Assembly (NCBI GenBank): GCA_024228495.1
Contig: JAAETJ010000279.1
Location: 1-63,690 of the forward strand
Reading direction: 5' to 3'
DNA: 63,690 bases
Source: a bacterium
Lineage (GTDB): Bacteria > Pseudomonadota > Alphaproteobacteria > Rhizobiales > JAKIUO01
Each line of letters starts with the position of its first letter. Position 1 is the stretch's first letter. Under the pieces are notes generated by a model. It was not told the origin of the DNA, did not search any database, and saw only the letters and a list, made by a program, of their open reading frames with translations. The translations under genes and the position numbers were made by a program. This document shows positions 1 to 63,690 of the stretch, piece by piece.

Positions 1-517
1 GCTTCAATCTCTTTTCCCGTACTATCGCCGCCTCAATCTCCTGATGAACCTCATACCATACCAGCTTGTGCACACCATATTTTTTGGTAAAGCCTTCTGC
101 CAACTTCTCTTTATGTTCCCACACTCGTTTCAGCAAATCAGTAAGACCTTCATCAACATTACTCACGTCCTCCAAATGTTTTGAGCGAGTAATTTTGCTT
201 TGCTCACAGACAAATCTCGTAACTTGCTGTGGGTCGACGTCTTTTTCTTCTCTTGCTTTTTTCGTAAGAGCCCATACTCCGCGCTCAGAATTCTCCAGAG
301 AACCGAATTTTTTCAAATATGTTCTTGCCCACGCTAACCTGTATTCAAATTCCGTCTGATTTCCGCCCAAATGAGAAATTTCTAACATCTGTTCGTCAAA
401 GTTTTCTATCTCTATAATTTTTTCATAGATTTCTTGAATTGATCCTGATCCACCAAGCACATTCAATACCCTTAAAACCGGATTCATCAATTCTTGGTAT
501 GGCGGAACGTCAACCAT
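1..517 (-). CDS. Partial chimeric ORF: Mrr N-terminal winged helix joined to a GIY-YIG C-terminal fragment
   Basis: The frame starts at ATG 517 behind a good ribosome site (AAGGAG) and is open to the left edge, so the C-terminus is missing. Residues 1 to about 95 (start MVDVPPYQELMNPVLRVL) resemble the N-terminal winged-helix domain of Mrr-type restriction endonucleases. From about residue 130 it changes to the C-terminal half of a small GIY-YIG nuclease (LLKRVWEHKEKLAEGFTKKY, then LVWYEVHQEIEAA). The GIY/YIG strand that should precede this half is absent, and so is the Mrr catalytic domain. It therefore looks like an in-frame join of two broken genes and is probably not an active nuclease. 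It lies 16 bp downstream of the SUKH gene and is probably co-transcribed with it. The domain calls rest on remembered family motifs, with no search run. Confidence 0.6.
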   Translation of the reverse strand, partial: MVDVPPYQELMNPVLRVLNVLGGSGSIQEIYEKIIEIENFDEQMLEISHLGGNQTEFEYRLAWARTYLKKFGSLENSERGVWALTKKAREEKDVDPQQVTRFVCEQSKITRSKHLEDVSNVDEGLTDLLKRVWEHKEKLAEGFTKKYGVHKLVWYEVHQEIEAAIVREKRLK

Positions 518-533
518 TGCTTCTCCTTTTTCC

Positions 534-1196
534 TCAATGCCTTGCCGTTCCCTGCAATTCCTTAAAGACGGTAAAATCTGCGTTTTCTCGCCAATCGGGA
601 AGAGCCAGATCAAGGAAATCGATCGTCTGGGTCTGCCGCTCCTTGTCGGGTTTTTTGCAAGCTTCTTCCAGCACTTCAAGATAATAATCCTCGTCGGGCT
701 GCAACTGTTTGATAAAATCCTCAAAGCTCAAGGCAATCGTCACCCAGGCATTATTGTCAGGCTGATCTTCAATATCTGGAATACCGTGTATGAACGCAAC
801 GACCCGGTCTTCGCCGCTCACTGCATAATCCGTCAAATCGAGATAAAGCTCACAGCCTGAATTATCGCGGGCGATAGGCAGTACCTGCGGAGGCAATTGC
901 GCCGCCTCGCGTGACAGTTTGATCTCGTGGTCAAACACCCCGAACGAACTGCCAACCAGACGCCTTTTTGTGCCATAGAGCAGCGAAAAACTGCGTGGCA
1001 CCGGCATATCAGGGTGCTCGATGTCTACATAATAACCATCCAAATTTCCCCCGTTTGCAACCTGCAAAAAAGCCTTGTAGCTCTCTGGAAGGGTCGTTTG
1101 CAGCAGCTCTTCAACCGCCTTGATTTCACCCCCATCTGGTGCGCCAAGAAAATCCTTGATGATGATCTCGCCAAACTTTGTATAGGTTGCACTCAT
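534..1196 (-). CDS. SMI1/KNR4 (SUKH superfamily) protein
   Basis: A cytoplasmic protein of 220 residues with no signal peptide or membrane segment. The central part (LPESYKAFLQVANGG, then FSLLYGT, then LPIARDNSGCELYLDL) is the pattern of the SMI1/KNR4 or SUKH family, in which a short helix-rich start is followed by the conserved L-P-x-x-[YF] and a G-C-x-[IL]-x-L-D strand. In bacteria many SUKH proteins act as immunity proteins against secreted or contact-dependent toxins, often nucleases; others have no known role. Here the gene sits between sdhD and the chimeric Mrr/GIY-YIG frame, with a 16-bp gap to the latter. A toxin-immunity reading is inference only, because no toxin gene is visible. 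ATG start at 1196. Confidence 0.7.
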   Translation of the reverse strand: MSATYTKFGEIIIKDFLGAPDGGEIKAVEELLQTTLPESYKAFLQVANGGNLDGYYVDIEHPDMPVPRSFSLLYGTKRRLVGSSFGVFDHEIKLSREAAQLPPQVLPIARDNSGCELYLDLTDYAVSGEDRVVAFIHGIPDIEDQPDNNAWVTIALSFEDFIKQLQPDEDYYLEVLEEACKKPDKERQTQTIDFLDLALPDWRENADFTVFKELQGTARH

Positions 1197-1260
1197 ATAT
1201 TTCTCTCAATTCTGCCGCACAATTTATCCGAAAACCGGTTCCCACTTTTAAGATTGTGCT

Positions 1261-1641
1261 CTAACTCCCAAAACTCAATTTCAATACCGCAAACAGACAG
1301 GCAAAGCCGATAGCGATGCAAAAGAACGTATTCCCCATAAGAAACAGGATTTTCCATCCCTCATGCTGGACGTAATCTTCAATGATCACCTTGAAACCAA
1401 GATACATGTGAAAGACCACCGACAGAATGAACAACATGAGCCCAATACCAACAAACGGTGATCCAAGATAGGCAGTCACCGATGCGTAATCATCACCCAC
1501 ATGAAAGACAATGGAAAAAAGCAGGAACAGCGTCAGGACAATATTGGCTACAGCGGTCAGGCGCTGCCACCAGAAATGACTGGTCCCGGATCGCGCCGGA
1601 CCCAATCCTCTTACCCGTCCCAGCGGTGTTTGCATGCTCAT
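1261..1641 (-). CDS. sdhD: Succinate dehydrogenase membrane anchor subunit SdhD
   Basis: A 126-residue inner-membrane protein with three hydrophobic segments (about residues 30-50, 60-82 and 100-122), the size and topology of the hydrophobic anchor of complex II. With SdhC it binds heme b and quinone and holds the SdhAB catalytic head. The stretch HFWWQRLTAVANIVLTLFLL and the later HMYLGFKVIIEDYVQHEGWK match alphaproteobacterial SdhD. The gene follows sdhC on the same strand but after a 271-bp gap, and the next downstream gene is a SUKH protein rather than sdhA. The flavoprotein and iron-sulfur genes must therefore be elsewhere, possibly beyond the left edge. ATG start at 1641. Confidence 0.85.
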   Translation of the reverse strand: MSMQTPLGRVRGLGPARSGTSHFWWQRLTAVANIVLTLFLLFSIVFHVGDDYASVTAYLGSPFVGIGLMLFILSVVFHMYLGFKVIIEDYVQHEGWKILFLMGNTFFCIAIGFACLFAVLKLSFGS

Positions 1642-1912
1642 TTATCTTACTCCTGGCTATTCGCACTAACATGCGGCCTCCGAAGGGCGCGCTAAACGCG
1701 GCGACCAGTCAGCCATGCCTCGCAACGCTCGGTTTCTCTTTTTCACTTCAGCGTCTATTCGATCTCGTTCATTGTTTGGGCGCGCAGTGGTCTAAACCAG
1801 CAAAGCCGCAAATCTATAAAAGAGCGCGTCGGCCATTTCTTAATTTTTTTGTGCCCATACCTCTTCATCAACTCAACACTAAATCCTAAAAACTCAGCAC
1901 TGGCTGACGAAG
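1642..1912. other. 271-bp spacer between sdhC and sdhD
   Basis: No convincing gene is present; reading frames through it are short and lack family resemblance. Its left part is GC-rich and its right part (about 1840-1900) is AT-rich. It carries the hairpin at the end of sdhC and presumably a promoter for sdhD, although I cannot point to clear -35/-10 elements. Confidence 0.4.
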
Positions 1913-1918
1913 TCAGCC
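1887..1918 (-). terminator. Hairpin with T-run at the sdhC stop codon
   Basis: On the minus strand a 7-bp perfect stem (GGCTGAC / GTCAGCC, 1902-1918) contains the sdhC TGA stop codon in its first arm and is followed about eight bases later by a short T-run (forward AAAAAC, 1888-1893). It looks like an intrinsic terminator or attenuator between sdhC and sdhD. The T-run is short and displaced, so partial read-through is likely. Confidence 0.45.
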
Positions 1919-2314
1919 CCTCACCCAGTAGCCGACGAACCAGATGAGGATGGTCAGACCGATGGAGCCAAAAAATGTACCATATGCCAGAATTTCGATA
2001 GACTTCTTACCAAAACCGCTGCCTGTATCCCACAAAAGATGACGCATGCCTCCCAGCATGTGATGAATAAGCGCCCAGGTATAGCCAAGCAAAATGGTGC
2101 GCCCGATATGGGTGCTAAACAGTGCATTGACGTGATTAAAATAGTTTTCGTTGGACGCGGCCGCGATCAGCCACCAGGCCAGTAGAAACGTTCCGAAATA
2201 AAGCATTGCTCCCGAAATCCGGTGGGCGATCGACATCATCATGGTCATCGTAAGGCGATATATCTGCAAGTGAGGAGAAAGCGGGCGTTCAGCAGACGTA
2301 CGGTATTTTACCAT
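1913..2314 (-). CDS. sdhC: Succinate dehydrogenase cytochrome b556 subunit SdhC
   Basis: A 133-residue membrane protein of complex II. The N-terminus reads RPLSPHLQIYRLTMTMMMSI followed by AHRISGAMLYFG, the classic SdhC opening in which the S-x-x-H-R-x-[ST]-G motif contributes to quinone and heme binding. A second hallmark, HHMLGGMRHLLWDTG (about residues 90-105), holds the heme-ligating histidine. Three transmembrane helices are evident. With SdhD it anchors succinate:quinone oxidoreductase in the inner membrane. ATG start at 2314. The 94 bp upstream should hold the promoter. The stop codon lies inside a terminator-like hairpin, so sdhD may be transcribed separately. Confidence 0.92.
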   Translation of the reverse strand: MVKYRTSAERPLSPHLQIYRLTMTMMMSIAHRISGAMLYFGTFLLAWWLIAAASNENYFNHVNALFSTHIGRTILLGYTWALIHHMLGGMRHLLWDTGSGFGKKSIEILAYGTFFGSIGLTILIWFVGYWVRG

Positions 2315-2408
2315 GGTTGGTCCCCATCAGGCTTTGATCTTGTTTCAGATAAACTATAGAACTGATAGGACAGGCATAACAAGCGAAAGTTCACACGGCC
2401 TTATTCTG

Positions 2409-3005
2409 CTATTTAACACTTACTGTCCTCGAAAAGCCACGATTTGAAAGCCGTCCCCGGGGGCGAAAAGCTGGCTGTTTGCCTGCTTTTTGTGAAAATG
2501 TTTTGTTAAAACAGCGTGTCATCTGGCGGCAACGCATAATACCGGAGGGATGACGCCGGTTGGCAGGTAGGTTTTTTATGAAGGAACAGGCGTTTTTGAG
2601 CCCGGCGCGATCCATCAACCCCTCGCGTCGTACTTTTTGTACCGCCCAGCAATCAGCCGCTAGTTCACTGCCGCCAATATATTGATGGGCGCACTCATGA
2701 TAATAGACCAGCAATTTCGCATCACGCGGCAAGCGCCGCAGTTTCAATGGATTGAGGATGATCAAACCGCGCCACGCTGCACCATAATCTGAAGATTGCT
2801 CCGAAATAAGTACCGGCGTGCGTCCACAATTCACCAGCAATCCATCGATCATCAAACGACCGGGCTTGATGAGCTTGCCGCGAGGCGCCGCCACAGCAAA
2901 GCTGGTCGCCATTACCGCCAAGACGGTCGCCAGCCCAACCAATCGGGCAAAACTGGTTGAGCATATCCAAGCCATTATTTGAGCAGACTCAAAAAAGCGC
3001 TTCAA
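2409..3005 (-). CDS. Secreted HExxH zincin-like protein, family not recognised
   Basis: A 198-residue protein with a signal peptide ending near AVAA (about residue 40). The core is YYHECAHQYIGGSELAADCW at about residues 101-120. HECAH is an HExxH zinc-binding helix, and the downstream E-L-A-A-D is where gluzincin-type proteases carry their third ligand, so a small periplasmic metalloprotease or a relic of one is plausible. The C-terminal 60 residues are basic and Cys-containing with no domain I recognise. The start is TTG at 3005, chosen because AGGGAG lies seven bases upstream. An ATG at 2975 would still leave a workable signal peptide but has only a weak ribosome site. The function is unproven. 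Confidence 0.55.
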   Translation of the reverse strand: MKRFFESAQIMAWICSTSFARLVGLATVLAVMATSFAVAAPRGKLIKPGRLMIDGLLVNCGRTPVLISEQSSDYGAAWRGLIILNPLKLRRLPRDAKLLVYYHECAHQYIGGSELAADCWAVQKVRREGLMDRAGLKNACSFIKNLPANRRHPSGIMRCRQMTRCFNKTFSQKAGKQPAFRPRGRLSNRGFSRTVSVK

Positions 3006-3115
3006 ACCAAAACTCCCTTCATCCAGAAAAAACTACGTGCAGGCGCGGTATACCTAGTTTATGTACCATAAGCTGAGAAAAAATATTGGATTGATTTATT
3101 GCGGTGCAAAATACA

Positions 3116-3751
3116 CTAGCTGATATAAAAGCGCTTTGCATGCTCAAAGCGGGCGAGCGTAAAGCAGGCGCCAAGCAATTTGATGGTATAAAAATAACCG
3201 TTTTTCTCAAAACCATTTTTCAGATGGGCGTTGATAGAGGCAGCATTCCTCACCGAAATACCGACATACAGAGTATGATTTTCTTTTAATTTCAGCTCGT
3301 TGCGAACAAATTCATAAAAACCGGTCATCAAACCGCGCCGCCGATAAGAGCTTTTGGTAAAAAGATTATAGCTAAAGGTAATACTCTCGGGAACCGGCAA
3401 GAACACCCCATAGGTCATCTCGATCTCGCCGAACATCAACCAGCCATAAAAAACCGGCAATCCATGACCGTAACCGATCACCGCCTTGTCTCCCGCATCC
3501 AGACGGTTGCTGGCAAAACTGCGTTCTTGTTCACTCATTGGATTAATTTGATCAATGATCTCCAGCACATCGGACCCGTCATGGATTTGGAAATTGATAT
3601 GAGCTTGGGTGGGTTTGCACTCCTGCTCTGCAAGCGGCCTCGCCACATGATCGCTCATCAGCTGCTTGTCGAACTGATAAATATTTTGCATATCAAATGA
3701 AATCACGCGGCTTTTGAACAATGATAAGCTCTGGCGCAATCGGGTCCTCAT
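3116..3751 (-). CDS. GNAT-family acetyltransferase of the EPS locus
   Basis: A 211-residue soluble protein whose residues 134-144 (SSYRRRGLMTG) form the acetyl-CoA pyrophosphate-binding loop of GCN5-related N-acetyltransferases, followed by the usual helix and a late strand-helix pair (SVRNAASINAHLKNGFEKNG). It overlaps the upstream glycosyltransferase by four bases (ATGA), so the two are translationally coupled. That placement suggests it modifies a nucleotide-sugar or the polysaccharide made by this locus, which is inference. The last gene of the minus-strand EPS operon. Confidence 0.7.
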   Translation of the reverse strand: MRTRLRQSLSLFKSRVISFDMQNIYQFDKQLMSDHVARPLAEQECKPTQAHINFQIHDGSDVLEIIDQINPMSEQERSFASNRLDAGDKAVIGYGHGLPVFYGWLMFGEIEMTYGVFLPVPESITFSYNLFTKSSYRRRGLMTGFYEFVRNELKLKENHTLYVGISVRNAASINAHLKNGFEKNGYFYTIKLLGACFTLARFEHAKRFYIS

Positions 3752-4833
3752 GCCGTTTCCCTTCGAGCCTCCAAAAACGCCCTCAGCTTGCCAACCAGAT
3801 TGCTGCGATCATTGTCTGCATCCACGTTCCAGCAATTCAGGTTTTGCTGCGCCAGTATTTTGTAATGGCTGACCCAGTCCGATGCGCTGATCAAGGCGTT
3901 AATCTGCTCGGCAGCACGTCGCGGGTTGGATGGATCGACCAGCAAGCCGCTTTCTCCCAGTACCTCCTGGAACACCTTTTGTTTTGGAGCAATCACCGGC
4001 AAGCCGCCATATTGCGCCTCTAGAAGCGGCAATCCAAGCCCCTCATCATGGGACGTATTGATAAAAAGGTCGGCCCGCGCCATCAGTTCACGGGTTTTCT
4101 CAATAGACAAATACCCATAGAGCGTCACGCCCGGGGTGTTCTGTAATCTTTCAATTTCATCTCCCCAGCCAAAACGACCGACAATATCAAGAGTGGCGCC
4201 CGGATGACCCTGGGCATGCAATGCTTGCAAAATATCAACCGCCGCCCCCAGATTTTTGCGCGGCTCAACCGTACCAAGTGCGATCAGGCGCAAAGATTTT
4301 TTCACTCTCTTGGGGTCATCTTCACGCAGGTGATCCTCAAGACCAAATATATTACGCACCGCCGGACGATAGAGCAAAATTTCCGCATCCGGGCGGCAGA
4401 ACTGACGCAATTCGTCTCTGGTATATTGCGAGTTGACCATAAAACAGGGCAGATTTTTCACCGCATGGCGAAAGGGCGGTACCATATAGAGTTTGGCGCG
4501 CCGATTCAGATCCGCTTTTCTGGTCAACAAAAACAGATCATGGATATAGGGAATGACCCGCGCCCCAAATCGCGACAACACAAATGAGGGAGGGAAACCC
4601 GGGCAAAGCATCAAGGCTCTCGGGTGGCGCACGAGTTTAACAGGTAGCTCGATATTTTGCCGAAAGATAAGATCCATAGTCGAGTTGGAGGTAACCGGCC
4701 TCAACTCAAGAGGCGCTAGCGAGCCTTTGGAAAACAACTCCTGGGTAATGCGCTCAAGTCCCGTCACATGACGACCAAGATGGGTATGATCAACAAATAT
4801 GGTGGTGGGCTTCATATCCGCTTTGGAAATCAC
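3748..4833 (-). CDS. GT4-type glycosyltransferase
   Basis: A 361-residue GT-B fold glycosyltransferase. The C-terminal domain shows LIALGTVEPRKNL (donor-binding start) and the retaining-enzyme signature SHDEGLGLPLLEAQYGG, an E-x7-E pattern near residues 262-275 that binds the nucleotide-sugar. It probably adds one sugar to a lipid-linked repeat unit at the cytoplasmic face of the inner membrane. The GTG start at 4833 overlaps the stop of the polymerase gene (GTGA) and has GAGG five bases upstream; an ATG at 4815 is the alternative. It is coupled to genes on both sides. The sugar specificity cannot be read from sequence. Confidence 0.85.
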   Translation of the reverse strand: MISKADMKPTTIFVDHTHLGRHVTGLERITQELFSKGSLAPLELRPVTSNSTMDLIFRQNIELPVKLVRHPRALMLCPGFPPSFVLSRFGARVIPYIHDLFLLTRKADLNRRAKLYMVPPFRHAVKNLPCFMVNSQYTRDELRQFCRPDAEILLYRPAVRNIFGLEDHLREDDPKRVKKSLRLIALGTVEPRKNLGAAVDILQALHAQGHPGATLDIVGRFGWGDEIERLQNTPGVTLYGYLSIEKTRELMARADLFINTSHDEGLGLPLLEAQYGGLPVIAPKQKVFQEVLGESGLLVDPSNPRRAAEQINALISASDWVSHYKILAQQNLNCWNVDADNDRSNLVGKLRAFLEARRETA

Positions 4834-6200
4834 GACATCCTCGCGCTGTTATGGCCTATGAGAGATTGCGTGTTCCCCACAATGCCGTGCCGGCGAGCAC
4901 GGTACCGCACGACACGTTTTTTTGATTTTTGCAATAATAGGAGCGACAAGGCAACCACGAAAACCAAGTCCGTGCCTTTGGCTGACAGACTGACCGAGGT
5001 ACTTGAAACCGTCATGAAATAGACGATCGGCCAGATTGCTGCGCGAGACGAAGCCTTTACAACATCATACAAAAAGGCGAACAGGCCAACAAAGAAGATC
5101 ATGGAGACGATAAAACCATAGGACAAAATGAAAGCGACCCAAAAACTTTCGATGCCAAAATTGAGACCATGAGCGCGCAACAAGGACGCCACATGCTCGG
5201 GATCAGGGCCGATCATGATATCCAGCAGGCTCAGATCACGAAACACTTCAAACATTATGACGCGGGCACTGGCGCTGCCTTTGTCATCGATAAAGCGGCC
5301 AACAAATTGATCAAACAGACCGATCTCAAAACCAACTACTAGAGCGCCAATTCCCAGCGGTACCAACAACACACCAAGCAACCAGTTTCGCCGCGCCGAG
5401 GTACGGCCCCTCAAGGTGCCAATCATTTTAAAACTGAAAATAATCACCAGAAATATCAGCATCGATACCAATGCCATGCGGCCACCAAAGGCGTTCATGG
5501 CCAGCAAATTAATGCCAAACAGGGCGGGCTTCAAGATCCAGGGCAAATCGCGCCAGCCACCAAGCGCCAGGGTGACAAGATAGCCACCGGTGACCAGCGC
5601 ATTGGTCAAGGGGTGCCCCAGAAATGCCGATGATCGCCAGTCCTCTTCAATGATAAAACCACCAACATCCATAGGCGTCAGGCGAAATCCTGTTAAAAAC
5701 TCGAACAGTCCGAGCAAGGCATTGGCCAGCATTAAAAAATGCATGAGGCGTCCCAGCTTGAACCGCTCACGCTCCGAGATGCTGCCAAGTAGAAATAATA
5801 ATATAACCGGAAAAATAAACGTATCAATAATCGGCGTGAAAGGTTTGTGCTGAATAACCGTGATCTGAAAAAGTAACAACATCCAGGTCACCAGAAATAC
5901 CAGCGTCCCTTTATGACGAATAAATAGCGTATCAATATAGTCCATCGGGCGCGTATACGAAAACCACAGCAATAGCATTGTGCCAATGGCCAGAAAATGA
6001 GCCGGATGAATTTTTTCCAGCGGCGTGCCGCCTTCCTGGTCGTAACGAATACCAAACTTCGCGAGCACCATATTGGAGAGCACAAACAGCAAAAACAGCG
6101 TAACAAAAAGCAGGAAATACAGCGCTTTGGAGCGCTTTGGGCGCCTTACGATGACACCAGACTGATATGGACTTCTCATTATAATCGTCCCAGCATTCAT
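4830..6200 (-). CDS. O-antigen-polymerase/VpsF-like polysaccharide polymerase
   Basis: A polytopic inner-membrane protein of about 456 residues with ten to twelve hydrophobic helices and a large loop between helices (about residues 155-200, including DVGGFIIEEDWRSSAFLGHP), as in Wzy/VpsF-type polymerases that join lipid-linked repeat units in the periplasm. The motif S-A-F-L-G-H-P with its following small-residue helix recalls the O-antigen ligase/polymerase family. It is coupled by a four-base overlap to the downstream glycosyltransferase. I chose ATG 6200, with AGGGCG upstream, over a TTG three bases earlier. Assignment as the polymerase of this locus follows from topology and context; no catalytic residues are established. 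Confidence 0.75.
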   Translation of the reverse strand: MNAGTIIMRSPYQSGVIVRRPKRSKALYFLLFVTLFLLFVLSNMVLAKFGIRYDQEGGTPLEKIHPAHFLAIGTMLLLWFSYTRPMDYIDTLFIRHKGTLVFLVTWMLLLFQITVIQHKPFTPIIDTFIFPVILLFLLGSISERERFKLGRLMHFLMLANALLGLFEFLTGFRLTPMDVGGFIIEEDWRSSAFLGHPLTNALVTGGYLVTLALGGWRDLPWILKPALFGINLLAMNAFGGRMALVSMLIFLVIIFSFKMIGTLRGRTSARRNWLLGVLLVPLGIGALVVGFEIGLFDQFVGRFIDDKGSASARVIMFEVFRDLSLLDIMIGPDPEHVASLLRAHGLNFGIESFWVAFILSYGFIVSMIFFVGLFAFLYDVVKASSRAAIWPIVYFMTVSSTSVSLSAKGTDLVFVVALSLLLLQKSKKRVVRYRARRHGIVGNTQSLIGHNSARMS

Positions 6201-6203
6201 CAA

Positions 6204-6555
6204 ACACGCCCTGTTGCAACTAACCTTGTCCCACTATATGCATGAGCCGAGCCAATTCATAGCGCTCTTGGCTATTCTCGCTTCACGTGGCCTAAGCGAG
6301 GAAAGGGCACGCCCGACGGCCTGTCGGTCTTGCAAAAGAGTACTTCGGACTAGTTTCTAAATAATAAAATATTTTGTAAAATAGGTACCCCTGAATTATG
6401 AGGTCGCTGGTCAGGATATGCTATAACTAGCGGATATAATTAATACCGAACGAAGTACTCTTGGGAAAAGCCGACCAACCACCGCACCGCTGCGCGCCCC
6501 GTCAGAGGCATGCCGCCAGCCGGAAAACCATGAGATAAATTAAGCCTTGAGCGCT
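6204..6555. other. 352-bp gap between the EPS polymerase and co-polymerase genes
   Basis: No gene is supported. The gap contains a 5-bp GC hairpin (CCGAC/GTCGG, 6313-6327), a 12-bp inverted repeat with an AT-rich interior (listed separately), and a GC-rich tail next to the stop of the co-polymerase gene. It presumably carries the promoter of the polymerase-glycosyltransferase-GNAT operon. Confidence 0.4.
6336..6462. repeat. 12-bp inverted repeat around a 103-bp AT-rich interior
   Basis: AAGAGTACTTCG at 6336-6347 is repeated in perfect inverted orientation at 6451-6462. The interior is AT-rich and non-coding. The origin is unknown: it could be a long-range regulatory structure or the ends of a decayed small mobile element. 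Confidence 0.5.
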
Positions 6556-8805
6556 TTAAACCGTCTCGGGATCGACTGTAGAAACAATGACGCCGCGCAT
6601 TTTACTCGCCGGGGCATCAAGGGCGCGCAGGGCCTCATGGACGGTCTCACGGCTTGTGCCATCTGTACGAACAACAATTGCTACACTATCAACCACATCA
6701 ACAAGAAGATGCGCCAGCCCGGAGTTCAAAATGGCACCACCATCGACGACAACGAGATCAAAATCTTTGCTGATCTGTGGCAGTTGCGCAAGCAAAGTTT
6801 GATAGTCGCCCCAATGAATTGACTGGCGTTTTTTTTCGGCTGTAACAATCGGCAGGAACGAAAGACCAAGCGATTTATCCTGCACAATAAGATCAGCGAG
6901 TTTCCCCTGACCACTCAGGACATCGCGAAGCGCCTGCGTATTATCAGGGGCCAGCGTCTCTGCCAGTTCCCCATTGCCACCATCACCATCAATCAGCAAA
7001 ACCTTACGCTTTTGCATGGCGGCAGAAATCGCTGTGCTCCAGGCAACCGACAAGCTTCCCTCATGGTCGGTTGAAGACACCAGCATGATACTATGTGCTC
7101 CCGCCACTGGCATGGCTTGAGGATCTTTCAACTTCATCAGATTGCGCACCAGGCCCATCACAGATGTAGCATAGGGAGAGCCGACTTTGGCAAGCTCCAG
7201 ATACAAACGATAATACGGGCTTTGCTCGGAAGACCCGTCTGTTTGACGGCTAAACAAGGACCGCAGGGATGAAAATACGCCTTGTGTAAAATTTGGGATC
7301 GAGCCGATTATAGGCAATCCGAGCTCTCGTTCAACATCGGTGTTAGAGGTAAAACGATCCTGGCGATAATCATTGACCAGCGCGCCTCCCAGGCCAAGAC
7401 CAAGACCAAGTATCAATGCCAGAGGTAAAATGATCTTCTTTTTAGGCCAGCTGGCCCACAATGGCGTACTGGCATAGGAAATGACCCTTGCATCAATCAG
7501 ATTGATCTTTTCCTGCGCGTTGGATTCGCGTGCTTTTGTCAAAACACGTTCATAGACCGCCCGGTTGGCATTGGCTTCGCGTTCGAGTGCAGCCAGTTGA
7601 ACCCGGGCTGTGTTGGTAACATCAGTGACACCGCGTGATCTATTCAAACGCTTGCCAAGCGCAGCTACGCGCCTTTTTTCGACACCAAGATCAGCTTGGA
7701 GTGAATTAGCAATGCGCCGCAATTCAGCATTGATCAATTGCCGCGAGCGCAACACTCTTGCTCTGGCAGAAATCAGCTTTGGATGACGAGCACCCAGCAC
7801 GCTGGCGAGCTGGCTTTCACTGCGCGCCGTCGCCGCATGCTGCTCGCGCAGGCTGGCAATCACGCGGGACTTGATGGCTTCGTCAAAATTTTCAGGGATC
7901 GTACCCGAGCGCAGCAGGCTGCGTACTTTGGCAGCTTTGGCTTCCGCCCCTGCCATCCGGTTTTTTGCGGCCAACAACTCGTCATTGAGACGTGACAGGT
8001 GCCGTTCGTTGACCAAAGATCCATTCGCCGCGACAATATCATTTTCTTGTCTAAACATTTGAGCACTGGTCTCTGCTTCGAGAACTTTAGCTCGCAATGT
8101 TGCCAGACGTCCCTGCAAAAGCTGGGAAATCTGATGAGTGTTGTTGGCCTGAGTTTCTGCTTGATCAGCAATATAAGCATTCGAAACAGCCCGCGATAAC
8201 CTGGCAGCTTTTTCGGCATCTCTCGAACTGACCGCCACTTCGACCACATAGGTCTGTGAAGGACGTTTAACCGCAAGCCTTTCATATAGTCGGCGCAGAG
8301 CTTCTTGCATGCGAGCTGGTGTCTCGATAACCTCATTCAATTCAGTCTGCCAACCGACCAGACGCTTCAGCCAGTCGGTCAAACCTGGTTCAGCAGCGTC
8401 AGAATACTCTGGATCAGAGATCAGATTTTCACTCTTAACTACCCGTTCAAGCACGGCATTTGACGCGATCACCCGGGTTTGGCTCTCGATCAATATCTGA
8501 TTGGTATTACCATCTTGCGGAATATAGTCAGAACCAAAAACGCGTTTGGGCTGCGGATTGATCAAGATTTTAGAGGAGGCCGTATATTTGGTCGTTGCCG
8601 TCATTGAATAGACAGTCGCTGCTGCCAAGGACAATATAGTCATCATGGCGATCAACAACCATTGCTGCTTCAGGATTCTGAAAAATCCAGCAATATCCAA
8701 TCCACCGTCAAATTCATCCACAGGTTGATAAACAACACCCGTATTATCGGTGAACCTACCTGAGGCTAAGTCATGTTTACATTCGTCAAAATTGCTGATA
8801 CCCAT
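6556..8805 (-). CDS. Wzz/ExoP-type polysaccharide co-polymerase with a degenerate kinase domain
   Basis: About 749 residues from ATG 8805 (a GTG at 8835 would add ten). A Wzz N-terminal domain with the first membrane helix at about residues 47-68 is followed by a long periplasmic coiled-coil region, a second helix at about 455-478 and a cytoplasmic C-terminal domain of the BY-kinase fold. Such proteins set polysaccharide chain length and couple synthesis to export. The nucleotide site is broken: where kinases have E-G-K-S-T this protein reads HEGSLSVAWSTA, with no Walker lysine. A Walker A'-like strand (KVLLIDGDGG) and a B-like strand (FDLVVVDGG) remain, and there is no C-terminal tyrosine cluster. 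It is therefore probably a pseudokinase. It is divergent from the sugar transferase gene at 9268. Confidence 0.85.
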   Translation of the reverse strand: MGISNFDECKHDLASGRFTDNTGVVYQPVDEFDGGLDIAGFFRILKQQWLLIAMMTILSLAAATVYSMTATTKYTASSKILINPQPKRVFGSDYIPQDGNTNQILIESQTRVIASNAVLERVVKSENLISDPEYSDAAEPGLTDWLKRLVGWQTELNEVIETPARMQEALRRLYERLAVKRPSQTYVVEVAVSSRDAEKAARLSRAVSNAYIADQAETQANNTHQISQLLQGRLATLRAKVLEAETSAQMFRQENDIVAANGSLVNERHLSRLNDELLAAKNRMAGAEAKAAKVRSLLRSGTIPENFDEAIKSRVIASLREQHAATARSESQLASVLGARHPKLISARARVLRSRQLINAELRRIANSLQADLGVEKRRVAALGKRLNRSRGVTDVTNTARVQLAALEREANANRAVYERVLTKARESNAQEKINLIDARVISYASTPLWASWPKKKIILPLALILGLGLGLGGALVNDYRQDRFTSNTDVERELGLPIIGSIPNFTQGVFSSLRSLFSRQTDGSSEQSPYYRLYLELAKVGSPYATSVMGLVRNLMKLKDPQAMPVAGAHSIMLVSSTDHEGSLSVAWSTAISAAMQKRKVLLIDGDGGNGELAETLAPDNTQALRDVLSGQGKLADLIVQDKSLGLSFLPIVTAEKKRQSIHWGDYQTLLAQLPQISKDFDLVVVDGGAILNSGLAHLLVDVVDSVAIVVRTDGTSRETVHEALRALDAPASKMRGVIVSTVDPETV

Positions 8806-8835
8806 AAGACTGATACTTTTTCCTGAACTACACAC

Positions 8836-9267
8836 TTGATCCTAAGTCGGACGGCTTAACGTTCTTTAAGAGATTGCTAAGAATTATACTAGACCAACTG
8901 ACAGCAAGTTCCGTGCCTGATACTCAGTTAATTCATTTTAGTGACTATTATGGTCAATATATTTCAACACATACGTAAATGTATCAAATTAATACATCAG
9001 ATTTCAGCTACACACCGAAATGTCGCAGAATATAGTCAACTTGACCTACACAGAATGAATGCATATTAACTATTCTAGCTTGTATTATTAACATATAACG
9101 TGCATATACAGTCAAACTTAGCCAGAAAATGTATTTCACATTTATATCATAGCAGCCTCGCATGTTCTTTGCATATTCAATTGCCAAGTCCCGTTTCGAA
9201 ACGTCAATGAAACGATTGTTGTTGCTTTTTAATAAATGCTTTCAGTAGTGCATTCAGGTAATTTATC
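8836..9267. promoter_or_regulatory. AT-rich divergent promoter region of the EPS locus
   Basis: About 430 bp of AT-rich non-coding DNA lie between the divergent co-polymerase and sugar-transferase genes and must hold both promoters. Several imperfect palindromes are visible (for example GTATCAAATTAATAC at about 8977-8991), but I cannot assign a specific regulator. No ORF here looks coding. Confidence 0.5.
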
Positions 9268-10728
9268 ATGTCTGATATCTCCCAACGCGTACCCGGTCGA
9301 GTTACCAACATCAGCGGTTTTACGCTCTTTCATCCCTATCTGTTTGGTTGCGTCGCCTTTGCCGCGGACATCGTCGCCATCGTTGCGATGTCGGTGCTCA
9401 CAGGCACTGCCTATCATTATGCCGCATATGGTGATATGGGCCCTCCTGTGCTGTTCCTTGAAGCGGGGCTAAAGGTGGCTTTGTTCTTTACACTGCCATT
9501 CCTGTTCCGCGAAAAGTATAATCTAACGAGCTATATCTCAAGCGATGCGCGTATTCCAGGCCTTTTCTTTATCTGGAACTATGCTTTTTTCAGCATGTTT
9601 GCCTTGGGGTTTTTGACCAAATCAACCGATATATTCTCCCGTGGCACGCTGGTGCTATTCTATTTTGCAGGGTTTGGCGCCATCGCCTTGTTACGCGCCC
9701 AACTGGCAAGACAAGTCACATTGGGCTGCAAAACCGGGCGCATCGCCGCCCGTCAGATCATGCTGGTTGGTACCGATGTCAAAATCAGAGATTTCCAGAC
9801 CCAGTTTCAGCCGTGGAATCATGGCTTGCGGATCAATCACTCGATTGTCCTGGACGAACATTTTGATGGTTCGGAGCACGAGGGAGATGGTCGCGAGTTG
9901 GAAAAAATCTTGGATGACGCCTTGTCGCTAACCCGTCAGGACCCGGTAGACGATGTCATATTACTATTGCCGTGGTCGCGCAGCTCACTCATTGAGCGCT
10001 GCGTCGAGCAATTTGCAACCAGTTCAGTATCCATTCATCTCGGCCCACAAGCAATCTTTAACCGGTTCATCGATGCAAGACTCACCAAACTTGGATCGAT
10101 TTCCACACTTAATTTAATACGCCCACCACTATTGAAAATGGAAATCACCTTGAAACGATCATTTGATATTCTCGCCTCTATCGCCGGCCTTACCCTGTTA
10201 TCGCCATTCCTGCTGCTGTTTGCGGTTAAGACCAAACTCGATAGTACTGGTCCTGCCTTGTTCCGCCAAACGCGCTATGGCTTTAACCAGAGGCCATTCG
10301 AGATCATCAAGTTTCGCACCATGACTGTGATGGAAAATGGTGATGATGTGAAACAGGTTGTTGCCAATGATCCGCGCGTCACAAAGTTTGGGCGCTTCAT
10401 GCGTAAATGGAATATTGATGAACTGCCACAATTATGGAACGTCCTAAAAGGGGATATGTCGCTGGTCGGCCCTCGCCCACATGCCGTTGCCCATGACCAG
10501 GAATTCACCAAAAAGATCGCCCAATATGCTCGCCGCATGAATGTCCAGCCGGGCATCACCGGGCTGGCTCAGGTCAATGGCTATCGCGGCCCCACGGATA
10601 CGGACGAAAAAATTCGCCTGCGCGTCGAACATGACCTGCACTATATCGACAACTGGTCATTCGCCCTCGATATCAAGCTCATCTGGATGACCTTGTTTTC
10701 AAAAAAAGCCTATCTCAACGCCTGTTAA
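9268..10728 (+). CDS. Undecaprenyl-phosphate sugar phosphotransferase (priming glycosyltransferase)
   Basis: A 486-residue enzyme that starts repeat-unit synthesis by moving a sugar-1-phosphate, often glucose or galactose, onto undecaprenyl phosphate at the inner membrane. There are four N-terminal membrane helices (about residues 25-150), a Rossmann-like middle domain, then one helix (FDILASIAGLTLLSPFLLLF) leading into the catalytic bacterial-sugar-transferase domain. That domain shows FEIIKFRTM, IDELPQLWNVLKGDMSLVGP, RPH and PGITGLAQVNGYRG. The full-length, five-helix form is typical of WbaP/GumD-like enzymes rather than short ExoY. ATG at 9268. It is the first gene of the plus-strand half of the EPS locus. 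The sugar specificity is undetermined. Confidence 0.92.
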   Translation: MSDISQRVPGRVTNISGFTLFHPYLFGCVAFAADIVAIVAMSVLTGTAYHYAAYGDMGPPVLFLEAGLKVALFFTLPFLFREKYNLTSYISSDARIPGLFFIWNYAFFSMFALGFLTKSTDIFSRGTLVLFYFAGFGAIALLRAQLARQVTLGCKTGRIAARQIMLVGTDVKIRDFQTQFQPWNHGLRINHSIVLDEHFDGSEHEGDGRELEKILDDALSLTRQDPVDDVILLLPWSRSSLIERCVEQFATSSVSIHLGPQAIFNRFIDARLTKLGSISTLNLIRPPLLKMEITLKRSFDILASIAGLTLLSPFLLLFAVKTKLDSTGPALFRQTRYGFNQRPFEIIKFRTMTVMENGDDVKQVVANDPRVTKFGRFMRKWNIDELPQLWNVLKGDMSLVGPRPHAVAHDQEFTKKIAQYARRMNVQPGITGLAQVNGYRGPTDTDEKIRLRVEHDLHYIDNWSFALDIKLIWMTLFSKKAYLNAC

Positions 10729-10810
10729 TATTAAAGAGAGCTATAGATTTATATCGAACCCTGTTTGCTTTAAAATCCCTAACTATATTGTAAAAATAAA
10801 GATAGAGAAC

Positions 10811-11761
10811 ATGACCCAAACCATTTTCGACAATTGGAAGCCTGAACATTCTCGTCTATGGGGACGAATTCCGGTGATCCAGGCGCACAATCTTCACAAA
10901 TCGCCCTTGTTCACCGACGAGGGCCTTGCCGAGTTGATCGAAAATTATCCGCGCGCCGATTATTCTTTGGTCATCCCGGGTCGTCAGGACCAGGATCAAC
11001 ATCACAAATGGCGCGAAGGCGATATTGGCAATGCTTCTGGCGCAGAAGTCCTTCGAGCCATCAAGGAAGGTTTTTTATGGATCAATCTGCGCAACCTGCC
11101 TAAAAACAGCGTCCGATTCAAAAAACTGGCCGATCAGCTATTTGAAGAAATGCAGTTCAATGTACCAGATCTCAAGATCAAGAATTCTGAAATAACAATG
11201 TTGATCACCTCACCTGGTGCCCAGACCTATTATCATTGCGATGTACCTGGACAATCCTTGTGGCATATCAGAGGACGCAAAAAAGCCTATATATATCCGA
11301 CCACCGCCCCGTTCATCCCAGACGAAACACTGGACAGGGTGATTATGCAGGAAACTGAAGAAGAGGTACCGTTTGAGCAATGGTTTGATGATCACGCCCT
11401 GGTCGCAGACATGGAGCCGGGCATGATGGCCCATTGGCAACAATTTGCCCCGCATCGTGTAGAGAATTATGGCAGCCTTTGCGTCTCCATCACCACCGAA
11501 CACTGGACCAGAGAAATTGAACGCAACTACAAGGTGCGCTTTGCCAATGCCTTGTTGCGTAGATTTGGATTTATGCCAAAAAGTAACGACATATCAGGAA
11601 TAACTTATCTTTCAAAAGCCGTCCTGCAGTCATTATGGCGTCGCTCGGGCCTTGCTCGAAAACATATGTGGACGCGCAAAATCGAGTTCAAACTCGACCC
11701 CGCTGATCCACACAAAATACTCAACATAACACCGTTCACTCTTGGTCCAGGAAATAGTTGA
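10811..11761 (+). CDS. Cupin-like/JmjC-type 2-oxoglutarate oxygenase-like protein in the EPS locus
   Basis: A 316-residue soluble protein with the metal-binding signature of JmjC/cupin_8 oxygenases: His142-x-Asp144 in YYHCDVPGQ and the distal His215 in APHRVENY. A lysine-rich strand between them (RGRKKAYIYP) may bind 2-oxoglutarate. The family includes protein hydroxylases and small-molecule oxygenases. Its position between the priming transferase and a CelD-like gene suggests a role linked to polysaccharide synthesis or its regulation, but the substrate is unknown. It lies 82 bp after the previous gene, so co-transcription is likely. Confidence 0.65.
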   Translation: MTQTIFDNWKPEHSRLWGRIPVIQAHNLHKSPLFTDEGLAELIENYPRADYSLVIPGRQDQDQHHKWREGDIGNASGAEVLRAIKEGFLWINLRNLPKNSVRFKKLADQLFEEMQFNVPDLKIKNSEITMLITSPGAQTYYHCDVPGQSLWHIRGRKKAYIYPTTAPFIPDETLDRVIMQETEEEVPFEQWFDDHALVADMEPGMMAHWQQFAPHRVENYGSLCVSITTEHWTREIERNYKVRFANALLRRFGFMPKSNDISGITYLSKAVLQSLWRRSGLARKHMWTRKIEFKLDPADPHKILNITPFTLGPGNS

Positions 11762-11819
11762 ACCGTTGATCATGAAAACCAATCGGCTAAACCGCGATTT
11801 CTTAACTTAAGTTGAGGCC

Positions 11820-12959
11820 ATGTTTCAAAAAGAAAATACCATGGAGCCGGACACCACCCTGGCCGGTCAACGCGACAAGGTGCATGTCTGGTCGAGTTGG
11901 AATGAACGCGCCTCGGCATTTGCCAAGCAGGTCGATGGAACCGGAACGACCTTGTTCCAAAATGAACTCTGGCTCTCCACCTGGTATCAAACCTTTACCA
12001 GCAACGGCGATACGCAAGCCGTGATCGTCGCGGTTGAAGACCAGCAATCTGGCGAACTTGTATTGCTGCTGCCCTTGGCAAAACGCTACGAAATGGGTCT
12101 GTCGGTCATCTCATTTGCCGACTTTGGTCTGGTTGATTATAACGCGCCGCTGATCCTCCCCGATCACCAGTTCGATCCACAACAGCTCGATCGCTTGATG
12201 CGCGATATCGTTCGTTCGCTACCAACAGCTGATCTGCTCAAACTCGAAAAAATACCCGACCACATCAATAATATTCAAAACCCACTTTGCGCGCTCAATG
12301 ATCTGCAAAAGAGCAATCTATGCCATTACGGCATTGAAATCACGAATAGTTGGGAGGACTACTGGTGTAGTCTGAAACGCAATTTTCGCAAAGATCAACG
12401 GCGTCGCTGGCGGGTGCTTGAAAAAAAAGGCGAAGTATCGTTCGTCTGGTGCCAAAATGAAAACGACATCAAATCTCTGTTTTCTACTCTCATGATTCAA
12501 CAGCGCCAACGATTGGCACGCCTTGATCTTCCTTATCTGCTTGATAACCCCAACATGAAACACTTCTATGAGCAACTCATTGTCAAGGGCTGCGCGACAG
12601 GCCCGGTGATCTTCACTGCCTTACTCGTTGCAAGCCAGCCTGTAGCCACCTTGTGTGGATTTGGTAATGGCTCCCATTATTGCATGACGGTCTCTGGCTA
12701 TGAAACCGGCGAATGGAGTAAATGCTCCCCAGGACGCCTGCTGACCGAACGCACCATGCAGACCTTGCATAAACACGGCTACCATTATTTCGATTTTACC
12801 ATTGGCGATGAGCCCTACAAACAATATTTTGCCATCGAACAAGGCACGTTACATGAAGTTTATCGCCCCCTGTCCTGGCGAGGATGGCCGCGATATTTAT
12901 GGATGAGAGCCAAATCCGCGCTAAGACGGGCTACTATATCCCGGACCATCAGAATCTAG
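11820..12959 (+). CDS. CelD/BcsL-type GNAT acyltransferase
   Basis: A 379-residue soluble protein of the acetyltransferase family found beside cellulose and EPS genes (CelD/BcsL, FemAB-like double-GNAT fold). The recognisable features are the N-terminal LFQNELWLSTWYQTF, the basic middle segment FRKDQRRRWRVLEKKG and the late HYFDFTIGDEPYKQYFAIEQ, which is strongly conserved in this family (F-x-x-G-x-E-x-Y-K). It may transfer an acyl or aminoacyl group to the polymer or its lipid precursor. It starts at ATG 11820; an ATG at 11841 is possible. It is the last plus-strand gene of the EPS locus and is convergent with the PilZ gene. Confidence 0.8.
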   Translation: MFQKENTMEPDTTLAGQRDKVHVWSSWNERASAFAKQVDGTGTTLFQNELWLSTWYQTFTSNGDTQAVIVAVEDQQSGELVLLLPLAKRYEMGLSVISFADFGLVDYNAPLILPDHQFDPQQLDRLMRDIVRSLPTADLLKLEKIPDHINNIQNPLCALNDLQKSNLCHYGIEITNSWEDYWCSLKRNFRKDQRRRWRVLEKKGEVSFVWCQNENDIKSLFSTLMIQQRQRLARLDLPYLLDNPNMKHFYEQLIVKGCATGPVIFTALLVASQPVATLCGFGNGSHYCMTVSGYETGEWSKCSPGRLLTERTMQTLHKHGYHYFDFTIGDEPYKQYFAIEQGTLHEVYRPLSWRGWPRYLWMRAKSALRRATISRTIRI

Positions 12960-13038
12960 CTCCAAATGAATTAGCAACAATAAACTGGAATTTCTCTCGA
13001 AAAACGGGTTTACTCTTTTGCCCTAAAGAAAATACCGC

Positions 13039-13332
13039 TTAAACAAGCCGCAAATCAGGCTGTCCGACAAGGTCTTTCGGTCGTGTAAAAGTGACCCCGA
13101 TTTCTGTCATCTCTCCCCAGACCATCCAACAAATATAGGATTCCTCCATACTCGGAATAATCAAGATAAAATGATCAGGAATACCAATGCGCGAGACAAC
13201 TCGAAGGCGTGCCCCGCCAGCGGTGAGTTCGCTTACCGTACAATCGATCACCGACTGTTTGTCATTAAAGTAGATTTTTGCGGCCAAAAATGTCCGCTTA
13301 CGCACATATTTCCGATTTTCCACTAACTTCAT
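13039..13332 (-). CDS. Single-domain PilZ protein
   Basis: A 97-residue protein consisting of one PilZ domain, the usual c-di-GMP receptor. The R-x3-R motif is present near the N-terminus (RKYVR, residues 7-11). The second motif, normally [DN]-x-S-x-x-G, reads ELTAGG within CTVSELTAGGARL, a conservative D-to-E and S-to-T change that could weaken nucleotide binding. The start at ATG 13332 is preferred because GGAGAG sits directly upstream; longer TTG or ATG starts lack this. It is convergent with the EPS gene celD, so a link between c-di-GMP and polysaccharide output is plausible. A perfect CtrA-type box lies 113 bp upstream. Confidence 0.8.
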   Translation of the reverse strand: MKLVENRKYVRKRTFLAAKIYFNDKQSVIDCTVSELTAGGARLRVVSRIGIPDHFILIIPSMEESYICWMVWGEMTEIGVTFTRPKDLVGQPDLRLV

Positions 13333-13794
13333 CTCTCTCCAACGCATATTCAAATAACAGCTTAGTGCACTGTTTTTGCTCAATTTTTATTATTACTTGC
13401 CTCTCATCTGTATATTTGAATAAAGTGTCAAATAAAGAACCTTGTTAAGATTTAGTTAACAATAGATATTATCTATTCACTTACGTTCCTTTTAATCAAT
13501 GGACTAACCACTCGACAAGGACGTGCCAGAATCTGGAATTTATACTCCCTTTTTTAGATGCAGATGCTATCAGGCGACAAAGAAACAGGTTCCAGGCCAT
13601 CCAGGCGGAAATCAATGAGCGATCTTGTTGAGCAGTACCGGACGCTTCTTTTCGCGCTGGCACTGATCTACAAAACCACCACCTATACCCGCGCTCTTTT
13701 TTCGATCGACCACCAGAATTAAGAACGCTCAATTATTGAGAGGACAAAGTTTTCTATTGGTTTTATGCTACCCTCTAAACAGGGAAAAGCCGAC
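13333..13794. other. Gap between the PilZ and aminotransferase genes
   Basis: About 460 bp. The left third is AT-rich and carries the CtrA-type box. The right part is GC-richer and holds a 35-codon plus-strand ORF (ATG 13615 to stop 13722, hydrophobic core LLFALALIY) that I cannot support as a gene. A 78-codon minus-strand frame has only a TTG start and no family resemblance. Confidence 0.4.
13445..13459. promoter_or_regulatory. CtrA-type box TTAA-N7-TTAA upstream of the PilZ gene
   Basis: TTAA GATTTAG TTAA is an exact match to the CtrA consensus spacing. It lies about 113 bp upstream of the PilZ start in AT-rich non-coding DNA, so cell-cycle control of the PilZ gene is possible. Binding is inferred from the motif only. 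Confidence 0.45.
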
Positions 13795-15108
13795 ATGAAT
13801 AAATCGGATCATCTACGCTCCTATTGGATGCCTTTCACCAATAATCGTGCCTTTAAAAAAAACCCGAAACTGTTTGCCAGCGCCAAGGGCGTATATTACC
13901 AGACCCCGCATGGCCGCATGATCCTTGATGGTACATCCGGTTTGTGGTGCTGTAATGCGGGACACGGGCGCACGCGCATTACCGAGGCTATTCAAAAAAC
14001 AGCAGAAGTGCTTGATTATGCTCCTGGGTTCCAGCTCAGCCACCCGGCCGCCTTTGAGGCCGCCAATCAGCTTCTAAACATTGCACCAGATGGTTTTGGC
14101 CATGTCTTTTTTACCAATTCTGGATCAGAATCTGTTGATACTGCGCTCAAGATCACCCGCACCTATCAACAAATGCGCGGACAAAAACAGCGCAACTTTC
14201 TTGTTGGACGCGAGCGCGGCTATCATGGGGTTGGATTTGGCGGCATATCTGTCGGTGAGATTGACCCCAATCAGCAACATTTTGGCCCTTTGCTCCCGCA
14301 AACCGATCATATATGCCATACCCATGATCTGTCTCGAAATGCCTTTACGAAAGGTCTCCCCGCACATGGTATCGAATTTGCCGATGACTTGATCCGGCTT
14401 GTGGAGCGCCATGGCAGCGATGCCATTGCCGCGGTGATCGTAGAACCTGTTGCTGGCTCAACGGGTGTGCTCATTCCCCCGACTGGCTATTTGCGCAGAC
14501 TGCGTGAGATTTGCGACCAACATGATATATTATTGATTTTCGATGAGGTGATCACCGGCTTTGGACGCCTTGGTGCGCCCTTTGCCGCTGACTTTTTTGG
14601 CGTCATGCCAGATATTATTACACTGGCAAAAGGTCTGACATCAGGCACCGTTCCCATGGGAGCAGTACTGGTCAATAATAAAATCCATGAAGCCTTCATG
14701 AAGGGTCCAGAACTGGGGATCGAGTTCATGCATGGCTATACGACAAGTGGTCACCCGCTGGCATGCGCTGCCATGATTGCCACGTTGCAAATCTATGAAA
14801 AAGAAGATCTGTTTGCACAGGTCAACGAACTTTCTCCATATTGGGAGCAAGCGCTTCATTCTTTACAAGGACTTCCCCATATTATCGATATACGCAATCT
14901 GGGGCTGATCGGAGCGATTGAACTGGAGCCGCGTCGCAATGAGCCAGGCTCGCGAGGTCAGGACGCCTTTAACGAATGTTTTGAACATAACCTGCTAATC
15001 CGCGTCACCGGTGACATCATTGCCCTGTCGCCTCCGTTCATCATCACCATTGAGCAAATTGACAAAATAATCGACCGCTTGCGATCAGTTTTAAAGAATC
15101 TCGATTAG
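13795..15108 (+). CDS. Class III aminotransferase, omega-amino acid:pyruvate type
   Basis: About 437 residues, a PLP-dependent fold-type I aminotransferase acting on omega-amino groups (beta-alanine, GABA or similar) with pyruvate as usual acceptor. Signatures are FTNSGSESVDTALK (phosphate cup), LLIFDEVITGFGRLG (Asp binding the pyridine nitrogen) and ITLAKGLTSGTVPMGAV with the Schiff-base lysine. The opening LRSYWMPFTNNRAFKKNP and LDGTSGLWCCNAGHGR match beta-alanine-pyruvate transaminases. I chose ATG 13795 (AGGG upstream); a frame-extending ATG at 13765 adds ten residues. It is followed 25 bp later by mtnA, so the two are probably one operon, though no metabolic link is obvious. The exact substrate is unknown. 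Confidence 0.88.
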   Translation: MNKSDHLRSYWMPFTNNRAFKKNPKLFASAKGVYYQTPHGRMILDGTSGLWCCNAGHGRTRITEAIQKTAEVLDYAPGFQLSHPAAFEAANQLLNIAPDGFGHVFFTNSGSESVDTALKITRTYQQMRGQKQRNFLVGRERGYHGVGFGGISVGEIDPNQQHFGPLLPQTDHICHTHDLSRNAFTKGLPAHGIEFADDLIRLVERHGSDAIAAVIVEPVAGSTGVLIPPTGYLRRLREICDQHDILLIFDEVITGFGRLGAPFAADFFGVMPDIITLAKGLTSGTVPMGAVLVNNKIHEAFMKGPELGIEFMHGYTTSGHPLACAAMIATLQIYEKEDLFAQVNELSPYWEQALHSLQGLPHIIDIRNLGLIGAIELEPRRNEPGSRGQDAFNECFEHNLLIRVTGDIIALSPPFIITIEQIDKIIDRLRSVLKNLD

Positions 15109-15133
15109 ACCATTTAAAGAAAAAGGAAGCGAC

Positions 15134-16234
15134 ATGATAGTCGGCAATCAACATTACCGCTCAATCTGGTTTGATGAGCAAAGCCAGCATGTGAAAATCA
15201 TAGATCAAAGATGGCTGCCGCATCGTTTTTCAATTGTTGAACTCACTAATCGCGACGCCTTTATTGCCGCTATTGGCGATATGTGGGTGCGCGGCGCACC
15301 ATTGATAGGAGCAACCGCAGCCTACGCCTTTTACGTACAGATGACGAAAGACCCCTCGCACCAATCGCTTGATCAAACTTATGATATTTTGCTGGCAACA
15401 AGGCCCACCGCCGTCAATCTGCAATGGGCGCTCAACGACATGCGCGCATTGCTGGCACCTCTTCCAGAAGGCGAGCGCCCCGAGGCTGCCCTCACTCGCG
15501 CCAGGCAAATCTGCGAGCAGGACGTAGAATGTAACCGCATGATCGGGGTGCATGGTCTGACACTTATCAAAAAAATCGCCGCCCATAAAAACCCCTTTGA
15601 GCCCGTAAACATTCTCACCCATTGTAATGCCGGCTGGCTGGCAACCGTTGACTGGGGCACCGCCACCTCGCCCATCTATCATGCGGTGCAGGAAGATATT
15701 GGCGTTCACATATATGTCGATGAAACAAGACCGCGTAACCAGGGGGCTCAATTAACCGCCTGGGAATTGGCACAACAAAACATTAGCCATCAGCTGATCG
15801 TCGATAATGCCGGTGGTCATTTCATGCAGCAGGGCGATATTGATCTGGTGATCACGGGTACCGACCGCACGACCGGTTCTGGCGATGTGTGTAACAAAAT
15901 CGGTACCTATCTAAAGGCGCTAGCGGCGCATGATAATAATATTCCGTTCTATGTGGCACTGCCCTCAACAACCATTGACTGGAGCTTGTCGGACGGCATT
16001 GCGCAAATCCCCATCGAACAACGAGATGGATTGGAAGTTACCAAAATCTGGGGCAAGCTTGGTGATGGCAGTGTTGCACAGGTGCAAATCTGTCCCGATA
16101 ATACTCCGGTTGCCAATCCCGCCTTTGATGTCACCCCGGCGCGCCTCGTCACCGGTCTCATTACCGAGCGCGGCATATGCGATGCCTCCAAACAGGGGCT
16201 GAGAGAGTTATTTCCTGAGTTTTCACACGATTAG
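15134..16234 (+). CDS. mtnA: S-methyl-5-thioribose-1-phosphate isomerase
   Basis: A 366-residue enzyme of methionine salvage that isomerises methylthioribose-1-phosphate to methylthioribulose-1-phosphate in the cytoplasm. It belongs to the eIF2B-alpha-like superfamily. Visible hallmarks are WVRGAPLIGATAAYAF near the N-terminus, NILTHCNAGWLATVDWGTAT with the catalytic Cys, DETRPRNQGAQLTAWEL, and VITGTDRTTGSGDVCNKIGT with the catalytic Asp. Length is normal for the family. GGAAG precedes the ATG. No other mtn genes are in the window. Confidence 0.95.
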   Translation: MIVGNQHYRSIWFDEQSQHVKIIDQRWLPHRFSIVELTNRDAFIAAIGDMWVRGAPLIGATAAYAFYVQMTKDPSHQSLDQTYDILLATRPTAVNLQWALNDMRALLAPLPEGERPEAALTRARQICEQDVECNRMIGVHGLTLIKKIAAHKNPFEPVNILTHCNAGWLATVDWGTATSPIYHAVQEDIGVHIYVDETRPRNQGAQLTAWELAQQNISHQLIVDNAGGHFMQQGDIDLVITGTDRTTGSGDVCNKIGTYLKALAAHDNNIPFYVALPSTTIDWSLSDGIAQIPIEQRDGLEVTKIWGKLGDGSVAQVQICPDNTPVANPAFDVTPARLVTGLITERGICDASKQGLRELFPEFSHD

Positions 16235-16289
16235 AGATCTTTTGCTAAACTAGATGTGTTTGAGAGCCAGTTAATAGCTCGCTAGTCTT

Positions 16290-16340
16290 ACCTCCTCACC
16301 CCGACCCTCACCCGCTGGGAGAGGGCTAGGGTGAAGTGTC
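16290..16340. repeat. GC-rich palindromic REP-like element
   Basis: C-rich direct words (CCTCACCCCGACCCTCACCC) followed by GGGAGAGGGCTAGGGTGA make an imperfect palindrome. A closely related sequence lies at 29481-29535. Both sit in gaps immediately downstream of a gene (mtnA, hpt), as dispersed intergenic REP-type repeats do. Confidence 0.6.
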
Positions 16341-16344
16341 GGAC

Positions 16345-16546
16345 TAGCGTTTTTGATCAAACTCAAAAACCGCTGCGGTGTAAAAACAACGAGGTCCTTG
16401 TCGTACTGTTTGATCTTGTTGATGGATTCGTGCCCTGCTCCCTCGATCAGCAACACTTCTGGCACTTTATCGGTACAGTTGGTTTCAAGGGTGCATAGAT
16501 CAAAAAACTTGTCATAAGCCAGTTTATCCTGCCAGGCTGGTCGTCA
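16345..16546 (-). pseudogene. Relic resembling the C-terminal end of an alpha/beta hydrolase
   Basis: A minus-strand frame without a proper start reads DKLAYDKFFDLCTLETNC, then VPEVLLIEGAGHESI and FTPQRFLSLIK. This looks like the last strand, the histidine turn (G-A-G-H) and the last helix of an alpha/beta hydrolase. An in-frame TGA lies directly upstream and a REP-like repeat interrupts the 3' end. It is probably a decayed gene; the family call is tentative. Confidence 0.3.
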
Positions 16547-16708
16547 CAATATGTAAATTGGCTTCACGATCACTTGAAAGACCATTTCCTTGCCGCCAGA
16601 TTTCTCTAAGTTGAATTGGTATTCCAGCCAAACATCAAGGTCTGTTTTAAAGTGGCGGATCACCACCACTGAAAATACTCCTGTAAGGAGCTGATTTAGG
16701 AAACCAAT

Positions 16709-17524
16709 ATGATGTATACTCGACGTCTTTTTCTCGGAATGACCGTTGCACTGGCAAGTATGGCCACGATGCCAGCTCAAGCGAACCCCGTTCAAATATT
16801 TAAGACCTTCCAGAAGGGCTCCAGCAAAAGCGTCAACCATGCAGTTTGGGACAAATTGCTTAAAACTTATGTACACAAAAGCAAATCCGGGCTCAATGAA
16901 GTCAACTATAGAGCGTTCAAGAAATCGGGCCACAAGGCGCTCAAATCCTATTTGCAAGAATTGCAATCCACCAATGTCAAATCCCTTGATCGCGACGAGC
17001 AATTCGCCTTTTGGGTCAATTTGTATAATGCCAAGACCATTGATGTGATCTTGAGTAAATACCCGGTTTTCTCGATCAAGAATATCAAGTCGGGGATTTT
17101 TTCGCCCGGTCCCTGGAAGCTTAAAAACATGAAGGTCAATGGCGAGGCTCTGACACTTGATGATGTGGAGCATAAAATATTGCGCGGCCTATGGCGCGAT
17201 CCACGTATTCATTATGCCGTCAATTGCGCTTCGATCGGTTGTCCCAATCTCGCCATTGATGCTTTTACAGCCGCCAACTCTCAAAAATTACTCGACGAGG
17301 GAGCGCGCGCTTATATCAATTCCCCGCGCGGTGTCAAAGTGTCAGGTGGCCGTGTACAAACTTCAAAAATCTATAAATGGTTCAAGAAGGATTTTGGCGG
17401 CAATGAACAAGGTATCTTGAAACATCTTCGTCTTTACGCGGCTCCCGAACTGGCGGCCAAGCTAAAATCGGCGCGCAGTATCTATTCTTATGACTATAAT
17501 TGGTCCTTGAACGACCTGCGTTAG
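16709..17524 (+). CDS. Secreted DUF547 protein
   Basis: A 271-residue protein with a signal peptide (RRLFLGMTVALASMATMPAQ, cleavage near AQA-N). The mature part is a DUF547 domain, with the hallmarks FAFWVNLYNAKTIDVIL and HYAVNCASIGCPNL, the latter with two conserved Cys, followed by KWFKKDFGG. Related proteins have been compared to papain-like thiol hydrolases, but no biochemical role is established. An intrinsic terminator follows immediately. ATG at 16709 with AGGAAACC upstream; a second ATG is at 16712. Confidence 0.85.
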   Translation: MMYTRRLFLGMTVALASMATMPAQANPVQIFKTFQKGSSKSVNHAVWDKLLKTYVHKSKSGLNEVNYRAFKKSGHKALKSYLQELQSTNVKSLDRDEQFAFWVNLYNAKTIDVILSKYPVFSIKNIKSGIFSPGPWKLKNMKVNGEALTLDDVEHKILRGLWRDPRIHYAVNCASIGCPNLAIDAFTAANSQKLLDEGARAYINSPRGVKVSGGRVQTSKIYKWFKKDFGGNEQGILKHLRLYAAPELAAKLKSARSIYSYDYNWSLNDLR

Positions 17525-17546
17525 CTCATAAGCAAATAGCTGATTT

Positions 17547-17588
17547 GGCACCTGCGGGGCTCAAATGAGCCTTGTCAGGTGCTTTTTT
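17547..17588 (+). terminator. Intrinsic terminator after the DUF547 gene
   Basis: A long stem (GCACCTG ... CAGGTGC with an inner GGCTC/GAGCC) is followed by six T residues at 17583-17588. It ends the DUF547 transcript and separates it from the secreted-protein genes downstream. Confidence 0.85.
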
Positions 17589-17715
17589 GTGCTTATTTTG
17601 AAATAGTTTGAACCTTTTTTCTCACCATCGCGACCAAAGGATAACAGCTCGCACACTTATCGGGCGCTCGATGCGTTGTGATAACGCATAATTTAAAAAA
17701 CAAGGGACAAGAAAA

Positions 17716-17913
17716 GTGAAAGAAAACCGTGTAGACCTTCAGGTAGAAGTGAATAAATATAACAGTATTCTGAAAGTCTATGATACGGTCAAATCAGAAA
17801 TTTGCGAGATAACAATAGAAAATATTCTGTTTTCTGATCCAAAGCAAAACCAGCTGGAATTCTTTCACATCGGTTGTTATCTCATTAAAAATTCAAAGGA
17901 GATGTCAGTATGA
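17716..17913 (+). CDS. Small leader ORF, 65 residues, unknown
   Basis: A GTG-started frame (AAGGGAC 8-14 bases upstream) encoding a 65-residue soluble, charged protein with no family I recognise (ends HIGCYLIKNSKEMSV). Its TGA overlaps the ATG of the next gene (ATGA), so if translated it would couple translation of the secreted beta-propeller-like protein. It is AT-richer than its neighbours. It could be a real small protein, a leader peptide, or chance. Confidence 0.4.
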   Translation: MKENRVDLQVEVNKYNSILKVYDTVKSEICEITIENILFSDPKQNQLEFFHIGCYLIKNSKEMSV

Positions 17914-19943
17914 ACTCACAACTTAAAACAGTTCACACGAGGTCGTCAAACTCACCTGCATCACGCAAGGTGGATTTATTACGTTCAGCAAGTTTCGCCG
18001 CCCTCCTTTGCTTCTCCTCCACTGTCCTCATAAGCCCGGCCTTCGCGCAAGGTGGCATTTTGGACGGTATGAAAGGCCTGTTTGGCAGCGATGTCACATC
18101 AACAAATGGTCCCTTGATGAAGCCAGGTAATATTGCGGTCACCGGTTTTTCCGGCATCTCTTTTCCCCAAGAAGGCCTCCCTCCAGGCGTCAATCCACTC
18201 GATGAAACATTCATTAATCTCAACGGCAAGACCTTGCGGATTTTCAACGTGCGGGTCGCAGGCGAAGCGCCCAAAGGGCAGCTTGTTAATACCCCTCTCC
18301 CGTTTGAAGTCGAAGCGCGAAAAATCGGCCAAGTATTTGGCCTTGCTTACGATATTGGCACCCTCATTGAAGGTCGCACAGATGGCAAGCGCACCGTGCC
18401 AAATCTTTATGTCACTGCCGCTACCATGCACGGCTTGCAGGTCGTTGTCCCAGATAGTGATGGCGATGGCCGCCCTGAGCGCATCAAAACCGGTACTCCT
18501 GGCGCCACCTTCATGGACGGCCAGCACGGTCTTGATCTTGGCGGTGGTCCCGGCAGCATCTATAAAATAAACGGCGTCACTGGAGAGGTCAGCCTGTTTG
18601 CCAATGTGCAACTGGATGGCGTTGAAAATGCGGGTGCCGGTCTTGGCAATATCGCCTTTGACCAAACCCATCAGCAATTATTTGTCTCTGATCTTGATAC
18701 CGGTATGATCCACCGTTTTGACATGCAAGGCATCGATCTTGGCACGTTTGACCATGGTGTCAATGGACGCCCCAAAAACGGTTTTGACGTGGTCCCTCAT
18801 GACCCCGCCAATCGTATGGATATTGCCAGCCCAACCTTTAACGTAGAAGATCCAGAAACCTGGGGCTTCACCTCCACCATGCGCCGCGTGCACGGTCTCG
18901 CAGTCAAAGGCAATCGTTTGTTTTACGCGGTGTTTGAAGGCCTGCAAGTCTGGTCCATCGGTATCAACCATGACGGCAGCTTCAGGGATGACGCGCGCTG
19001 GGAACTGGATGTCCAATCAGATAGCGACCACCCTGTCACCGATATTGTGTTCGACCGCAAAGGATTCTTGTATCTGGCCCAGCGAGGCCACGTCAAAAAC
19101 ACCTATGATTATTCAAAGTTCGCTGCCCCCGCTAAGTCGCAAGTTGTTCGCTACCACCGTGAAAGCCCTGATGATCCAGCTACTCCCTCTGTCTGGATCG
19201 AAACCCCGGCGGAATATGCTGTTGGTTTTCCGGAAGGAAACCGCATGACGCTTGGCGGTATCGACCTTGGTTATGGCTTTGATGAATTGGGCAATATCAA
19301 CCCGCGCGTTTGCGATGGCACACTTGGTAAAACCGGCGACAATCTGCGCGACAACCCGGCACTTGCCGATCAGCTTGCAGCGAACGGACCGTTCAATGTG
19401 CATGGCTTCCAGCTGACTTCCAAACATCTGGTGCGGCCCCAAAACATGCCACCCTTCAATAGCTATTTGGTTGATTATGACGGCACCTTTGAGGACCCCG
19501 AAGTACGCGGTCATGTCGGTGATATCGAAATCTGGAACCCGTGCCGTGGTGGCCGTTCTTATGGTTGGGGCGATATAATCCCCTATCCAGATCCACTCCC
19601 CGACCCGACCCCAAAATGCGCCAATGTTGAATGGATCGAATATCTTTGTAATCCAGGCGGCGTCGAGGCTTCTATCTGGCTAAAAGACAATACCGGTCTT
19701 GGCTTCGATAGTCTGAAAACACAATCGGCGACCCCAGGTGTTTCAGTGTTTCCGCCGATGCAGAAAAGAGCCTCGGCGCTTGATCCATTCTGGTTGGATT
19801 TCGTAGGAGCAGGATCTGGTCAAAAGATCAATCTCAATCTGTGCCTCTACAAGGAGGCCGACGCGGCCATCCCCGGCAAGACCTTCCCGTGTTGCAAGCT
19901 GCAATTGCCGCTTAAAACACCCACCAATATTTGTGCTCCATAG
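17910..19943 (+). CDS. Secreted beta-propeller-like protein with a C-terminal Cys domain
   Basis: A 677-residue protein. After a polar stretch of about 24 residues, a hydrophobic signal segment (SASFAALLCFSSTVLISPAF) ends at AFAQ. Repeated strand blades with N/D-rich turns (GLGNIAFDQTHQQLFVSDLD, HGLAVKGNRLFYAVFEGLQV, DIVFDRKGFLYLAQRGHV) point to a beta-propeller of NHL or SMP-30 style. PDSDGDGRPER looks like a calcium loop. The last 110 residues form a Cys-containing module (CANVEWIEYLC ... TPGVSVFPP ... CCKLQLP ... C) that recurs in the next protein, seven bases downstream. The pair is probably exported and works together at the cell surface; this is inference. No homologue with known function is recognised. 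Confidence 0.65.
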   Translation: MNSQLKTVHTRSSNSPASRKVDLLRSASFAALLCFSSTVLISPAFAQGGILDGMKGLFGSDVTSTNGPLMKPGNIAVTGFSGISFPQEGLPPGVNPLDETFINLNGKTLRIFNVRVAGEAPKGQLVNTPLPFEVEARKIGQVFGLAYDIGTLIEGRTDGKRTVPNLYVTAATMHGLQVVVPDSDGDGRPERIKTGTPGATFMDGQHGLDLGGGPGSIYKINGVTGEVSLFANVQLDGVENAGAGLGNIAFDQTHQQLFVSDLDTGMIHRFDMQGIDLGTFDHGVNGRPKNGFDVVPHDPANRMDIASPTFNVEDPETWGFTSTMRRVHGLAVKGNRLFYAVFEGLQVWSIGINHDGSFRDDARWELDVQSDSDHPVTDIVFDRKGFLYLAQRGHVKNTYDYSKFAAPAKSQVVRYHRESPDDPATPSVWIETPAEYAVGFPEGNRMTLGGIDLGYGFDELGNINPRVCDGTLGKTGDNLRDNPALADQLAANGPFNVHGFQLTSKHLVRPQNMPPFNSYLVDYDGTFEDPEVRGHVGDIEIWNPCRGGRSYGWGDIIPYPDPLPDPTPKCANVEWIEYLCNPGGVEASIWLKDNTGLGFDSLKTQSATPGVSVFPPMQKRASALDPFWLDFVGAGSGQKINLNLCLYKEADAAIPGKTFPCCKLQLPLKTPTNICAP

Positions 19944-19949
19944 GAGGAA

Positions 19950-22900
19950 ATGATGACGCATACACAAAATTCCTCCGTCGCGACTCACAGGTCCCCGGCC
20001 CACCGCAAACACCCATTTTCGGAGACGATTATGAAACCCCTGACCTCAATCAAGCAGAACGCTTTCTTGTTGCTCGCAATATTATTCTTGCAATTCGCGT
20101 CGGGCTTTATAGCGCCGGCCAACGCCTTCAATGCCAAATTCTATAAATCTGGTCATCAGACCGACTGCGATTATGTCGAATACAAGCTGACCTACAACAA
20201 GCCGTTTTTTGGCTGGCTGGATGAAGGGTCACAAGACACAATCGTGAGTGAGGCCATCAGAATAAGAGATGTTTTGCCCGAAGGCCTGTCCATTCAAAGC
20301 GCCACCATTGCAGGCGACGTGACCGGTCCAGGCGGCGGCTTGATGCTGGCCCCGGAAATCAAGACAACAAATCACGCCAACGACACGCTGGTCTGGAAAA
20401 AACTTCATTTGTCGAAAACGGACCTGGACGGTTTGGGAAATGCTGATGATCGGCAATTCACCATTACCATTCTCGCCAAAATCGATAAAAGCAAATTCCT
20501 CGCCCCCAAAATGGTTTCCAATCAGGCCAAGGCTTCTGGCCCGGCGACCGTGTTTTCTCATGATCTGGCGCTTCCTGAAGATGGCGACCCTGTCAATGGC
20601 GAACCAACGCTAATCTTGATCGATGTCAGTGATTGTCCAGATGATACTGGCAGCGGTGACCCCATAGGCGAGGCCTGCTTCAAGGTGGAACATGGCGAAA
20701 TCGAATGTGATCCCAAGGGTGCTGGTGTATTCATCTACAAGATGAATATCGGCCCTGAATATGGCGGCAAGGTTATTGAGCTTGTCTCAACGACCCCCGG
20801 CGTTTCCATCTTTCCGCCCTCACAGATTGTACCTGCTGGCGGCGGCGTGCTCGCATGGACCATCCATGGAGCCGTGCCTGGTATGAGCGTACATCTCGTG
20901 GCCAATGGCCTGACCGATGGTGATGTCAAGCATGTGGCTGGTCCAAAAGACGGGCTTGGTTTGTGCTGCGTTCAAAAAATTATCATTGTAATCCCCGTGG
21001 ATATTGATTGTCCTCCTCCTCTCCCTCTGCTTTGTGAAAACGGTGATGAGGGCTGCCTGCCGCCGTCGCCTCCCCCTCCTCCTTGCGATCCAGAGTGGGA
21101 AGACTGCCTTTGTGATCCAAAGGTCGAAAAATGTGATCCACCAGAAAATAAAAAGCCTAAGCTGCAGCTGGACAAAAGGGTCATCAATGATTGGTGCCTG
21201 CCAAATGGCGATGGAACTGCGACCTGTAACTACACAATCCGCATCTGGAATGCTGGCGCTGCCCCGTTCAACGGTCCTGTGACCGTGCGCGACCGCTATC
21301 CAAATGGTGCACCGATCAGCTCGACCTTCAACCCGGTTCCCCCTTGGGTCTGTGGTCCAGATGGCGCAGCAGACAAATTTGTCTGCACGGGAAATGTCAA
21401 CCTGCCGCCGTTCGCGGTAACTTCCCTGACAGTAAACGCCATCGTCTCGATTGCCGGCTATCCAAGCCGCGAGGTAGAGAATTGCGCCATGCTGAAAGAA
21501 CAGGCTGGTCAACCAAAAAGCTGCGCTATTGCTAAATTACCGGTTACAGATCCTAAACAACCCAATCTAAAGCTTACCAAAAACTGTAAGCCCGCTGAAA
21601 CCTTGACGGCTACGGATGGGTCTGGAGTTGTATGTAAAATTACCGTCACCAATAATGGAGCTGCTGCTGCTTTTGGTCCGATTTCGATCAATGATGTTAC
21701 AACCCTTGTTGGTGGTGGAGACGGTGCGATCACCATAGATAGTGTCTCAACTGATACCCCTGCAGCTGACTGGACCTGTTCAGCCGTGCCTGCCGACAAT
21801 CTTAACTGTTCCATTGATGGCACAAATGTTGGTCCCGGTGTGTCGCGCTCTTTCGTGCTGACTTTCAGCAATATCGAGTTGTCTCAACAGCGCTACAAGA
21901 ACTGTGTTAAAGGGCTCGTGTCAGGCGGAGGTGATGTTCATACTTTTGACAGCGTCTGTGTTGAAGGCGGGGCAGATCCTGCCGGACCAAAACCTGGTGA
22001 AGATCCCAATGACATCTCCGTTGAAAAAACAGGTGATAGCATTTGTGATTCGAAAAACCCTTGTCACTTCGAGATCACACTCAAAAATGGAAACAATAAG
22101 GACTTCAGTGGCAAGCTGGCTATTATTGACGGCATTACCGATACCAATGGTGGTCTTGTTGCTGGTGCCGCCATTAGTGTCAGCCCCCCGTTTGGATGTG
22201 CGCTCGAACCAACCAGCCTACCATTTGGCTGTGTCGCCGATGTCACGCTTGGAGCAGGTCAAAGCCGCACGCACAAAGTGATTGTCATGCTACCCCAGAA
22301 TGACAATAACACTCCAACAGACGCATCAGTGCCGCTGTCATCACAAAACGGTATGCGCAACTGCGTATTGATCGGCGAAGCCGGTATACTAAGTGCTGAT
22401 ATTGGTGATACTCTTGAAGGAGCTGGATCAGCGCAGGCCAATGAGGGATCTCCTCGCTATGCCTGTCATGATTTCAATACAAAAGAGCCCCGGCAATGCA
22501 CGAGTGGCATGGTGCTCAACAAGACTGGCAAGTGCCAGTGTCCATCTGGCACCCGTTGGAACGGTCGTCGCTGCTTTGGTGATGTCCCACCAATCCGTAT
22601 CACTGATCCAATTCCACCAATAACCGGCAAAGATCCTGTCTGCCCGCGTGGAATGAATCATTTTCGTAGCTTCAAGGGCAAGCCTCTGGGGTATGCCTTA
22701 AGGAACGTGCGCTCCAATGGTCACACAATCATTTGCGGCGAACCTCGTTGCGACCGTGGATGGTCTCTCTATCACCATCGCTCGACGATCCCGCGCGGCT
22801 GGACCAAGAAACAGATCGGTCGCCCTAATAGCAAGTACAAGTTCTGGTGTGCCAAAGCGGCCAAAAAACCATCGCTGCAGTGTTGGAATGATCGCTGGAC

Positions 22901-24191
22901 GCAGATCTCATCAAGCCAGATACATAATTTCCGTGCAAAACGCTATACCGTGAAACCACGTAGCAAGAACGGTCAAACCATCTGGTGTGCGAAACCTGGC
23001 AAAACACCACCCGTCCAATGCTGGAGTGGCTGGAAACAGATTAATGACAACCAAATCCGCTCTTATGAGAAAAACGGATATGACGTCAAACCTCGCGGAA
23101 CAAAAGGTAAAAATCAAATCTGGTGTGCCAAGCATCCAATACGCGCTCCTCTGGAATGCTGGAGCGGTTGGACGAAGGTATGGCTTGGTGAAATCGCCGC
23201 TTACAAACACAAAGGCTATGACACCAAAAGTCGAGGCAGGGGCAAGCGGAGAATCTGGTGTGTCAAACCAGGGAAACCACAACGCTGCGTTCCCGGTCCC
23301 AACGAGTATCGCAACAAACAAAACCAGTGTGTTTGCAAGCGCAACTATCACCGCGGTTCGTCGGGCATCTGCTTGAAGAATTTCACGGCGCCCCAAACGT
23401 GCGATAAACCGTGGAAGCAAATCATGCCTGGTCAAATCAAGTCCTTCAAAAACAAGGGCTGGAAGATCAAACATCTTGGCGGCAGTGGTGTTGTTCCTGT
23501 AATTTGTACCAAGCCCGGTACGAAACAGTGCAAAGCCAACGAGCAGATGACAAGCCGTGGCTGTTTGTGCAAGCGTGGCTATCAGCGCGATAAATATCGC
23601 CGCTGCGTAAAAAAGCCAACCAATCACACACTCAATTGCCGCAAGGGTTGGAGCAAGGTGCCGGGCACACGGGTCAACCACTTCAAGAAAAAAGGCTATA
23701 GCATCCAGTCTCGTGGCAAAGGCAAGCGCCGGATCTGGTGCGTCAAGCCAGGTAATAAACCGACCGGACCAACCATCAGTTGTTCTGGTGGTGGCAAGCC
23801 AATGCGCACATCGAGTTCGGTCAAAGCACAATGGTATTGCAGCTGTCCAACTGGCAAAAAGGCGGTCAAAGCTGGCAAGAGCCACTATCGCTGCGTCAAC
23901 AAAACGGTGCCGCAAACCTGCGCCAAAGGTCAGACCAAGGTGACATCGAGTAAAGCCTATCGCCGCTACAAAAAACTCGGCTGGACCCTTAAGCGCAAGA
24001 AAGGCTACTGGTGTGGCAGGCGTCCAATTATCATTCAGTCTTGCACAAAGCTCGGCAAAATCGGGAAATGGCCGAAGTGCTACAACAAGCCGATAATCAA
24101 CTACAAGCCGAAAATAACCTGCGAGAGCATTGGCAAGGTAGGGAAATGGCCAAAATGCTACCCGCTGAAAAAGCCTTCAATTCTATTTTGA
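19950..24191 (+). CDS. Giant secreted Cys-rich repeat protein with DUF11-like domains
   Basis: 1413 residues from ATG 19950; ATG 19953 is better spaced from AGGAGG. A third start, ATG 20031 with its own GGAG, gives a textbook signal peptide ending NA at residue 59, so the true start is open. The layout has a beta domain at 60-225, then at 240-355 the Cys module shared with the upstream protein (TPGVSIFPPSQ, CCVQ). A Pro/Cys linker reaches about 400, and three DUF11-like domains span roughly 400-530, 535-690 and 690-840. The strongly basic tail (895-1413) has seven units of about 38 residues, each opening C-x2-x-x-W or similar and closing IWC-x-K-P. Small Cys knots lie between them, and two G-K-W-P-K-C-Y units end the protein. 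It is probably a disulfide-bonded surface or matrix protein. Confidence 0.7.
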   Translation: MMTHTQNSSVATHRSPAHRKHPFSETIMKPLTSIKQNAFLLLAILFLQFASGFIAPANAFNAKFYKSGHQTDCDYVEYKLTYNKPFFGWLDEGSQDTIVSEAIRIRDVLPEGLSIQSATIAGDVTGPGGGLMLAPEIKTTNHANDTLVWKKLHLSKTDLDGLGNADDRQFTITILAKIDKSKFLAPKMVSNQAKASGPATVFSHDLALPEDGDPVNGEPTLILIDVSDCPDDTGSGDPIGEACFKVEHGEIECDPKGAGVFIYKMNIGPEYGGKVIELVSTTPGVSIFPPSQIVPAGGGVLAWTIHGAVPGMSVHLVANGLTDGDVKHVAGPKDGLGLCCVQKIIIVIPVDIDCPPPLPLLCENGDEGCLPPSPPPPPCDPEWEDCLCDPKVEKCDPPENKKPKLQLDKRVINDWCLPNGDGTATCNYTIRIWNAGAAPFNGPVTVRDRYPNGAPISSTFNPVPPWVCGPDGAADKFVCTGNVNLPPFAVTSLTVNAIVSIAGYPSREVENCAMLKEQAGQPKSCAIAKLPVTDPKQPNLKLTKNCKPAETLTATDGSGVVCKITVTNNGAAAAFGPISINDVTTLVGGGDGAITIDSVSTDTPAADWTCSAVPADNLNCSIDGTNVGPGVSRSFVLTFSNIELSQQRYKNCVKGLVSGGGDVHTFDSVCVEGGADPAGPKPGEDPNDISVEKTGDSICDSKNPCHFEITLKNGNNKDFSGKLAIIDGITDTNGGLVAGAAISVSPPFGCALEPTSLPFGCVADVTLGAGQSRTHKVIVMLPQNDNNTPTDASVPLSSQNGMRNCVLIGEAGILSADIGDTLEGAGSAQANEGSPRYACHDFNTKEPRQCTSGMVLNKTGKCQCPSGTRWNGRRCFGDVPPIRITDPIPPITGKDPVCPRGMNHFRSFKGKPLGYALRNVRSNGHTIICGEPRCDRGWSLYHHRSTIPRGWTKKQIGRPNSKYKFWCAKAAKKPSLQCWNDRWTQISSSQIHNFRAKRYTVKPRSKNGQTIWCAKPGKTPPVQCWSGWKQINDNQIRSYEKNGYDVKPRGTKGKNQIWCAKHPIRAPLECWSGWTKVWLGEIAAYKHKGYDTKSRGRGKRRIWCVKPGKPQRCVPGPNEYRNKQNQCVCKRNYHRGSSGICLKNFTAPQTCDKPWKQIMPGQIKSFKNKGWKIKHLGGSGVVPVICTKPGTKQCKANEQMTSRGCLCKRGYQRDKYRRCVKKPTNHTLNCRKGWSKVPGTRVNHFKKKGYSIQSRGKGKRRIWCVKPGNKPTGPTISCSGGGKPMRTSSSVKAQWYCSCPTGKKAVKAGKSHYRCVNKTVPQTCAKGQTKVTSSKAYRRYKKLGWTLKRKKGYWCGRRPIIIQSCTKLGKIGKWPKCYNKPIINYKPKITCESIGKVGKWPKCYPLKKPSILF

Positions 24192-24237
24192 AGTTCCAGC
24201 CTAAAGGGCAACAGATACAATAAGCTGATAGATAAAT

Positions 24238-24270
24238 AAAAATGGCCCTCCTGGTGAGGGCCATTTTTTT
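24238..24270. terminator. Bidirectional intrinsic terminator
   Basis: A perfect stem AAATGGCCCTC / GAGGGCCATTT with a five-base loop, T-run on the plus strand and A-run before the stem. It lies between the convergent giant surface-protein gene and plsC and can serve both. Confidence 0.85.
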
Positions 24271-24291
24271 GCCTTTTCTCAAGTTCCTTTA

Positions 24292-25047
24292 TCAAACGGA
24301 AGCAACATAATTCTTTGGCGTCGGAGGTGGAGTTGTTCCGGCCAGCGCTTCTGCGATCAACCGGTCGGTGGCTGGCTCAATGGCCCCTTGCAGGGCTAGC
24401 AAGAATTCTTCGTTATTAAGTCCGGGCTCGATAGCTGGAAGAAATTCAACGATAACCTTGCCGGGATGGCGGTTGAACTCGCGCCGGCGCCAATATAACC
24501 CGGAATTAAGCGCCACTGGTATAACCGGCACGCCCAGCTCTCTATACATGGCAACAATGCCGCGCTTGTAACGAGGTTCCGCACCAGGTTCGCGGCGGTT
24601 GCCCTCGGGAAAAATAAAAATCTCACGGCCTTGCTCAACCGATTTGCGGGCACTTTCAACCAGCCGCTTGATAGCCACCCGCCCTTTGCCTCGCTTCACC
24701 GGGATCATATCCATTTTGGTCGCGAACCAACCCAGAAACGGAATCGCCATGAGCTCGGATTTGAGGATCATGGCGGGTTCATCAAAATAGGGCGTAAGGG
24801 CAAAAGTGTCCCACGTCGATTGATGCTTGACCGCAATGATAACCGGGCCTTTGCGCAGATTTTGGAGGCCTCGCGCATCGGTTTCAAGACCAACAATCGC
24901 TTTTAGCCACCATAAGAGAGAACGCGAAATACCGCCATATATACCGCGCACCACTGTTCGTCTTGAGGCCAACAGCAAAGGGATACCAAAAATGAGATAA
25001 AAGGGAACGATCAGATAGAAAGCAATATTGTATAAAAGACTGCGCAT
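24292..25047 (-). CDS. plsC: 1-acyl-sn-glycerol-3-phosphate acyltransferase (PlsC family)
   Basis: A 251-residue inner-membrane-associated acyltransferase that makes phosphatidic acid. An N-terminal hydrophobic segment (about residues 7-27) is followed by KHQSTWDTF, which holds the catalytic H-x4-D, and by IFPEGNRREPG, the substrate-binding motif of LPLAT enzymes. It lies 25 bp downstream of the ftsX-ydcF gene on the same strand. The order ftsE-ftsX-ydcF-plsC is a familiar Hyphomicrobiales arrangement. ATG at 25047. Confidence 0.9.
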   Translation of the reverse strand: MRSLLYNIAFYLIVPFYLIFGIPLLLASRRTVVRGIYGGISRSLLWWLKAIVGLETDARGLQNLRKGPVIIAVKHQSTWDTFALTPYFDEPAMILKSELMAIPFLGWFATKMDMIPVKRGKGRVAIKRLVESARKSVEQGREIFIFPEGNRREPGAEPRYKRGIVAMYRELGVPVIPVALNSGLYWRRREFNRHPGKVIVEFLPAIEPGLNNEEFLLALQGAIEPATDRLIAEALAGTTPPPTPKNYVASV

Positions 25048-25072
25048 GGCTCAAGGGCTATCTCGTTTTGCC

Positions 25073-26743
25073 TTATCCGGCAAGCATATTCCGGACCTTG
25101 GAAAAACCAAGCTTGGTAATGGCAGGTATATATTTTAGATATTCGGAGATTAACAGTTTCATCGTATCACTATTCGACCACCATTGATCCATCTGCACAT
25201 TGGGACTAGCAACCCGATAGGCACTGAGTTTAACGCGCGGCATGGCAGATCTAAATTCAGCGATGGCCCGCGGCATGTGATAGGAACTGGTCACCACAAT
25301 CAAGGAGCGAAAACTTTTTTGGCGCGCCCATGATCGCGCCTCATGGGCATTGCCGATAGTATCCTTTGCGGCGCGGCCAAGGTCGATACAGCAATTAAAT
25401 AAAGGTTTGGCACCAGGAAATAATCTAGCCAGTTGCCCCGCAGAAGTTTGCGCATGTACGCCAGAAATCAGCAGGCGCTTGGCCTTGCCAGCCGCTAGCA
25501 GCTTCAAAGCCTTGTTGATACGTGACTTGCCGCCAGTCAGTACCACAATGCCATCCGCTTGCTCAACCGATTGAGCGCCACGATGATCAATCGAACTCGC
25601 ATAGACCACAAAACCCAGCCCAAACGCCAAGAACAACAAGAATGTACTTTTTAGAATCACCATTCCCCCCCTGAGCAAGCCGCTTTTTGAGGGCGTCGCA
25701 CCATTTGCGACACGCCCCTTCTGACGTGAGGATACCCCAAACCGCTTGCGAGGGGAATAGTTAGGGTTCGCTATGGTTCCCTCGGTATTGAGGATACGAT
25801 CAACCCAATAGCTGGAGGTAAACATACAAATGCCCGCAACCGCCACTACAATAAAGCCCAGCAGTATATAACCAAAAAAATCAAGCTGCGCGGAACCAAC
25901 AAGCTGTTTGATTTCAGAAGCGGTAACCGATCCGCCACCAAGTATCTGGATGGCAAAGGGGGCAAAAAAGAACATCAAGCCAGCCGCCAGGGCCCCCAGC
26001 AGACCAGAGCGAATACCAAGCGCTAGAAAATGGCGTTCAAATTCACTGGCGATGAATTTGCGCTGGGCACCGACAAAATGCAATACTTCGACAATTTCGT
26101 GATTGGAGGCCATGGCACTGCGCGCCGCCGACACAATAACAGCGATGGTAGCTGTGGCGACCAGAACCAAGATGCCTAAACCAGCCACCGCGACCGAACG
26201 GGTCAGCGATCTGATTTGCGATTGCCAGTGACGGTGGTCATCAAGCAACACCCCGTCTTGAAAGCGCACTGAAAGATTTTGCCGCACGCGCGATAGATCC
26301 GGAGGCCGATTGCGATCGATCTCAATAGCAATCAAACGCGGTACCGGCAACCCCAACATGCTATTATTGGCACCAAGCCAGGGTTCAAGCAGAGCAGAAG
26401 ATTCCCCAAGGCTAAGGGGTCGGACCCGCGAAATGCCAACCTGGCGCCGCAGGATTGAGGCCACCAAAGTGACCTGCTTATCCATATCAAGGCCCTCGCG
26501 CGGCGCTACCTGAACGGTGACTTCGCTGGCAATATCATTATACCAGGCATCTGCCGACTGGTTGACCATATAGACCATGCCCGCCGTCAAACAGGCCAGA
26601 AAAGACATGATGGAAATCACCGCTGTCAGCGCTCGCCCGGATACCGAGCTTTGCGGGACAATCTGCGTCGACTCGGCTAGCTGACGTCGCGGCCAAAAGG
26701 CCTCTGACACCCCCAGTACAAATGTCTTGGCAAACTGCTTCAT
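25073..26743 (-). CDS. ftsX: Fused FtsX cell-division permease and YdcF-like (DUF218) protein
   Basis: 556 residues in one open frame. Residues 1 to about 320 are FtsX: an N-terminal cytoplasmic stretch, helix one at about 38-60, a periplasmic domain to about 185, then three helices at about 185-207, 240-265 and 285-308. After a basic linker (about 318-358) comes a further helix (361-383) and a DUF218/YdcF domain to the end, with DGIVVLTGGKSRI, DTIGNAHEA and LIVVTSSYHMPRAI. FtsX with FtsE regulates septal cell-wall hydrolases; YdcF/SanA-like proteins are linked to envelope functions. In relatives these are separate neighbouring genes, so this is a natural fusion or a lost stop codon. The start overlaps the ftsE stop by four bases. 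Confidence 0.88.
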   Translation of the reverse strand: MKQFAKTFVLGVSEAFWPRRQLAESTQIVPQSSVSGRALTAVISIMSFLACLTAGMVYMVNQSADAWYNDIASEVTVQVAPREGLDMDKQVTLVASILRRQVGISRVRPLSLGESSALLEPWLGANNSMLGLPVPRLIAIEIDRNRPPDLSRVRQNLSVRFQDGVLLDDHRHWQSQIRSLTRSVAVAGLGILVLVATATIAVIVSAARSAMASNHEIVEVLHFVGAQRKFIASEFERHFLALGIRSGLLGALAAGLMFFFAPFAIQILGGGSVTASEIKQLVGSAQLDFFGYILLGFIVVAVAGICMFTSSYWVDRILNTEGTIANPNYSPRKRFGVSSRQKGRVANGATPSKSGLLRGGMVILKSTFLLFLAFGLGFVVYASSIDHRGAQSVEQADGIVVLTGGKSRINKALKLLAAGKAKRLLISGVHAQTSAGQLARLFPGAKPLFNCCIDLGRAAKDTIGNAHEARSWARQKSFRSLIVVTSSYHMPRAIAEFRSAMPRVKLSAYRVASPNVQMDQWWSNSDTMKLLISEYLKYIPAITKLGFSKVRNMLAG

Positions 26744-27399
26744 GACCTCACCTGCAAGGAGCCATCGGCCAGCACCAGCCTTGGCGCATTATACTGCTTG
26801 ACGAGGTCATGGTCATGGGTCGCGATAACAACAGAAGTGCCCAGATGATTAAGCTCGATAAACAGGCGCAACAATCTTCGTGCCATGCGCGGATCAACAT
26901 TACCGGTTGGTTCATCCGCCAGCAATAATTCAGGCTTGCCAATCACCGCACGAGCAATAGCGGCGCGCTGCTTTTCGCCGCCTGACAAAATATGCGGATA
27001 GGCATGAATACGATTGCCAAGTCCCACCCATTTTAACAGCTCTGTGACATCTTCCTTATAGTCACTTTCGCGGCGTCCCTGCACGCGCAGGGGCAGCGCA
27101 ACATTTTCCCAGGTTGTCATATGATCGAGCAGGCGAAAATCCTGAAACACAATGCCAATACGGCGGCGCAGAGCGGCACGCTCTTCAGGGGGCACTTGAG
27201 CGAGATTTTTCTGAAACAGGAATATATTGCCATCAATTGGGAACAAAGACATAAATAACAGCCGCAACAAAGTCGTTTTACCGGCCCCAGAGGCGCCTGT
27301 GAGAAAGTGAAAGCTGCCGGCAGGTAGATGAAAATTGACGTTTCTTAAGACCTCTGGACCTGTGGTATACAACATCGATACATTTTCAAAACGGATCAC
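26740..27399 (-). CDS. ftsE: Cell-division ABC transporter ATPase FtsE
   Basis: A 219-residue ABC ATPase. Walker A is GASGAGKTTLLRLLF (about residues 36-50), the signature is LSGGEKQRAAIARAVIG, Walker B is ELLLADEPTGNVD, and the switch His lies in IATHDHDLV. FtsE pairs with FtsX in the inner membrane to control periplasmic amidases or endopeptidases during division. It starts at GTG 27399 (MIRFENVSMLY). Overlap with ftsX implies translational coupling. Confidence 0.95.
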   Translation of the reverse strand: MIRFENVSMLYTTGPEVLRNVNFHLPAGSFHFLTGASGAGKTTLLRLLFMSLFPIDGNIFLFQKNLAQVPPEERAALRRRIGIVFQDFRLLDHMTTWENVALPLRVQGRRESDYKEDVTELLKWVGLGNRIHAYPHILSGGEKQRAAIARAVIGKPELLLADEPTGNVDPRMARRLLRLFIELNHLGTSVVIATHDHDLVKQYNAPRLVLADGSLQVRS

Positions 27400-27763
27400 G
27401 CTGGCGGCCCCTTCATCGATTTAGTTGTGAACCGTGTGGTCCGCGCGGTGCTGATCCGCAATGTTGGCAAAACAATATATTGCAACTCGTTTGTCCACTG
27501 ATCTTACGGGTTAAGACTCTCTTATGGCAAATTCGATATATAAAGTACGCACAAGTAGTTTTTGATCTATTCGTGAAACATACCGAATCACATATGCTGC
27601 TGAGGAGGCATGCTGATGGAGCGCACCGGTCACAAGACTGCTATACCATTTTTTTGACCTATCAGCATGTCGAAAACAAGGCTTGTAACATAAATCTATG
27701 CGGGTGAATTTAAGTTCATCAGACCCGATATGCAAGAGTTCAGATCTTGGGAGACCGTTCGCA
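27400..27763. promoter_or_regulatory. Divergent intergenic region between ftsE and the zinc-ribbon gene
   Basis: About 360 bp of non-coding DNA between two divergent genes, presumably holding both promoters. An AGGAGG at about 27602 precedes a 13-codon frame that I do not consider a gene. No other clear motif was seen. Confidence 0.4.
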
Positions 27764-28822
27764 GTGAATATCAAATGCCCGCAATGTGATACGCTTTATG
27801 ATGTATCAATCGAGATCGCCAATAGCGGGGCGCAGGTCCAATGTGCCAAATGCAACGATATTTTTACCGCGACGCCCGCTCCTGAACCCGATCCAGCCCC
27901 AGAAATAGACGTTGAAACTACCGCTAATCCCCTTCTTGAACCTGTTGCGCAAGCTGTAGCAGATGATGAGGGTTCATCTGATCTTTTGAGCGAAGAAGAA
28001 AAAGCCTTCTTCTCGTCATTTGGTGCCAAACTTGCTGAGGAAGAAACTACGTTAGCTCAAGAAGAGGCCCCTGAACCTGAAGCGCAAATACTGCCCGCAG
28101 AACATGAGATCGAGGCCCCAGAAGTCATTGAGCCGCCTGCAGTTGAACTGGAAAATGATGATATTGGTTGGTTAGAAGACGACACGGACGAACAACCAAC
28201 TAACGAAATGCCAATTGAGGAGCCAATTGAGGAGCTCACTAAAGCTGAAAATTCCGATCCAGTGACCGCTGACGATCTGTTCGAAGATGTTGATCTGCAA
28301 ATCGAACCGGAACCAGAAGAGGTTATCGTCCTCACCGCACCGGTTGAAGAGCTTGTGCCCGAAAAAACTGCTAACCGTCCAAAATTCCTTCAATTGTCTC
28401 GCGTGCAACTTGGCTGGGGTATGCTTGCCGCCAGTATCACCTTTATCATCGTCGGGGCTGCCACTTTCAGGATCCCCATCGTCAAAGCAGTACCGGGTAT
28501 GGCGGGGATTTATGAAAAAGCTGGATATCCTGTCAATATCAGAGGCCTTGAGTTTCTTGGTCTCAATCATCAATGGATGGATCAAGGCGGGCGCATTCGT
28601 CTCGTGGTACGCGGCGAGATCGTCAATATCACGAATGAAACCATGCCAGTTCCGCAGATACGTTTTTCCATGATCGACAAGAGCGGTCTTGAGTTTTTTC
28701 AATGGACGAAAAAAACTAGCCTCGCCTTGCTGCAACCCAAGGCGCGCACTCGTTTCCGCGCCCAAATCCCAGCCCCCGCCGACCGCGTTCGCCAACTTAA
28801 AATACGCTTTGTCAATCGCTGA
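27764..28822 (+). CDS. Zinc-ribbon (MJ0042-type) membrane protein with acidic linker and DUF3426-like end
   Basis: About 352 residues from GTG 27764; an ATG at 27698 would add 22 residues but has no ribosome site, while GGGAG precedes the GTG. The N-terminus is a zinc ribbon, NIKCPQCDTLYDV followed by VQCAKCNDIF (two C-x2-C pairs). A long acidic, Pro/Glu-rich linker (about residues 40-225) leads to one membrane helix (LGWGMLAASITFIIVGAATF), then a periplasmic-side beta domain with LVVRGEIVNITNETMPVP, as in DUF3426 proteins. Such proteins are common beside ftsE and hpt in Hyphomicrobiales; their role is unknown. hpt follows 59 bp later, probably in the same operon. Confidence 0.75.
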   Translation: MNIKCPQCDTLYDVSIEIANSGAQVQCAKCNDIFTATPAPEPDPAPEIDVETTANPLLEPVAQAVADDEGSSDLLSEEEKAFFSSFGAKLAEEETTLAQEEAPEPEAQILPAEHEIEAPEVIEPPAVELENDDIGWLEDDTDEQPTNEMPIEEPIEELTKAENSDPVTADDLFEDVDLQIEPEPEEVIVLTAPVEELVPEKTANRPKFLQLSRVQLGWGMLAASITFIIVGAATFRIPIVKAVPGMAGIYEKAGYPVNIRGLEFLGLNHQWMDQGGRIRLVVRGEIVNITNETMPVPQIRFSMIDKSGLEFFQWTKKTSLALLQPKARTRFRAQIPAPADRVRQLKIRFVNR

Positions 28823-28881
28823 GAAAGCCGCTAGTTTGCAGCTTCTCGTAACCAAGCCAGCAAAGATGCCCCTGCAATCAT

Positions 28882-29448
28882 ATGACGACCCCTCCAGCTA
28901 AACAGAACACTACCAAACCCCTTATTGACGTCTTGTTCAGCGCGCAACAAATCGCTGAGCGCAACAAGCTTTTGGCAATGGAAATCGCCGCGCACCATGA
29001 CAAGGACCTTCTGGTCATTCCAGTGCTCAAAGGCAGTTTCATTTTCGCCGCTGATCTCATTCGCGAAATGCATCTCAACGAGCTGTCGCCCCAGGTCGAT
29101 TTTCTGTATCTGGCAAGCTATTATGACGGCACCAAATCAAGTGGCGAAGTCGACATATTGCGCGATATTGAAACCGATGTCACGGGGCGCGATGTGCTGC
29201 TTATTGATGATATATTGGAGAGTGGTCGCACCTTGCAATTTGCTGGCGACCTGATGCGCTCACGCGGCGCTGCCAGTGTGAAAATTTGCGTCTTCCTGGA
29301 TAAAAAAGTGCTGCGCGCCAAAGACATTGCGCTTGAACCCGACTATATCGGCTTCACCTGCTCCGATCTGTTCGTCATCGGCTACGGCATGGACCTCGCC
29401 CAGAGGTATCGCGAGTTACCGTTTGTGGGGCATATTGTGGAAGAATGA
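28882..29448 (+). CDS. hpt: Hypoxanthine phosphoribosyltransferase
   Basis: A 188-residue cytoplasmic purine-salvage enzyme that makes IMP or GMP from hypoxanthine or guanine and PRPP. The PRPP-binding loop is VLLIDDILESGRTL (about residues 110-123). LLVIPVLKGSFIFAADLIR at the N-terminal side and FVIGYGMDLAQRYRELPFVG at the C-terminus are diagnostic of HPRT. Length is normal. Confidence 0.93.
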   Translation: MTTPPAKQNTTKPLIDVLFSAQQIAERNKLLAMEIAAHHDKDLLVIPVLKGSFIFAADLIREMHLNELSPQVDFLYLASYYDGTKSSGEVDILRDIETDVTGRDVLLIDDILESGRTLQFAGDLMRSRGAASVKICVFLDKKVLRAKDIALEPDYIGFTCSDLFVIGYGMDLAQRYRELPFVGHIVEE

Positions 29449-29480
29449 CGCTAACTCACGAATGTGCCATCCCCGCAAGA

Positions 29481-29535
29481 TCCAATCCCCTCACCCTGCC
29501 CCTCTCCCGTAGGAGAGGTAGAAAGAGAGGCCTCG
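29481..29535. repeat. Second copy of the GC-rich REP-like element
   Basis: CCCCTCACCCTGCCCCTCTCCCGTAGGAGAGG-type sequence (29488-29519) related to the element at 16290-16340, lying in the short gap between the convergent hpt and clpB genes. Its palindromic part could also act as a terminator. Confidence 0.55.
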
Positions 29536-29542
29536 TTCTGAC

Positions 29543-32149
29543 TTACAGCGCTCGCATTTCGACTTCCTCCCCATTCAGGGTGATGTTGCCACCACTTGTC
29601 GAGACAGTGACATCATCGCCATCCCTGATCTTGCCGGACAGGATCAACTCGGCCATGGGATCCTGCAAGGATTTTTGGATAACCCGTTTCAAGGGCCGCG
29701 CGCCATAGGCGGGATCGTAGCCCTTATTGGCCAGCCATAGCCTCGCGTCCTCATCAAGAGTAATGGTCATCTTGCGATCATCTAGCAGTTTTTGCAGCCG
29801 TTTGATCTGAATATCGACGATGGCCGTCATCATTTCGCGCTTCAGGCGATGGAACAAAATGATTTCGTCAAGACGGTTCAGGAACTCTGGCCGAAAGCCC
29901 GATTTGACCACCGCCATCACTTCATCGCGCACCTCATCGACATCTTGATCCTCCTCAAGATTGACAAGAAACTCGGAGCCCATATTGGAAGTCATGATGA
30001 TCAGCACATTGCGAAAATCAACCGTACGCCCTTGCCCATCGGTCAAGCGACCATCGTCCAGAACCTGCAATAGAACATTGAACACATCTGGGTGAGCTTT
30101 TTCAATTTCATCAAATAAAACAACCTGATAAGGGCGACGACGCACGGCTTCCGTCAAGGACCCGCCCTCTTCATAGCCCACATATCCTGGAGGCGCGCCG
30201 ATCAGTCGGGCCACCGAATGTTTCTCCATATATTCCGACATATCAATCCGGACCATGGCCGCTTCATCATCGAACATGAAACTTGCCAGCGCCTTGGTAA
30301 GCTCGGTTTTACCGACCCCGGTTGGCCCCAAAAACATGAACGAACCGATGGGACGATTGGGGTCTTGCAGACCGGCACGGGCGCGGCGAACCGCCGTTGA
30401 AACTGCGCGCACAGCTTCGCTCTGGCCAATCACTCGTTTGGCCAGCACCTTTTCCATACTGAGCAGCTTTTCACGCTCTCCCGTCAGCATTTTATCAACG
30501 GGAATCCCTGTCCAGCGCGACACGACGCCCGCGATATGATCGGCGGTGACGGCTTCTTCCACCATCAGTTCGCCAGTACCCTCGCTACCTTGCTCGCGTT
30601 CTTGCAAGCGTTTTTCAAGCTCGGGTATGGTGCTGTAGGAAAGTTCTCCAGCTTTTGAAAGATCACCCTTGCGCTGTGCGCGCTCCAGCTCGATCCGGGC
30701 GCTATCCAGCTGTTCTTTGATGGCCTGAGCACCTGCCAACTTATCCTTTTCCGACTGCCAGCGAGCCGTCAATGTGGCGGATTTTTCCTCCAGATCAGCC
30801 AGCTCCTTTTCAAGCGTTGCCAGTCGATCTTTTGAGGCATCATCTTCTTCAATACGCAAGGCTTCACGCTCGATTTTCATCTGAATGATGCGGCGATCAA
30901 GTTCGTCCAGCTCTTCTGGCTTGCTGTCCACCATCATGCGCAGACGCGATGCCGCCTCGTCCATCAAATCGATGGCTTTATCAGGCAAAAACCGGTCGGA
31001 AATATACCGGCTTGACAAAGTTGCGGCGCTAACCAGCGCATTGTCAGTGATGCGCACACCATGATGCAGTTCGTATTTTTCCTTGAGGCCGCGCAGGATC
31101 GAAATGGTGTCCTCGAGATTTGGTTCGTCCACGAACACCGGCTGGAAACGCCGCGCCAAGGCCGCGTCTTTTTCAACATGTTTGCGATATTCATCAAGCG
31201 TCGTTGCACCCACACAATGCATTTCACCGCGCGCCAACGCTGGCTTAAGCAGATTGCCCGCATCCATGGAACCTTCAGTTTTTCCGGCCCCGACAATGGT
31301 GTGCATTTCATCGATGAACAAGATGATCTGGCCGTTGCTGTTTTCGACTTCGCTGAGCACGGCTTTCAGGCGCTCTTCAAATTCACCGCGATATTTGGCG
31401 CCGGCGATCAACGCCCCCATATCGAGCGACAACAGCATTTTATCCTTGAGACTTTCGGGCACATCGCCCTTGATGATGCGCTGCGCGAGACCTTCAGCAA
31501 TGGCCGTTTTACCAACGCCAGGTTCGCCGATCAGCACCGGATTATTTTTGGTACGGCGCGATAGGATCTGAATGGCACGACGAATTTCTTCGTCACGACC
31601 AATGATTGGATCCATCTTGCCATCGCGCGCCTGCTGCGTCAGATCCTGTGAATATTTCTTGAGCGCGTCATAGCTTTCCTCGGCGCTGGCACTATCGGCT
31701 GTACGGCCCTTGCGCAAATCATTGATGGCAGCATTAAGCGATTGCGCATTGACGCCGGCGTCAGCCAATATACGACTAGTACCCGCCGCTTTGAAAATCA
31801 CCAAAGCCAACAGCAAACGCTCCACCGTGACATAGCTGTCGCCAGACTTGTCAGCGACTTTTTGCGCCTCATCAAACACCTTGGCCAAAGCGGGGGTCAA
31901 ACCAACCTGCCCTGCCCCGCCACCTGATACTTTGGGTAATTTGGCCAGCGTCCGTTCGGTCATTTCGAGCGCCTGTTTAGAGCGGCCCCCGGCCCGATCA
32001 ATCAAACCGGCAGCCAGACCCTGCTCGTCATCAAGCAATACTTTTAACAAATGTTCGGGGGTAAATTGCTGGTGGCCTTCGCGAAGCGCAAGGCCCTGCG
32101 CCGATTGCAAAAAACCCTTGGCGCGATCGGTGTATTTTTCAAAATTCAT
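29543..32149 (-). CDS. clpB: Chaperone ATPase ClpB
   Basis: 868 residues from ATG 32149, which has AGGAGA upstream and gives the standard start [13 protein letters not shown]; a longer in-frame start at 32242 is not needed. The order is double Clp_N repeat (1-145), first AAA+ module ([29 protein letters not shown]), coiled-coil middle domain (about 410-525, [20 protein letters not shown]), and second AAA+ module ([24 protein letters not shown] pore loop). The middle domain identifies ClpB rather than ClpA. It is a hexameric disaggregase working with DnaK. A possible heat-shock promoter is upstream. Confidence 0.97.
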
Positions 32150-32275
32150 TTGGTCTTCTCCTGGCACAAAATGCTTGCCCACAAGGCACAAACATCTCGT
32201 CACATCTGATTGTTCAATCAAGCAGCACCAGCGGATCCGCAAGCGGCATCCATCGGCTTCTCATCTAGATGAAGA

Positions 32276-32303
32276 TATAGGGCTAGAAATCTCTCTCAAA
32301 AGC
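32276..32303 (-). promoter_or_regulatory. Possible RpoH-type promoter of clpB
   Basis: On the minus strand, CTTTTGA (from 32303) and CCCTATAT (from 32283) are separated by 13 bases. This resembles the heat-shock -35 (CTTGAA) and -10 (CCCCATnT) elements and lies about 130 bp upstream of the clpB start. The -35 match is imperfect. Confidence 0.35.
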
Positions 32304-32398
32304 CCCTTGCGTCAATTTTACTCAATCATGATTTACATCTCATCCAGAAGCGTTATTCTTGTTGTTAAAAAGGTTTATGAGATTTGGGAGATTTATTG

Positions 32399-33310
32399 AT
32401 GATACTATTATCGGCTTTCATTACATTGGTATGCGCCGGTTGTACGCCGGCAATTCAATCCTCCCCCCAGATAAGCTCACACGCCTTGATCATCCCTGTT
32501 GCCAAACGTTCACGCCGTTCGCGTGCGTGGAGCATATGCCGCCGCAAACATGGCAGAAAGCTAACGGGTGTGACGATGAAAAAAGGTAACCGGTTTATCT
32601 GCCACTATCGCAAAACAAAATCCTGGATGCGCGCCAGCTGCCGCAGAAAATATGGCAAGCGTTTCATCAAACTTCTTAAAACCCGCAAGGGCTATGCCTG
32701 CAGCTTTAATTCCACTCGCAAACAATTTGTCAGACTTTGCAAACGAAAATATGGTCGTCGATATTTGCGTGTGATCCGTAAAAAGAGCAAAAATTTCTGT
32801 ATTTACCAACCAAGTAAACAACAGATGAGCCGCACTTGCAAAAAGCGCCATGGCAATCGTTTTCTTCGGCTGTCAAAATCCAATGGCCGCTATCATTGCA
32901 TTTTCAAATTAAGCCGCAAACGGGCGCTGGCGCAATGCAACAAAACCTATGGAAACCGGTTTTTGCGCATGTCCGAACATAAGAATAGGCGCTTTATCTG
33001 CTGGTACAGACCAAGTTTTGAAGAAGCCGTCAGCCAGTGCCGCAAAAACCATGGCAACAAACTCATCGATGTCATTCGCAAGGATAAACGCTATATTTGC
33101 CGGTTCACCCCTGACGCAACAACGCAAGACAAACATTTCAGCACTCCAGATGACCAAAGCGCAGATCCCGGCAAAAGGGGCGGTTTTGATGACCGGTCTG
33201 AGGAGCATGGGCCTAGCACAAATGACGAGCAGTTCGACCAAAATCCAGACTTTCCCAGCCCTGCTACACCCTCTGTCACGCCGGCAGAAAAAAAGAATAT
33301 CGACGCCTGA
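32399..33310 (+). CDS. Putative lipoprotein made of six Cys-pair repeats, unknown family
   Basis: 303 residues from ATG 32399 (GGGAG upstream; an in-frame TTG at 32384 is less likely). The N-terminus MILLSAFITLVCAGC ends in a lipobox-like site, so it may be an outer-membrane or periplasmic lipoprotein. Residues about 45-245 are six tandem units of about 33 residues. Each unit begins C-[RK]-[RK]-x-[YH]-G-[KRN]-[RK]-[FLY] and has a second Cys before an aromatic residue, as in CKRKYGRRYLRVI with FCIYQPS. All are strongly basic. The C-terminal 60 residues are acidic and Pro-rich, ending near AEKKNIDA. The unit recalls, at low similarity, the basic Cys repeats of the giant protein ending at 24191. 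No known family is recognised. Confidence 0.65.
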   Translation: MILLSAFITLVCAGCTPAIQSSPQISSHALIIPVAKRSRRSRAWSICRRKHGRKLTGVTMKKGNRFICHYRKTKSWMRASCRRKYGKRFIKLLKTRKGYACSFNSTRKQFVRLCKRKYGRRYLRVIRKKSKNFCIYQPSKQQMSRTCKKRHGNRFLRLSKSNGRYHCIFKLSRKRALAQCNKTYGNRFLRMSEHKNRRFICWYRPSFEEAVSQCRKNHGNKLIDVIRKDKRYICRFTPDATTQDKHFSTPDDQSADPGKRGGFDDRSEEHGPSTNDEQFDQNPDFPSPATPSVTPAEKKNIDA

Positions 33311-33363
33311 TTTTTTGTTCAACTCAATTAAATCTATGAAATACGAGGGACGCGAAAACAAAT

Positions 33364-34140
33364 ATGGCAGACAATAAACAAGACCCCATCGAGCTGACAA
33401 AAATAATTCGTTATCCGATAAAGGGGTTGTCCCCGGAAACTCTTCGGAGCGTTGAATTGGCAGCGGGCGCGACCCTACCTTATGATCGTGCCTACGCTAT
33501 TGAAAATGGTAAAAGCCGTTTCGATCCGGCAAATCCAAAATATTTGCCAAAGATCAATTTCTTAATGTTGATGCGCCATGAACGCATGGCCAAACTAAAA
33601 ACCAGCTTTGATGATCGTTCCCGAGAATTGACTATAGAACTGGACGGCAAACAGGTCTCTTCCGGTGTCCTGTACACCAGTGAGGGACGCCGCGCAATCG
33701 AAGACTTTGTGACAGACTATATGACAAAGGAACTCAATGGATCTCCTAAGATCGTCCATGCCAGAGATCACAGCTTTAGTGATGTCTCTAGCAAATGCCT
33801 ACACGTCATAAATCTCAACAGTGTGCGCCAACTTGAAAAATTATTTGGCCACGCCGTTGATCCCTTGCGCTTTCGCGCCAATTTGATCGTCGACGGGCCA
33901 GATGCCTTTAGTGAACTCGACTGGGTGGGCAAAACACTTTCGTGCGATGAGATCATGCTCAAAATTTTCAAACGTACACAGCGCTGCCCCGCCACCAATG
34001 TTAACCCGCAAAACGGTGTACGCGACATGACCATTCCTGATCTGTTATTCGAGCATTTTGGTCATCATGATTTTGGTGTATATGCCCGCGTCGAATCGGG
34101 AGGCGCCCTCATTAAAGGTGCAAAGTTTCACCTTTCATAA
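33364..34140 (+). CDS. MOSC-domain protein
   Basis: A 258-residue cytoplasmic protein with an N-terminal MOSC beta-barrel (ELTKIIRYPIKGLSPE is the canonical opening) and a C-terminal MOSC domain in which LRFRANLIVDGPDAFSELDW, then RTQRCPATNVNPQNG, holds the conserved Cys that binds sulfur or molybdenum cofactor in relatives. Family members act in molybdenum cofactor sulfuration or in reduction of N-hydroxylated compounds (MARC type). No [2Fe-2S] domain is fused here. The gap to the upstream lipoprotein gene is 53 bp. Substrate unknown. Confidence 0.85.
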   Translation: MADNKQDPIELTKIIRYPIKGLSPETLRSVELAAGATLPYDRAYAIENGKSRFDPANPKYLPKINFLMLMRHERMAKLKTSFDDRSRELTIELDGKQVSSGVLYTSEGRRAIEDFVTDYMTKELNGSPKIVHARDHSFSDVSSKCLHVINLNSVRQLEKLFGHAVDPLRFRANLIVDGPDAFSELDWVGKTLSCDEIMLKIFKRTQRCPATNVNPQNGVRDMTIPDLLFEHFGHHDFGVYARVESGGALIKGAKFHLS

Positions 34141-34154
34141 CTGCATTTCGAAAA

Positions 34155-34293
34155 ATTTGGGTGACTGCGTTCGCGCATTTTCCCTTGCAAAACATGATAG
34201 CGATATTTCGTCACCCAAATAAAGTGGTACTTGCAATCCCAGATGGTATGACTGCCGCGCTTTTAATTCTCCATCCTCACAGCTTACCACTTT
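34155..34293. repeat. Two consecutive inverted repeats between MOSC and maf
   Basis: ATTTGGGTGAC (34155-34165) pairs perfectly with GTCACCCAAAT (34210-34220). Directly after it, AAAGTGGTA (34221-34229) pairs with TACCACTTT (34285-34293). The two long-looped stems fill the gap between convergent genes. They could form a paired terminator or a structured RNA, or be a small-element relic. Confidence 0.5.
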
Positions 34294-34400
34294 TTCCTGC
34301 CGCGAATACATACAAAGGTGTGGGATTTACAGATCCTATCGGGGACTTTAAAATCCTCCATGATATACCGGAAATAGACGTTGCCAGGATACGTCGCAGC

Positions 34401-35018
34401 CTAGCTGACAACGATTCCTTGTTCGCGCAAAAAGTCGAGCAGCGGTATAAGCGGCAGGCCAAGTATGGTAAAATAATCGCCTTCAATCTTTTCGAACAAA
34501 TGAATACCTGTTTCTTCCAGCCGGTAAGCTCCGACTGATGTTTTGACACTCTCCCCTGCCTCAACCAAATACTCAGCCAAAAAATCAGTTGAGAAATCCC
34601 TCATGGTCATTGAAGCTGTTTCCACATGCTGCCAGATAATTTCCCCTTTTCGCGCCACGCAAACCGCAGAGTGCAGATAATGAATACGACCACGAAATTC
34701 TAAAAGATTATTACGAACAATATCCATATTTGCAGGTTTTTCAAAAATCTTGTCATCAAGTACCAATACCTGATCGGCGCCGATCACATAAGCATCTTTT
34801 TCAGATTGGGAAATATATTCTGCCTTGGCACGCGCCAATACCAGCGCCACATCCACAGGGTCAGGACAAACTCCATTCACGGTCAGCGTTTCCTCAATGG
34901 CCCGTTCATCAAGGTCGGCCGCGTTTTTGGTAAAGCTGATGCCAGCCCCCTTTAACAACGCCGCACGACCCGAGCTATTGGACGCCAATATAATGTTGTG
35001 CTCTGAAATTTGCAGCAC
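34401..35018 (-). CDS. maf: Maf-family nucleoside triphosphate pyrophosphatase
   Basis: 205 residues of the Maf/HAM1-like fold that hydrolyses non-canonical or modified NTPs. The opening IILASNSSGRAALLKGAGISF, the central YVIGADQVLVLDDKIFEKP and the later YRLEETGIHLFEKIEGDYFT followed by ILGLPL match the family, although the first motif has S-G-R in place of the usual S-P-R. GTG start at 35018 with AGGAG nine bases upstream. In many Hyphomicrobiales maf is followed by aroE, coaE and dnaQ; here it stands alone and is convergent with the MOSC gene. Confidence 0.88.
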   Translation of the reverse strand: MLQISEHNIILASNSSGRAALLKGAGISFTKNAADLDERAIEETLTVNGVCPDPVDVALVLARAKAEYISQSEKDAYVIGADQVLVLDDKIFEKPANMDIVRNNLLEFRGRIHYLHSAVCVARKGEIIWQHVETASMTMRDFSTDFLAEYLVEAGESVKTSVGAYRLEETGIHLFEKIEGDYFTILGLPLIPLLDFLREQGIVVS

Positions 35019-35149
35019 TTGAATTTCTCCTACTGTTTGTATGACCTGACGGTCATATCCTTTCGGATAGAAAATCTGTGTGGTTAGCTATAAAGTACAC
35101 GGACTAGTCTTGGCAGCACGCTGTGTAAACAATCCGTCCGATAGGATAT

Positions 35150-35578
35150 TGCTCTCATGGAATACTCATTTATTTGTCGAGAATCTCTGGATAAAACACC
35201 TGTTTTATCCCCGCTACCATTTGCACACCCACCTACCCTCAACTTGTCCAGAATCTCATCCACATCTATAACAATCCCAGATCATTTTCCCCGTCTTTTT
35301 CAAAAAAAGACTCTTCCACAGATTCTCCAGACAACCTAAAAAGTTAACAACAAATGATCAACAGGTTAATGAGAGCTAAACAATCCCTATAATTCAACGA
35401 CTGAGCAGATTCGTTCAATATCCCTTCCCCAGTCAAGAAATAATGCCGGCCAATAACGAAACTCAAAAATCAAACTTCGGGGAATCTGTTGAAAAGCTGG
35501 AGCTATACAACAATTCACGCTATTCACTGACAAACAACAAAAACAACTTAATTAGAATATATTATTTAGGAAACTTCT
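35150..35578. other. oriC: Candidate chromosomal replication origin (oriC)
   Basis: Non-coding, AT-rich DNA directly upstream of hemE, the position of the Caulobacter origin. DnaA-box-like words with one mismatch to TTWTNCACA are TTATCCAGA (minus, 35186-35194), TCATCCACA (35256-35264) and TCTTCCACA (35312-35320). Weaker words are TTGTCCAGA (35244-35252) and TTATCCCCG (35205-35213). A perfect palindrome lies at 35189-35210. An IHF-like site (12 of 13 positions) is at 35356-35368 beside GTTAAC, and a very AT-rich tract precedes hemE (about 35540-35575). The nearby parS sites and parAB support an origin-proximal location. No function has been demonstrated. Confidence 0.6.
35189..35210. repeat. 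Perfect 10-bp inverted repeat with 2-bp centre in the candidate origin
   Basis: GGATAAAACA and TGTTTTATCC flank CC. Each arm contains TTATCC, the DnaA-box core, in opposite orientation, so the palindrome may bind DnaA as a head-to-head pair or extrude as a cruciform. Confidence 0.6.
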
Positions 35579-36664
35579 ATGCCCGGTGGACATCCAAAAA
35601 ACGCGACGAACTCAACTCTAAGCAAAAAACCGTTTCTTCGCCTTTTAACACAAAATCCAAATGATCCATTACCGGCCACACCACCCGTATGGCTCATGCG
35701 CCAAGCCGGTCGCTATTTACCTGAATACCGTAAGGTTCGCGAAGAAGCAGGAGGATTTCTCAATCTTTGCTACAATCCCGAACGCGCCGCCGAGGTCACA
35801 TTACAACCGATACGCCGTTATGGGTTCGACGCTGCAATATTGTTTTCAGATATCCTCGTGGTACCTGACGCTCTTGGCCAACCTGTGCGTTTTGAAACCG
35901 GTGAAGGTCCACGACTGGACCCCATTAGCGATCCCAGTGGTTTGAGCATACTTGATCCCTCCAACACCGATAAAATATATTCTCATATTTATGAAAGCGT
36001 TGAGCGGATCAAAAATGATTTGCCAAATGAAACCACATTGATCGGTTTTTGCGGCGCTCCGTTTACAGTGGCCACCTATATGATTGCTGGACGTGGTACA
36101 CCGGATCAGGCTCCCTCGCGTATGTTTGCTTACAAATATCCAGAAGCGTTTGCGCAATTGATTGATATACTGGTCGATAGCTCCATTGAATATCTTTGCG
36201 GGCAAATCAAAGTTGGCGCCGAAGTGGTTCAGGTGTTTGATAGCTGGGCCAGCGTTTTGCCAGATGATGAGTTTATTAAATGGTGTCAGGACCCTATGGT
36301 CCGGATCGTTGCTGGCGTGAGACGATATTATCCTGACGTACCAATCATTGGTTTTCCGCGTGCTGTGGGACCTCTTTACGAAGATTATATCGATAAAACC
36401 GGTGTCAACGCGGTTGGTTGCGACACCTCGCTGCCTTTGAGCTGGATTCGTGACAATCTGCAATCGCGCACGGTGGTGCAAGGAAACCTTGATCCAATCT
36501 TGCTTTTGAACGGTGGTCCACAGCTTGAACACAGGGTGAAAAGAATCATTGAAACTTTGTCCGGTGGTCGGCATATATTCAATCTTGGTCACGGGATCAT
36601 AAAAGAAACACCGCCAGAGCATGTCACAACACTGATGGAGCTGATCCGTGGGTCAGCTGGCTAA
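35579..36664 (+). CDS. hemE: Uroporphyrinogen decarboxylase
   Basis: 361 residues catalysing decarboxylation of uroporphyrinogen III to coproporphyrinogen III in heme synthesis. Diagnostic segments are PPVWLMRQAGRYLPEYRKVR (substrate-binding Arg residues), FDAAILFSDILVVPDALG (catalytic Asp), IGFCGAPFTVATYMI and FNLGHGIIKETPPEHV. ATG 35579 with AGGAAA upstream. It is the gene next to the candidate origin, transcribed away from it, and is followed by hemJ 32 bp later. Confidence 0.97.
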   Translation: MPGGHPKNATNSTLSKKPFLRLLTQNPNDPLPATPPVWLMRQAGRYLPEYRKVREEAGGFLNLCYNPERAAEVTLQPIRRYGFDAAILFSDILVVPDALGQPVRFETGEGPRLDPISDPSGLSILDPSNTDKIYSHIYESVERIKNDLPNETTLIGFCGAPFTVATYMIAGRGTPDQAPSRMFAYKYPEAFAQLIDILVDSSIEYLCGQIKVGAEVVQVFDSWASVLPDDEFIKWCQDPMVRIVAGVRRYYPDVPIIGFPRAVGPLYEDYIDKTGVNAVGCDTSLPLSWIRDNLQSRTVVQGNLDPILLLNGGPQLEHRVKRIIETLSGGRHIFNLGHGIIKETPPEHVTTLMELIRGSAG

Positions 36665-36696
36665 TGCATAAAATTTGAGATGATTAGGATTTTTAT

Positions 36697-37125
36697 ATGG
36701 ATGCATTTTTGTGGTTAAAGGCACTGCATGTCATATCTATCATCGCCTGGATGGCGGGCTTGTTGTATCTGCCGCGTCTATTTGTTTATCACGCCATGCA
36801 GACGTCTGGGTCTGATGCCGGTGATACATTAAAGCTCATGGAGCTCCGGCTGTTGAAAGTTATCATGAACCCGGCGCTGATTGCCAGCTGGGTTTTTGGT
36901 TTGATCATCGCGACCCAGTCGTACGCGTTTAGTCAGCCCTGGTTTCACGTGAAACTTTTGATGGTTGTGGCTTTGACTGCCTTTCACATCATGCTTGGCA
37001 AATGGCGCAAACAGTTTGAAATCGATCAGAATGAGAAATCAGAGCAGTTTTTCCGGTTGGTCAATGAAGTGCCGACGGTTCTTATGATCATTATTGTAAT
37101 TCTGGTAATAGTGAAGCCGTTTTAA
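36697..37125 (+). CDS. hemJ: Protoporphyrinogen IX oxidase HemJ
   Basis: A 142-residue inner-membrane protein with four predicted helices and the HemJ hallmarks: WLKALHVISIIAWMAGLLYL with the conserved His, LPRLFVYHA, MELRLLKVIMNPA and PWFHVKLLMVVALTAFHIML. HemJ oxidises protoporphyrinogen IX in bacteria lacking HemG or HemY, using heme b and probably the respiratory chain. The hemE-hemJ-rho order is frequent in Alphaproteobacteria. The F-H-V-K codons carry a parS-like palindrome. An intrinsic terminator follows. Confidence 0.92.
   Translation: MDAFLWLKALHVISIIAWMAGLLYLPRLFVYHAMQTSGSDAGDTLKLMELRLLKVIMNPALIASWVFGLIIATQSYAFSQPWFHVKLLMVVALTAFHIMLGKWRKQFEIDQNEKSEQFFRLVNEVPTVLMIIIVILVIVKPF
36941..36956. 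promoter_or_regulatory. parS: parS-like site inside hemJ
   Basis: GTTTCACGTGAAAC (36942-36955) is the perfect 14-bp core of the parS palindrome; the outermost pair of the 16-bp consensus differs (G...T in place of T...A). It lies within the coding sequence, so ParB binding would coexist with translation of W-F-H-V-K-L. Confidence 0.75.
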
Positions 37126-37135
37126 CACTATTGGT

Positions 37136-37167
37136 AAAAAAGCTCATATAAGAGCTTTTGTTTTTTC
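37136..37167 (+). terminator. Intrinsic terminator after hemJ
   Basis: An 8-bp stem AAAAGCTC / GAGCTTTT with a six-base loop, followed by GTTTTTTC. It separates the hemE-hemJ unit from rho. Confidence 0.8.
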
Positions 37168-37373
37168 TTCCCTTCTGCTATAGAGCGAAAAATATTGTAA
37201 TAATTAATCCTTTCCAAATGCTCACGCACTCTCTGGGTATCCCTAAATAGAGAATCTATTTTAAGTCTGTTGAGCGAAAATCGAGACTTTTCTGGATCGG
37301 ACTTCCTTACCAAAAATACATTGCCAGCCGGTGATGTTGTTAATCAGAAAATTAAAAAACAGGACCAGATTAA

Positions 37374-38642
37374 ATGTCCGACGAAATGAAGCTCCAGGAC
37401 CTCAAGGCGAAAAATCCCGTCGAACTCCTGGCATTTGCTGAAAGCCAGGAAGTTGAAAATGCTTCCACAATGCGCAAACAGGAATTGATGTTTGCCATAT
37501 TAAAGAAACTTGCTGAAAAAGAAATCACCATTGTCGGCGAAGGCGTGGTTGAAGTGCTGTCCGACGGTTTTGCTTTTTTGCGCTCGCCAGAGGCCAATTA
37601 TCTGTCGGGACCAGATGATATTTATGTCAGCCCCAGCCAGATCCGTCGTTTTTCTCTACGCACCGGTGATACGGTTACAGGGCAAATCAGATCTCCAAAA
37701 GATGGTGAACGCTATTTTGCGTTACTCAAAGTCAGTACCATCAACTTCGAAGAGCCAGACAAAACCCGTCATAAGGTGCATTTTGACAATCTGACACCGC
37801 TTTATCCCGATGAACCCCTGCAAATGGAAGTCACCGGTCCTGATATAAAGGATATGTCTCCACGCATTATCGATATTGTAGCGCCGCTTGGCAAAGGCCA
37901 GCGTGGTCTTATTGTGGCACCGCCACGTACCGGTAAAACCATGTTGTTGCAAAATATCGCTCATTCCATCACGGCTAATCATCCTGAATGTTTTGTGATT
38001 GTCTTGCTAATTGATGAGCGCCCGGAAGAAGTAACTGATATGCAGCGCTCGGTGAACGGTGAAGTTGTATCTTCCACTTTTGATGAACCAGCTTCACGTC
38101 ATGTGCAGGTCGCTGAAATGGTGATCGAGAAAGCTAAACGGCTTGTTGAACATAAACGCGACGTGGTTATCCTGCTTGATAGTATCACTCGCCTCGGCCG
38201 TGCCTATAATACGGTGGTGCCATCTTCAGGCAAGGTTTTGACTGGTGGTGTTGACGCCAATGCCCTGCAACGGCCTAAACGATTTTTTGGAGCCGCTCGA
38301 AATATTGAAGAAGGCGGATCGCTGACCATTATCGCCACCGCGCTGATTGATACTGGCTCGCGGATGGATGAAGTGATCTTTGAAGAATTTAAAGGCACCG
38401 GTAACTCGGAAGTCATTCTCGATCGCAAGGCCTCTGACAAACGTGTCTATCCTGCCATCGATATTGCCAAGTCTGGCACACGCAAAGAAGAATTGCTGGT
38501 AGATGAGGAACAGCTCAAAAAGATGTTTATCCTGCGCCGTATTCTCAATCCGATGAATTCGATTGATGCTATTGAGTTCTTGGTGGATAAATTGAAACAA
38601 ATGCCCACCAATAAAGACTTCTTTGACAGCATGAATACCTGA
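37374..38642 (+). CDS. rho: Transcription termination factor Rho
   Basis: A 422-residue hexameric RNA helicase that ends transcription and limits antisense and horizontally acquired transcripts. It has an N-terminal Rho_N helical domain ([20 protein letters not shown]), a cold-shock-like RNA-binding fold with [11 protein letters not shown], a Walker [16 protein letters not shown], and a Walker B region [20 protein letters not shown]. The Q/R-loop segment is [20 protein letters not shown]. The size is standard. ATG 37374 with AGGA upstream. The preceding 200 bp are non-coding and should carry its promoter and any autoregulatory leader. Confidence 0.98.
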
Positions 38643-38681
38643 TCAATGCTTATTGTGCGTAAAGATGGGATTATCCGCGCG

Positions 38682-38699
38682 ATGTTTCACGTGAAACAT
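38682..38699. promoter_or_regulatory. parS: parS site between rho and mnmE
   Basis: A perfect 16-bp parS palindrome TGTTTCACGTGAAACA at 38683-38698, symmetric out to 18 bp. ParB should nucleate here. Confidence 0.92.
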
Positions 38700-38789
38700 G
38701 TACAGGACACTTGCTTCCAATATGTAAAATAGTCTGGAGGATAGTATCCTTTGGTTCGATCAGGCCCAAAACCGGGTTTAGAGGGCAAA

Positions 38790-40148
38790 ATGTCTGTATT
38801 GAACGATACTATTTTTGCATTGGCCAGCGCATCCGGTCGAGCTGGCGTAGCTGTATTGCGCATAAGTGGTCCCAAATCCGAGAGTGTTATAGAGCAATTG
38901 AGCGGTAGTCCCGTTCAACCGCGTCAAGCTACGCTTCGATTATTGCGCGATCCATCCAGTTCAGATCCTATAGATCGGGCTTTGTTATGTTGGTTTCCAG
39001 CTCCCAAAAGCTTTACCGGCGAAGATATTGTTGAAATCCATTCTCATGGCAGTCAGGCAGTTGTGGCTAAGCTATTGTCTGTTTTGGCAAGCTTTGATGA
39101 TTTTCGTTTGGCGGAACCTGGTGAATTTGCACGCCGTGCCTTTGAAAATGGTAAAATGGATTTAACCTCCATCGAAGGGTTGGCTGATTTAATCAATGCC
39201 GAAACCCAGGGTCAGCGGCGACAAGCCCTTCGCCAAAGCGAAGGTGCACTTGGTAAGCTATATGAAAGCTGGCGCGAACATATCCTGACTGCGAGTGCTT
39301 TAATAGAAGCCATGATCGACTTTTCAGATGAAGAAGATATTATCGAATCGGTTGAAGTGCAGGTTTTAGAGATTGTGCGAGAGCTGCATGGATCGATCAC
39401 CGATCATCTGGAAAGTGCAGGACGGCGCGGTGAACAAATGCGCGATGGTTTTCGTATGGTTATTGCTGGTGCCCCCAATGTAGGTAAATCTAGTCTCTTA
39501 AATGTGCTTGCTAAACGAGAGGCCGCCATTGTTACATCAGAGCCTGGGACAACCCGCGATATTATCGAGGTCCATCTAATTATTAGTGGATTTCCCGTAT
39601 TGGTGATGGATACGGCTGGCATCAGGGAAACTACTGGCGCGGTCGAGCAAGAAGGCATAAAGCGCGCTTTTGAGCGTTTGAGCGATGCGGATCTTGTACT
39701 TTGGTTAATTGATCCACAACAATCTAATGAGGATACTAGTATCCTCACTTCGATTGGCGACGCTCTCGGACCAGAACAGGTCTGGAGGATATTGTCCAAG
39801 GCAGATCTGCGCGAAAATGATCCAGAAGATCTGCCAAAAGAAATTGATCTGGCTATCTCCAGTAAAACCAATGAAGGTATTTCCGTATTGATCGAGAAGA
39901 TTGAACGCTTGTTAGGTGCTCAACAAGGCTTGCAATCTTCACCGCTGATCACTAGAGCACGTCACCGAATAGAAGTTGTTGCTGCTCAAAATGCGCTTTC
40001 GACTTTTATGACTGGCTCTTTTGATGAAGCAGAGCTACGAGCCGAAGATCTGCGCCAGGCTGCCAATGCTCTTGGCCGTCTCACAGGTCGTATCGATGTT
40101 GAAGAGCTACTGGGAAAAATATTTGGTGAGTTCTGTATTGGCAAGTGA
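38790..40148 (+). CDS. mnmE: tRNA uridine-5-carboxymethylaminomethyl modification GTPase MnmE
   Basis: 452 residues from ATG 38790 (GAGGGC upstream, standard start MSVLNDTIFALAS); a TTG extension to 38751 is unlikely. It has an N-terminal tetrahydrofolate-binding domain, a helical domain interrupted by a G domain with GAPNVGKSSLLNVLAKRE, TTRD, DTAGIRE and SKAD, and the C-terminal C-x-G-K (FCIGK) that is invariant in MnmE. With MnmG it modifies the wobble uridine of certain tRNAs. Position rho-mnmE-mnmG-rsmG is conserved near alphaproteobacterial origins. Confidence 0.97.
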   Translation: MSVLNDTIFALASASGRAGVAVLRISGPKSESVIEQLSGSPVQPRQATLRLLRDPSSSDPIDRALLCWFPAPKSFTGEDIVEIHSHGSQAVVAKLLSVLASFDDFRLAEPGEFARRAFENGKMDLTSIEGLADLINAETQGQRRQALRQSEGALGKLYESWREHILTASALIEAMIDFSDEEDIIESVEVQVLEIVRELHGSITDHLESAGRRGEQMRDGFRMVIAGAPNVGKSSLLNVLAKREAAIVTSEPGTTRDIIEVHLIISGFPVLVMDTAGIRETTGAVEQEGIKRAFERLSDADLVLWLIDPQQSNEDTSILTSIGDALGPEQVWRILSKADLRENDPEDLPKEIDLAISSKTNEGISVLIEKIERLLGAQQGLQSSPLITRARHRIEVVAAQNALSTFMTGSFDEAELRAEDLRQAANALGRLTGRIDVEELLGKIFGEFCIGK

Positions 40149-40153
40149 TAGGG

Positions 40154-40173
40154 AATGTTTCACGTGAAACATT
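40154..40173. promoter_or_regulatory. parS: parS site between mnmE and mnmG
   Basis: A perfect 16-bp parS palindrome at 40156-40171, symmetric out to 20 bp, in the 55-bp gap between the two tRNA-modification genes. Confidence 0.92.
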
Positions 40174-40203
40174 TTCATTCCGGCATGAGCGCAGCGAAGA
40201 TAT

Positions 40204-42090
40204 ATGAATAAATATGATGTCATAGTGATTGGTGGTGGACATGCGGGCTGCGAGGCTGCGGCTGCTTCTTCTCGTTTTGGTGCCAGTACGGTATTGGTAA
40301 CACATCAGGCTGGTACGATTGGTGAGATGTCTTGCAATCCGGCCATTGGTGGTTTGGGCAAAGGACATCTGGTACGTGAGATCGATGCACTGGATGGTTT
40401 AATGGGCCATGTTGCCGATGCCGGCGGTATCCAGTTTCGTATCTTGAACAAAAGCAAAGGTCCTGCTGTACAAGGGCCGCGTGCCCAAGTTGATCGCAAG
40501 CTTTATAAAGCGGCCATGCAAACCGCTATTGCATCATGTGAGAATCTAAGTGTTCTTGAAGGCGGTGTGAAAGACTTGATACTTGAAGCCGGTCGCGTTA
40601 TCGGTGTGGTGCTTAGTGATGGTGAAAAATTGTTAACAGGCGCTGTGGTGCTGACCACTGGTACGTTTTTGCGTGGGCTCATTCATATCGGTGAACAACG
40701 TATTCCTGCAGGCCGGTTTGGTGAACAGCCCTCGATTGCCCTGTCGGACCGTCTTTATGATCAAAGTCTGACGATGGGTCGCTTGAAAACAGGCACACCG
40801 CCACGTCTGAATGGTCAGACTATTAATTGGGATGAGTTGATAGAACAGCCAGGTGATAATCCACCAGTACCGTTTTCCTCACTGACAGACAAAATAACTA
40901 ATCCGCAGATCTGCTGCCATATTACCCATACAAACAGCCATACTCACGATATCATCCGTGAAAACCTCGATCGAGCGCCGATTTATAGCGGTCAGATCGA
41001 AAGTACAGGCCCCAGATATTGTCCAAGCATCGAGGATAAAATTGTCCGCTTCCAGGATAGAACCTCACATCAGATCTTTTTGGAGCCAGAAAGTCTGGAC
41101 AATAGCGTCATCTATCCAAATGGTATTTCCACCAGTCTCCCAGAGGATGTGCAAAAGGCCTATGTGCGATCCATCAAGGGATTGGAGAATGCGGAGATTC
41201 TACAGCCGGGTTATGCCATTGAATATGATTTTGTCGACGCGCGTGAATTATTTCCCACCTTGGAAAACCGTAAATTGCCAGGCCTGTTTTGTGCGGGCCA
41301 GATCAATGGTACAACGGGATATGAAGAAGCGGCTGGTCAGGGATTGATCGCCGGGATCAATGCGGCTCTTTTAGCTAGCGGGCTAGGTTCTGACCAGCAA
41401 TCGCGCGAGTTTATCCTGTCGCGCACTGACGCCTATCTTGGTGTGATGATTGATGATCTTGTGCGTAATGGTATTTCAGAACCATATCGCATGTTCACCT
41501 CACGCGCCGAATATCGATTGAAACTGCGCTGTGACAATGCAGATATTCGTTTGACTCCTAAAGGGCAAATGGTTGGATGTATGGGATCAAAGCGTATGAT
41601 CTGGTTTGCCGATCATGCAAGAAAACTGCAAGTGGCTGGTGATTTATTGCACTCACTGACTTTGTCACCAAGCGAAGCAAAAAAATCAGGCCTAAAACTC
41701 AATCAAGACGGGCGGCAGCGCTCGGCCTTTGAGCTATTGTCCTATCCAGATATCACATGGGCTAATCTGGCTGAACTCTGGCCGCAGATGAATGAGATTG
41801 AAGAAACTATTCAAAAAATCATAGATGTGGATGCCCGCTATGCCGTTTATCTTGATCGACAAGAGCGTGATATCAAGAACTATAATAAGGAGCAGGCGCT
41901 GAAGATCCCTCGGGATTTTGATTTTTCAGCTGTTGGTGGATTGTCAAACGAGATCACTCAAAAACTTGAGGCTTATCAGCCTTTGACGCTCGGCCAGGCG
42001 AGAAGGATTGATGGTATCACGCCAGCAGCTTTGATGATTCTCATTGCCCATATCAAAAAGAGCACGCCCGAGCGCTCCGTGAAGGTTTGA
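40204..42090 (+). CDS. mnmG: tRNA uridine-5-carboxymethylaminomethyl modification enzyme MnmG (GidA)
   Basis: A 628-residue FAD enzyme, partner of MnmE. The N-terminal dinucleotide-binding loop is [19 protein letters not shown]. The family signatures [33 protein letters not shown] and [20 protein letters not shown] are all present, as is the C-terminal helical domain that contacts tRNA and MnmE. Length is normal. It lies just after a parS site and 22 bp upstream of rsmG. Confidence 0.98.
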
Positions 42091-42112
42091 TTGTGATCGG
42101 ACAGATATCAGC

Positions 42113-42781
42113 ATGAACCAGATAAAAGTGATTTCGGGGCCGGACCAATTCGCCACCTCGTTCAATGTTTCACGTGAAACATTGCAACGGCTGGAGCGCT
42201 ATGTGGAGCTGTTGAGAAAATGGCAAAAAGCGGTAAATCTGATCGCTCCATCGACATTAGATCAAATTTGGCATCGACATATTGGTGACAGTGCGCAAAT
42301 TCTGGATATACTAAGGGAAAGTGATTCGTCCAAAAAGAGTGGTATATGGCTTGATATCGGCAGTGGAGGCGGGTTTCCCGGTCTTGTCGCTGCCATCATC
42401 TTGTCCCATGATTTCGATTATCAGTTTCATCTTGTTGAGAGTAATGGCAGAAAGTGCGCGTTTTTATCAGATGTGGTGAGGCATCTGGATCTGCCTGTGG
42501 AAATCCACAATGAACGTATTGAAGATTACGCCCGCAACCAGCAGGGCGAACAGTTCAGTATTATCAGTGCGCGAGCTCTCACATCGCTTGATCGATTACT
42601 GGCTCTTAGTGAGCCGTTTTTAAGCTCTGATACAGTGGCCTATTTTTTCAAAGGCCGTGAAGTCGGGGGAGAGATCGAGCAGGCCGCAAAAGGCTGGTTG
42701 TTTGAACAGCGCCAAATTGCAAGTTGTACCAGTACTGATGGATGTATTTTGGAGATCAAAAACCTGATGCGCAAAGACTAA
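42113..42781 (+). CDS. rsmG: 16S rRNA (guanine-527-N7) methyltransferase RsmG (GidB)
   Basis: A 222-residue class I SAM methyltransferase of the small ribosomal subunit. The binding motif is IWLDIGSGGGFPGLVAAIIL, preceded by WQKAVNLIAPSTLDQIWHRH, both diagnostic of RsmG. HLVESNGRKCAFLSDVVRHL follows. Codons 17-23 (F-N-V-S-R-E-T) contain a perfect parS site, an arrangement known in other Alphaproteobacteria. It is followed by parA after about 100 bp. Confidence 0.96.
   Translation: MNQIKVISGPDQFATSFNVSRETLQRLERYVELLRKWQKAVNLIAPSTLDQIWHRHIGDSAQILDILRESDSSKKSGIWLDIGSGGGFPGLVAAIILSHDFDYQFHLVESNGRKCAFLSDVVRHLDLPVEIHNERIEDYARNQQGEQFSIISARALTSLDRLLALSEPFLSSDTVAYFFKGREVGGEIEQAAKGWLFEQRQIASCTSTDGCILEIKNLMRKD
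42163..42184. promoter_or_regulatory. parS: parS site inside the 5' end of rsmG
   Basis: A perfect 16-bp parS at 42166-42181. Symmetry extends to 22 bp, the longest of the four sites, although it is in coding sequence (S-F-N-V-S-R-E-T-L). It is the closest site to parAB. Confidence 0.93.
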
Positions 42782-42888
42782 AAGCGTGGGGAGACTATAG
42801 TCTTGTTTAAATTTCACAACGGACAGTTTCATCCGCTTGCAAGAGGTGTTGCACCAGAATAACAAAATGAATGGAAAGGGATCTTTTC

Positions 42889-43731
42889 ATGTCTGGAAAT
42901 GACTCAAATCTGTCGACGCCGCGCATCGTGGCGGTGGCGAACCAGAAAGGCGGGGTTGGTAAAACCACCACCGCAATCAATCTGGGTACCGCTATGGCAT
43001 CAATCGGTCAATGCGTTTTGATTATTGATATGGATCCGCAGGGAAACGCCTCGACGGGTCTTGGCATCGATCATGATGATCGTGAAATATCGACATTTGA
43101 TGTGTTGATGGATCCGAATATAGCCGCTCGATCTTTGACAGCGACACGTGTGCCTGGTCTGGTGCTGATGCCCTCAACGCTGGATTTGCTTGGTGTTGAA
43201 AATGAATTGGCCAGCACACCGGATCGCTCGTTTCGATTGAAGCAGGCCATTGAACTGATCAAGAATGTTCAGATTAATAATGGTGTCGAAAAGAAACCCC
43301 TTGACTATATCATCATTGATTGTCCACCAAGTTTCAATCTTCTGACTATCAATGCCATGGCCGCAGCGCAATCCGTGCTGGTACCGGTACAGGCAGAATT
43401 TTTTGCTCTTGAAGGTCTCTCCCAATTGACCAATTCCATTGAGGAGTTTCGTAAGCTACTTAATCCAACGCTGGAAATCATGGGCATTGTGCTGACCATG
43501 GTGGATTCGAGTACCAATCTATCCAAAACGGTGGCCGCAGAGGTATCATCAGTGTTTGGCGATAAGCTTTATAATGCGGTTATTCCGCGTAATGTCAGCG
43601 TGTCTGAAGCACCATCTTTCGGTAAGCCGGTTTTATTGTATAAACCCAAAGCCTCCGGCAGTCAGGCCTATGTCGAACTGGCCAGGGAAATCCTTCACAA
43701 TGAGCGCGGAGCAGAGCAGCCAGCTGCTTAG
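42889..43731 (+). CDS. parA: Chromosome-partitioning ATPase ParA (Soj)
   Basis: 280 residues from ATG 42889 (AAAGGGATC upstream; an earlier ATG at 42871 has none). It has the deviant Walker A VANQKGGVGKTTTAINLG, Walker A' LIIDMDPQGNASTGLG and Walker B DYIIIDCPPSFNLLTINAMA. The ParA gradient on the nucleoid moves ParB-parS complexes to new cell poles. There is no N-terminal DNA-binding domain, as expected for a chromosomal type. parB follows after 82 bp containing a CtrA-type box. Confidence 0.97.
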   Translation: MSGNDSNLSTPRIVAVANQKGGVGKTTTAINLGTAMASIGQCVLIIDMDPQGNASTGLGIDHDDREISTFDVLMDPNIAARSLTATRVPGLVLMPSTLDLLGVENELASTPDRSFRLKQAIELIKNVQINNGVEKKPLDYIIIDCPPSFNLLTINAMAAAQSVLVPVQAEFFALEGLSQLTNSIEEFRKLLNPTLEIMGIVLTMVDSSTNLSKTVAAEVSSVFGDKLYNAVIPRNVSVSEAPSFGKPVLLYKPKASGSQAYVELAREILHNERGAEQPAA

Positions 43732-43752
43732 AGATCGGTAATATAACCAATC

Positions 43753-43767
43753 TTAACAAATAGTTAA
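43753..43767. promoter_or_regulatory. CtrA-type box TTAA-N7-TTAA upstream of parB
   Basis: TTAA CAAATAG TTAA in the parA-parB gap, about 47 bp before the parB start. It matches the CtrA consensus exactly and could give parB its own cell-cycle-controlled promoter. Confidence 0.45.
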
Positions 43768-43813
43768 CCAGTGAGTTGTCAAAATAAACAAGTGGACAAT
43801 GGGGAATTGAAAC

Positions 43814-44734
43814 ATGGCAACGTCAGACAATAAATCAAGGCTCGGCAGGGGGCTGGCATCTTTAATCGGGGATACAACGGGTATGAATCCGCCGGTTCAA
43901 CCCGTCAATATTGTTAATAATAATCCGGCTGTTGGCCTGCGTGAAAAAGGTCACAAACTTGTTCCTATCGATACTGTCAACGTTAGCCCTTTTAATCCTC
44001 GCAAGACATTTTCACCCGTTGAGCTGGATGAACTGGCAAGCTCCATCAAACACCGCGGCATCGTGCAACCATTGATCGTGCGTCCTTCACCTGATGGGAA
44101 TGGCTATGAACTGGTGGCAGGGGAGAGGCGTTGGCGCGCCGCGCAACAAGCAGGCGTCCATCAAGTACCCATTCTTGTTCGTGAACTTGGCGATCAGGAA
44201 GTTCTCGAATTGGCAATTATCGAGAATGTTCAGCGCTCTGATCTCAACGCAATTGAAGAAGCTTTTGGCTATCGTGATCTCGTCGAACAATTTGGCTATA
44301 ATCAAGAAGCGCTGGCAAAAATCATCGGCAAAAGCCGCTCTCATTTGACCAATACGCTGCGCTTGTTGAAACTGCCTGATACTGTGCAAACATTGTTACG
44401 AGAAGGGGCGATTAGCGCCGGTCATGGTCGCGCCCTTATCGGTCGCGCAGATGCCGAAAAACTGGCCAGAGTGATCGTTGAAAAAGGTCTAAATGTGCGC
44501 CAGATCGAGGCCATGGTACAAGACAAGGCGCAAAAGACTGGCAATGATGATGATATATTGACCGAATTTGATGCCGATACACTAGCCGTGCAAAAGGAGC
44601 TTGCTGACATGCTGGGTCTGGTTGTCAATATCCGCAAGGGCAACGGCCAAAGCGGCGAAATCCGGGTGAAATACAAAACCCTTGATCAATTTGATGATCT
44701 TTATCTTCGATTAATGAAAAAATATTCAAATTGA
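43814..44734 (+). CDS. parB: Chromosome-partitioning protein ParB (Spo0J)
   Basis: A 306-residue CTP-dependent DNA clamp. The N-terminus RLGRGLASLIGD contacts ParA. The nucleotide-binding motifs are PFNPRKTF, YELVAGERRWRAAQQAG and LAIIENVQRSDLNAIEEA. The central helix-turn-helix (LAKIIGKSRSHLTNTLRLLK) reads parS, and a C-terminal dimerisation domain follows. Four parS sites lie within 7 kb upstream. ATG 43814 with GGGGAATTG upstream. Confidence 0.97.
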   Translation: MATSDNKSRLGRGLASLIGDTTGMNPPVQPVNIVNNNPAVGLREKGHKLVPIDTVNVSPFNPRKTFSPVELDELASSIKHRGIVQPLIVRPSPDGNGYELVAGERRWRAAQQAGVHQVPILVRELGDQEVLELAIIENVQRSDLNAIEEAFGYRDLVEQFGYNQEALAKIIGKSRSHLTNTLRLLKLPDTVQTLLREGAISAGHGRALIGRADAEKLARVIVEKGLNVRQIEAMVQDKAQKTGNDDDILTEFDADTLAVQKELADMLGLVVNIRKGNGQSGEIRVKYKTLDQFDDLYLRLMKKYSN

Positions 44735-44848
44735 TCCAGGATATTTCCGTCGCGGACAGTATTTAATCGTGAAGTTGATTGGGTTTTGGTTGTTGGTTCG
44801 TCCATCGACCAGAGTTCGTTACAGATCATTCTGACCTGAAAATTCTGA

Positions 44849-45028
44849 TCAACAAATTGATAGACTTTTCCCTTTAGATTCGACTTTTTCAAAATGTATT
44901 TTACGGGCTTCAGAGGCAAATTTGTCGTCGATATTATCGGTATTTTTCAGCTTGTTAAAAGTCGTGGAATGATCGAACGAGCTTTCGAACTCGTGATTGT
45001 CATCGCATAAAAGGGTGTAACGGATTAT
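44849..45028 (-). pseudogene. Degenerate DUF1178 gene (start lost, 3' part lost)
   Basis: Directly after the nitrilase-like gene, overlapping its stop, a minus-strand frame reads RYTLLCDDNHEFESSF, an almost exact DUF1178 N-terminus. The expected ATG is ATA, and the frame stops after 59 codons without the second Cys pair of the family. A different frame continues to about 44701, consistent with a frameshift near an A/G run at about 44865-44880. DUF1178 genes commonly sit in this position, so this is a decaying orthologue rather than a new gene. Confidence 0.5.
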
Positions 45029-45918
45029 TTGGTGTTCTCTCGATCCAAAACGGGGGAGGGGTCATTCATTTCAAAAGGGCGATCATGAGTAAGCGCGGGG
45101 ATTGATGCGCGCGCGATGGCGACCTTCGAGAGATCAATATCGGCGATGATGATTTGTGGTTCTGTGCCATCCGCCTGCGCAATGACGTCCCCCCACGGAG
45201 AGACAACAAGGCTGTGACCATAGGTGGAGCGACCATTTTCATGGGCCCCGCCTTGCGCTGCCGCCAAAATAAAACTACCGGTTTCAATGGCTCTGGCGCG
45301 TAGTAAAATATGCCAATGCGCTTTGCCGGTCTGCTTCGTAAAGGCGGCGGGAACGCCAATCAATTGCGCACCGGCTTTGGCCAGAGCGCGGTAAAGGGCA
45401 GCAAACCGCAGATCATAACATATGGAAAATCCCAATTTTGGAGCGGGCATAAGGCCAACGGGAAGGTCTGTGACAATGCTTTTTTTTCCGGCAATATAAT
45501 ACTTTGATTCGCGGTAGCTTTCGCCCCTCGCGAGATCCACATCAAACATATGTATTTTATCGTAATGGGCCAGGATGTTGCCATGCGAGGATATCAGGCA
45601 AGAGCGATTGACGAGCTTGTTTTCGCCTTCGAGGCGAATAGTCAATGAACCAATATGCAGACAGACTTGTAGCTCGCAGGCTAGGCCCTGAAACATGGTC
45701 AGGATTGAACTGTCGTCAAAATCCTGGGCTTCGCGTTGGATAATCTTAGGGTCGGACTCCAGCAGAGCGGTATTTTCCGGTGTCTGGATATAGGTGGCCC
45801 CGCACGCGGCTGCTTCACGGATCAGCCGAGCTGCTTCTGACAGGTTGTCAGACGTCTGGCGGCCTGAACACATTTGTATCAGGCCAATGCGAAAGGACTG
45901 TTGCTGGTTGTCGATCAT
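45025..45918 (-). CDS. Carbon-nitrogen hydrolase (Nit/nitrilase superfamily)
   Basis: 297 residues with the Glu-Lys-Cys triad of the superfamily: Glu in YIQTPENTALLES, Lys in HYDKIHMFDVDL and Cys in LGFSICYDLRFAALYRALA. The sequence style is closest to Nit1/Nit2-type omega-amidase or deaminated-glutathione amidase enzymes, which repair side products of metabolism. It belongs to a same-strand group with a small unknown gene, grxC and comF upstream. No strong ribosome site precedes the ATG at 45918, so translation may depend on upstream coupling. Confidence 0.9.
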   Translation of the reverse strand: MIDNQQQSFRIGLIQMCSGRQTSDNLSEAARLIREAAACGATYIQTPENTALLESDPKIIQREAQDFDDSSILTMFQGLACELQVCLHIGSLTIRLEGENKLVNRSCLISSHGNILAHYDKIHMFDVDLARGESYRESKYYIAGKKSIVTDLPVGLMPAPKLGFSICYDLRFAALYRALAKAGAQLIGVPAAFTKQTGKAHWHILLRARAIETGSFILAAAQGGAHENGRSTYGHSLVVSPWGDVIAQADGTEPQIIIADIDLSKVAIARASIPALTHDRPFEMNDPSPVLDRENTK

Positions 45919-45946
45919 TTCGTAAGTTGGTTAGGCTACAGTAGCA

Positions 45947-46363
45947 CTAGGCTCTACCAGACATGAAATCGCTTTCAGCTTCTTCAATCAAGAAGCGGGC
46001 AACATCATGGGGGGGGCTAAGCTTTGGATTGGTCATGCCGGAACTGACACGGGCAATATCTTGTTCGGTAATATCATATTCGGCAAAGATGCCACTATTG
46101 TCGGAGTTGCCGATTTTTCCGACAAGAATGACGGCGGCACTGCGCAGGGCGTCCTGGCGTTCGCCATAGCGATGAATCATATGCTCCATCTGGCGTTTTT
46201 GGAAATCTGTGGTAGCATCTTTCATCTCGTTTTTGAGGTTCTTGATCAGCTCTTGGGTGTCTTTATATTCATTTAGACCCGTTACGGTCAGTGCACGTTC
46301 GGCGACTTCTTTTGCTTCATCGGCACCCGGTGTCAGAAGTTTTGACAGTGTTTTTAAAACCAT
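45947..46363 (-). CDS. Conserved-looking hypothetical protein, 138 residues
   Basis: A soluble, largely helical protein with no signal peptide. It has a central charged helix (ELIKNLKNEMKDATTDFQKR) and a C-terminal part reading FAEYDITEQDIARVSSGMTN. I do not recognise a family. It lies between the nitrilase-like gene and grxC on the same strand, with AAAGG upstream of ATG 46363, and coding use resembles its neighbours, so it is likely a real gene. Confidence 0.6.
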   Translation of the reverse strand: MVLKTLSKLLTPGADEAKEVAERALTVTGLNEYKDTQELIKNLKNEMKDATTDFQKRQMEHMIHRYGERQDALRSAAVILVGKIGNSDNSGIFAEYDITEQDIARVSSGMTNPKLSPPHDVARFLIEEAESDFMSGRA

Positions 46364-46524
46364 TGGATTTTTGCCTTTTGATGATTAATTTGTCGTCTGT
46401 TTAGACAGGGGTCCGACAGATCGAGTTTAGCGAATTACTATACAAAAAATCAAGCTTATACTGTATTTGTATGAAGACATGCGAAAGACAAATATCTATG
46501 ATATGGAATATAACTGAAAAAGTA

Positions 46525-46779
46525 CTATTGCGCAAGCAGGGGTTCGAGTTCATCAAGGGCGTCGAGTTCGGACAGATCGTCAAAACCGCCGATATGACGG
46601 TCGCCAATGAATATTTGAGGGACAGTACGACGGCCATTGGATTTTTCAAACATTTCTCGGCGCGTGCTTGCATCAGACGCATTTATTTCTGTAAAGGCAG
46701 CATCTTTTTTCTTCAACATTCTTTTTGCGGCAATGCAATAAGGGCAAAATGGTGTTGTATAGACGATGATCTTCGGCAT
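46525..46779 (-). CDS. grxC: Glutaredoxin 3
   Basis: 84 residues from ATG 46779; the open frame extends farther upstream into comF but without need. MPKIIVYTTPFCPYCIAAKR holds the C-P-Y-C redox centre, followed by RRTVPQIFIGDRHIGGFDDL with the cis-proline and glutathione-binding glycines. It reduces disulfides at the expense of glutathione in the cytoplasm. grxC next to a nitrilase-like gene and comF is common in Alphaproteobacteria. Confidence 0.93.
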   Translation of the reverse strand: MPKIIVYTTPFCPYCIAAKRMLKKKDAAFTEINASDASTRREMFEKSNGRRTVPQIFIGDRHIGGFDDLSELDALDELEPLLAQ

Positions 46780-46867
46780 TCGGGATCCCATAATATTGGT
46801 GGATGAGCTGATATGAAGCTTGTAGCAGGTCTTGACCGCCTCTTCAATGCGGTGTGAAAATAGCTTT

Positions 46868-47698
46868 TTAAAGTTTACTCGCCAGATTGCCCGCTCGCGC
46901 CAATACCAGCACATCCACCCGGGCGGCGCCAGCTTTTTTGAGCGTGCGAGTGCACGCGTCCACGGTTGAACCGGTAGTCAGCACATCGTCGATTAACAAG
47001 ATATTTTGGCCATTGATCTGGTTTCGTTTTTTTTGCGAGAGCGTAAAGGCGCCCGTGACATTGGCACGGCGGGCGTGCTCTGACAGGCCAACCTGAGATC
47101 TTGTAGCGCGGTGACGTTTGAGCGCCAACACTTCCACCGGTACCCCAGTCAGCCGATTGATTTCATGGCTTAACAAGGCTGATTGATTGAAACGGCGCTG
47201 CCACAAACGGCCTCGATAAAGAGGCACTGGCATGATTAGATCGGTGTCCTCCAATAACTCGCGCCCCGCTACAACCAGCCAGCGCCCAAACAATCCCAGA
47301 CCTTCGCGCCGGTCACCATATTTTAGCCCGTGAATAAGCGCGCGTAAAACATCATCAAAGAGAGCCACGGCACGGGCGCGATCATAGTCGGGGGGATAGG
47401 CGAGGGCTTGCGCACTAAATTGCTTTTGTCGGTTTTTGCGAAGTTCAGGGGTAATTGGTTCGCTATCATAGGGTAGGGGCAGGCCCGTTGTGTCACAAAG
47501 AGGATGTGTGATGAAATTAATTTTTTGCCAGCAAGGCGCGCATAAATGACCATGTACGGCAATCGGTATGTGGCAATGGATGCAAACGGGCGGCAGGATA
47601 AAATCAAGCAGGTGCGAGAGGACTCCTCGTTTGCCACTGACGTGCATATGGGCATTGATTTGCATTTCGAGGGCGTGTTTTTGCTTGGTTGGACACAT
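46868..47698 (-). CDS. comF: ComF-family double-zinc-ribbon phosphoribosyltransferase-like protein
   Basis: About 276 residues from ATG 47698; TTG 47770 and internal ATGs are alternatives, and no start has a clear ribosome site. The N-terminal part has paired Cys (CIHCHIPIAVHGHLCAPCW), a zinc ribbon. The C-terminal part is a type I PRTase fold with LIMPVPLYRGRLWQRRFNQS and the PRPP-like loop ILLIDDVLTTGSTVDACTRT. ComF in transformable bacteria acts in DNA uptake; elsewhere its role is unclear. It is divergent from the methyltransferase gene. Confidence 0.88.
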   Translation of the reverse strand: MCPTKQKHALEMQINAHMHVSGKRGVLSHLLDFILPPVCIHCHIPIAVHGHLCAPCWQKINFITHPLCDTTGLPLPYDSEPITPELRKNRQKQFSAQALAYPPDYDRARAVALFDDVLRALIHGLKYGDRREGLGLFGRWLVVAGRELLEDTDLIMPVPLYRGRLWQRRFNQSALLSHEINRLTGVPVEVLALKRHRATRSQVGLSEHARRANVTGAFTLSQKKRNQINGQNILLIDDVLTTGSTVDACTRTLKKAGAARVDVLVLARAGNLASKL

Positions 47699-47752
47699 AC
47701 TGTAATGATAGATCACTTTGCAGCTCAATGCATTATTTGAAAGAGACCTTTT

Positions 47753-48667
47753 ATGTCTGATGGCTCCCAAAAACTATTTGATCGCATTTTGCTGCGTCAG
47801 CGCCGTGAGCGTATAAGCGCGACACTGGCCGATTATGATTTTTTGCTCCAACGAGCAGCCATTGAAATGGATGAGCGCCTGGACCTGGTGCTGCGCGACT
47901 TTTCGATGGCGCTTGATCTTGGTGCTGGCAATGGCGCGATGGCTTTGAAGCTATTGGCACGAACTGACGTGGGGCACGTGCTGGCCGGAGATCACAGCCT
48001 CGATCTGATGCGCAATCTAAAGGGTGTTGAGCGGCTCATCTGTGATGAAGAAAAACTGCCCTTTGGGGAGGCGTCCCTCAATCTGGTGACGTCAATCTTG
48101 TCTTTGCATTTCGTCAATGATCTGCCCGGCGCGCTCATTCAGATCTCACGGGCCTTGAAACCTGACGGGTTGTTTATGGCCGCCATACCTGGTGGACAGA
48201 CTTTGATTGAATTGCGCACCGCTTTCATGTTGGCCGAAGAAGAAATAATGGCCGGGGTCAGCCCGCGCGTAGCGCCGATGGCGGATGTGAAAGATTATGG
48301 TGGCCTTTTGCAAAGGGCCGGGTTTGCGTTGCCTGTGGTCGATAGCGATCTTGTTACCGTCACCTATGACAGCCCGCTTAAACTGATGCATGAATTGCGC
48401 ATGATGGGGGCGGGGAATATACTTTGTGACCGGCTGAAAAAACCGCTTTCTCGTTCGTTATTGCAACGGGTTGTAGAGATTTATGAGCGTGATTATTCGA
48501 CAGATAAGCGCATAAATGCAAGTTTTGAGATTATATATCTATCCGGTTGGTCTCCCCATGAAAGTCAGCGACAACCTCTTGCGCCAGGTTTAGGGAAAAC
48601 CTCATTGGCTGGTGTTTTTGGCGCCTGCACTTTGCCGGATCGGGGCGACGAAATTGATGAGAAATAA
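47753..48667 (+). CDS. SAM-dependent methyltransferase-fold protein (BioC/NDUFAF5-like)
   Basis: A 304-residue class I methyltransferase fold with motif I MALDLGAGNGAMALKL, an acidic loop LAGDHSLDLM, and post-motif LVTSILSLHFVNDLPGALIQ followed by ALKPDGLFMAAIPGG. The long C-terminal part, with its IINxSFEIIYLSGW-like segment (INASFEIIYLSGWSPHESQR), resembles NDUFAF5-type proteins, a family related to BioC in which the mitochondrial member hydroxylates a complex I subunit. The true reaction here is unknown. It is divergent from comF with a short intergenic region. Confidence 0.8.
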   Translation: MSDGSQKLFDRILLRQRRERISATLADYDFLLQRAAIEMDERLDLVLRDFSMALDLGAGNGAMALKLLARTDVGHVLAGDHSLDLMRNLKGVERLICDEEKLPFGEASLNLVTSILSLHFVNDLPGALIQISRALKPDGLFMAAIPGGQTLIELRTAFMLAEEEIMAGVSPRVAPMADVKDYGGLLQRAGFALPVVDSDLVTVTYDSPLKLMHELRMMGAGNILCDRLKKPLSRSLLQRVVEIYERDYSTDKRINASFEIIYLSGWSPHESQRQPLAPGLGKTSLAGVFGACTLPDRGDEIDEK

Positions 48668-49151
48668 AAGGGGTATCTTAACCTTTTGTTTTTTGAGCTG
48701 AACAATTGATTAAGTCAATGTCAGAAAAATACAATAAAAACAATCTATTAAGCTGTTATAAACGAATATTCGTGCATATTGATTTTATCAAACGAGTATA
48801 GCGTTCCAGGTTTTGGTTGTTTTTTGCGTCTGGTTCTTTGGTGTTTTTTTAAAACACAAAGAATAGAATGTGTTTATGAGGGGTTGGTCATCTTGAGGGA
48901 GAAGACCGTACCGTCTGGTAAAATTGCGAGACTTTGAGGGAAGTTTCAGATTTTACCTGATTCATAAAAAGCAAAATATGGGTTCGCATTTTTGAACTCT
49001 TTTAGGGATGAAGCGGAGCGGTTACAAATCGCGCGTTTATCCCCTTTGCTTTTATTGCTCATTTCCAACTTTCATCCAGACATGTGCAAACGCTTTGTCG
49101 CTTTGCTCAAGGAACAGCTTTGTTGTTGGTTGCTTGAGGGAGCAATAAGGT
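48668..49151. promoter_or_regulatory. 484-bp AT-rich region upstream of the RND gene
   Basis: No gene is seen. Notable structures are the 12-bp perfect palindrome ACGAATATTCGT (48762-48773), which looks like a repressor operator, and a hairpin GTGTTTT/AAAACAC (48841-48857) within a longer imperfect TCTTTG...CAAAGA repeat. The promoter of the large RND gene should lie here. Confidence 0.45.
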
Positions 49152-52100
49152 ATGCACGGGTCTTTTGAAAATCGCAGCGGTGGATCTAATGAGGATTGCC
49201 AGCCGAACGAACATGATTTGGGAGCAGCGGGTAAGATGGCTCGCGCCTTCATCGATTCGCCGCTATCGCCACTACTATTTGTGGCGTGTTTATTCATGGG
49301 CATACTGGGCCTGATGTTCACACCAAGGCAGGAAGATCCGCAAATCTCTGTGCCCATGGTGGATATTTTCGTCTCCTACGCTGGTGCTTCGGCGCAACAG
49401 GTTGCCTCGCTGGCCATCGACCCGCTTGAGCGAATGATGAGCGAAATGCCCGGTGTCAAACATGTCTATTCCGCTTCTCAGCGCGGGCAGGGCATGGTCA
49501 CGGTGCAGTTTCAAGTTGGCGAACAGATGGAGCCATCTCTCATCAAGCTTTATGACAAGCTGCAATCAAACATGGATCAAATGCCGCCAGGTGTTGGCAA
49601 GCCACTGGTCAAACCAAAAGGCGCAGATGATGTACCGGTTGTAACCCTGACACTGTGGTCCAATTCAATCGATGATGCGAGTTTGCGCCTTGTTGCCCTT
49701 GAAGTGCGCCAGCGCCTCAAGGAAGTTCCTGACACCGCTAACAGTTTTATCGTTGGTGGCCGCACCGAGCAGATGCGTATTGAGGTTTATCCCGAGCGCC
49801 TGGCCGGGTTTGGTATTTCAATGGGCCAAATTGCAGAAGCTGTGCAAAGCGCCAATGTCAACAAAGGCATTGGCTTTGGAGAAAGTGGCGGCTCCAGTTT
49901 TTCTGTTTATTCAGGCAATTTTCTAAAAAGTGTCGGGGATCTTGAAAACCTGATTATTGGGGTGCGGAAAGGGACGCCAGTTTATCTGCGCGATGTAGCA
50001 AAGCTTACGCAAGGTCCAGGTGAAGCGGCCAATGTTGTTGAGTATTATACCGGCCCATCCGCTGCCCAGGCAGGCCTTGTGGAAACCGGTGGATCACCCG
50101 CCGTGACGATTGCTATTGCCAAAAAGGCTGGCAGCAATGGTGTGACGGTTGCGCAAAATATTCTGGCACGCGTCGAAGAGCTCAAAGGTTCTGTTATTCC
50201 CGACAATTTGCAAGTGGCTGTGACCCGCGATTATGGCGCAAGTGCTGGCGAAAAAGTCGACGGTCTGATCATCAAACTGTTCGTTGCCACGGGTGCCGTT
50301 GTGGTGCTGATTTTCATGGCTCTTGGCTTTATCTGGCAGCCTGCTCTTGTCGTGGCGCTGGTTATTCCAGTGGTTATTTTGATCACGGTTTTTTCCGCGT
50401 ATATTCTTGGCTATACGATTGACCGTGTATCCTTGTTTGCATTGATCTTTTCGATTGGCATATTGGTTGATGATGCGATTGTAGTGGTTGAAAATATTTA
50501 TCGCCGATGGCTTATGAACGGTGAAGTTGATACAGACACGACGATTGATGCGGTTGCCGAAGTTGGCAATCCAACCATTCTGGCCACTTTCACAGTGATC
50601 GCGGCTTTGTTGCCCATGGGATTTGTCTCGGGCATGATGGGTCCTTATATGGCCCCCATTCCAGCCCTTGGTTCTGTGGCAATGCTGTTTTCCTTGTTCG
50701 CTGCGTTTTTGTTTACGCCTTGGCTGGTCATGCGTATTCGCCCCAATATGGATAAATTGCGTGTTATGGAAGCGCGTGAGCACAAACAGACAGTATGGTT
50801 TGGACGTATCTTTGGGCAATTGCTGTCACCACTGCTCGACAGTCCGCGCAAGGCTCGGATTTTCCGATTGGCTATGTGGGCTACATTCTTTTTGGCTTGC
50901 GCGATGTTTTACACCCAGCATGTCACCGTAAAAATGTTGCCGCTCGACAATAAGCCCGAGTTTAACGTGATCGTCAATATGCCCGATGGAAGCTCCTTGC
51001 CAAGTACGGCAAATACCTTGATGTCGTTGACGCAAAAAGTGTTGAGCGTCAAGGAAGTAACGGCGGTGCAGACCTATTCAGGTACGGCCAGCCCGTTCAA
51101 CTTTAATGGTCTTGTGCGCCATACCTATTTGCGCCAGAAACCCTGGCAGGGTGATATTCAGATCCAGTTGTTGCACAAGAACAAACGTGCGCGTACCAGC
51201 CATGAAATCGCTGTTGAGGTTCGTGCTTTGTTGACGCCAATGGCCAATGAACTTAAGGCCAGTATTCAAGTGGTTGAAATGCCGCCTGGACCTCCTGTTT
51301 TGCAAACCATGGTGGCCGAGATTTATGGTCCTGACGCTGACACACGCCGCCAGGTGGCCCGCGACATGACCTCTTTGTTCAAAAAAACTGACACCATAGT
51401 AGACGTCGATAATTATCTTGATAAGCCGTATGAAAACTGGACTTTTGAAGTTGATCGGCCCCGGGCGCGTCAATATGGTATTTCGGCCCGCGATATCACA
51501 GAGCAACTATCCATGGCCATGGGTGGGTTCCGTCTAGGCGATCTAAAGGTCGGGCATGAGCTGGAGGCAAAATTTATTGTTTTGCAAGCACCTTTATCAG
51601 TACGCACCAATATGAACCAGTTGCTGCAACTGCCGATTGCTTCCAAAACGGGCAAGTTGGTGCCGCTAAACGCGCTTGGTAGCTTCAAGCGCCAGGCCAC
51701 TGATCGGACCATTTTTCACAAGGATTTGCGGGCCGTTGAATATGTCACCGGGGAGGTGGCAGGTCGTCTGGCCGCACCCGTCTATGGCATGATTGAAGTC
51801 AGCAATCTGCTGGATGATTACAAAACCCCTGATGGTGTGTCGCTTTCTGGTGAGTTGTGGGGCGGGGCACCAGATAACACAAATTCCAGTTTTGCCTGGG
51901 GCGGCGAATGGACGGTGACCTTTGAAACTTTCCGTGATATGGGCGCAGCCTTCATGGTGGCAATGGTGTTGATCTATATGTTGGTGGTCTGGGAGTTTGG
52001 TAATTTCCGCACCCCTGCCATCATCATGGCACCGATTCCTCTGACATTGATCGGTATCATTCCAGGTCACTGGTTGCTGGGGGCCGAATTTACGGCGACC

Positions 52101-53345
52101 TCAATGATCGGTTGGATTGCGTTGGCCGGGATTATTGTACGTAACTCCATATTGCTGGTTGATTTTACTGAAAAATCAATGGAGCAGGGGATGGAGCGCC
52201 GCGACGCCGTGATGGCCGCCGTGGTTGCGCGTGCCCGGCCGATCTTGATCACCGCATTTGCGCTGGTTGCCGGCTCAAGCGTGATCATTACTGATCCTAT
52301 TTTTAACGGCATGGCGATTTCCTTGATGTTTGGGGTTGTGGTGGCAACGGGGCTTACTCTGTTTGTCATTCCCCTGGCTTGTGTCCGCAATAGCAAATTG
52401 GTAGTAGAGCCAGAGCCGCTGAAACAAGACGAGCAAGAACTGGTTGAACAGCGTCCAGCCTTTTGGTCGGGCCTGAAAATGCCAGCAAGATTGCCGGTGC
52501 CAGAATTTGTTACCAGCTTGCCGCTGATCTCGCTGCGCCGTCAGTTGCAAATTTCAACGCTCAAAGGCATGCGCTTTTGGCGGATGCATATCTCAACAGG
52601 AAGTTTGCTGGAAGAGGCAATACGAGGTCTGTTGAAGGGCGCAACAAATCTGTTCTATCTGTTGGTCGTGGCGGGGAGTGATATTATTTCGCGCGTGCAG
52701 ACTGCCAATGAACACAAGGCACAGGTGGCTACTGAAAATCTTCCAACGGTAGAAATTGATGTTGAAGAAGATCAGCAACCACTGGTCTCAACGGTGGATG
52801 TCGTTCGCGACGATCTTAAAAAGATCAAGGGTATTGGCCCTATGATCGAGCGCTTGCTCAATCAAAACGGCATTTTCACCTTCGCGCAGGTTGTTTCATT
52901 GAATGATCGTGAGATTTGTTCTATTGAGCAGACCCTTTCAAAAAGTAATCAAGGGGCAATTGGGCGCATCAGGCGTGATGGCTGGGTTGCGCAGGCAAGC
53001 CGATTTACCAATGATGAATCCTTTGGCGATTCGCTTGCCAGGGCCGCGAATAAGGCTGCTTTGAAGCGTGTAGTTAAGAAGCCCACCGATAGTTATCCAC
53101 CGGTGGCCCACAGTGCGAATGACAATTTGCAGGAGATCAAAGGCATTGGCCGGGTTATCGAGAAAATACTGATTGAGCAGGGAATCACCCGGTTTGAACA
53201 GCTCGCCAATCTGACCCCTCGTGAAATTGATCTTGTCGGCATCGAACTTGATAAGAAACCACGTCTTGGACGGGCTCGAATAGCGCGTGATAACTGGGTT
53301 TCTCAGGCGCAGGCCATAATTTCCGATCAGCTTGAAGTGGCATAG
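49152..53345 (+). CDS. Very large RND efflux permease with two C-terminal helix-hairpin-helix domains
   Basis: 1397 residues, against about 1040 for typical HAE/HME permeases. Residues 1 to about 1085 are a normal RND core: twelve helices, two porter loops, opening SPLLFVACLFMGILGLMFTP, GASAQQVASLAIDPLERMMS, and helix 4 with SIGILVDDAIVVVENIYRR carrying the proton-relay Asp pair. After the last helix there is a cytoplasmic extension with a possible amphipathic segment. Two HhH modules follow, DDLKKIKGIGPMIERLLNQ (about 1219) and DNLQEIKGIGRVIEKILIEQ (about 1323), each with a trailing R-I-x-R-D-x-W-V-x-Q-A segment. No membrane-fusion or outer-membrane partner is adjacent. The substrate is unknown. 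Confidence 0.88.
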   Translation: MHGSFENRSGGSNEDCQPNEHDLGAAGKMARAFIDSPLSPLLFVACLFMGILGLMFTPRQEDPQISVPMVDIFVSYAGASAQQVASLAIDPLERMMSEMPGVKHVYSASQRGQGMVTVQFQVGEQMEPSLIKLYDKLQSNMDQMPPGVGKPLVKPKGADDVPVVTLTLWSNSIDDASLRLVALEVRQRLKEVPDTANSFIVGGRTEQMRIEVYPERLAGFGISMGQIAEAVQSANVNKGIGFGESGGSSFSVYSGNFLKSVGDLENLIIGVRKGTPVYLRDVAKLTQGPGEAANVVEYYTGPSAAQAGLVETGGSPAVTIAIAKKAGSNGVTVAQNILARVEELKGSVIPDNLQVAVTRDYGASAGEKVDGLIIKLFVATGAVVVLIFMALGFIWQPALVVALVIPVVILITVFSAYILGYTIDRVSLFALIFSIGILVDDAIVVVENIYRRWLMNGEVDTDTTIDAVAEVGNPTILATFTVIAALLPMGFVSGMMGPYMAPIPALGSVAMLFSLFAAFLFTPWLVMRIRPNMDKLRVMEAREHKQTVWFGRIFGQLLSPLLDSPRKARIFRLAMWATFFLACAMFYTQHVTVKMLPLDNKPEFNVIVNMPDGSSLPSTANTLMSLTQKVLSVKEVTAVQTYSGTASPFNFNGLVRHTYLRQKPWQGDIQIQLLHKNKRARTSHEIAVEVRALLTPMANELKASIQVVEMPPGPPVLQTMVAEIYGPDADTRRQVARDMTSLFKKTDTIVDVDNYLDKPYENWTFEVDRPRARQYGISARDITEQLSMAMGGFRLGDLKVGHELEAKFIVLQAPLSVRTNMNQLLQLPIASKTGKLVPLNALGSFKRQATDRTIFHKDLRAVEYVTGEVAGRLAAPVYGMIEVSNLLDDYKTPDGVSLSGELWGGAPDNTNSSFAWGGEWTVTFETFRDMGAAFMVAMVLIYMLVVWEFGNFRTPAIIMAPIPLTLIGIIPGHWLLGAEFTATSMIGWIALAGIIVRNSILLVDFTEKSMEQGMERRDAVMAAVVARARPILITAFALVAGSSVIITDPIFNGMAISLMFGVVVATGLTLFVIPLACVRNSKLVVEPEPLKQDEQELVEQRPAFWSGLKMPARLPVPEFVTSLPLISLRRQLQISTLKGMRFWRMHISTGSLLEEAIRGLLKGATNLFYLLVVAGSDIISRVQTANEHKAQVATENLPTVEIDVEEDQQPLVSTVDVVRDDLKKIKGIGPMIERLLNQNGIFTFAQVVSLNDREICSIEQTLSKSNQGAIGRIRRDGWVAQASRFTNDESFGDSLARAANKAALKRVVKKPTDSYPPVAHSANDNLQEIKGIGRVIEKILIEQGITRFEQLANLTPREIDLVGIELDKKPRLGRARIARDNWVSQAQAIISDQLEVA

Positions 53346-53401
53346 TTAGTGAGATATTTTTTCGTCAAAATGTAGTGCTACAATCTATGCGACAAAAATA
53401 C

Positions 53402-53439
53402 ACTGTATATATATTCGAATGTTCGTATATATATACAGT
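53402..53439. repeat. 38-bp near-perfect palindrome downstream of the RND gene
   Basis: ACTGTATATATAT (53402-53414) and its exact complement (53427-53439) flank an inner CGAA-TG-TTCG. Only one T-T mismatch and the 2-bp centre break 38 bp of symmetry. The core CGAATGTTCG is nearly the same as the palindrome upstream of the RND gene (CGAATATTCG). There is no clear T-run, so an operator or cruciform is as likely as a terminator. Confidence 0.6.
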
Positions 53440-53607
53440 TCAGGGGATGAAACTTTCCAGGTCAGACTCATTTCGAGTAGGAGATGCAGCTTTACTTTTT
53501 TGGCGAAATTGTTAAGATTTGAGCAGTCTTTGGCTGTTAGTATCTCGTAAAGTTGATTTCTTGTTTTGTTGCGTATGTCGCATAAGAAGTTTTTCGGGGT
53601 AGTAGTG

Positions 53608-53766
53608 ATGAAAGATATTCGTTTAGTTTCGTTGGCAGTATTTGCCGCGAGTTTTTTGATCGGTTTTTTGATCTTTGAAGCAGATAACGCACATGTAAGT
53701 GGCAAAGATCAAAATTTGCAGCTTTCGATGATGCCGCTTTTTACATCAATTAATAGCATTAAATAG
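53608..53766 (+). CDS. Possible small membrane or secreted protein, 52 residues
   Basis: From ATG 53608 (GGGGTAG upstream) the frame encodes MKDIRLVSLAVFAASFLIGF and a short polar tail. The hydrophobic segment could be a signal anchor. It is preceded by the 38-bp palindrome. No family is recognised, and the frame also has upstream starts (ATG 53575). It may be a real micro-gene. Confidence 0.35.
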   Translation: MKDIRLVSLAVFAASFLIGFLIFEADNAHVSGKDQNLQLSMMPLFTSINSIK

Positions 53767-53778
53767 ATCAAGCTGCGT

Positions 53779-54558
53779 CTAGCGTGCCTTGAATTTGGAT
53801 GTCCAATGGCTCATGAACTGGTGCAACCAGTTTTGCTGTGCCGCCCCATATTTTTGATGATCTGTCAGCAGGCGCTTCGCATTGTGAGCGCCTTTTTTTG
53901 TGAGCATATGGGATGTCTGTGCTGACCAGCGTTCGATAATCGGCCGGGTGATTTCAGGATGAAATTGTACTCCAAATACATGGTTTTCATAGCAAAATGC
54001 CTGGTTTTCGAAGCGCTGGCCATTGGCCAGGGAAACGGCTCCTTCCGGCAGACTAAAACCTTCCTTGTGCCATTGAAAATATTTATCCGACCAATCGGGG
54101 ACTAGCCGTGTTCCAGCACTCGTTGCATTGAGTGGATGATAGCCTATTTCAACCAGCCCCTTTTTATGTGGTTTAACTTCGCCGCCAAGCTGGCGCACCA
54201 TCAATTGTGCGCCAAGGCAAATGCCGAAATAAGGAATCTTTTCTTTAAGAGCGAGGGTAAGCCAGTCAATTTCATTCTTGATTTCGGGGGTCTTGTCATT
54301 GGCACTCATGGGGCCGCCAAAGACGATGAGGCCAGCATGTTTCTCAAGAGTTTGGGGTAGTTTCTCGCCAAGTGTGGGTCGTTTGATATCGAGTTCAAAT
54401 CCATGGTTCAGCAGCCAGTCACCTACCGCTCCAGCACATGATTTTTTTTGGTGTAATATTAGCAAAACAGTATCACCTGTAGAGCTCGGTTTGGCGGCTT
54501 CTGATTTTGAACCCGGTTGTTTTAATGCCCCGGTGAGGGACGAAGCTGTTCTAAGCAT
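53779..54558 (-). CDS. Class I glutamine amidotransferase domain protein
   Basis: 259 residues. The catalytic Cys is in PYFGICLGAQLMVRQLGG and the His-Glu pair in FGVQFHPEITRPII, with the fold opening TVLLILHQKKSCAG and LIVFGGPMSAND. It resembles GMP-synthase-like GATase proteins that stand alone and may hydrolyse gamma-glutamyl compounds. The N-terminal 30 residues are low-complexity. It is downstream of the SDR gene on the same strand with a 41-bp gap. Substrate unknown. Confidence 0.85.
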   Translation of the reverse strand: MLRTASSLTGALKQPGSKSEAAKPSSTGDTVLLILHQKKSCAGAVGDWLLNHGFELDIKRPTLGEKLPQTLEKHAGLIVFGGPMSANDKTPEIKNEIDWLTLALKEKIPYFGICLGAQLMVRQLGGEVKPHKKGLVEIGYHPLNATSAGTRLVPDWSDKYFQWHKEGFSLPEGAVSLANGQRFENQAFCYENHVFGVQFHPEITRPIIERWSAQTSHMLTKKGAHNAKRLLTDHQKYGAAQQNWLHQFMSHWTSKFKAR

Positions 54559-54599
54559 TGTCTATGTTCTCGATCACCATGCTTGCCATCTGAATATTT

Positions 54600-55436
54600 T
54601 TAGGACCGGTTCCCATTTTTTGGATTGCGTTGAGTTCGCGCTCTCAAAAACCAGGCCATGAATGGCATCAATAGATCATGAGGGATGATTTTCAAAGCAA
54701 CGGCCCCCAATTGGCTTAATATACCGGGGATGATGAGGCATTTACCACACATAAATCCACTATAGCCCATGCGGGCCGCCTTTGAAGCGCTAATCCCGGC
54801 ACCAGATTTGACATAGAGCTCCGAACGGGCCCCCATTCGGGCGTGAAACCTTGTTTTTACGGGACCTGGTGCAAGGACGCTGATTTGCACATCTGTTCCC
54901 CAAGTCTCCCATGATAAGGCCTTTGTCAGCGATATGACATATGCTTTGCTGGCGTAGTATGCGGCCTGATAGGGCCCTGGCAAAAAACCACCCATGGAGG
55001 CAATATTTAAAATACCGCCACCATTTCGCGCCAGCATATCTGGCAGGAACTGTCTCGAAAGATCGGTCAGGGCGCGTACATTGAGATTGACAAGGTCACG
55101 GATCGCGGCTTCATCATGCTGGGCAAAGTCGCCTGCCAGTCCAAACCCCGCATTATTGACGAGGTTTTGGCAATAGTGGTTTTGCTTTTTAAGAAAGGCT
55201 GCGATTTTGCTGCCGCTATCTTCATCGGCAAGACAGCATTTGAGAGTCAGGACCTTGACATCATGGGTTGTCGATATTTGGCGTGCTGTTTTGTCCAACC
55301 GTTGTTGGCTGCGCGCGACCAGCAACAGATCAAGGCCTCCTTGTGCAAATTCGAACGCAAGGGCTTTGCCGATCCCTTCTGATCCTCCGGTAATAATGGT
55401 GATAGGAGCGAGTTGCTGAGGAGCGCTGGACATCAT
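54600..55436 (-). CDS. Short-chain dehydrogenase/reductase
   Basis: 278 residues of classical SDR type. It has the NAD(P) loop TIITGGSEGIGKALAFEFA, NNAG (LVNNAGFGLAGDF), the catalytic Ser in ILNIASMGGFLPG, Tyr and Lys in YQAAYYASKAYVISLTKAL, and APGPVKTRFHARMG. The C-terminus has a hydrophobic stretch (LIIPGILSQLGAVALKIIP) that may attach it to membrane. It overlaps the TerB gene by four bases, so the pair is coupled. Substrate not predictable. Confidence 0.9.
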   Translation of the reverse strand: MMSSAPQQLAPITIITGGSEGIGKALAFEFAQGGLDLLLVARSQQRLDKTARQISTTHDVKVLTLKCCLADEDSGSKIAAFLKKQNHYCQNLVNNAGFGLAGDFAQHDEAAIRDLVNLNVRALTDLSRQFLPDMLARNGGGILNIASMGGFLPGPYQAAYYASKAYVISLTKALSWETWGTDVQISVLAPGPVKTRFHARMGARSELYVKSGAGISASKAARMGYSGFMCGKCLIIPGILSQLGAVALKIIPHDLLMPFMAWFLRARTQRNPKNGNRS

Positions 55437-55897
55437 GTTTTATTGTGCCGTGCTTCGACCTGTTGGCGTAATCTGATACGATCTTGGGTTGAGACATGCA
55501 TGAGTGCAGCGACCCGCCAGATCAAATGGGTTTCATATTCATGCAGGACGCCATCGCTAAAGGCGATTTCCCAGAGCATTTCAATGATTTCCAAACGCCC
55601 TTCAGGATCAAGTTGCCTGGTGAGCCGGCGAGTGAAGCCATAAAGATCCACGGCATTTTGCTCATCTCGCTCGGCCTGCTTGATGAAAACTTCCATATCT
55701 TGGTCGCTCAAGTCGAAATGGTCTCGCAGTAATTGCCGCAATTTGAATTTTTCGCTGTCATCGGCATTGCCATCGACCAATGTGGCATGAACAAGCAGGG
55801 CTGCTGCCGCCAGTTTGTAATCTTCTTTGGGCAGCCTAAGGTTTTCGGGTTCGGGGTCTGCCAGATTATTGATTATCTTTATCAGTCGTTGCAGCAT
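55433..55897 (-). CDS. TerB-family (tellurite resistance-like) protein
   Basis: A 154-residue all-helical cytoplasmic protein matching the TerB domain: DYKLAAAALLVHATLVDGNA with the acidic metal site, SEKFKLRQLLRDHFDLSDQD, and LEIIEMLWEIAFSDGVLHEY with the second acidic motif, then ETHLIWRVAALM. In alphaproteobacteria solitary TerB proteins are widespread without a tellurite operon; the function is unclear. It is coupled to the SDR gene by a four-base overlap. Confidence 0.88.
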   Translation of the reverse strand: MLQRLIKIINNLADPEPENLRLPKEDYKLAAAALLVHATLVDGNADDSEKFKLRQLLRDHFDLSDQDMEVFIKQAERDEQNAVDLYGFTRRLTRQLDPEGRLEIIEMLWEIAFSDGVLHEYETHLIWRVAALMHVSTQDRIRLRQQVEARHNKT

Positions 55898-56007
55898 TTT
55901 ATGAGAACCTCTTTGTTTTGAACAGTGTGGGCTCTAGGTCATAACTTCAAAGCTCTTGATAAAACTAAATTTGATCAAGCAATGAGTCTGGCACAAAACT
56001 CTAACAT

Positions 56008-56042
56008 AAAAAAGCCCCGCAATGTGATTAACATTGTGGGGT
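56008..56042 (-). terminator. Intrinsic terminator after the IalB-family gene
   Basis: On the minus strand a stem CCCCACAATGT ... ACATTGCGGGG, with one mismatch, is followed by CTTTTTT (forward A-run 56008-56013). It ends the IalB transcript. Confidence 0.8.
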
Positions 56043-56071
56043 GTTTAAATTTCTTCAAGCCATCAAAATGT

Positions 56072-56581
56072 TTATTTGCATTCAGTACTGACCCGATTGA
56101 GGGCAGCTGAAATGCCCGCCAGAGAATATTTGTCAATCGTTGTGGTACCGCGCTTGGAGCGGCCTTTGATTACCAGTTGGGAGCCCTTTTTCATGGCTTT
56201 CACAAGATTAATCTCAACGGTTTCATCTGCGATGTATGCTTTGTCTCCTTCGGCGAACAAATTGAACTGATCGGCGCCAATACTGGCTGATGGAGCAGAT
56301 TCTCCGTCGAGCGGATAGCCGATTTTAATGCTGATTTCGTTCTTCACCTTGTCGCTCGGCCATGACGAAACATAAAGGAAAACATCCCCCCGATTGACGC
56401 CTTTGGGTTTCATATCCATTGGTTTGGAAATGGCAAAACAGGTTTTGCTGGTGTCTTTTTCATGCACATAGACAGCCCAGTCTTTATAAGTTTCCTTGAG
56501 CTGCAAAGCCTGCGCGGGAAGCGTCATGACGATCGCGCTGGCGGCGATGATTGCGAGCGTTAAAGTAGTGGCATTTTTCAT
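56072..56581 (-). CDS. IalB-family periplasmic protein
   Basis: 169 residues with a signal peptide (LAIIAASAIVMTLPAQALQ). The mature domain follows the invasion-associated locus B pattern: YKDWAVYVHEKDTSKTCFAI, then VFLYVSSWPSDKVKNEISI, GADQFNLFAEGDKAYIAD and GSQLVIKGRSKRGTTTIDKY followed by SLAG. Two Cys (in KTCFA and the C-terminal TECK) may form a disulfide. The family is named for a Bartonella erythrocyte-invasion factor but is widespread in non-pathogenic Alphaproteobacteria, so no virulence role is implied. It is monocistronic, with its own terminator. Confidence 0.9.
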   Translation of the reverse strand: MKNATTLTLAIIAASAIVMTLPAQALQLKETYKDWAVYVHEKDTSKTCFAISKPMDMKPKGVNRGDVFLYVSSWPSDKVKNEISIKIGYPLDGESAPSASIGADQFNLFAEGDKAYIADETVEINLVKAMKKGSQLVIKGRSKRGTTTIDKYSLAGISAALNRVSTECK

Positions 56582-57038
56582 GTCTATTCTCTTTATTACC
56601 GGCCATTCATTACAGATGTATTACTCATATTAAGAATAAAACATCTTAAGAAGTGTTTAATTCATGCGTTATTTTGGGACAGCGCCGTAACAGCTTCAAA
56701 CTGTCTTGATTGCCTGGGTATCTGTTATCGTGCTGGGCCACTATGTCAGATATTTTAGCCCATTTCATGAAAATTGCATAGGACGCGTTGCTTGCCCATA
56801 GAAAAAGTCTCCTATTTGGTATTGTCTTTGGATCAAAAAACTTGCCGTTTGTGGGGTGGTAAACGAACAGATCATTCAAATTTTAGTACCCAAGCCCTCG
56901 ACAAACATTCAAATATGCACTATCTCTAATACAGACTAACTGGTTTGTTCTCCCTGAATGGGTTGCCCTAAGGGCTTGTCGGAGCATGCTCAGTGGTTGA
57001 TAGAATATCAATATGAGACCCAGAAAAGGAGGATTGTC
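56582..57038. other. Gap between ialB-like and tusA
   Basis: About 457 bp. A minus-strand frame of 77 codons (56646-56879) has only a TTG start and no family I know, though NDLFVYHPTNGKFFDPKTIP has a protein-like look and could be a gene relic. The rest, including the leader of tusA, shows no clear motif. Confidence 0.35.
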
Positions 57039-57284
57039 ATGACTGTTTCATTAAACAATCCTGTCAGTGCCGAATTGGATGCAACCGGTCTGAGCTGTCC
57101 GCTCCCCGTTTTGAAAACCCGAAATGCCATGAAAGAACTGGCTAGTAGAGAAATGTTGCGGCTTCGTTCGACAGATCACGGTTCGGTGAAAGATATTGAG
57201 AGTTTTTGCAATCAGACCGGAAATGATCTAGTTTCATCTAAAGAAGAAGCTGGGACCTACGAATTTCTTATTCGTAAGAGATGA
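57039..57284 (+). CDS. tusA: TusA-family sulfurtransferase
   Basis: 81 residues from ATG 57039, chosen because AGGAGG lies seven bases upstream and the N-terminus then fits the family. ELDATGLSCPLPVLKTRNAM carries the active Cys in the C-P-x-P motif that accepts persulfide sulfur. TusA-like carriers pass sulfur to tRNA thiolation, molybdenum cofactor or sulfur-oxidation systems. The next gene is dsrE2, a typical partner, which suggests sulfane-sulfur trafficking. No rhodanese or heterodisulfide-reductase genes are nearby. Confidence 0.92.
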   Translation: MTVSLNNPVSAELDATGLSCPLPVLKTRNAMKELASREMLRLRSTDHGSVKDIESFCNQTGNDLVSSKEEAGTYEFLIRKR

Positions 57285-57391
57285 TGATTTGGGAAATATC
57301 CCTGAAGTGCTCCGGGAGAATAGGTACAATTTTTCGACAAGAGGCACGCGATTTAAGTGTACTGCAACAAAAGTTTTGAAGGAGAGACAAA

Positions 57392-57997
57392 ATGAATATG
57401 GCTGATCTGCCAACTGATGGCCCCGAACTCGACAAAATGAACGAGTGGTTTGAAAAGAAATTTGAAGAAGAAATGAAGAAGAAGGAAGCTGCTCACACGC
57501 CTTCCATGGCGATCATCGCGACAAAAGGTACGCTTGATTGGGCCTATCCTCCCTTCATTCTTGGTTCTACTGGCGCCGCACTTGGTTGGGATGTGAAAAT
57601 CTTTTTCACCTTCTATGGCTTGTTGCTGCTGCAAAAAGAAATGAACCTCAAAGTCAGCCCGCTTGGCAATCCAGCCATGCCGATGAAAATGCCCATGGGA
57701 CCTGAATGGTTGCAAAAGATGAATATGCCGATGCCAAATGCCATTCCAAGCATTGTTCCAGGCTTTGAAACAACCGCCACCGCTTTGATGAAGAAAACCT
57801 TCAAGAACAAAGGCGTTGCCACAATCGAAGAATTGCGTGAGCTGTCAGAAGAAGCTGATGTTGAATTCGTTGCCTGTCAGATGACTGTTGATGTGTTTGG
57901 TTTCGAGCACAGCGATTTTATAGACAATGTATCATATGCTGGGGCTGCAAGCTTCCTGCCTGTCGCTCAAAAAGCCGACGTGACTTTGTTTACCTAG
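57392..57997 (+). CDS. DsrE2-like DsrE/DsrF/DrsH-family protein
   Basis: 201 residues with an acidic/basic coiled N-terminus (ELDKMNEWFEKKFEEEMKKK) followed by the DsrE2 core: MAIIATKGTLDWAYPPFILG, AALGWDVKIFFTFYGLLLLQ and the family Cys in EVEF-like VEFVACQMTVDVFGF. Two hydrophobic stretches could associate with membrane, as described for DsrE2. It probably receives persulfide sulfur from TusA. GAAGGAGAG precedes ATG 57392. A hairpin terminator follows. Confidence 0.9.
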   Translation: MNMADLPTDGPELDKMNEWFEKKFEEEMKKKEAAHTPSMAIIATKGTLDWAYPPFILGSTGAALGWDVKIFFTFYGLLLLQKEMNLKVSPLGNPAMPMKMPMGPEWLQKMNMPMPNAIPSIVPGFETTATALMKKTFKNKGVATIEELRELSEEADVEFVACQMTVDVFGFEHSDFIDNVSYAGAASFLPVAQKADVTLFT

Positions 57998-58030
57998 GAT
58001 TTGGGGTTACCTAGACCAGCATGTTTAAAA

Positions 58031-58070
58031 GATGGTCATCCTTGCTTAAGCAGGGGTGGCCATTTATTTT
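58031..58070 (+). terminator. Intrinsic terminator after dsrE2
   Basis: A long stem with G-U pairs (GATGGTCATCCTTGC / GCAGGGGTGGCCAT around TTAA) is followed by a T-rich tail, TTTATTTT. Probably the end of the tusA-dsrE2 transcript. Confidence 0.6.
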
Positions 58071-58123
58071 GATCGTGTTATGTTCCAACGTCGGGTGAGG
58101 GTGATAAGAGTTGCTGGCGGTGC

Positions 58124-58378
58124 TCAAATTTCGACATCATGCGCCTTTAGATTGTCTATGGGGACCAGATGATTGGGATCAATATCTAGTACCTTGCAAG
58201 AAGCCATGATCGCCCGACCAGCGTCGTCAGTTTGTTCGTAAGCAAAGTCCTGGTTGACATAGACATCGGCATTTTGAGGATCGAGACGAATGATATTAAA
58301 ATATATTCGGCGATGGCCTCGTTAAAAACAGCCTTGCGCCAGATGGACATTTCCACGATGAAGGTAAAAATCGGTCAT
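58124..58378 (-). pseudogene. Relic of a TPR-repeat protein
   Basis: Minus-strand frames read MTDFYLHRGNVHLAQG, NEAIAEYI and RLDPQNADVYVNQDFAYEQT, then KVLDIDPNHL, clear tetratricopeptide-repeat patterns (x-L-D-P-x-N-A-D-x-Y). They lie in different frames with an internal stop, so at least two indels have broken the gene. The end at TGA 58124 may be the original stop. Confidence 0.5.
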
Positions 58379-58439
58379 GAATTGATTTTAAGCGCTTATT
58401 CAAAACCTGCAACTGAGAGCAATTTTTTGTGATAAGCGA

Positions 58440-59111
58440 TTAACTTGCGTTGCAGCTATCACCTAATTGTGCGTTGAGAATGCGTTTGGCATTTTTTGAC
58501 ATGTGGTTGGCCCACAGGCTAACGAGCTTGGTCGATAGATAAAGACGGTTGAACACGCACACACGGCAATTGGCGTCAATCTTGCCCATATTGAGCGCGA
58601 ATTTAGCAACGCAGCCACCAGCCATCTCAACCTTTGGAGAAAAGGCAAATGTCAGTTTCTGGATTTCATGTTTTTTGGTGGTGACATCACATATTGCGGG
58701 CTGGTCAGGCAATTGCAGGGCCGTGTCGTTGCGAGAAAGCGCTTCGATAATCGTGGCTCGCTTGACCCGCAAATTGATCACGCAGTCTGCCGCCCTGAAA
58801 TTGGTGACGGTTTTGGCGATCCCGGCGGAATATTTTTCCGCAGCGCCTCGGACCTTGTCGTTCATTCTGGCTGAACGAAGCGCCGCCTTGAACAGCTCGT
58901 CAAGGTCTTTTTCAGACAGAGCTACGGGAATATCACACGTGATATCGGGGCCTGTTGATTGGCGACCATTGATGATTGGTGCCATTTGATCGATACATGC
59001 TAACGCAGCGATGACAGAGGGGTGTTTGTTGTCTGTCGCCGCCAGGGCATCTGGCCGATGGGTGAGGGTGCTCGCGAATAAAAATATCATCAATAACAGG
59101 GTAAGTTTCAC
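58440..59111 (-). CDS. Secreted hypothetical protein
   Basis: 223 residues from GTG 59111, which has AGGA eight bases upstream and gives a proper signal peptide (KLTLLLMIFLFASTLTHRPD, cleavage near ALA-A). Longer frames to 59264 would bury it. The mature part has eight or nine Cys in spaced pairs (CIDQMAP, TCDIPV, DCVINL, ICDVTT, GCVAKF, NCRVCVF), suggesting disulfides in the periplasm. No family is recognised. Confidence 0.6.
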   Translation of the reverse strand: MKLTLLLMIFLFASTLTHRPDALAATDNKHPSVIAALACIDQMAPIINGRQSTGPDITCDIPVALSEKDLDELFKAALRSARMNDKVRGAAEKYSAGIAKTVTNFRAADCVINLRVKRATIIEALSRNDTALQLPDQPAICDVTTKKHEIQKLTFAFSPKVEMAGGCVAKFALNMGKIDANCRVCVFNRLYLSTKLVSLWANHMSKNAKRILNAQLGDSCNAS

Positions 59112-59296
59112 GGCGAATTCCTTGATATTGCGAGTGCTTGGTCGCAGATCGAAGCGGCTTTTATTTTGTCGGGTGCACTTTCTATTGAAAAAACACCAAA
59201 CAAGGCTATAGTGCGACCATATACGAGATAAAATGCTATATACCAGAAAATTTCGGCCACTCAAATTTGGCTTGACAGTTAAGAAAGGAAATAAAA

Positions 59297-59440
59297 ATGT
59301 CAGTTGATACCAGCAAAGGCTATCCAGATATGGATTATGCTGAGCACGAAAAGACCTATGCCGGAATTATCAAAGTCTCCAAATATAGCACAGTTCTGAT
59401 CCTTGTTATACTGGCGCTGATGGCGGTATTTCTCGTCTAG
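59297..59440 (+). CDS. aa3-type cytochrome c oxidase subunit IV micro-protein
   Basis: 47 residues: a soluble start with YPDMDYAEHEKTYAGIIKVS, the hallmark of bacterial aa3 oxidase subunit IV (COX4_pro), then a single C-terminal helix (TVLILVILALMAVFLV). It is a small accessory subunit of the terminal oxidase. GAAAGGAAA lies upstream. In Alphaproteobacteria this micro-gene often directly precedes pntAA, as here. Confidence 0.9.
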   Translation: MSVDTSKGYPDMDYAEHEKTYAGIIKVSKYSTVLILVILALMAVFLV

Positions 59441-59603
59441 CATTCTGGATTAGAACGAATCTTTAACACCCGTACTGTTTCTGATATAGAAAAGTGCGGG
59501 CAGGTGGGTTTGTAAAAACCTGCCGGGAATCCTTCAATGAATTGACCTGATCGCACATGATACCTCTTTAATGTGTCTAAGTGTGCGGTAACTGGAGCTG
59601 GAT

Positions 59604-60746
59604 ATGATCCTGATTGCTGTACCTGGCGAAAGCAAAGAAGAGAAGCGCGTTGCGTTGTCGTTTGAATCGGCCAAGAAATTTATCGCAAAGGGCTGTGAGG
59701 TCGTCATAGAAAAGGGTGCTGGCTTGCGTTCTGATATTTCTGATGAGGCCTATGAGGAAGCGGGGGTTCGTATCACTTCCAAAATAAGCGACGAACTGGC
59801 CAAGGCGGATGTGATCCTAAGCGTCAATTGCCCCAATAGCGACCATATTAAATCGATCAAAAAAGGTGCCGCGCTGGCTGCGACCCTTAATCCCACCGAT
59901 GATCTGGACAAGATGAACGAGTTGGCGAGCGCTGGAATATCGGCCTTTGCGATGGAGTTCATGCCGCGCATCACGCGAGCCCAGAGCATGGATGTGTTGT
60001 CCTCGCAATCCAATCTTGCAGGTTACAAGGCAGTGATTGATGCGGCTGCGCAGTTTAACCGTGCAATGCCCATGATGATGACGGCTGCTGGCACTGTGCC
60101 ACCGGCCCGCGTTTTCGTAATGGGAGCGGGAGTGGCGGGTCTACAGGCCATCGCCACCGCGAGACGCCTTGGGGCGATTGTCTCGGCCACAGATGTGCGC
60201 CCGGCCGCTAAAGAGCAGGTCGAGAGTTTGGCTGGTAAATTCATCGCCGTTGAGGACGAAGAGTTTAAACAGGCCGAAACATCTGCCGGTTACGCCAAGG
60301 AAATGTCGGATGAATATAAGAAAAAGCAGGCCGAACTGGTTGCCAGGCATATGAGCAAGCAGGATATGGTCATCACGACGGCATTGATCCCGGGGCGTCC
60401 GGCTCCAAGGCTCATCACTAAACAAATGGTCGAAAGCATGCCAGCTGGCGCGGTTATTGTTGATCTGGCCGCTGAGCGCGGTGGCAATTGCGAGCTGACC
60501 CAACCTGGTAAAATAATCGAACACAAGGGCGTCACGATCATGGGGGAGCTTAATCTGGCCGGTGAATTGTCAGCCAACTCTTCCTCGCTTTATGCGCGCA
60601 ATCTGCTGGCCTTCCTGTCACCCTTTATGGATGAAGAAGAAAAGAAGCTGGCCATTGACTGGGAAGATGAACTGGTGATCGGCACACTTATTTGCCGTGA
60701 TGGGAAAATCGTCCACGAGCGGCTTGTTGAGGGAGGAGGAAAGTGA
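59604..60746 (+). CDS. pntAA: NAD(P) transhydrogenase subunit alpha, part 1
   Basis: 380 residues of the NAD(H)-binding domain I of proton-translocating transhydrogenase, in the split three-subunit form of Alphaproteobacteria. [20 protein letters not shown] is the standard opening; the Rossmann loop is [20 protein letters not shown], followed by [20 protein letters not shown]. The RQD-type loop reads [12 protein letters not shown]. It works with PntAB and PntB to make NADPH from NADH using the proton gradient. GGAG precedes ATG 59604. Confidence 0.96.
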
Positions 60747-61141
60747 TGAAAACACTTGCGACCATGATGAAACTGTCTGGCATATTGTTGAGCGCCAGCA
60801 TGTTTGCCATGACACCAGCCCTCGCCGCTGGCGGTGTGGCCGAGGAGATTAGCCCCTTTGTCTATCTGTTTTCCATCTTTGTGATGGCGGTGTTCGTTGG
60901 CTATTACGTGGTTTGGAGCGTCACACCGGCCCTGCACACGCCGTTGATGGCTGTGACTAATGCCATATCCTCGGTGATTGTGGTGGGTGCCTTGCTGGCT
61001 GTTGGGGTGAGTGCGTTTGAGGGCTCTGGCAGTGCCGGTCTGTTTGGTTTCGGGGCGCTTGTTATGGCGGCTATCAATATTTTTGGCGGCTTTTTGGTCA
61101 CCCAGCGCATGCTTGCCATGTACAAGAAAAAGGACCGCTAG
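60746..61141 (+). CDS. pntAB: NAD(P) transhydrogenase subunit alpha, part 2
   Basis: 131 residues from ATG 60746, which overlaps the pntAA stop by one base; a GTG three bases earlier is possible. After a hydrophobic leader-like helix come three membrane helices ([40 protein letters not shown] and [20 protein letters not shown]), the membrane part of domain II carried by this subunit. It is translationally coupled to pntAA and lies four bases before pntB. Confidence 0.95.
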
Positions 61142-61144
61142 AAG

Positions 61145-62539
61145 ATGTCTGCGAACCTTGTTGCCCTTCTATATCTCGTCTCCGGCGTGCTGTTTATCAT
61201 GGCTCTGCGCGGACTTGCTTCGCCTGAAACCTCGCGCCAGGGTAATCGCTTTGGCATGATTGGCATGGCCATTGCCATTTTGACAACGCTGTCTTTGATC
61301 CCGTCAGGTGGCTCCAGCTATTTGATGATCTTTGGAGGTCTTGCCATCGGTGGTGGTATTGGCGCTTACATCGCCAACAGAATCCCCATGACGGCGATGC
61401 CGCAACTTGTGGCAGCTTTTCATTCCCTCGTTGGCCTGGCGGCCGTATTCGTGGCGGCAGCTGCCTTGAACGCGCCCGACGCTTTTGGCATTGGCTCGTC
61501 AGGTAATATTAATCCTGTCAGCCTGTTTGAAATGGCGCTTGGTGCGGCCATTGGCGCCATTACCTTTACCGGTTCGATCATCGCGTTTTTGAAGCTTGAT
61601 GGACGCATGTCCGGTGCGCCCATTATGTTGCCTGGTCGCCACTTGATCAATATTGCTTTGGCTGGATTTATCGCCCTGGCCATTTTCTGGTTCATGGGAT
61701 CGAGTTCCCACACCTGGTTCTGGCTGCTCGTGCTTGCCGCTTTCGTGCTTGGCTTCTTGATAATTATCCCGATTGGCGGAGCTGATATGCCGGTGGTCGT
61801 CTCGATGCTTAATTCCTATTCGGGTTGGGCTGCTGCGGGCATCGGCTTTACGCTCGGCAATACGGCTCTGATTATCACTGGTGCGCTGGTTGGTGCGTCT
61901 GGAGCCATTCTTTCGTACATCATGTGCAAAAGCATGAACCGCTCTTTCATTTCGGTCATCCTGGGTGGTTTTGGCGGCGACGATGCTGTGGCTGGATCTG
62001 ATGATGCGCAGGACCGACCGGTCAAACGTGGTTCATCAGAAGACGCGGCCTTCATCATGAAAAATGCTGGTTCCGTGATCATCGTGCCTGGATATGGCAT
62101 GGCCGTGGCGCAGGCCCAGCACGCTTTGCGTGAAATGGCCGACAAGCTGAAAGAAGAGGGCGTTTCGGTAAAATATGCCATCCATCCCGTCGCAGGCCGT
62201 ATGCCAGGTCACATGAATGTGCTGCTGGCCGAAGCCAATGTGCCTTATGATGAAGTGTTCGAGCTGGAAGACATCAATAGTGAATTTGCGCAGGCCGATG
62301 TGGTCTATGTGATCGGTGCAAATGATGTCACTAACCCGGCCGCTGAAGACGACCCAACCTCGCCGATCTATGGTATGCCCGTTCTGCAGGTTTGGAAAGC
62401 TGGTACTGTGATGTTCAACAAACGCTCCTTGGCGAGTGGTTATGCTGGCATCGAGAACCCGCTTTTTTATCGCGATAACACCATGATGATCCTAGGCGAC
62501 GCCAAGAAAATGACCGAAGAAATCGCCAAGTCTTTGTAG
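61145..62539 (+). CDS. pntB: NAD(P) transhydrogenase subunit beta
   Basis: 464 residues. Eight to nine helices form the rest of the proton channel (MPQLVAAFHSLVGLAAVFVA with the key His; MPVVVSMLNSYSGWAAAGIG with conserved Asn). A soluble NADP(H)-binding domain III follows, with SVIIVPGYGMAVAQAQHAL, HPVAGRMPGHMNVLLAEANV and VVYVIGANDVTNPAA. It completes the pnt operon. Confidence 0.97.
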   Translation: MSANLVALLYLVSGVLFIMALRGLASPETSRQGNRFGMIGMAIAILTTLSLIPSGGSSYLMIFGGLAIGGGIGAYIANRIPMTAMPQLVAAFHSLVGLAAVFVAAAALNAPDAFGIGSSGNINPVSLFEMALGAAIGAITFTGSIIAFLKLDGRMSGAPIMLPGRHLINIALAGFIALAIFWFMGSSSHTWFWLLVLAAFVLGFLIIIPIGGADMPVVVSMLNSYSGWAAAGIGFTLGNTALIITGALVGASGAILSYIMCKSMNRSFISVILGGFGGDDAVAGSDDAQDRPVKRGSSEDAAFIMKNAGSVIIVPGYGMAVAQAQHALREMADKLKEEGVSVKYAIHPVAGRMPGHMNVLLAEANVPYDEVFELEDINSEFAQADVVYVIGANDVTNPAAEDDPTSPIYGMPVLQVWKAGTVMFNKRSLASGYAGIENPLFYRDNTMMILGDAKKMTEEIAKSL

Positions 62540-62670
62540 GGAGATTTTCTAGAAGTTTTGATCTACCAGGTGGGCTTTTTACTGAGGCTGTTATTATGCC
62601 GCTTAATTGCGGCGTCGTACTTTTCTCGTTTTAGAAAGGACTCGGGTGATGGTTTGTTCACGACACACAC

Positions 62671-62816
62671 CGTCATTCCCGTGAAGGCGGAAATCCAAAT
62701 GACTATCCACAGATGATCTGATTGTGTTCTGCAAGAGCTTGCCGTAAAACTGTCTTCAAATTGAATCATTCTATTAACTGAGAGGCACTTGGATTTCCGC
62801 CTGCGCGGGAATGACG
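62671..62816. repeat. Inverted-repeat element of the CGTCATTCCCG type
   Basis: Two 30-bp arms (62671-62700 and 62787-62816) match in inverted orientation at 27 of 30 positions, starting CGTCATTCCCG and including GGCGGAAATCCAA. The 86-bp interior is non-coding. This arm sequence is a dispersed repeat frequently seen in alphaproteobacterial intergenic DNA, here between pntB and pyrE. It is probably a MITE-like or palindromic repeat. Confidence 0.75.
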
Positions 62817-62879
62817 TTAGTGGTAGGTTAATGGATGATCTCAAATCTAAGAGACAATCAATAACAGGGAACGCCAGCC

Positions 62880-63437
62880 ATGACGCGAAATGTACGAAGC
62901 CAACTGATTGATATCATCAAGAGACGCTCATTTTCGGTGGGCACGGAGATCAAACTAGCTTCGGGGCGTTCCTCAAGTTTTTATTTCAATATGAAGCCCA
63001 CCATGATGGACCCGGAAGGGGCATGGCTAATCTCGGAATTGATCCTCGATGCCATCGAAGGTATGGGGATAGACTATGTTGGCGGGCTGGAAATGGGCGC
63101 CGTGCCCATCGCCTCCAGCGTTACCGCCATCAGCTATGAGCGTGATCATCGGGTCGGGGCGTTTTTTATCCGCAAAAAAACCAAGGACCACGGTACGCAA
63201 AAGCTCATTGAAGGCCTCACAGACGAGGAAACACTGAATGGTAAAACCGTGATCATCGTCGAAGACGTGACCACCACTGGTGGTTCTTCCCTGCAAGCTG
63301 TTGAAGTGGTACGTGCGCAAGGTGCAAGGGTGGCATGCGTCCTTACCATTGTTGATCGCGAAGAAGGAGCCATGGAAACCTTCCATAGCGCCGGCGTACC
63401 GTTTACAGCTTTGCTGAGCGCGTCAGATTTTAAGTAA
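62880..63437 (+). CDS. pyrE: Orotate phosphoribosyltransferase
   Basis: 185 residues catalysing orotate plus PRPP to OMP in pyrimidine synthesis. The PRPP loop is TVIIVEDVTTTGGSSLQAVE. The N-terminal KLASGRSSSFYFNMKPTMMD and central YVGGLEMGAVPIASSVTAIS are diagnostic of PyrE, and the catalytic loop RKKTKDHGTQKLIEG has its usual Lys pair and His. It is preceded by the inverted-repeat element and followed by a terminator. Confidence 0.96.
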   Translation: MTRNVRSQLIDIIKRRSFSVGTEIKLASGRSSSFYFNMKPTMMDPEGAWLISELILDAIEGMGIDYVGGLEMGAVPIASSVTAISYERDHRVGAFFIRKKTKDHGTQKLIEGLTDEETLNGKTVIIVEDVTTTGGSSLQAVEVVRAQGARVACVLTIVDREEGAMETFHSAGVPFTALLSASDFK

Positions 63438-63502
63438 GAAGTAATGTCTTTGCAGACGGTGTTGGGGACTGGCCCCCAAACCCTATCACGTTAAATGGGG
63501 AA

Positions 63503-63521
63503 AAAAAGGGCTCGCCTTTTT
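63503..63521. terminator. Bidirectional intrinsic terminator after pyrE
   Basis: AAAAAGG / CCTTTTT around a five-base loop, with an A-run before the stem. It lies between pyrE and a convergent partial gene and may serve both. Confidence 0.65.
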
Positions 63522-63558
63522 CCGCCGTCTGCTCAGGACGCCGCCCGGCGAGGGCATT

Positions 63559-63690
63559 CTAAGGCAGCACTTTTTTCAGCAAGTTGTCAACATGGCTCTG
63601 GTTGCCATCGAGCAGTCCGCCGACCGGGGAAGCTGGTTCTGCGCTGTCGGTGTTATCAGCTGGCTGCTCTTGCGTGGCTGGAGTATCGCC
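63559..63690 (-). CDS. C-terminal end of an unknown gene (partial, cut by the window edge)
   Basis: The minus strand is open from the right edge to TAG at 63559, giving 43 residues: an Ala/Glu/Pro-rich stretch (TPATQEQPADNTDSAEPASP) and a terminal helix ending LLKKVLP. It resembles the low-complexity tails of envelope proteins such as AsmA-like ones, but the fragment is too short for a call. Confidence 0.45.
   Translation of the reverse strand, partial: GDTPATQEQPADNTDSAEPASPVGGLLDGNQSHVDNLLKKVLP

Follow-up and report, generated by a model that had tools for sequence, protein, structure and literature searches.

A homologous cysteine module pair in two adjacent genes points to a probable two-chain surface structure of the fibrillar-adhesin type

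Do two adjacent genes for putatively exported proteins, one resembling a propeller and the other ending in a long cysteine-rich repeat tail, encode two parts of a single structure? An initial annotation had proposed such a pair for the window, by which we mean the whole 63,690-nt stretch analyzed, and the open reading frame (ORF) calls place both genes, P1 and P2, on the forward strand with 6 bases between the P1 stop and the P2 start. Judged by eye, each protein has an N-terminal hydrophobic stretch and an A-x-A site. For P2 an alternative start is equally possible, namely a further in-frame ATG at 20031 that has a GGAG of its own, and by alignment the segment before 20031 is partly similar among relatives. 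The locus is laid out as follows.

17548..17582, forward strand: terminator-like hairpin following the DUF547 gene upstream of the block (RNA fold -27.1 kcal/mol, z -6.3)
17716..17913, forward strand: 66-codon open frame overlapping the P1 start, kept in relatives, without codon-position bias
17910..19943, forward strand: P1, putative head protein, 677 aa (ORF; third-position bias against the relative L065; adjoins P2)
19950..24191, forward strand: P2, putative stalk and tail protein, 1413 aa (ORF; its relatives lie directly downstream of P1)
24238..24268, forward strand: terminator-like hairpin, usable on both strands (RNA fold z -4.2; pattern scan)

The terminators proposed on either side of the block are borne out by these two hairpins in the fold calculations; the pattern scan lists the downstream hairpin and omits the upstream one, and with 9 sites in all it shows no excess over the 8.8 found in shuffles. 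The frame at 17716-17913 has a purine-rich, ribosome-site-like start and a stop that overlaps the P1 start, and it is open in three close relatives. It was rejected as a third gene because codon-position bias is absent: changes at the three codon positions were 13/8/12, 12/12/15, and 20/16/19 against three relatives, as compared with 46/34/225 for P1 against L065. The lack of bias suggests that the frame is probably a leader, not a protein gene; it may act as a leader or as a translational-coupling element. Conserved pathway neighbors were not detected: at E 1e-20 the upstream DUF547 protein was seen again in 4/80 loci and the downstream acyltransferase in 1/80, with some of these loci ending early at contig ends. 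A plasmid location was considered and set aside, the search having given a single distant match with 28.5% identity across 61% of P1.

In 80/80 named loci, P2 follows P1 immediately and in this order. These loci are the best 80 of 355 matches and so favor full-length P1; genera among the named matches include Mesorhizobium, Aminobacter, Nitratireductor, and Methyloligella. A less biased sample is provided by 199 genomes of the order, where DUF7929, a domain of P2, was detected in 16 genomes (6 genera) and the propeller in 66. In each of the 16, a propeller gene immediately precedes the DUF7929 gene on the same strand, but 50 of the 66 propeller genomes lack DUF7929. The expectation that each gene would always accompany the other therefore holds in one direction, P2, as marked by DUF7929, never being found apart from the propeller in this sample, and fails in the other. 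Of 240 genomes drawn from the class, one, that of the window, has DUF7929 and 5 have the propeller. Taken as comparative evidence, this distribution supports the P1-P2 partnership well.

The propeller also occurs in proteins that join the corresponding parts in a single chain. We fetched 31 of these, a subset of those that the searches found, and 26 have DUF11-like matches behind the propeller; most of the propeller-DUF11 relatives end in a Cys-rich or basic region, giving the order of parts seen across P1 and P2. Two such one-chain proteins, L050 (1896 aa) and L051 (1668 aa), are encoded in the window's own genome. That one chain in relatives holds the parts split over two genes here is a classical sign of functional linkage, and the matching parts in matching order favor the partnership and the surface fiber that the initial annotation had suggested. 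The set is varied: L146 and L147 combine the propeller with a Cys-rich tail without a DUF11-like match, the Cys-rich tail is replaced in L060 and L061 by long Cys-free basic tandem repeats, and four proteins (L054, L059, L151, and L152) have slightly acidic ends. The one-chain protein L053 (289-4269) has a stalk that matches P2 557-969 and a propeller, matched over a short length, that falls near the split group in a quick tree; it is possibly a late re-fusion. On that tree of chosen rows (20 split and 32 one-chain), the switch between split and one-chain forms takes 3 changes, 2 of them forced by starred branches, and is unpolarized.

The propeller makes up most of P1.

18111..19562, forward strand: six-bladed beta-propeller, P1 68-551 (profile, AlphaFold model, fold matches with Z up to 24.5)

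The AlphaFold model of P1, built with 42 aligned sequences, has a mean pLDDT of 75.3 and a pTM of 0.78, and its best fold matches are nidogen (1npe; Z 24.5, rmsd 2.7, 257 residues) and LRP6 (3s94; Z 24.4). As modeled, P1 has the YWTD/NHL-type six-bladed fold, in agreement with the propeller first proposed. The P1 sequence gave no Pfam match above cut-off, no NCBIfam match, and no PDB match of weight. Because these searches found no propeller sequence relative of known function, adhesion is put here as likely only. Across the propellers of split and one-chain proteins, R325 and E365 are kept in 52/52, and D281, H282, R392, and W429 each in 51/52. Since this polar set is kept across both architectures, the head probably has a binding or active site. 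Calcium binding, which the initial annotation had proposed, was set aside, D182 of the DxDxDG loop being kept in just 34/52 propellers. The net charge of P1, excluding the first 46 residues, is -23. In two near relatives the P1 frame is broken, in L044 (10534-12615) by a stop between propeller and module and in L043 (4825-6794) near the N-terminus, and either may be an assembly error. The P1 proteins of L148 and L149 are equal in length and profile score; their genomes are filed in different families and one of the two is 10% contaminated, so we read the likeness as transfer or contamination.

P2 begins with a series of domains that includes the following.

20130..20633, forward strand: DUF7929 (PF25551), isopeptide-type, P2 61-228 (Pfam E 3.1e-36; triad K66/D107/N191)
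21018..21134, forward strand: Pro/Cys linker, P2 357-395 (alignment; many relatives have an extra DUF11 there)
21135..21548, forward strand: DUF11 domain 1, P2 396-533 (triad K409/D448/N511)
21549..21989, forward strand: DUF11 domain 2, P2 534-680 (triad K544/D582/N651; 9IFR match, Z 12.5)
21990..22499, forward strand: DUF11 domain 3, P2 681-850 (triad K693/D727/N804)

The DUF7929 match scores 125.2 bits against a cut-off of 27, and the DUF11 (PF01345) match passes narrowly, with 25.4 bits against 24.6. The DUF11-like domains expected in P2 are thus present, and the statement that neither protein has a recognizable family is wrong for P2, which has domains of the DUF7929 and DUF11 isopeptide-domain families. 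Passages of Costa et al. 2025 (PMC12617251) include DUF7929 in a list of families with a predicted intramolecular isopeptide bond (reference residues Lys86, the catalytic Asp129, and Asn213) and report the DUF11 bond as demonstrated by crystallography in one domain; they also describe DUF11 in adhesin stalks and isopeptide domains from surface stalks.

The corresponding triads of P2 are strongly conserved. That of DUF7929 is present in 31/31 aligned rows, with the reference spacing of 43/84 in 22/31 rows and 41/84 in the window's P2; that of DUF11 domain 1 is present in 31/31 rows, that of domain 2 in 27, 27, and 26 rows (every row having the position), and that of domain 3 in 30/30 rows having the position. 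No other lysine in P2 60-885 is fully conserved (0/41). The triad positions were picked partly from conserved columns, so the computed conservation probabilities are inflated in their favor. Alignment A3 contains an L064 row with a misread start, trimmed in A5. The model of P2 60-1108, from 31 sequences, has a pLDDT of 75.9 and a pTM of 0.30, so its domain folds are usable and their mutual arrangement is not. The best fold match is to the crystal structure of a CLIPPER (DUF11) domain (9IFR; Z 12.5, rmsd 2.8, 119 residues, P2 535-676); for the DUF7929 part, Sgo0707 and the pilin BcpA were retrieved with Z 10.9. P2 also resembles integrin leg domains (Z 11-12), so the fold match by itself is no proof of an adhesin stalk. 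With DUF7929 and three DUF11 domains, P2 contains the tandem beta-sandwich domains of a stalk, and the triads conserved in all four let it be read as a covalently locked stalk, the bonds being predicted.

Behind the stalk lies the tail.

22605..24188, forward strand: basic Cys/Trp-rich repeat tail, P2 886-1413 (five ~40-aa units, two GKWPKC units)

The basic Cys/Trp tail of some 500 residues seen at the outset measures 528 residues, with 32 Cys, 22 Trp, and a net charge of +106. Three of its units are modeled as small strand-helix-strand-strand domains (block pLDDT 73-88). Over the last 300 residues of 72 complete relatives the net charge is positive in all (+10 to +81, median +17.5), with a median of 28 Cys and 0 Trp; given these medians, a strongly basic Trp-rich tail is not general among relatives. 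Neither the tail repeats nor the Cys module has a row of its own in the fold-search lists, which is no evidence of a new fold since both sit inside long models. PG_binding_1 was found above cut-off in 12 of 36 proteins scanned (10/29 one-chain and 2/7 P2-type proteins, the latter L145 and L164), which suggests that these relatives are attached to the cell wall. No PG_binding_1 was seen in the window's P2 or in those of Mesorhizobium ciceri (L117) and a member of the Hyphomicrobiales (L072). We considered whether PG_binding_1 trades off against tail charge and set the idea aside, as the rows do not clearly show such a relation. No surface anchor or sorting signal was recognized in the window's P2 by Pfam scan, nor was a secretion system or other route across the outer membrane. 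That the basic tail binds acidic polysaccharide, as first suggested, is a guess.

P1 and P2 also share a module.

19578..19940, forward strand: P1-type Cys module (6 Cys), P1 557-677 (homology to the P2 module)
20655..21017, forward strand: P2-type Cys module, P2 236-356 (homology to the P1 module; profile; module tree)

Comparison by hhalign shows P1 556-677 and P2 235-358 to be homologs (probability 97.6, E 3.9e-12), and the module gave no match to DUF7929, the DUF11 domains, or the propeller. Using a profile built from both module types, we detected the module in 14 of 121 genomes of the order, 4 of 240 of the class, and 7 of 299 of the phylum, which make 21 distinct genomes since the samples overlap. 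Of the 21, 20 carry exactly two copies, which lie in neighboring genes on the same strand, each in its own open frame, with a spacing of roughly 1-3 kb or less; the exception, G336, has a single copy beside a contig end. All 49 listed matches (repeats between samples included) lie in neighboring pairs, G336 again excepted. By profile search both the module and DUF7929 are absent from 31/31 one-chain proteins, a set in which contig ends truncate three members (L049, L144, and L150) and one (L059) is interrupted.

In a tree of 45 module rows from chosen loci, some identical and several on flagged long branches, one branch with support 100/99 splits the P1-type (23 rows) from the P2-type (22 rows), which indicates that the duplication predates all sampled pairs. 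The two kinds differ in cysteine content: 6 Cys in 93 of 95 P1-type modules, two P1 rows being fragments, and 5 Cys in 81 of 93 P2-type modules, counts that come from redundant loci. An intermolecular disulfide as the joint was set aside, since the counts show two module kinds and not a bond. The module pair is kept in two class-level relatives, L149 (3-3482) and L165 (1328-5020), whose P2 gives no DUF7929 match and has different domains ahead of the module; a weak von Willebrand A match in L149 falls short of the Pfam cut-off. The P1 counterpart in L164 (338-2862) is a 153-aa protein with a signal-peptide-like start and a P1-type module, without a propeller, and its neighbor is a P2-like protein of 706 aa that carries PG_binding_1 and Cys-rich repeats. 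As far as these sequences tell, the module pair outlasts the other parts of the system. Docking of the two proteins through their shared Cys modules, as proposed, thus gains comparative support from homology, pairing, and the tree. That the P1-type and P2-type modules form a heterotypic docking pair arisen by one duplication, with swappable head and stalk genes and a joint that is maybe covalent, is an idea we hold tentatively, at somewhat less than even chances.

On balance we favor the view that P1 and P2 form a two-chain cell-surface structure of the fibrillar-adhesin type, its head and stalk joined by the module pair. P1 would be the exported head, a six-bladed propeller whose conserved polar residues probably form a ligand site. 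P2 would provide the stalk, four CnaA-like domains in each of which the triad is expected to close an intramolecular isopeptide bond, so that these bonds and disulfides together would stiffen it, and its basic Cys-rich repeat tail would be the foot, probably attaching P2 to the envelope. The module that ends P1 would meet its homolog near the N-terminus of P2, restoring the head-stalk-tail order of the one-chain relatives. The propeller, which had been thought to organize the fiber, looks instead like the head of a stalk.

The conserved polar residues of the propeller are compatible with an enzyme too, and P2 could simply display a catalytic propeller of DFPase-, lactonase-, or phytase-like fold. 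The fold matches of P1 do include phytase (1poo, Z 21.0) and DFPase (3li3, Z 20.4), but the best of them are YWTD propellers from binding proteins, candidate tunnel positions are variable (D378 in 43/52 propellers, H498 in 33/52), and no enzyme family was matched in Pfam, NCBIfam, or the PDB; we regard a surface enzyme as unlikely. The pair might also be bound to peptidoglycan in the periplasm and stabilize the envelope without adhesion, which would suit the PG_binding_1 domains of relatives, two split proteins included, and the lack of a recognized outer-membrane secretion system. The window's P2, L117, and L072 have no such domain, however, and isopeptide domains are known from surface stalks in the passages cited above, and an envelope-internal scaffold seems to us improbable.

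A reading with no complex at all takes the two exported proteins to share an ordinary Ig-like module through duplication. Adjacency by itself may stem from co-regulation, and the modules are only ~25% identical, yet an ordinary module would have to be reconciled with its confinement to neighboring pairs, save the one copy at a contig end, and with its absence from every one-chain protein; we give this reading very little credence. If the two-chain structure is accepted, the pair found in Mesorhizobium, Aminobacter, Nitratireductor, and relatives gains a testable function and DUF7929 a genetic context. The structure would represent a proposed new route for the assembly of adhesin-like fibers, and the homologous module pair could serve as a natural protein-coupling tool.

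Isopeptide-type stalk domains are already known, and the unusual, new part is the homologous paired module, for which we found no earlier report in searches of open-licence PMC papers; nor did we find there a paper linking DUF11 and a propeller, or DUF11 proteins, with Mesorhizobium. The closest likeness is to fibrillar adhesins with CLIPPER (DUF11) stalks, which, in passages of PMC12617251, share with P2 tandem CnaA-like domains, triads, disulfides, and great length in exported proteins. Here, by contrast, head and stalk are separate chains bearing a homologous module pair, the head is a propeller, and no sorting motif was recognized. The stalk places the system with surface proteins of the fibrillar-adhesin type; since head and stalk are not on one polypeptide, it is best called a two-chain variant of a fibrillar adhesin. 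The one-chain propeller-DUF11-tail proteins of the order (such as L050, L052, and L056) have the same propeller family and order of parts, but they are single polypeptides without the Cys module and DUF7929. The YWTD/NHL propellers of nidogen and LRP6 share the fold of P1 and are extracellular binding domains, with no detectable sequence relation. In the cohesin-dockerin system, of which the Pfam scan of P1 and P2 matched neither domain by name, modules on separate chains likewise assemble an extracellular complex. Cohesin and dockerin have unrelated folds, whereas the modules of P1 and P2 are homologs of each other.
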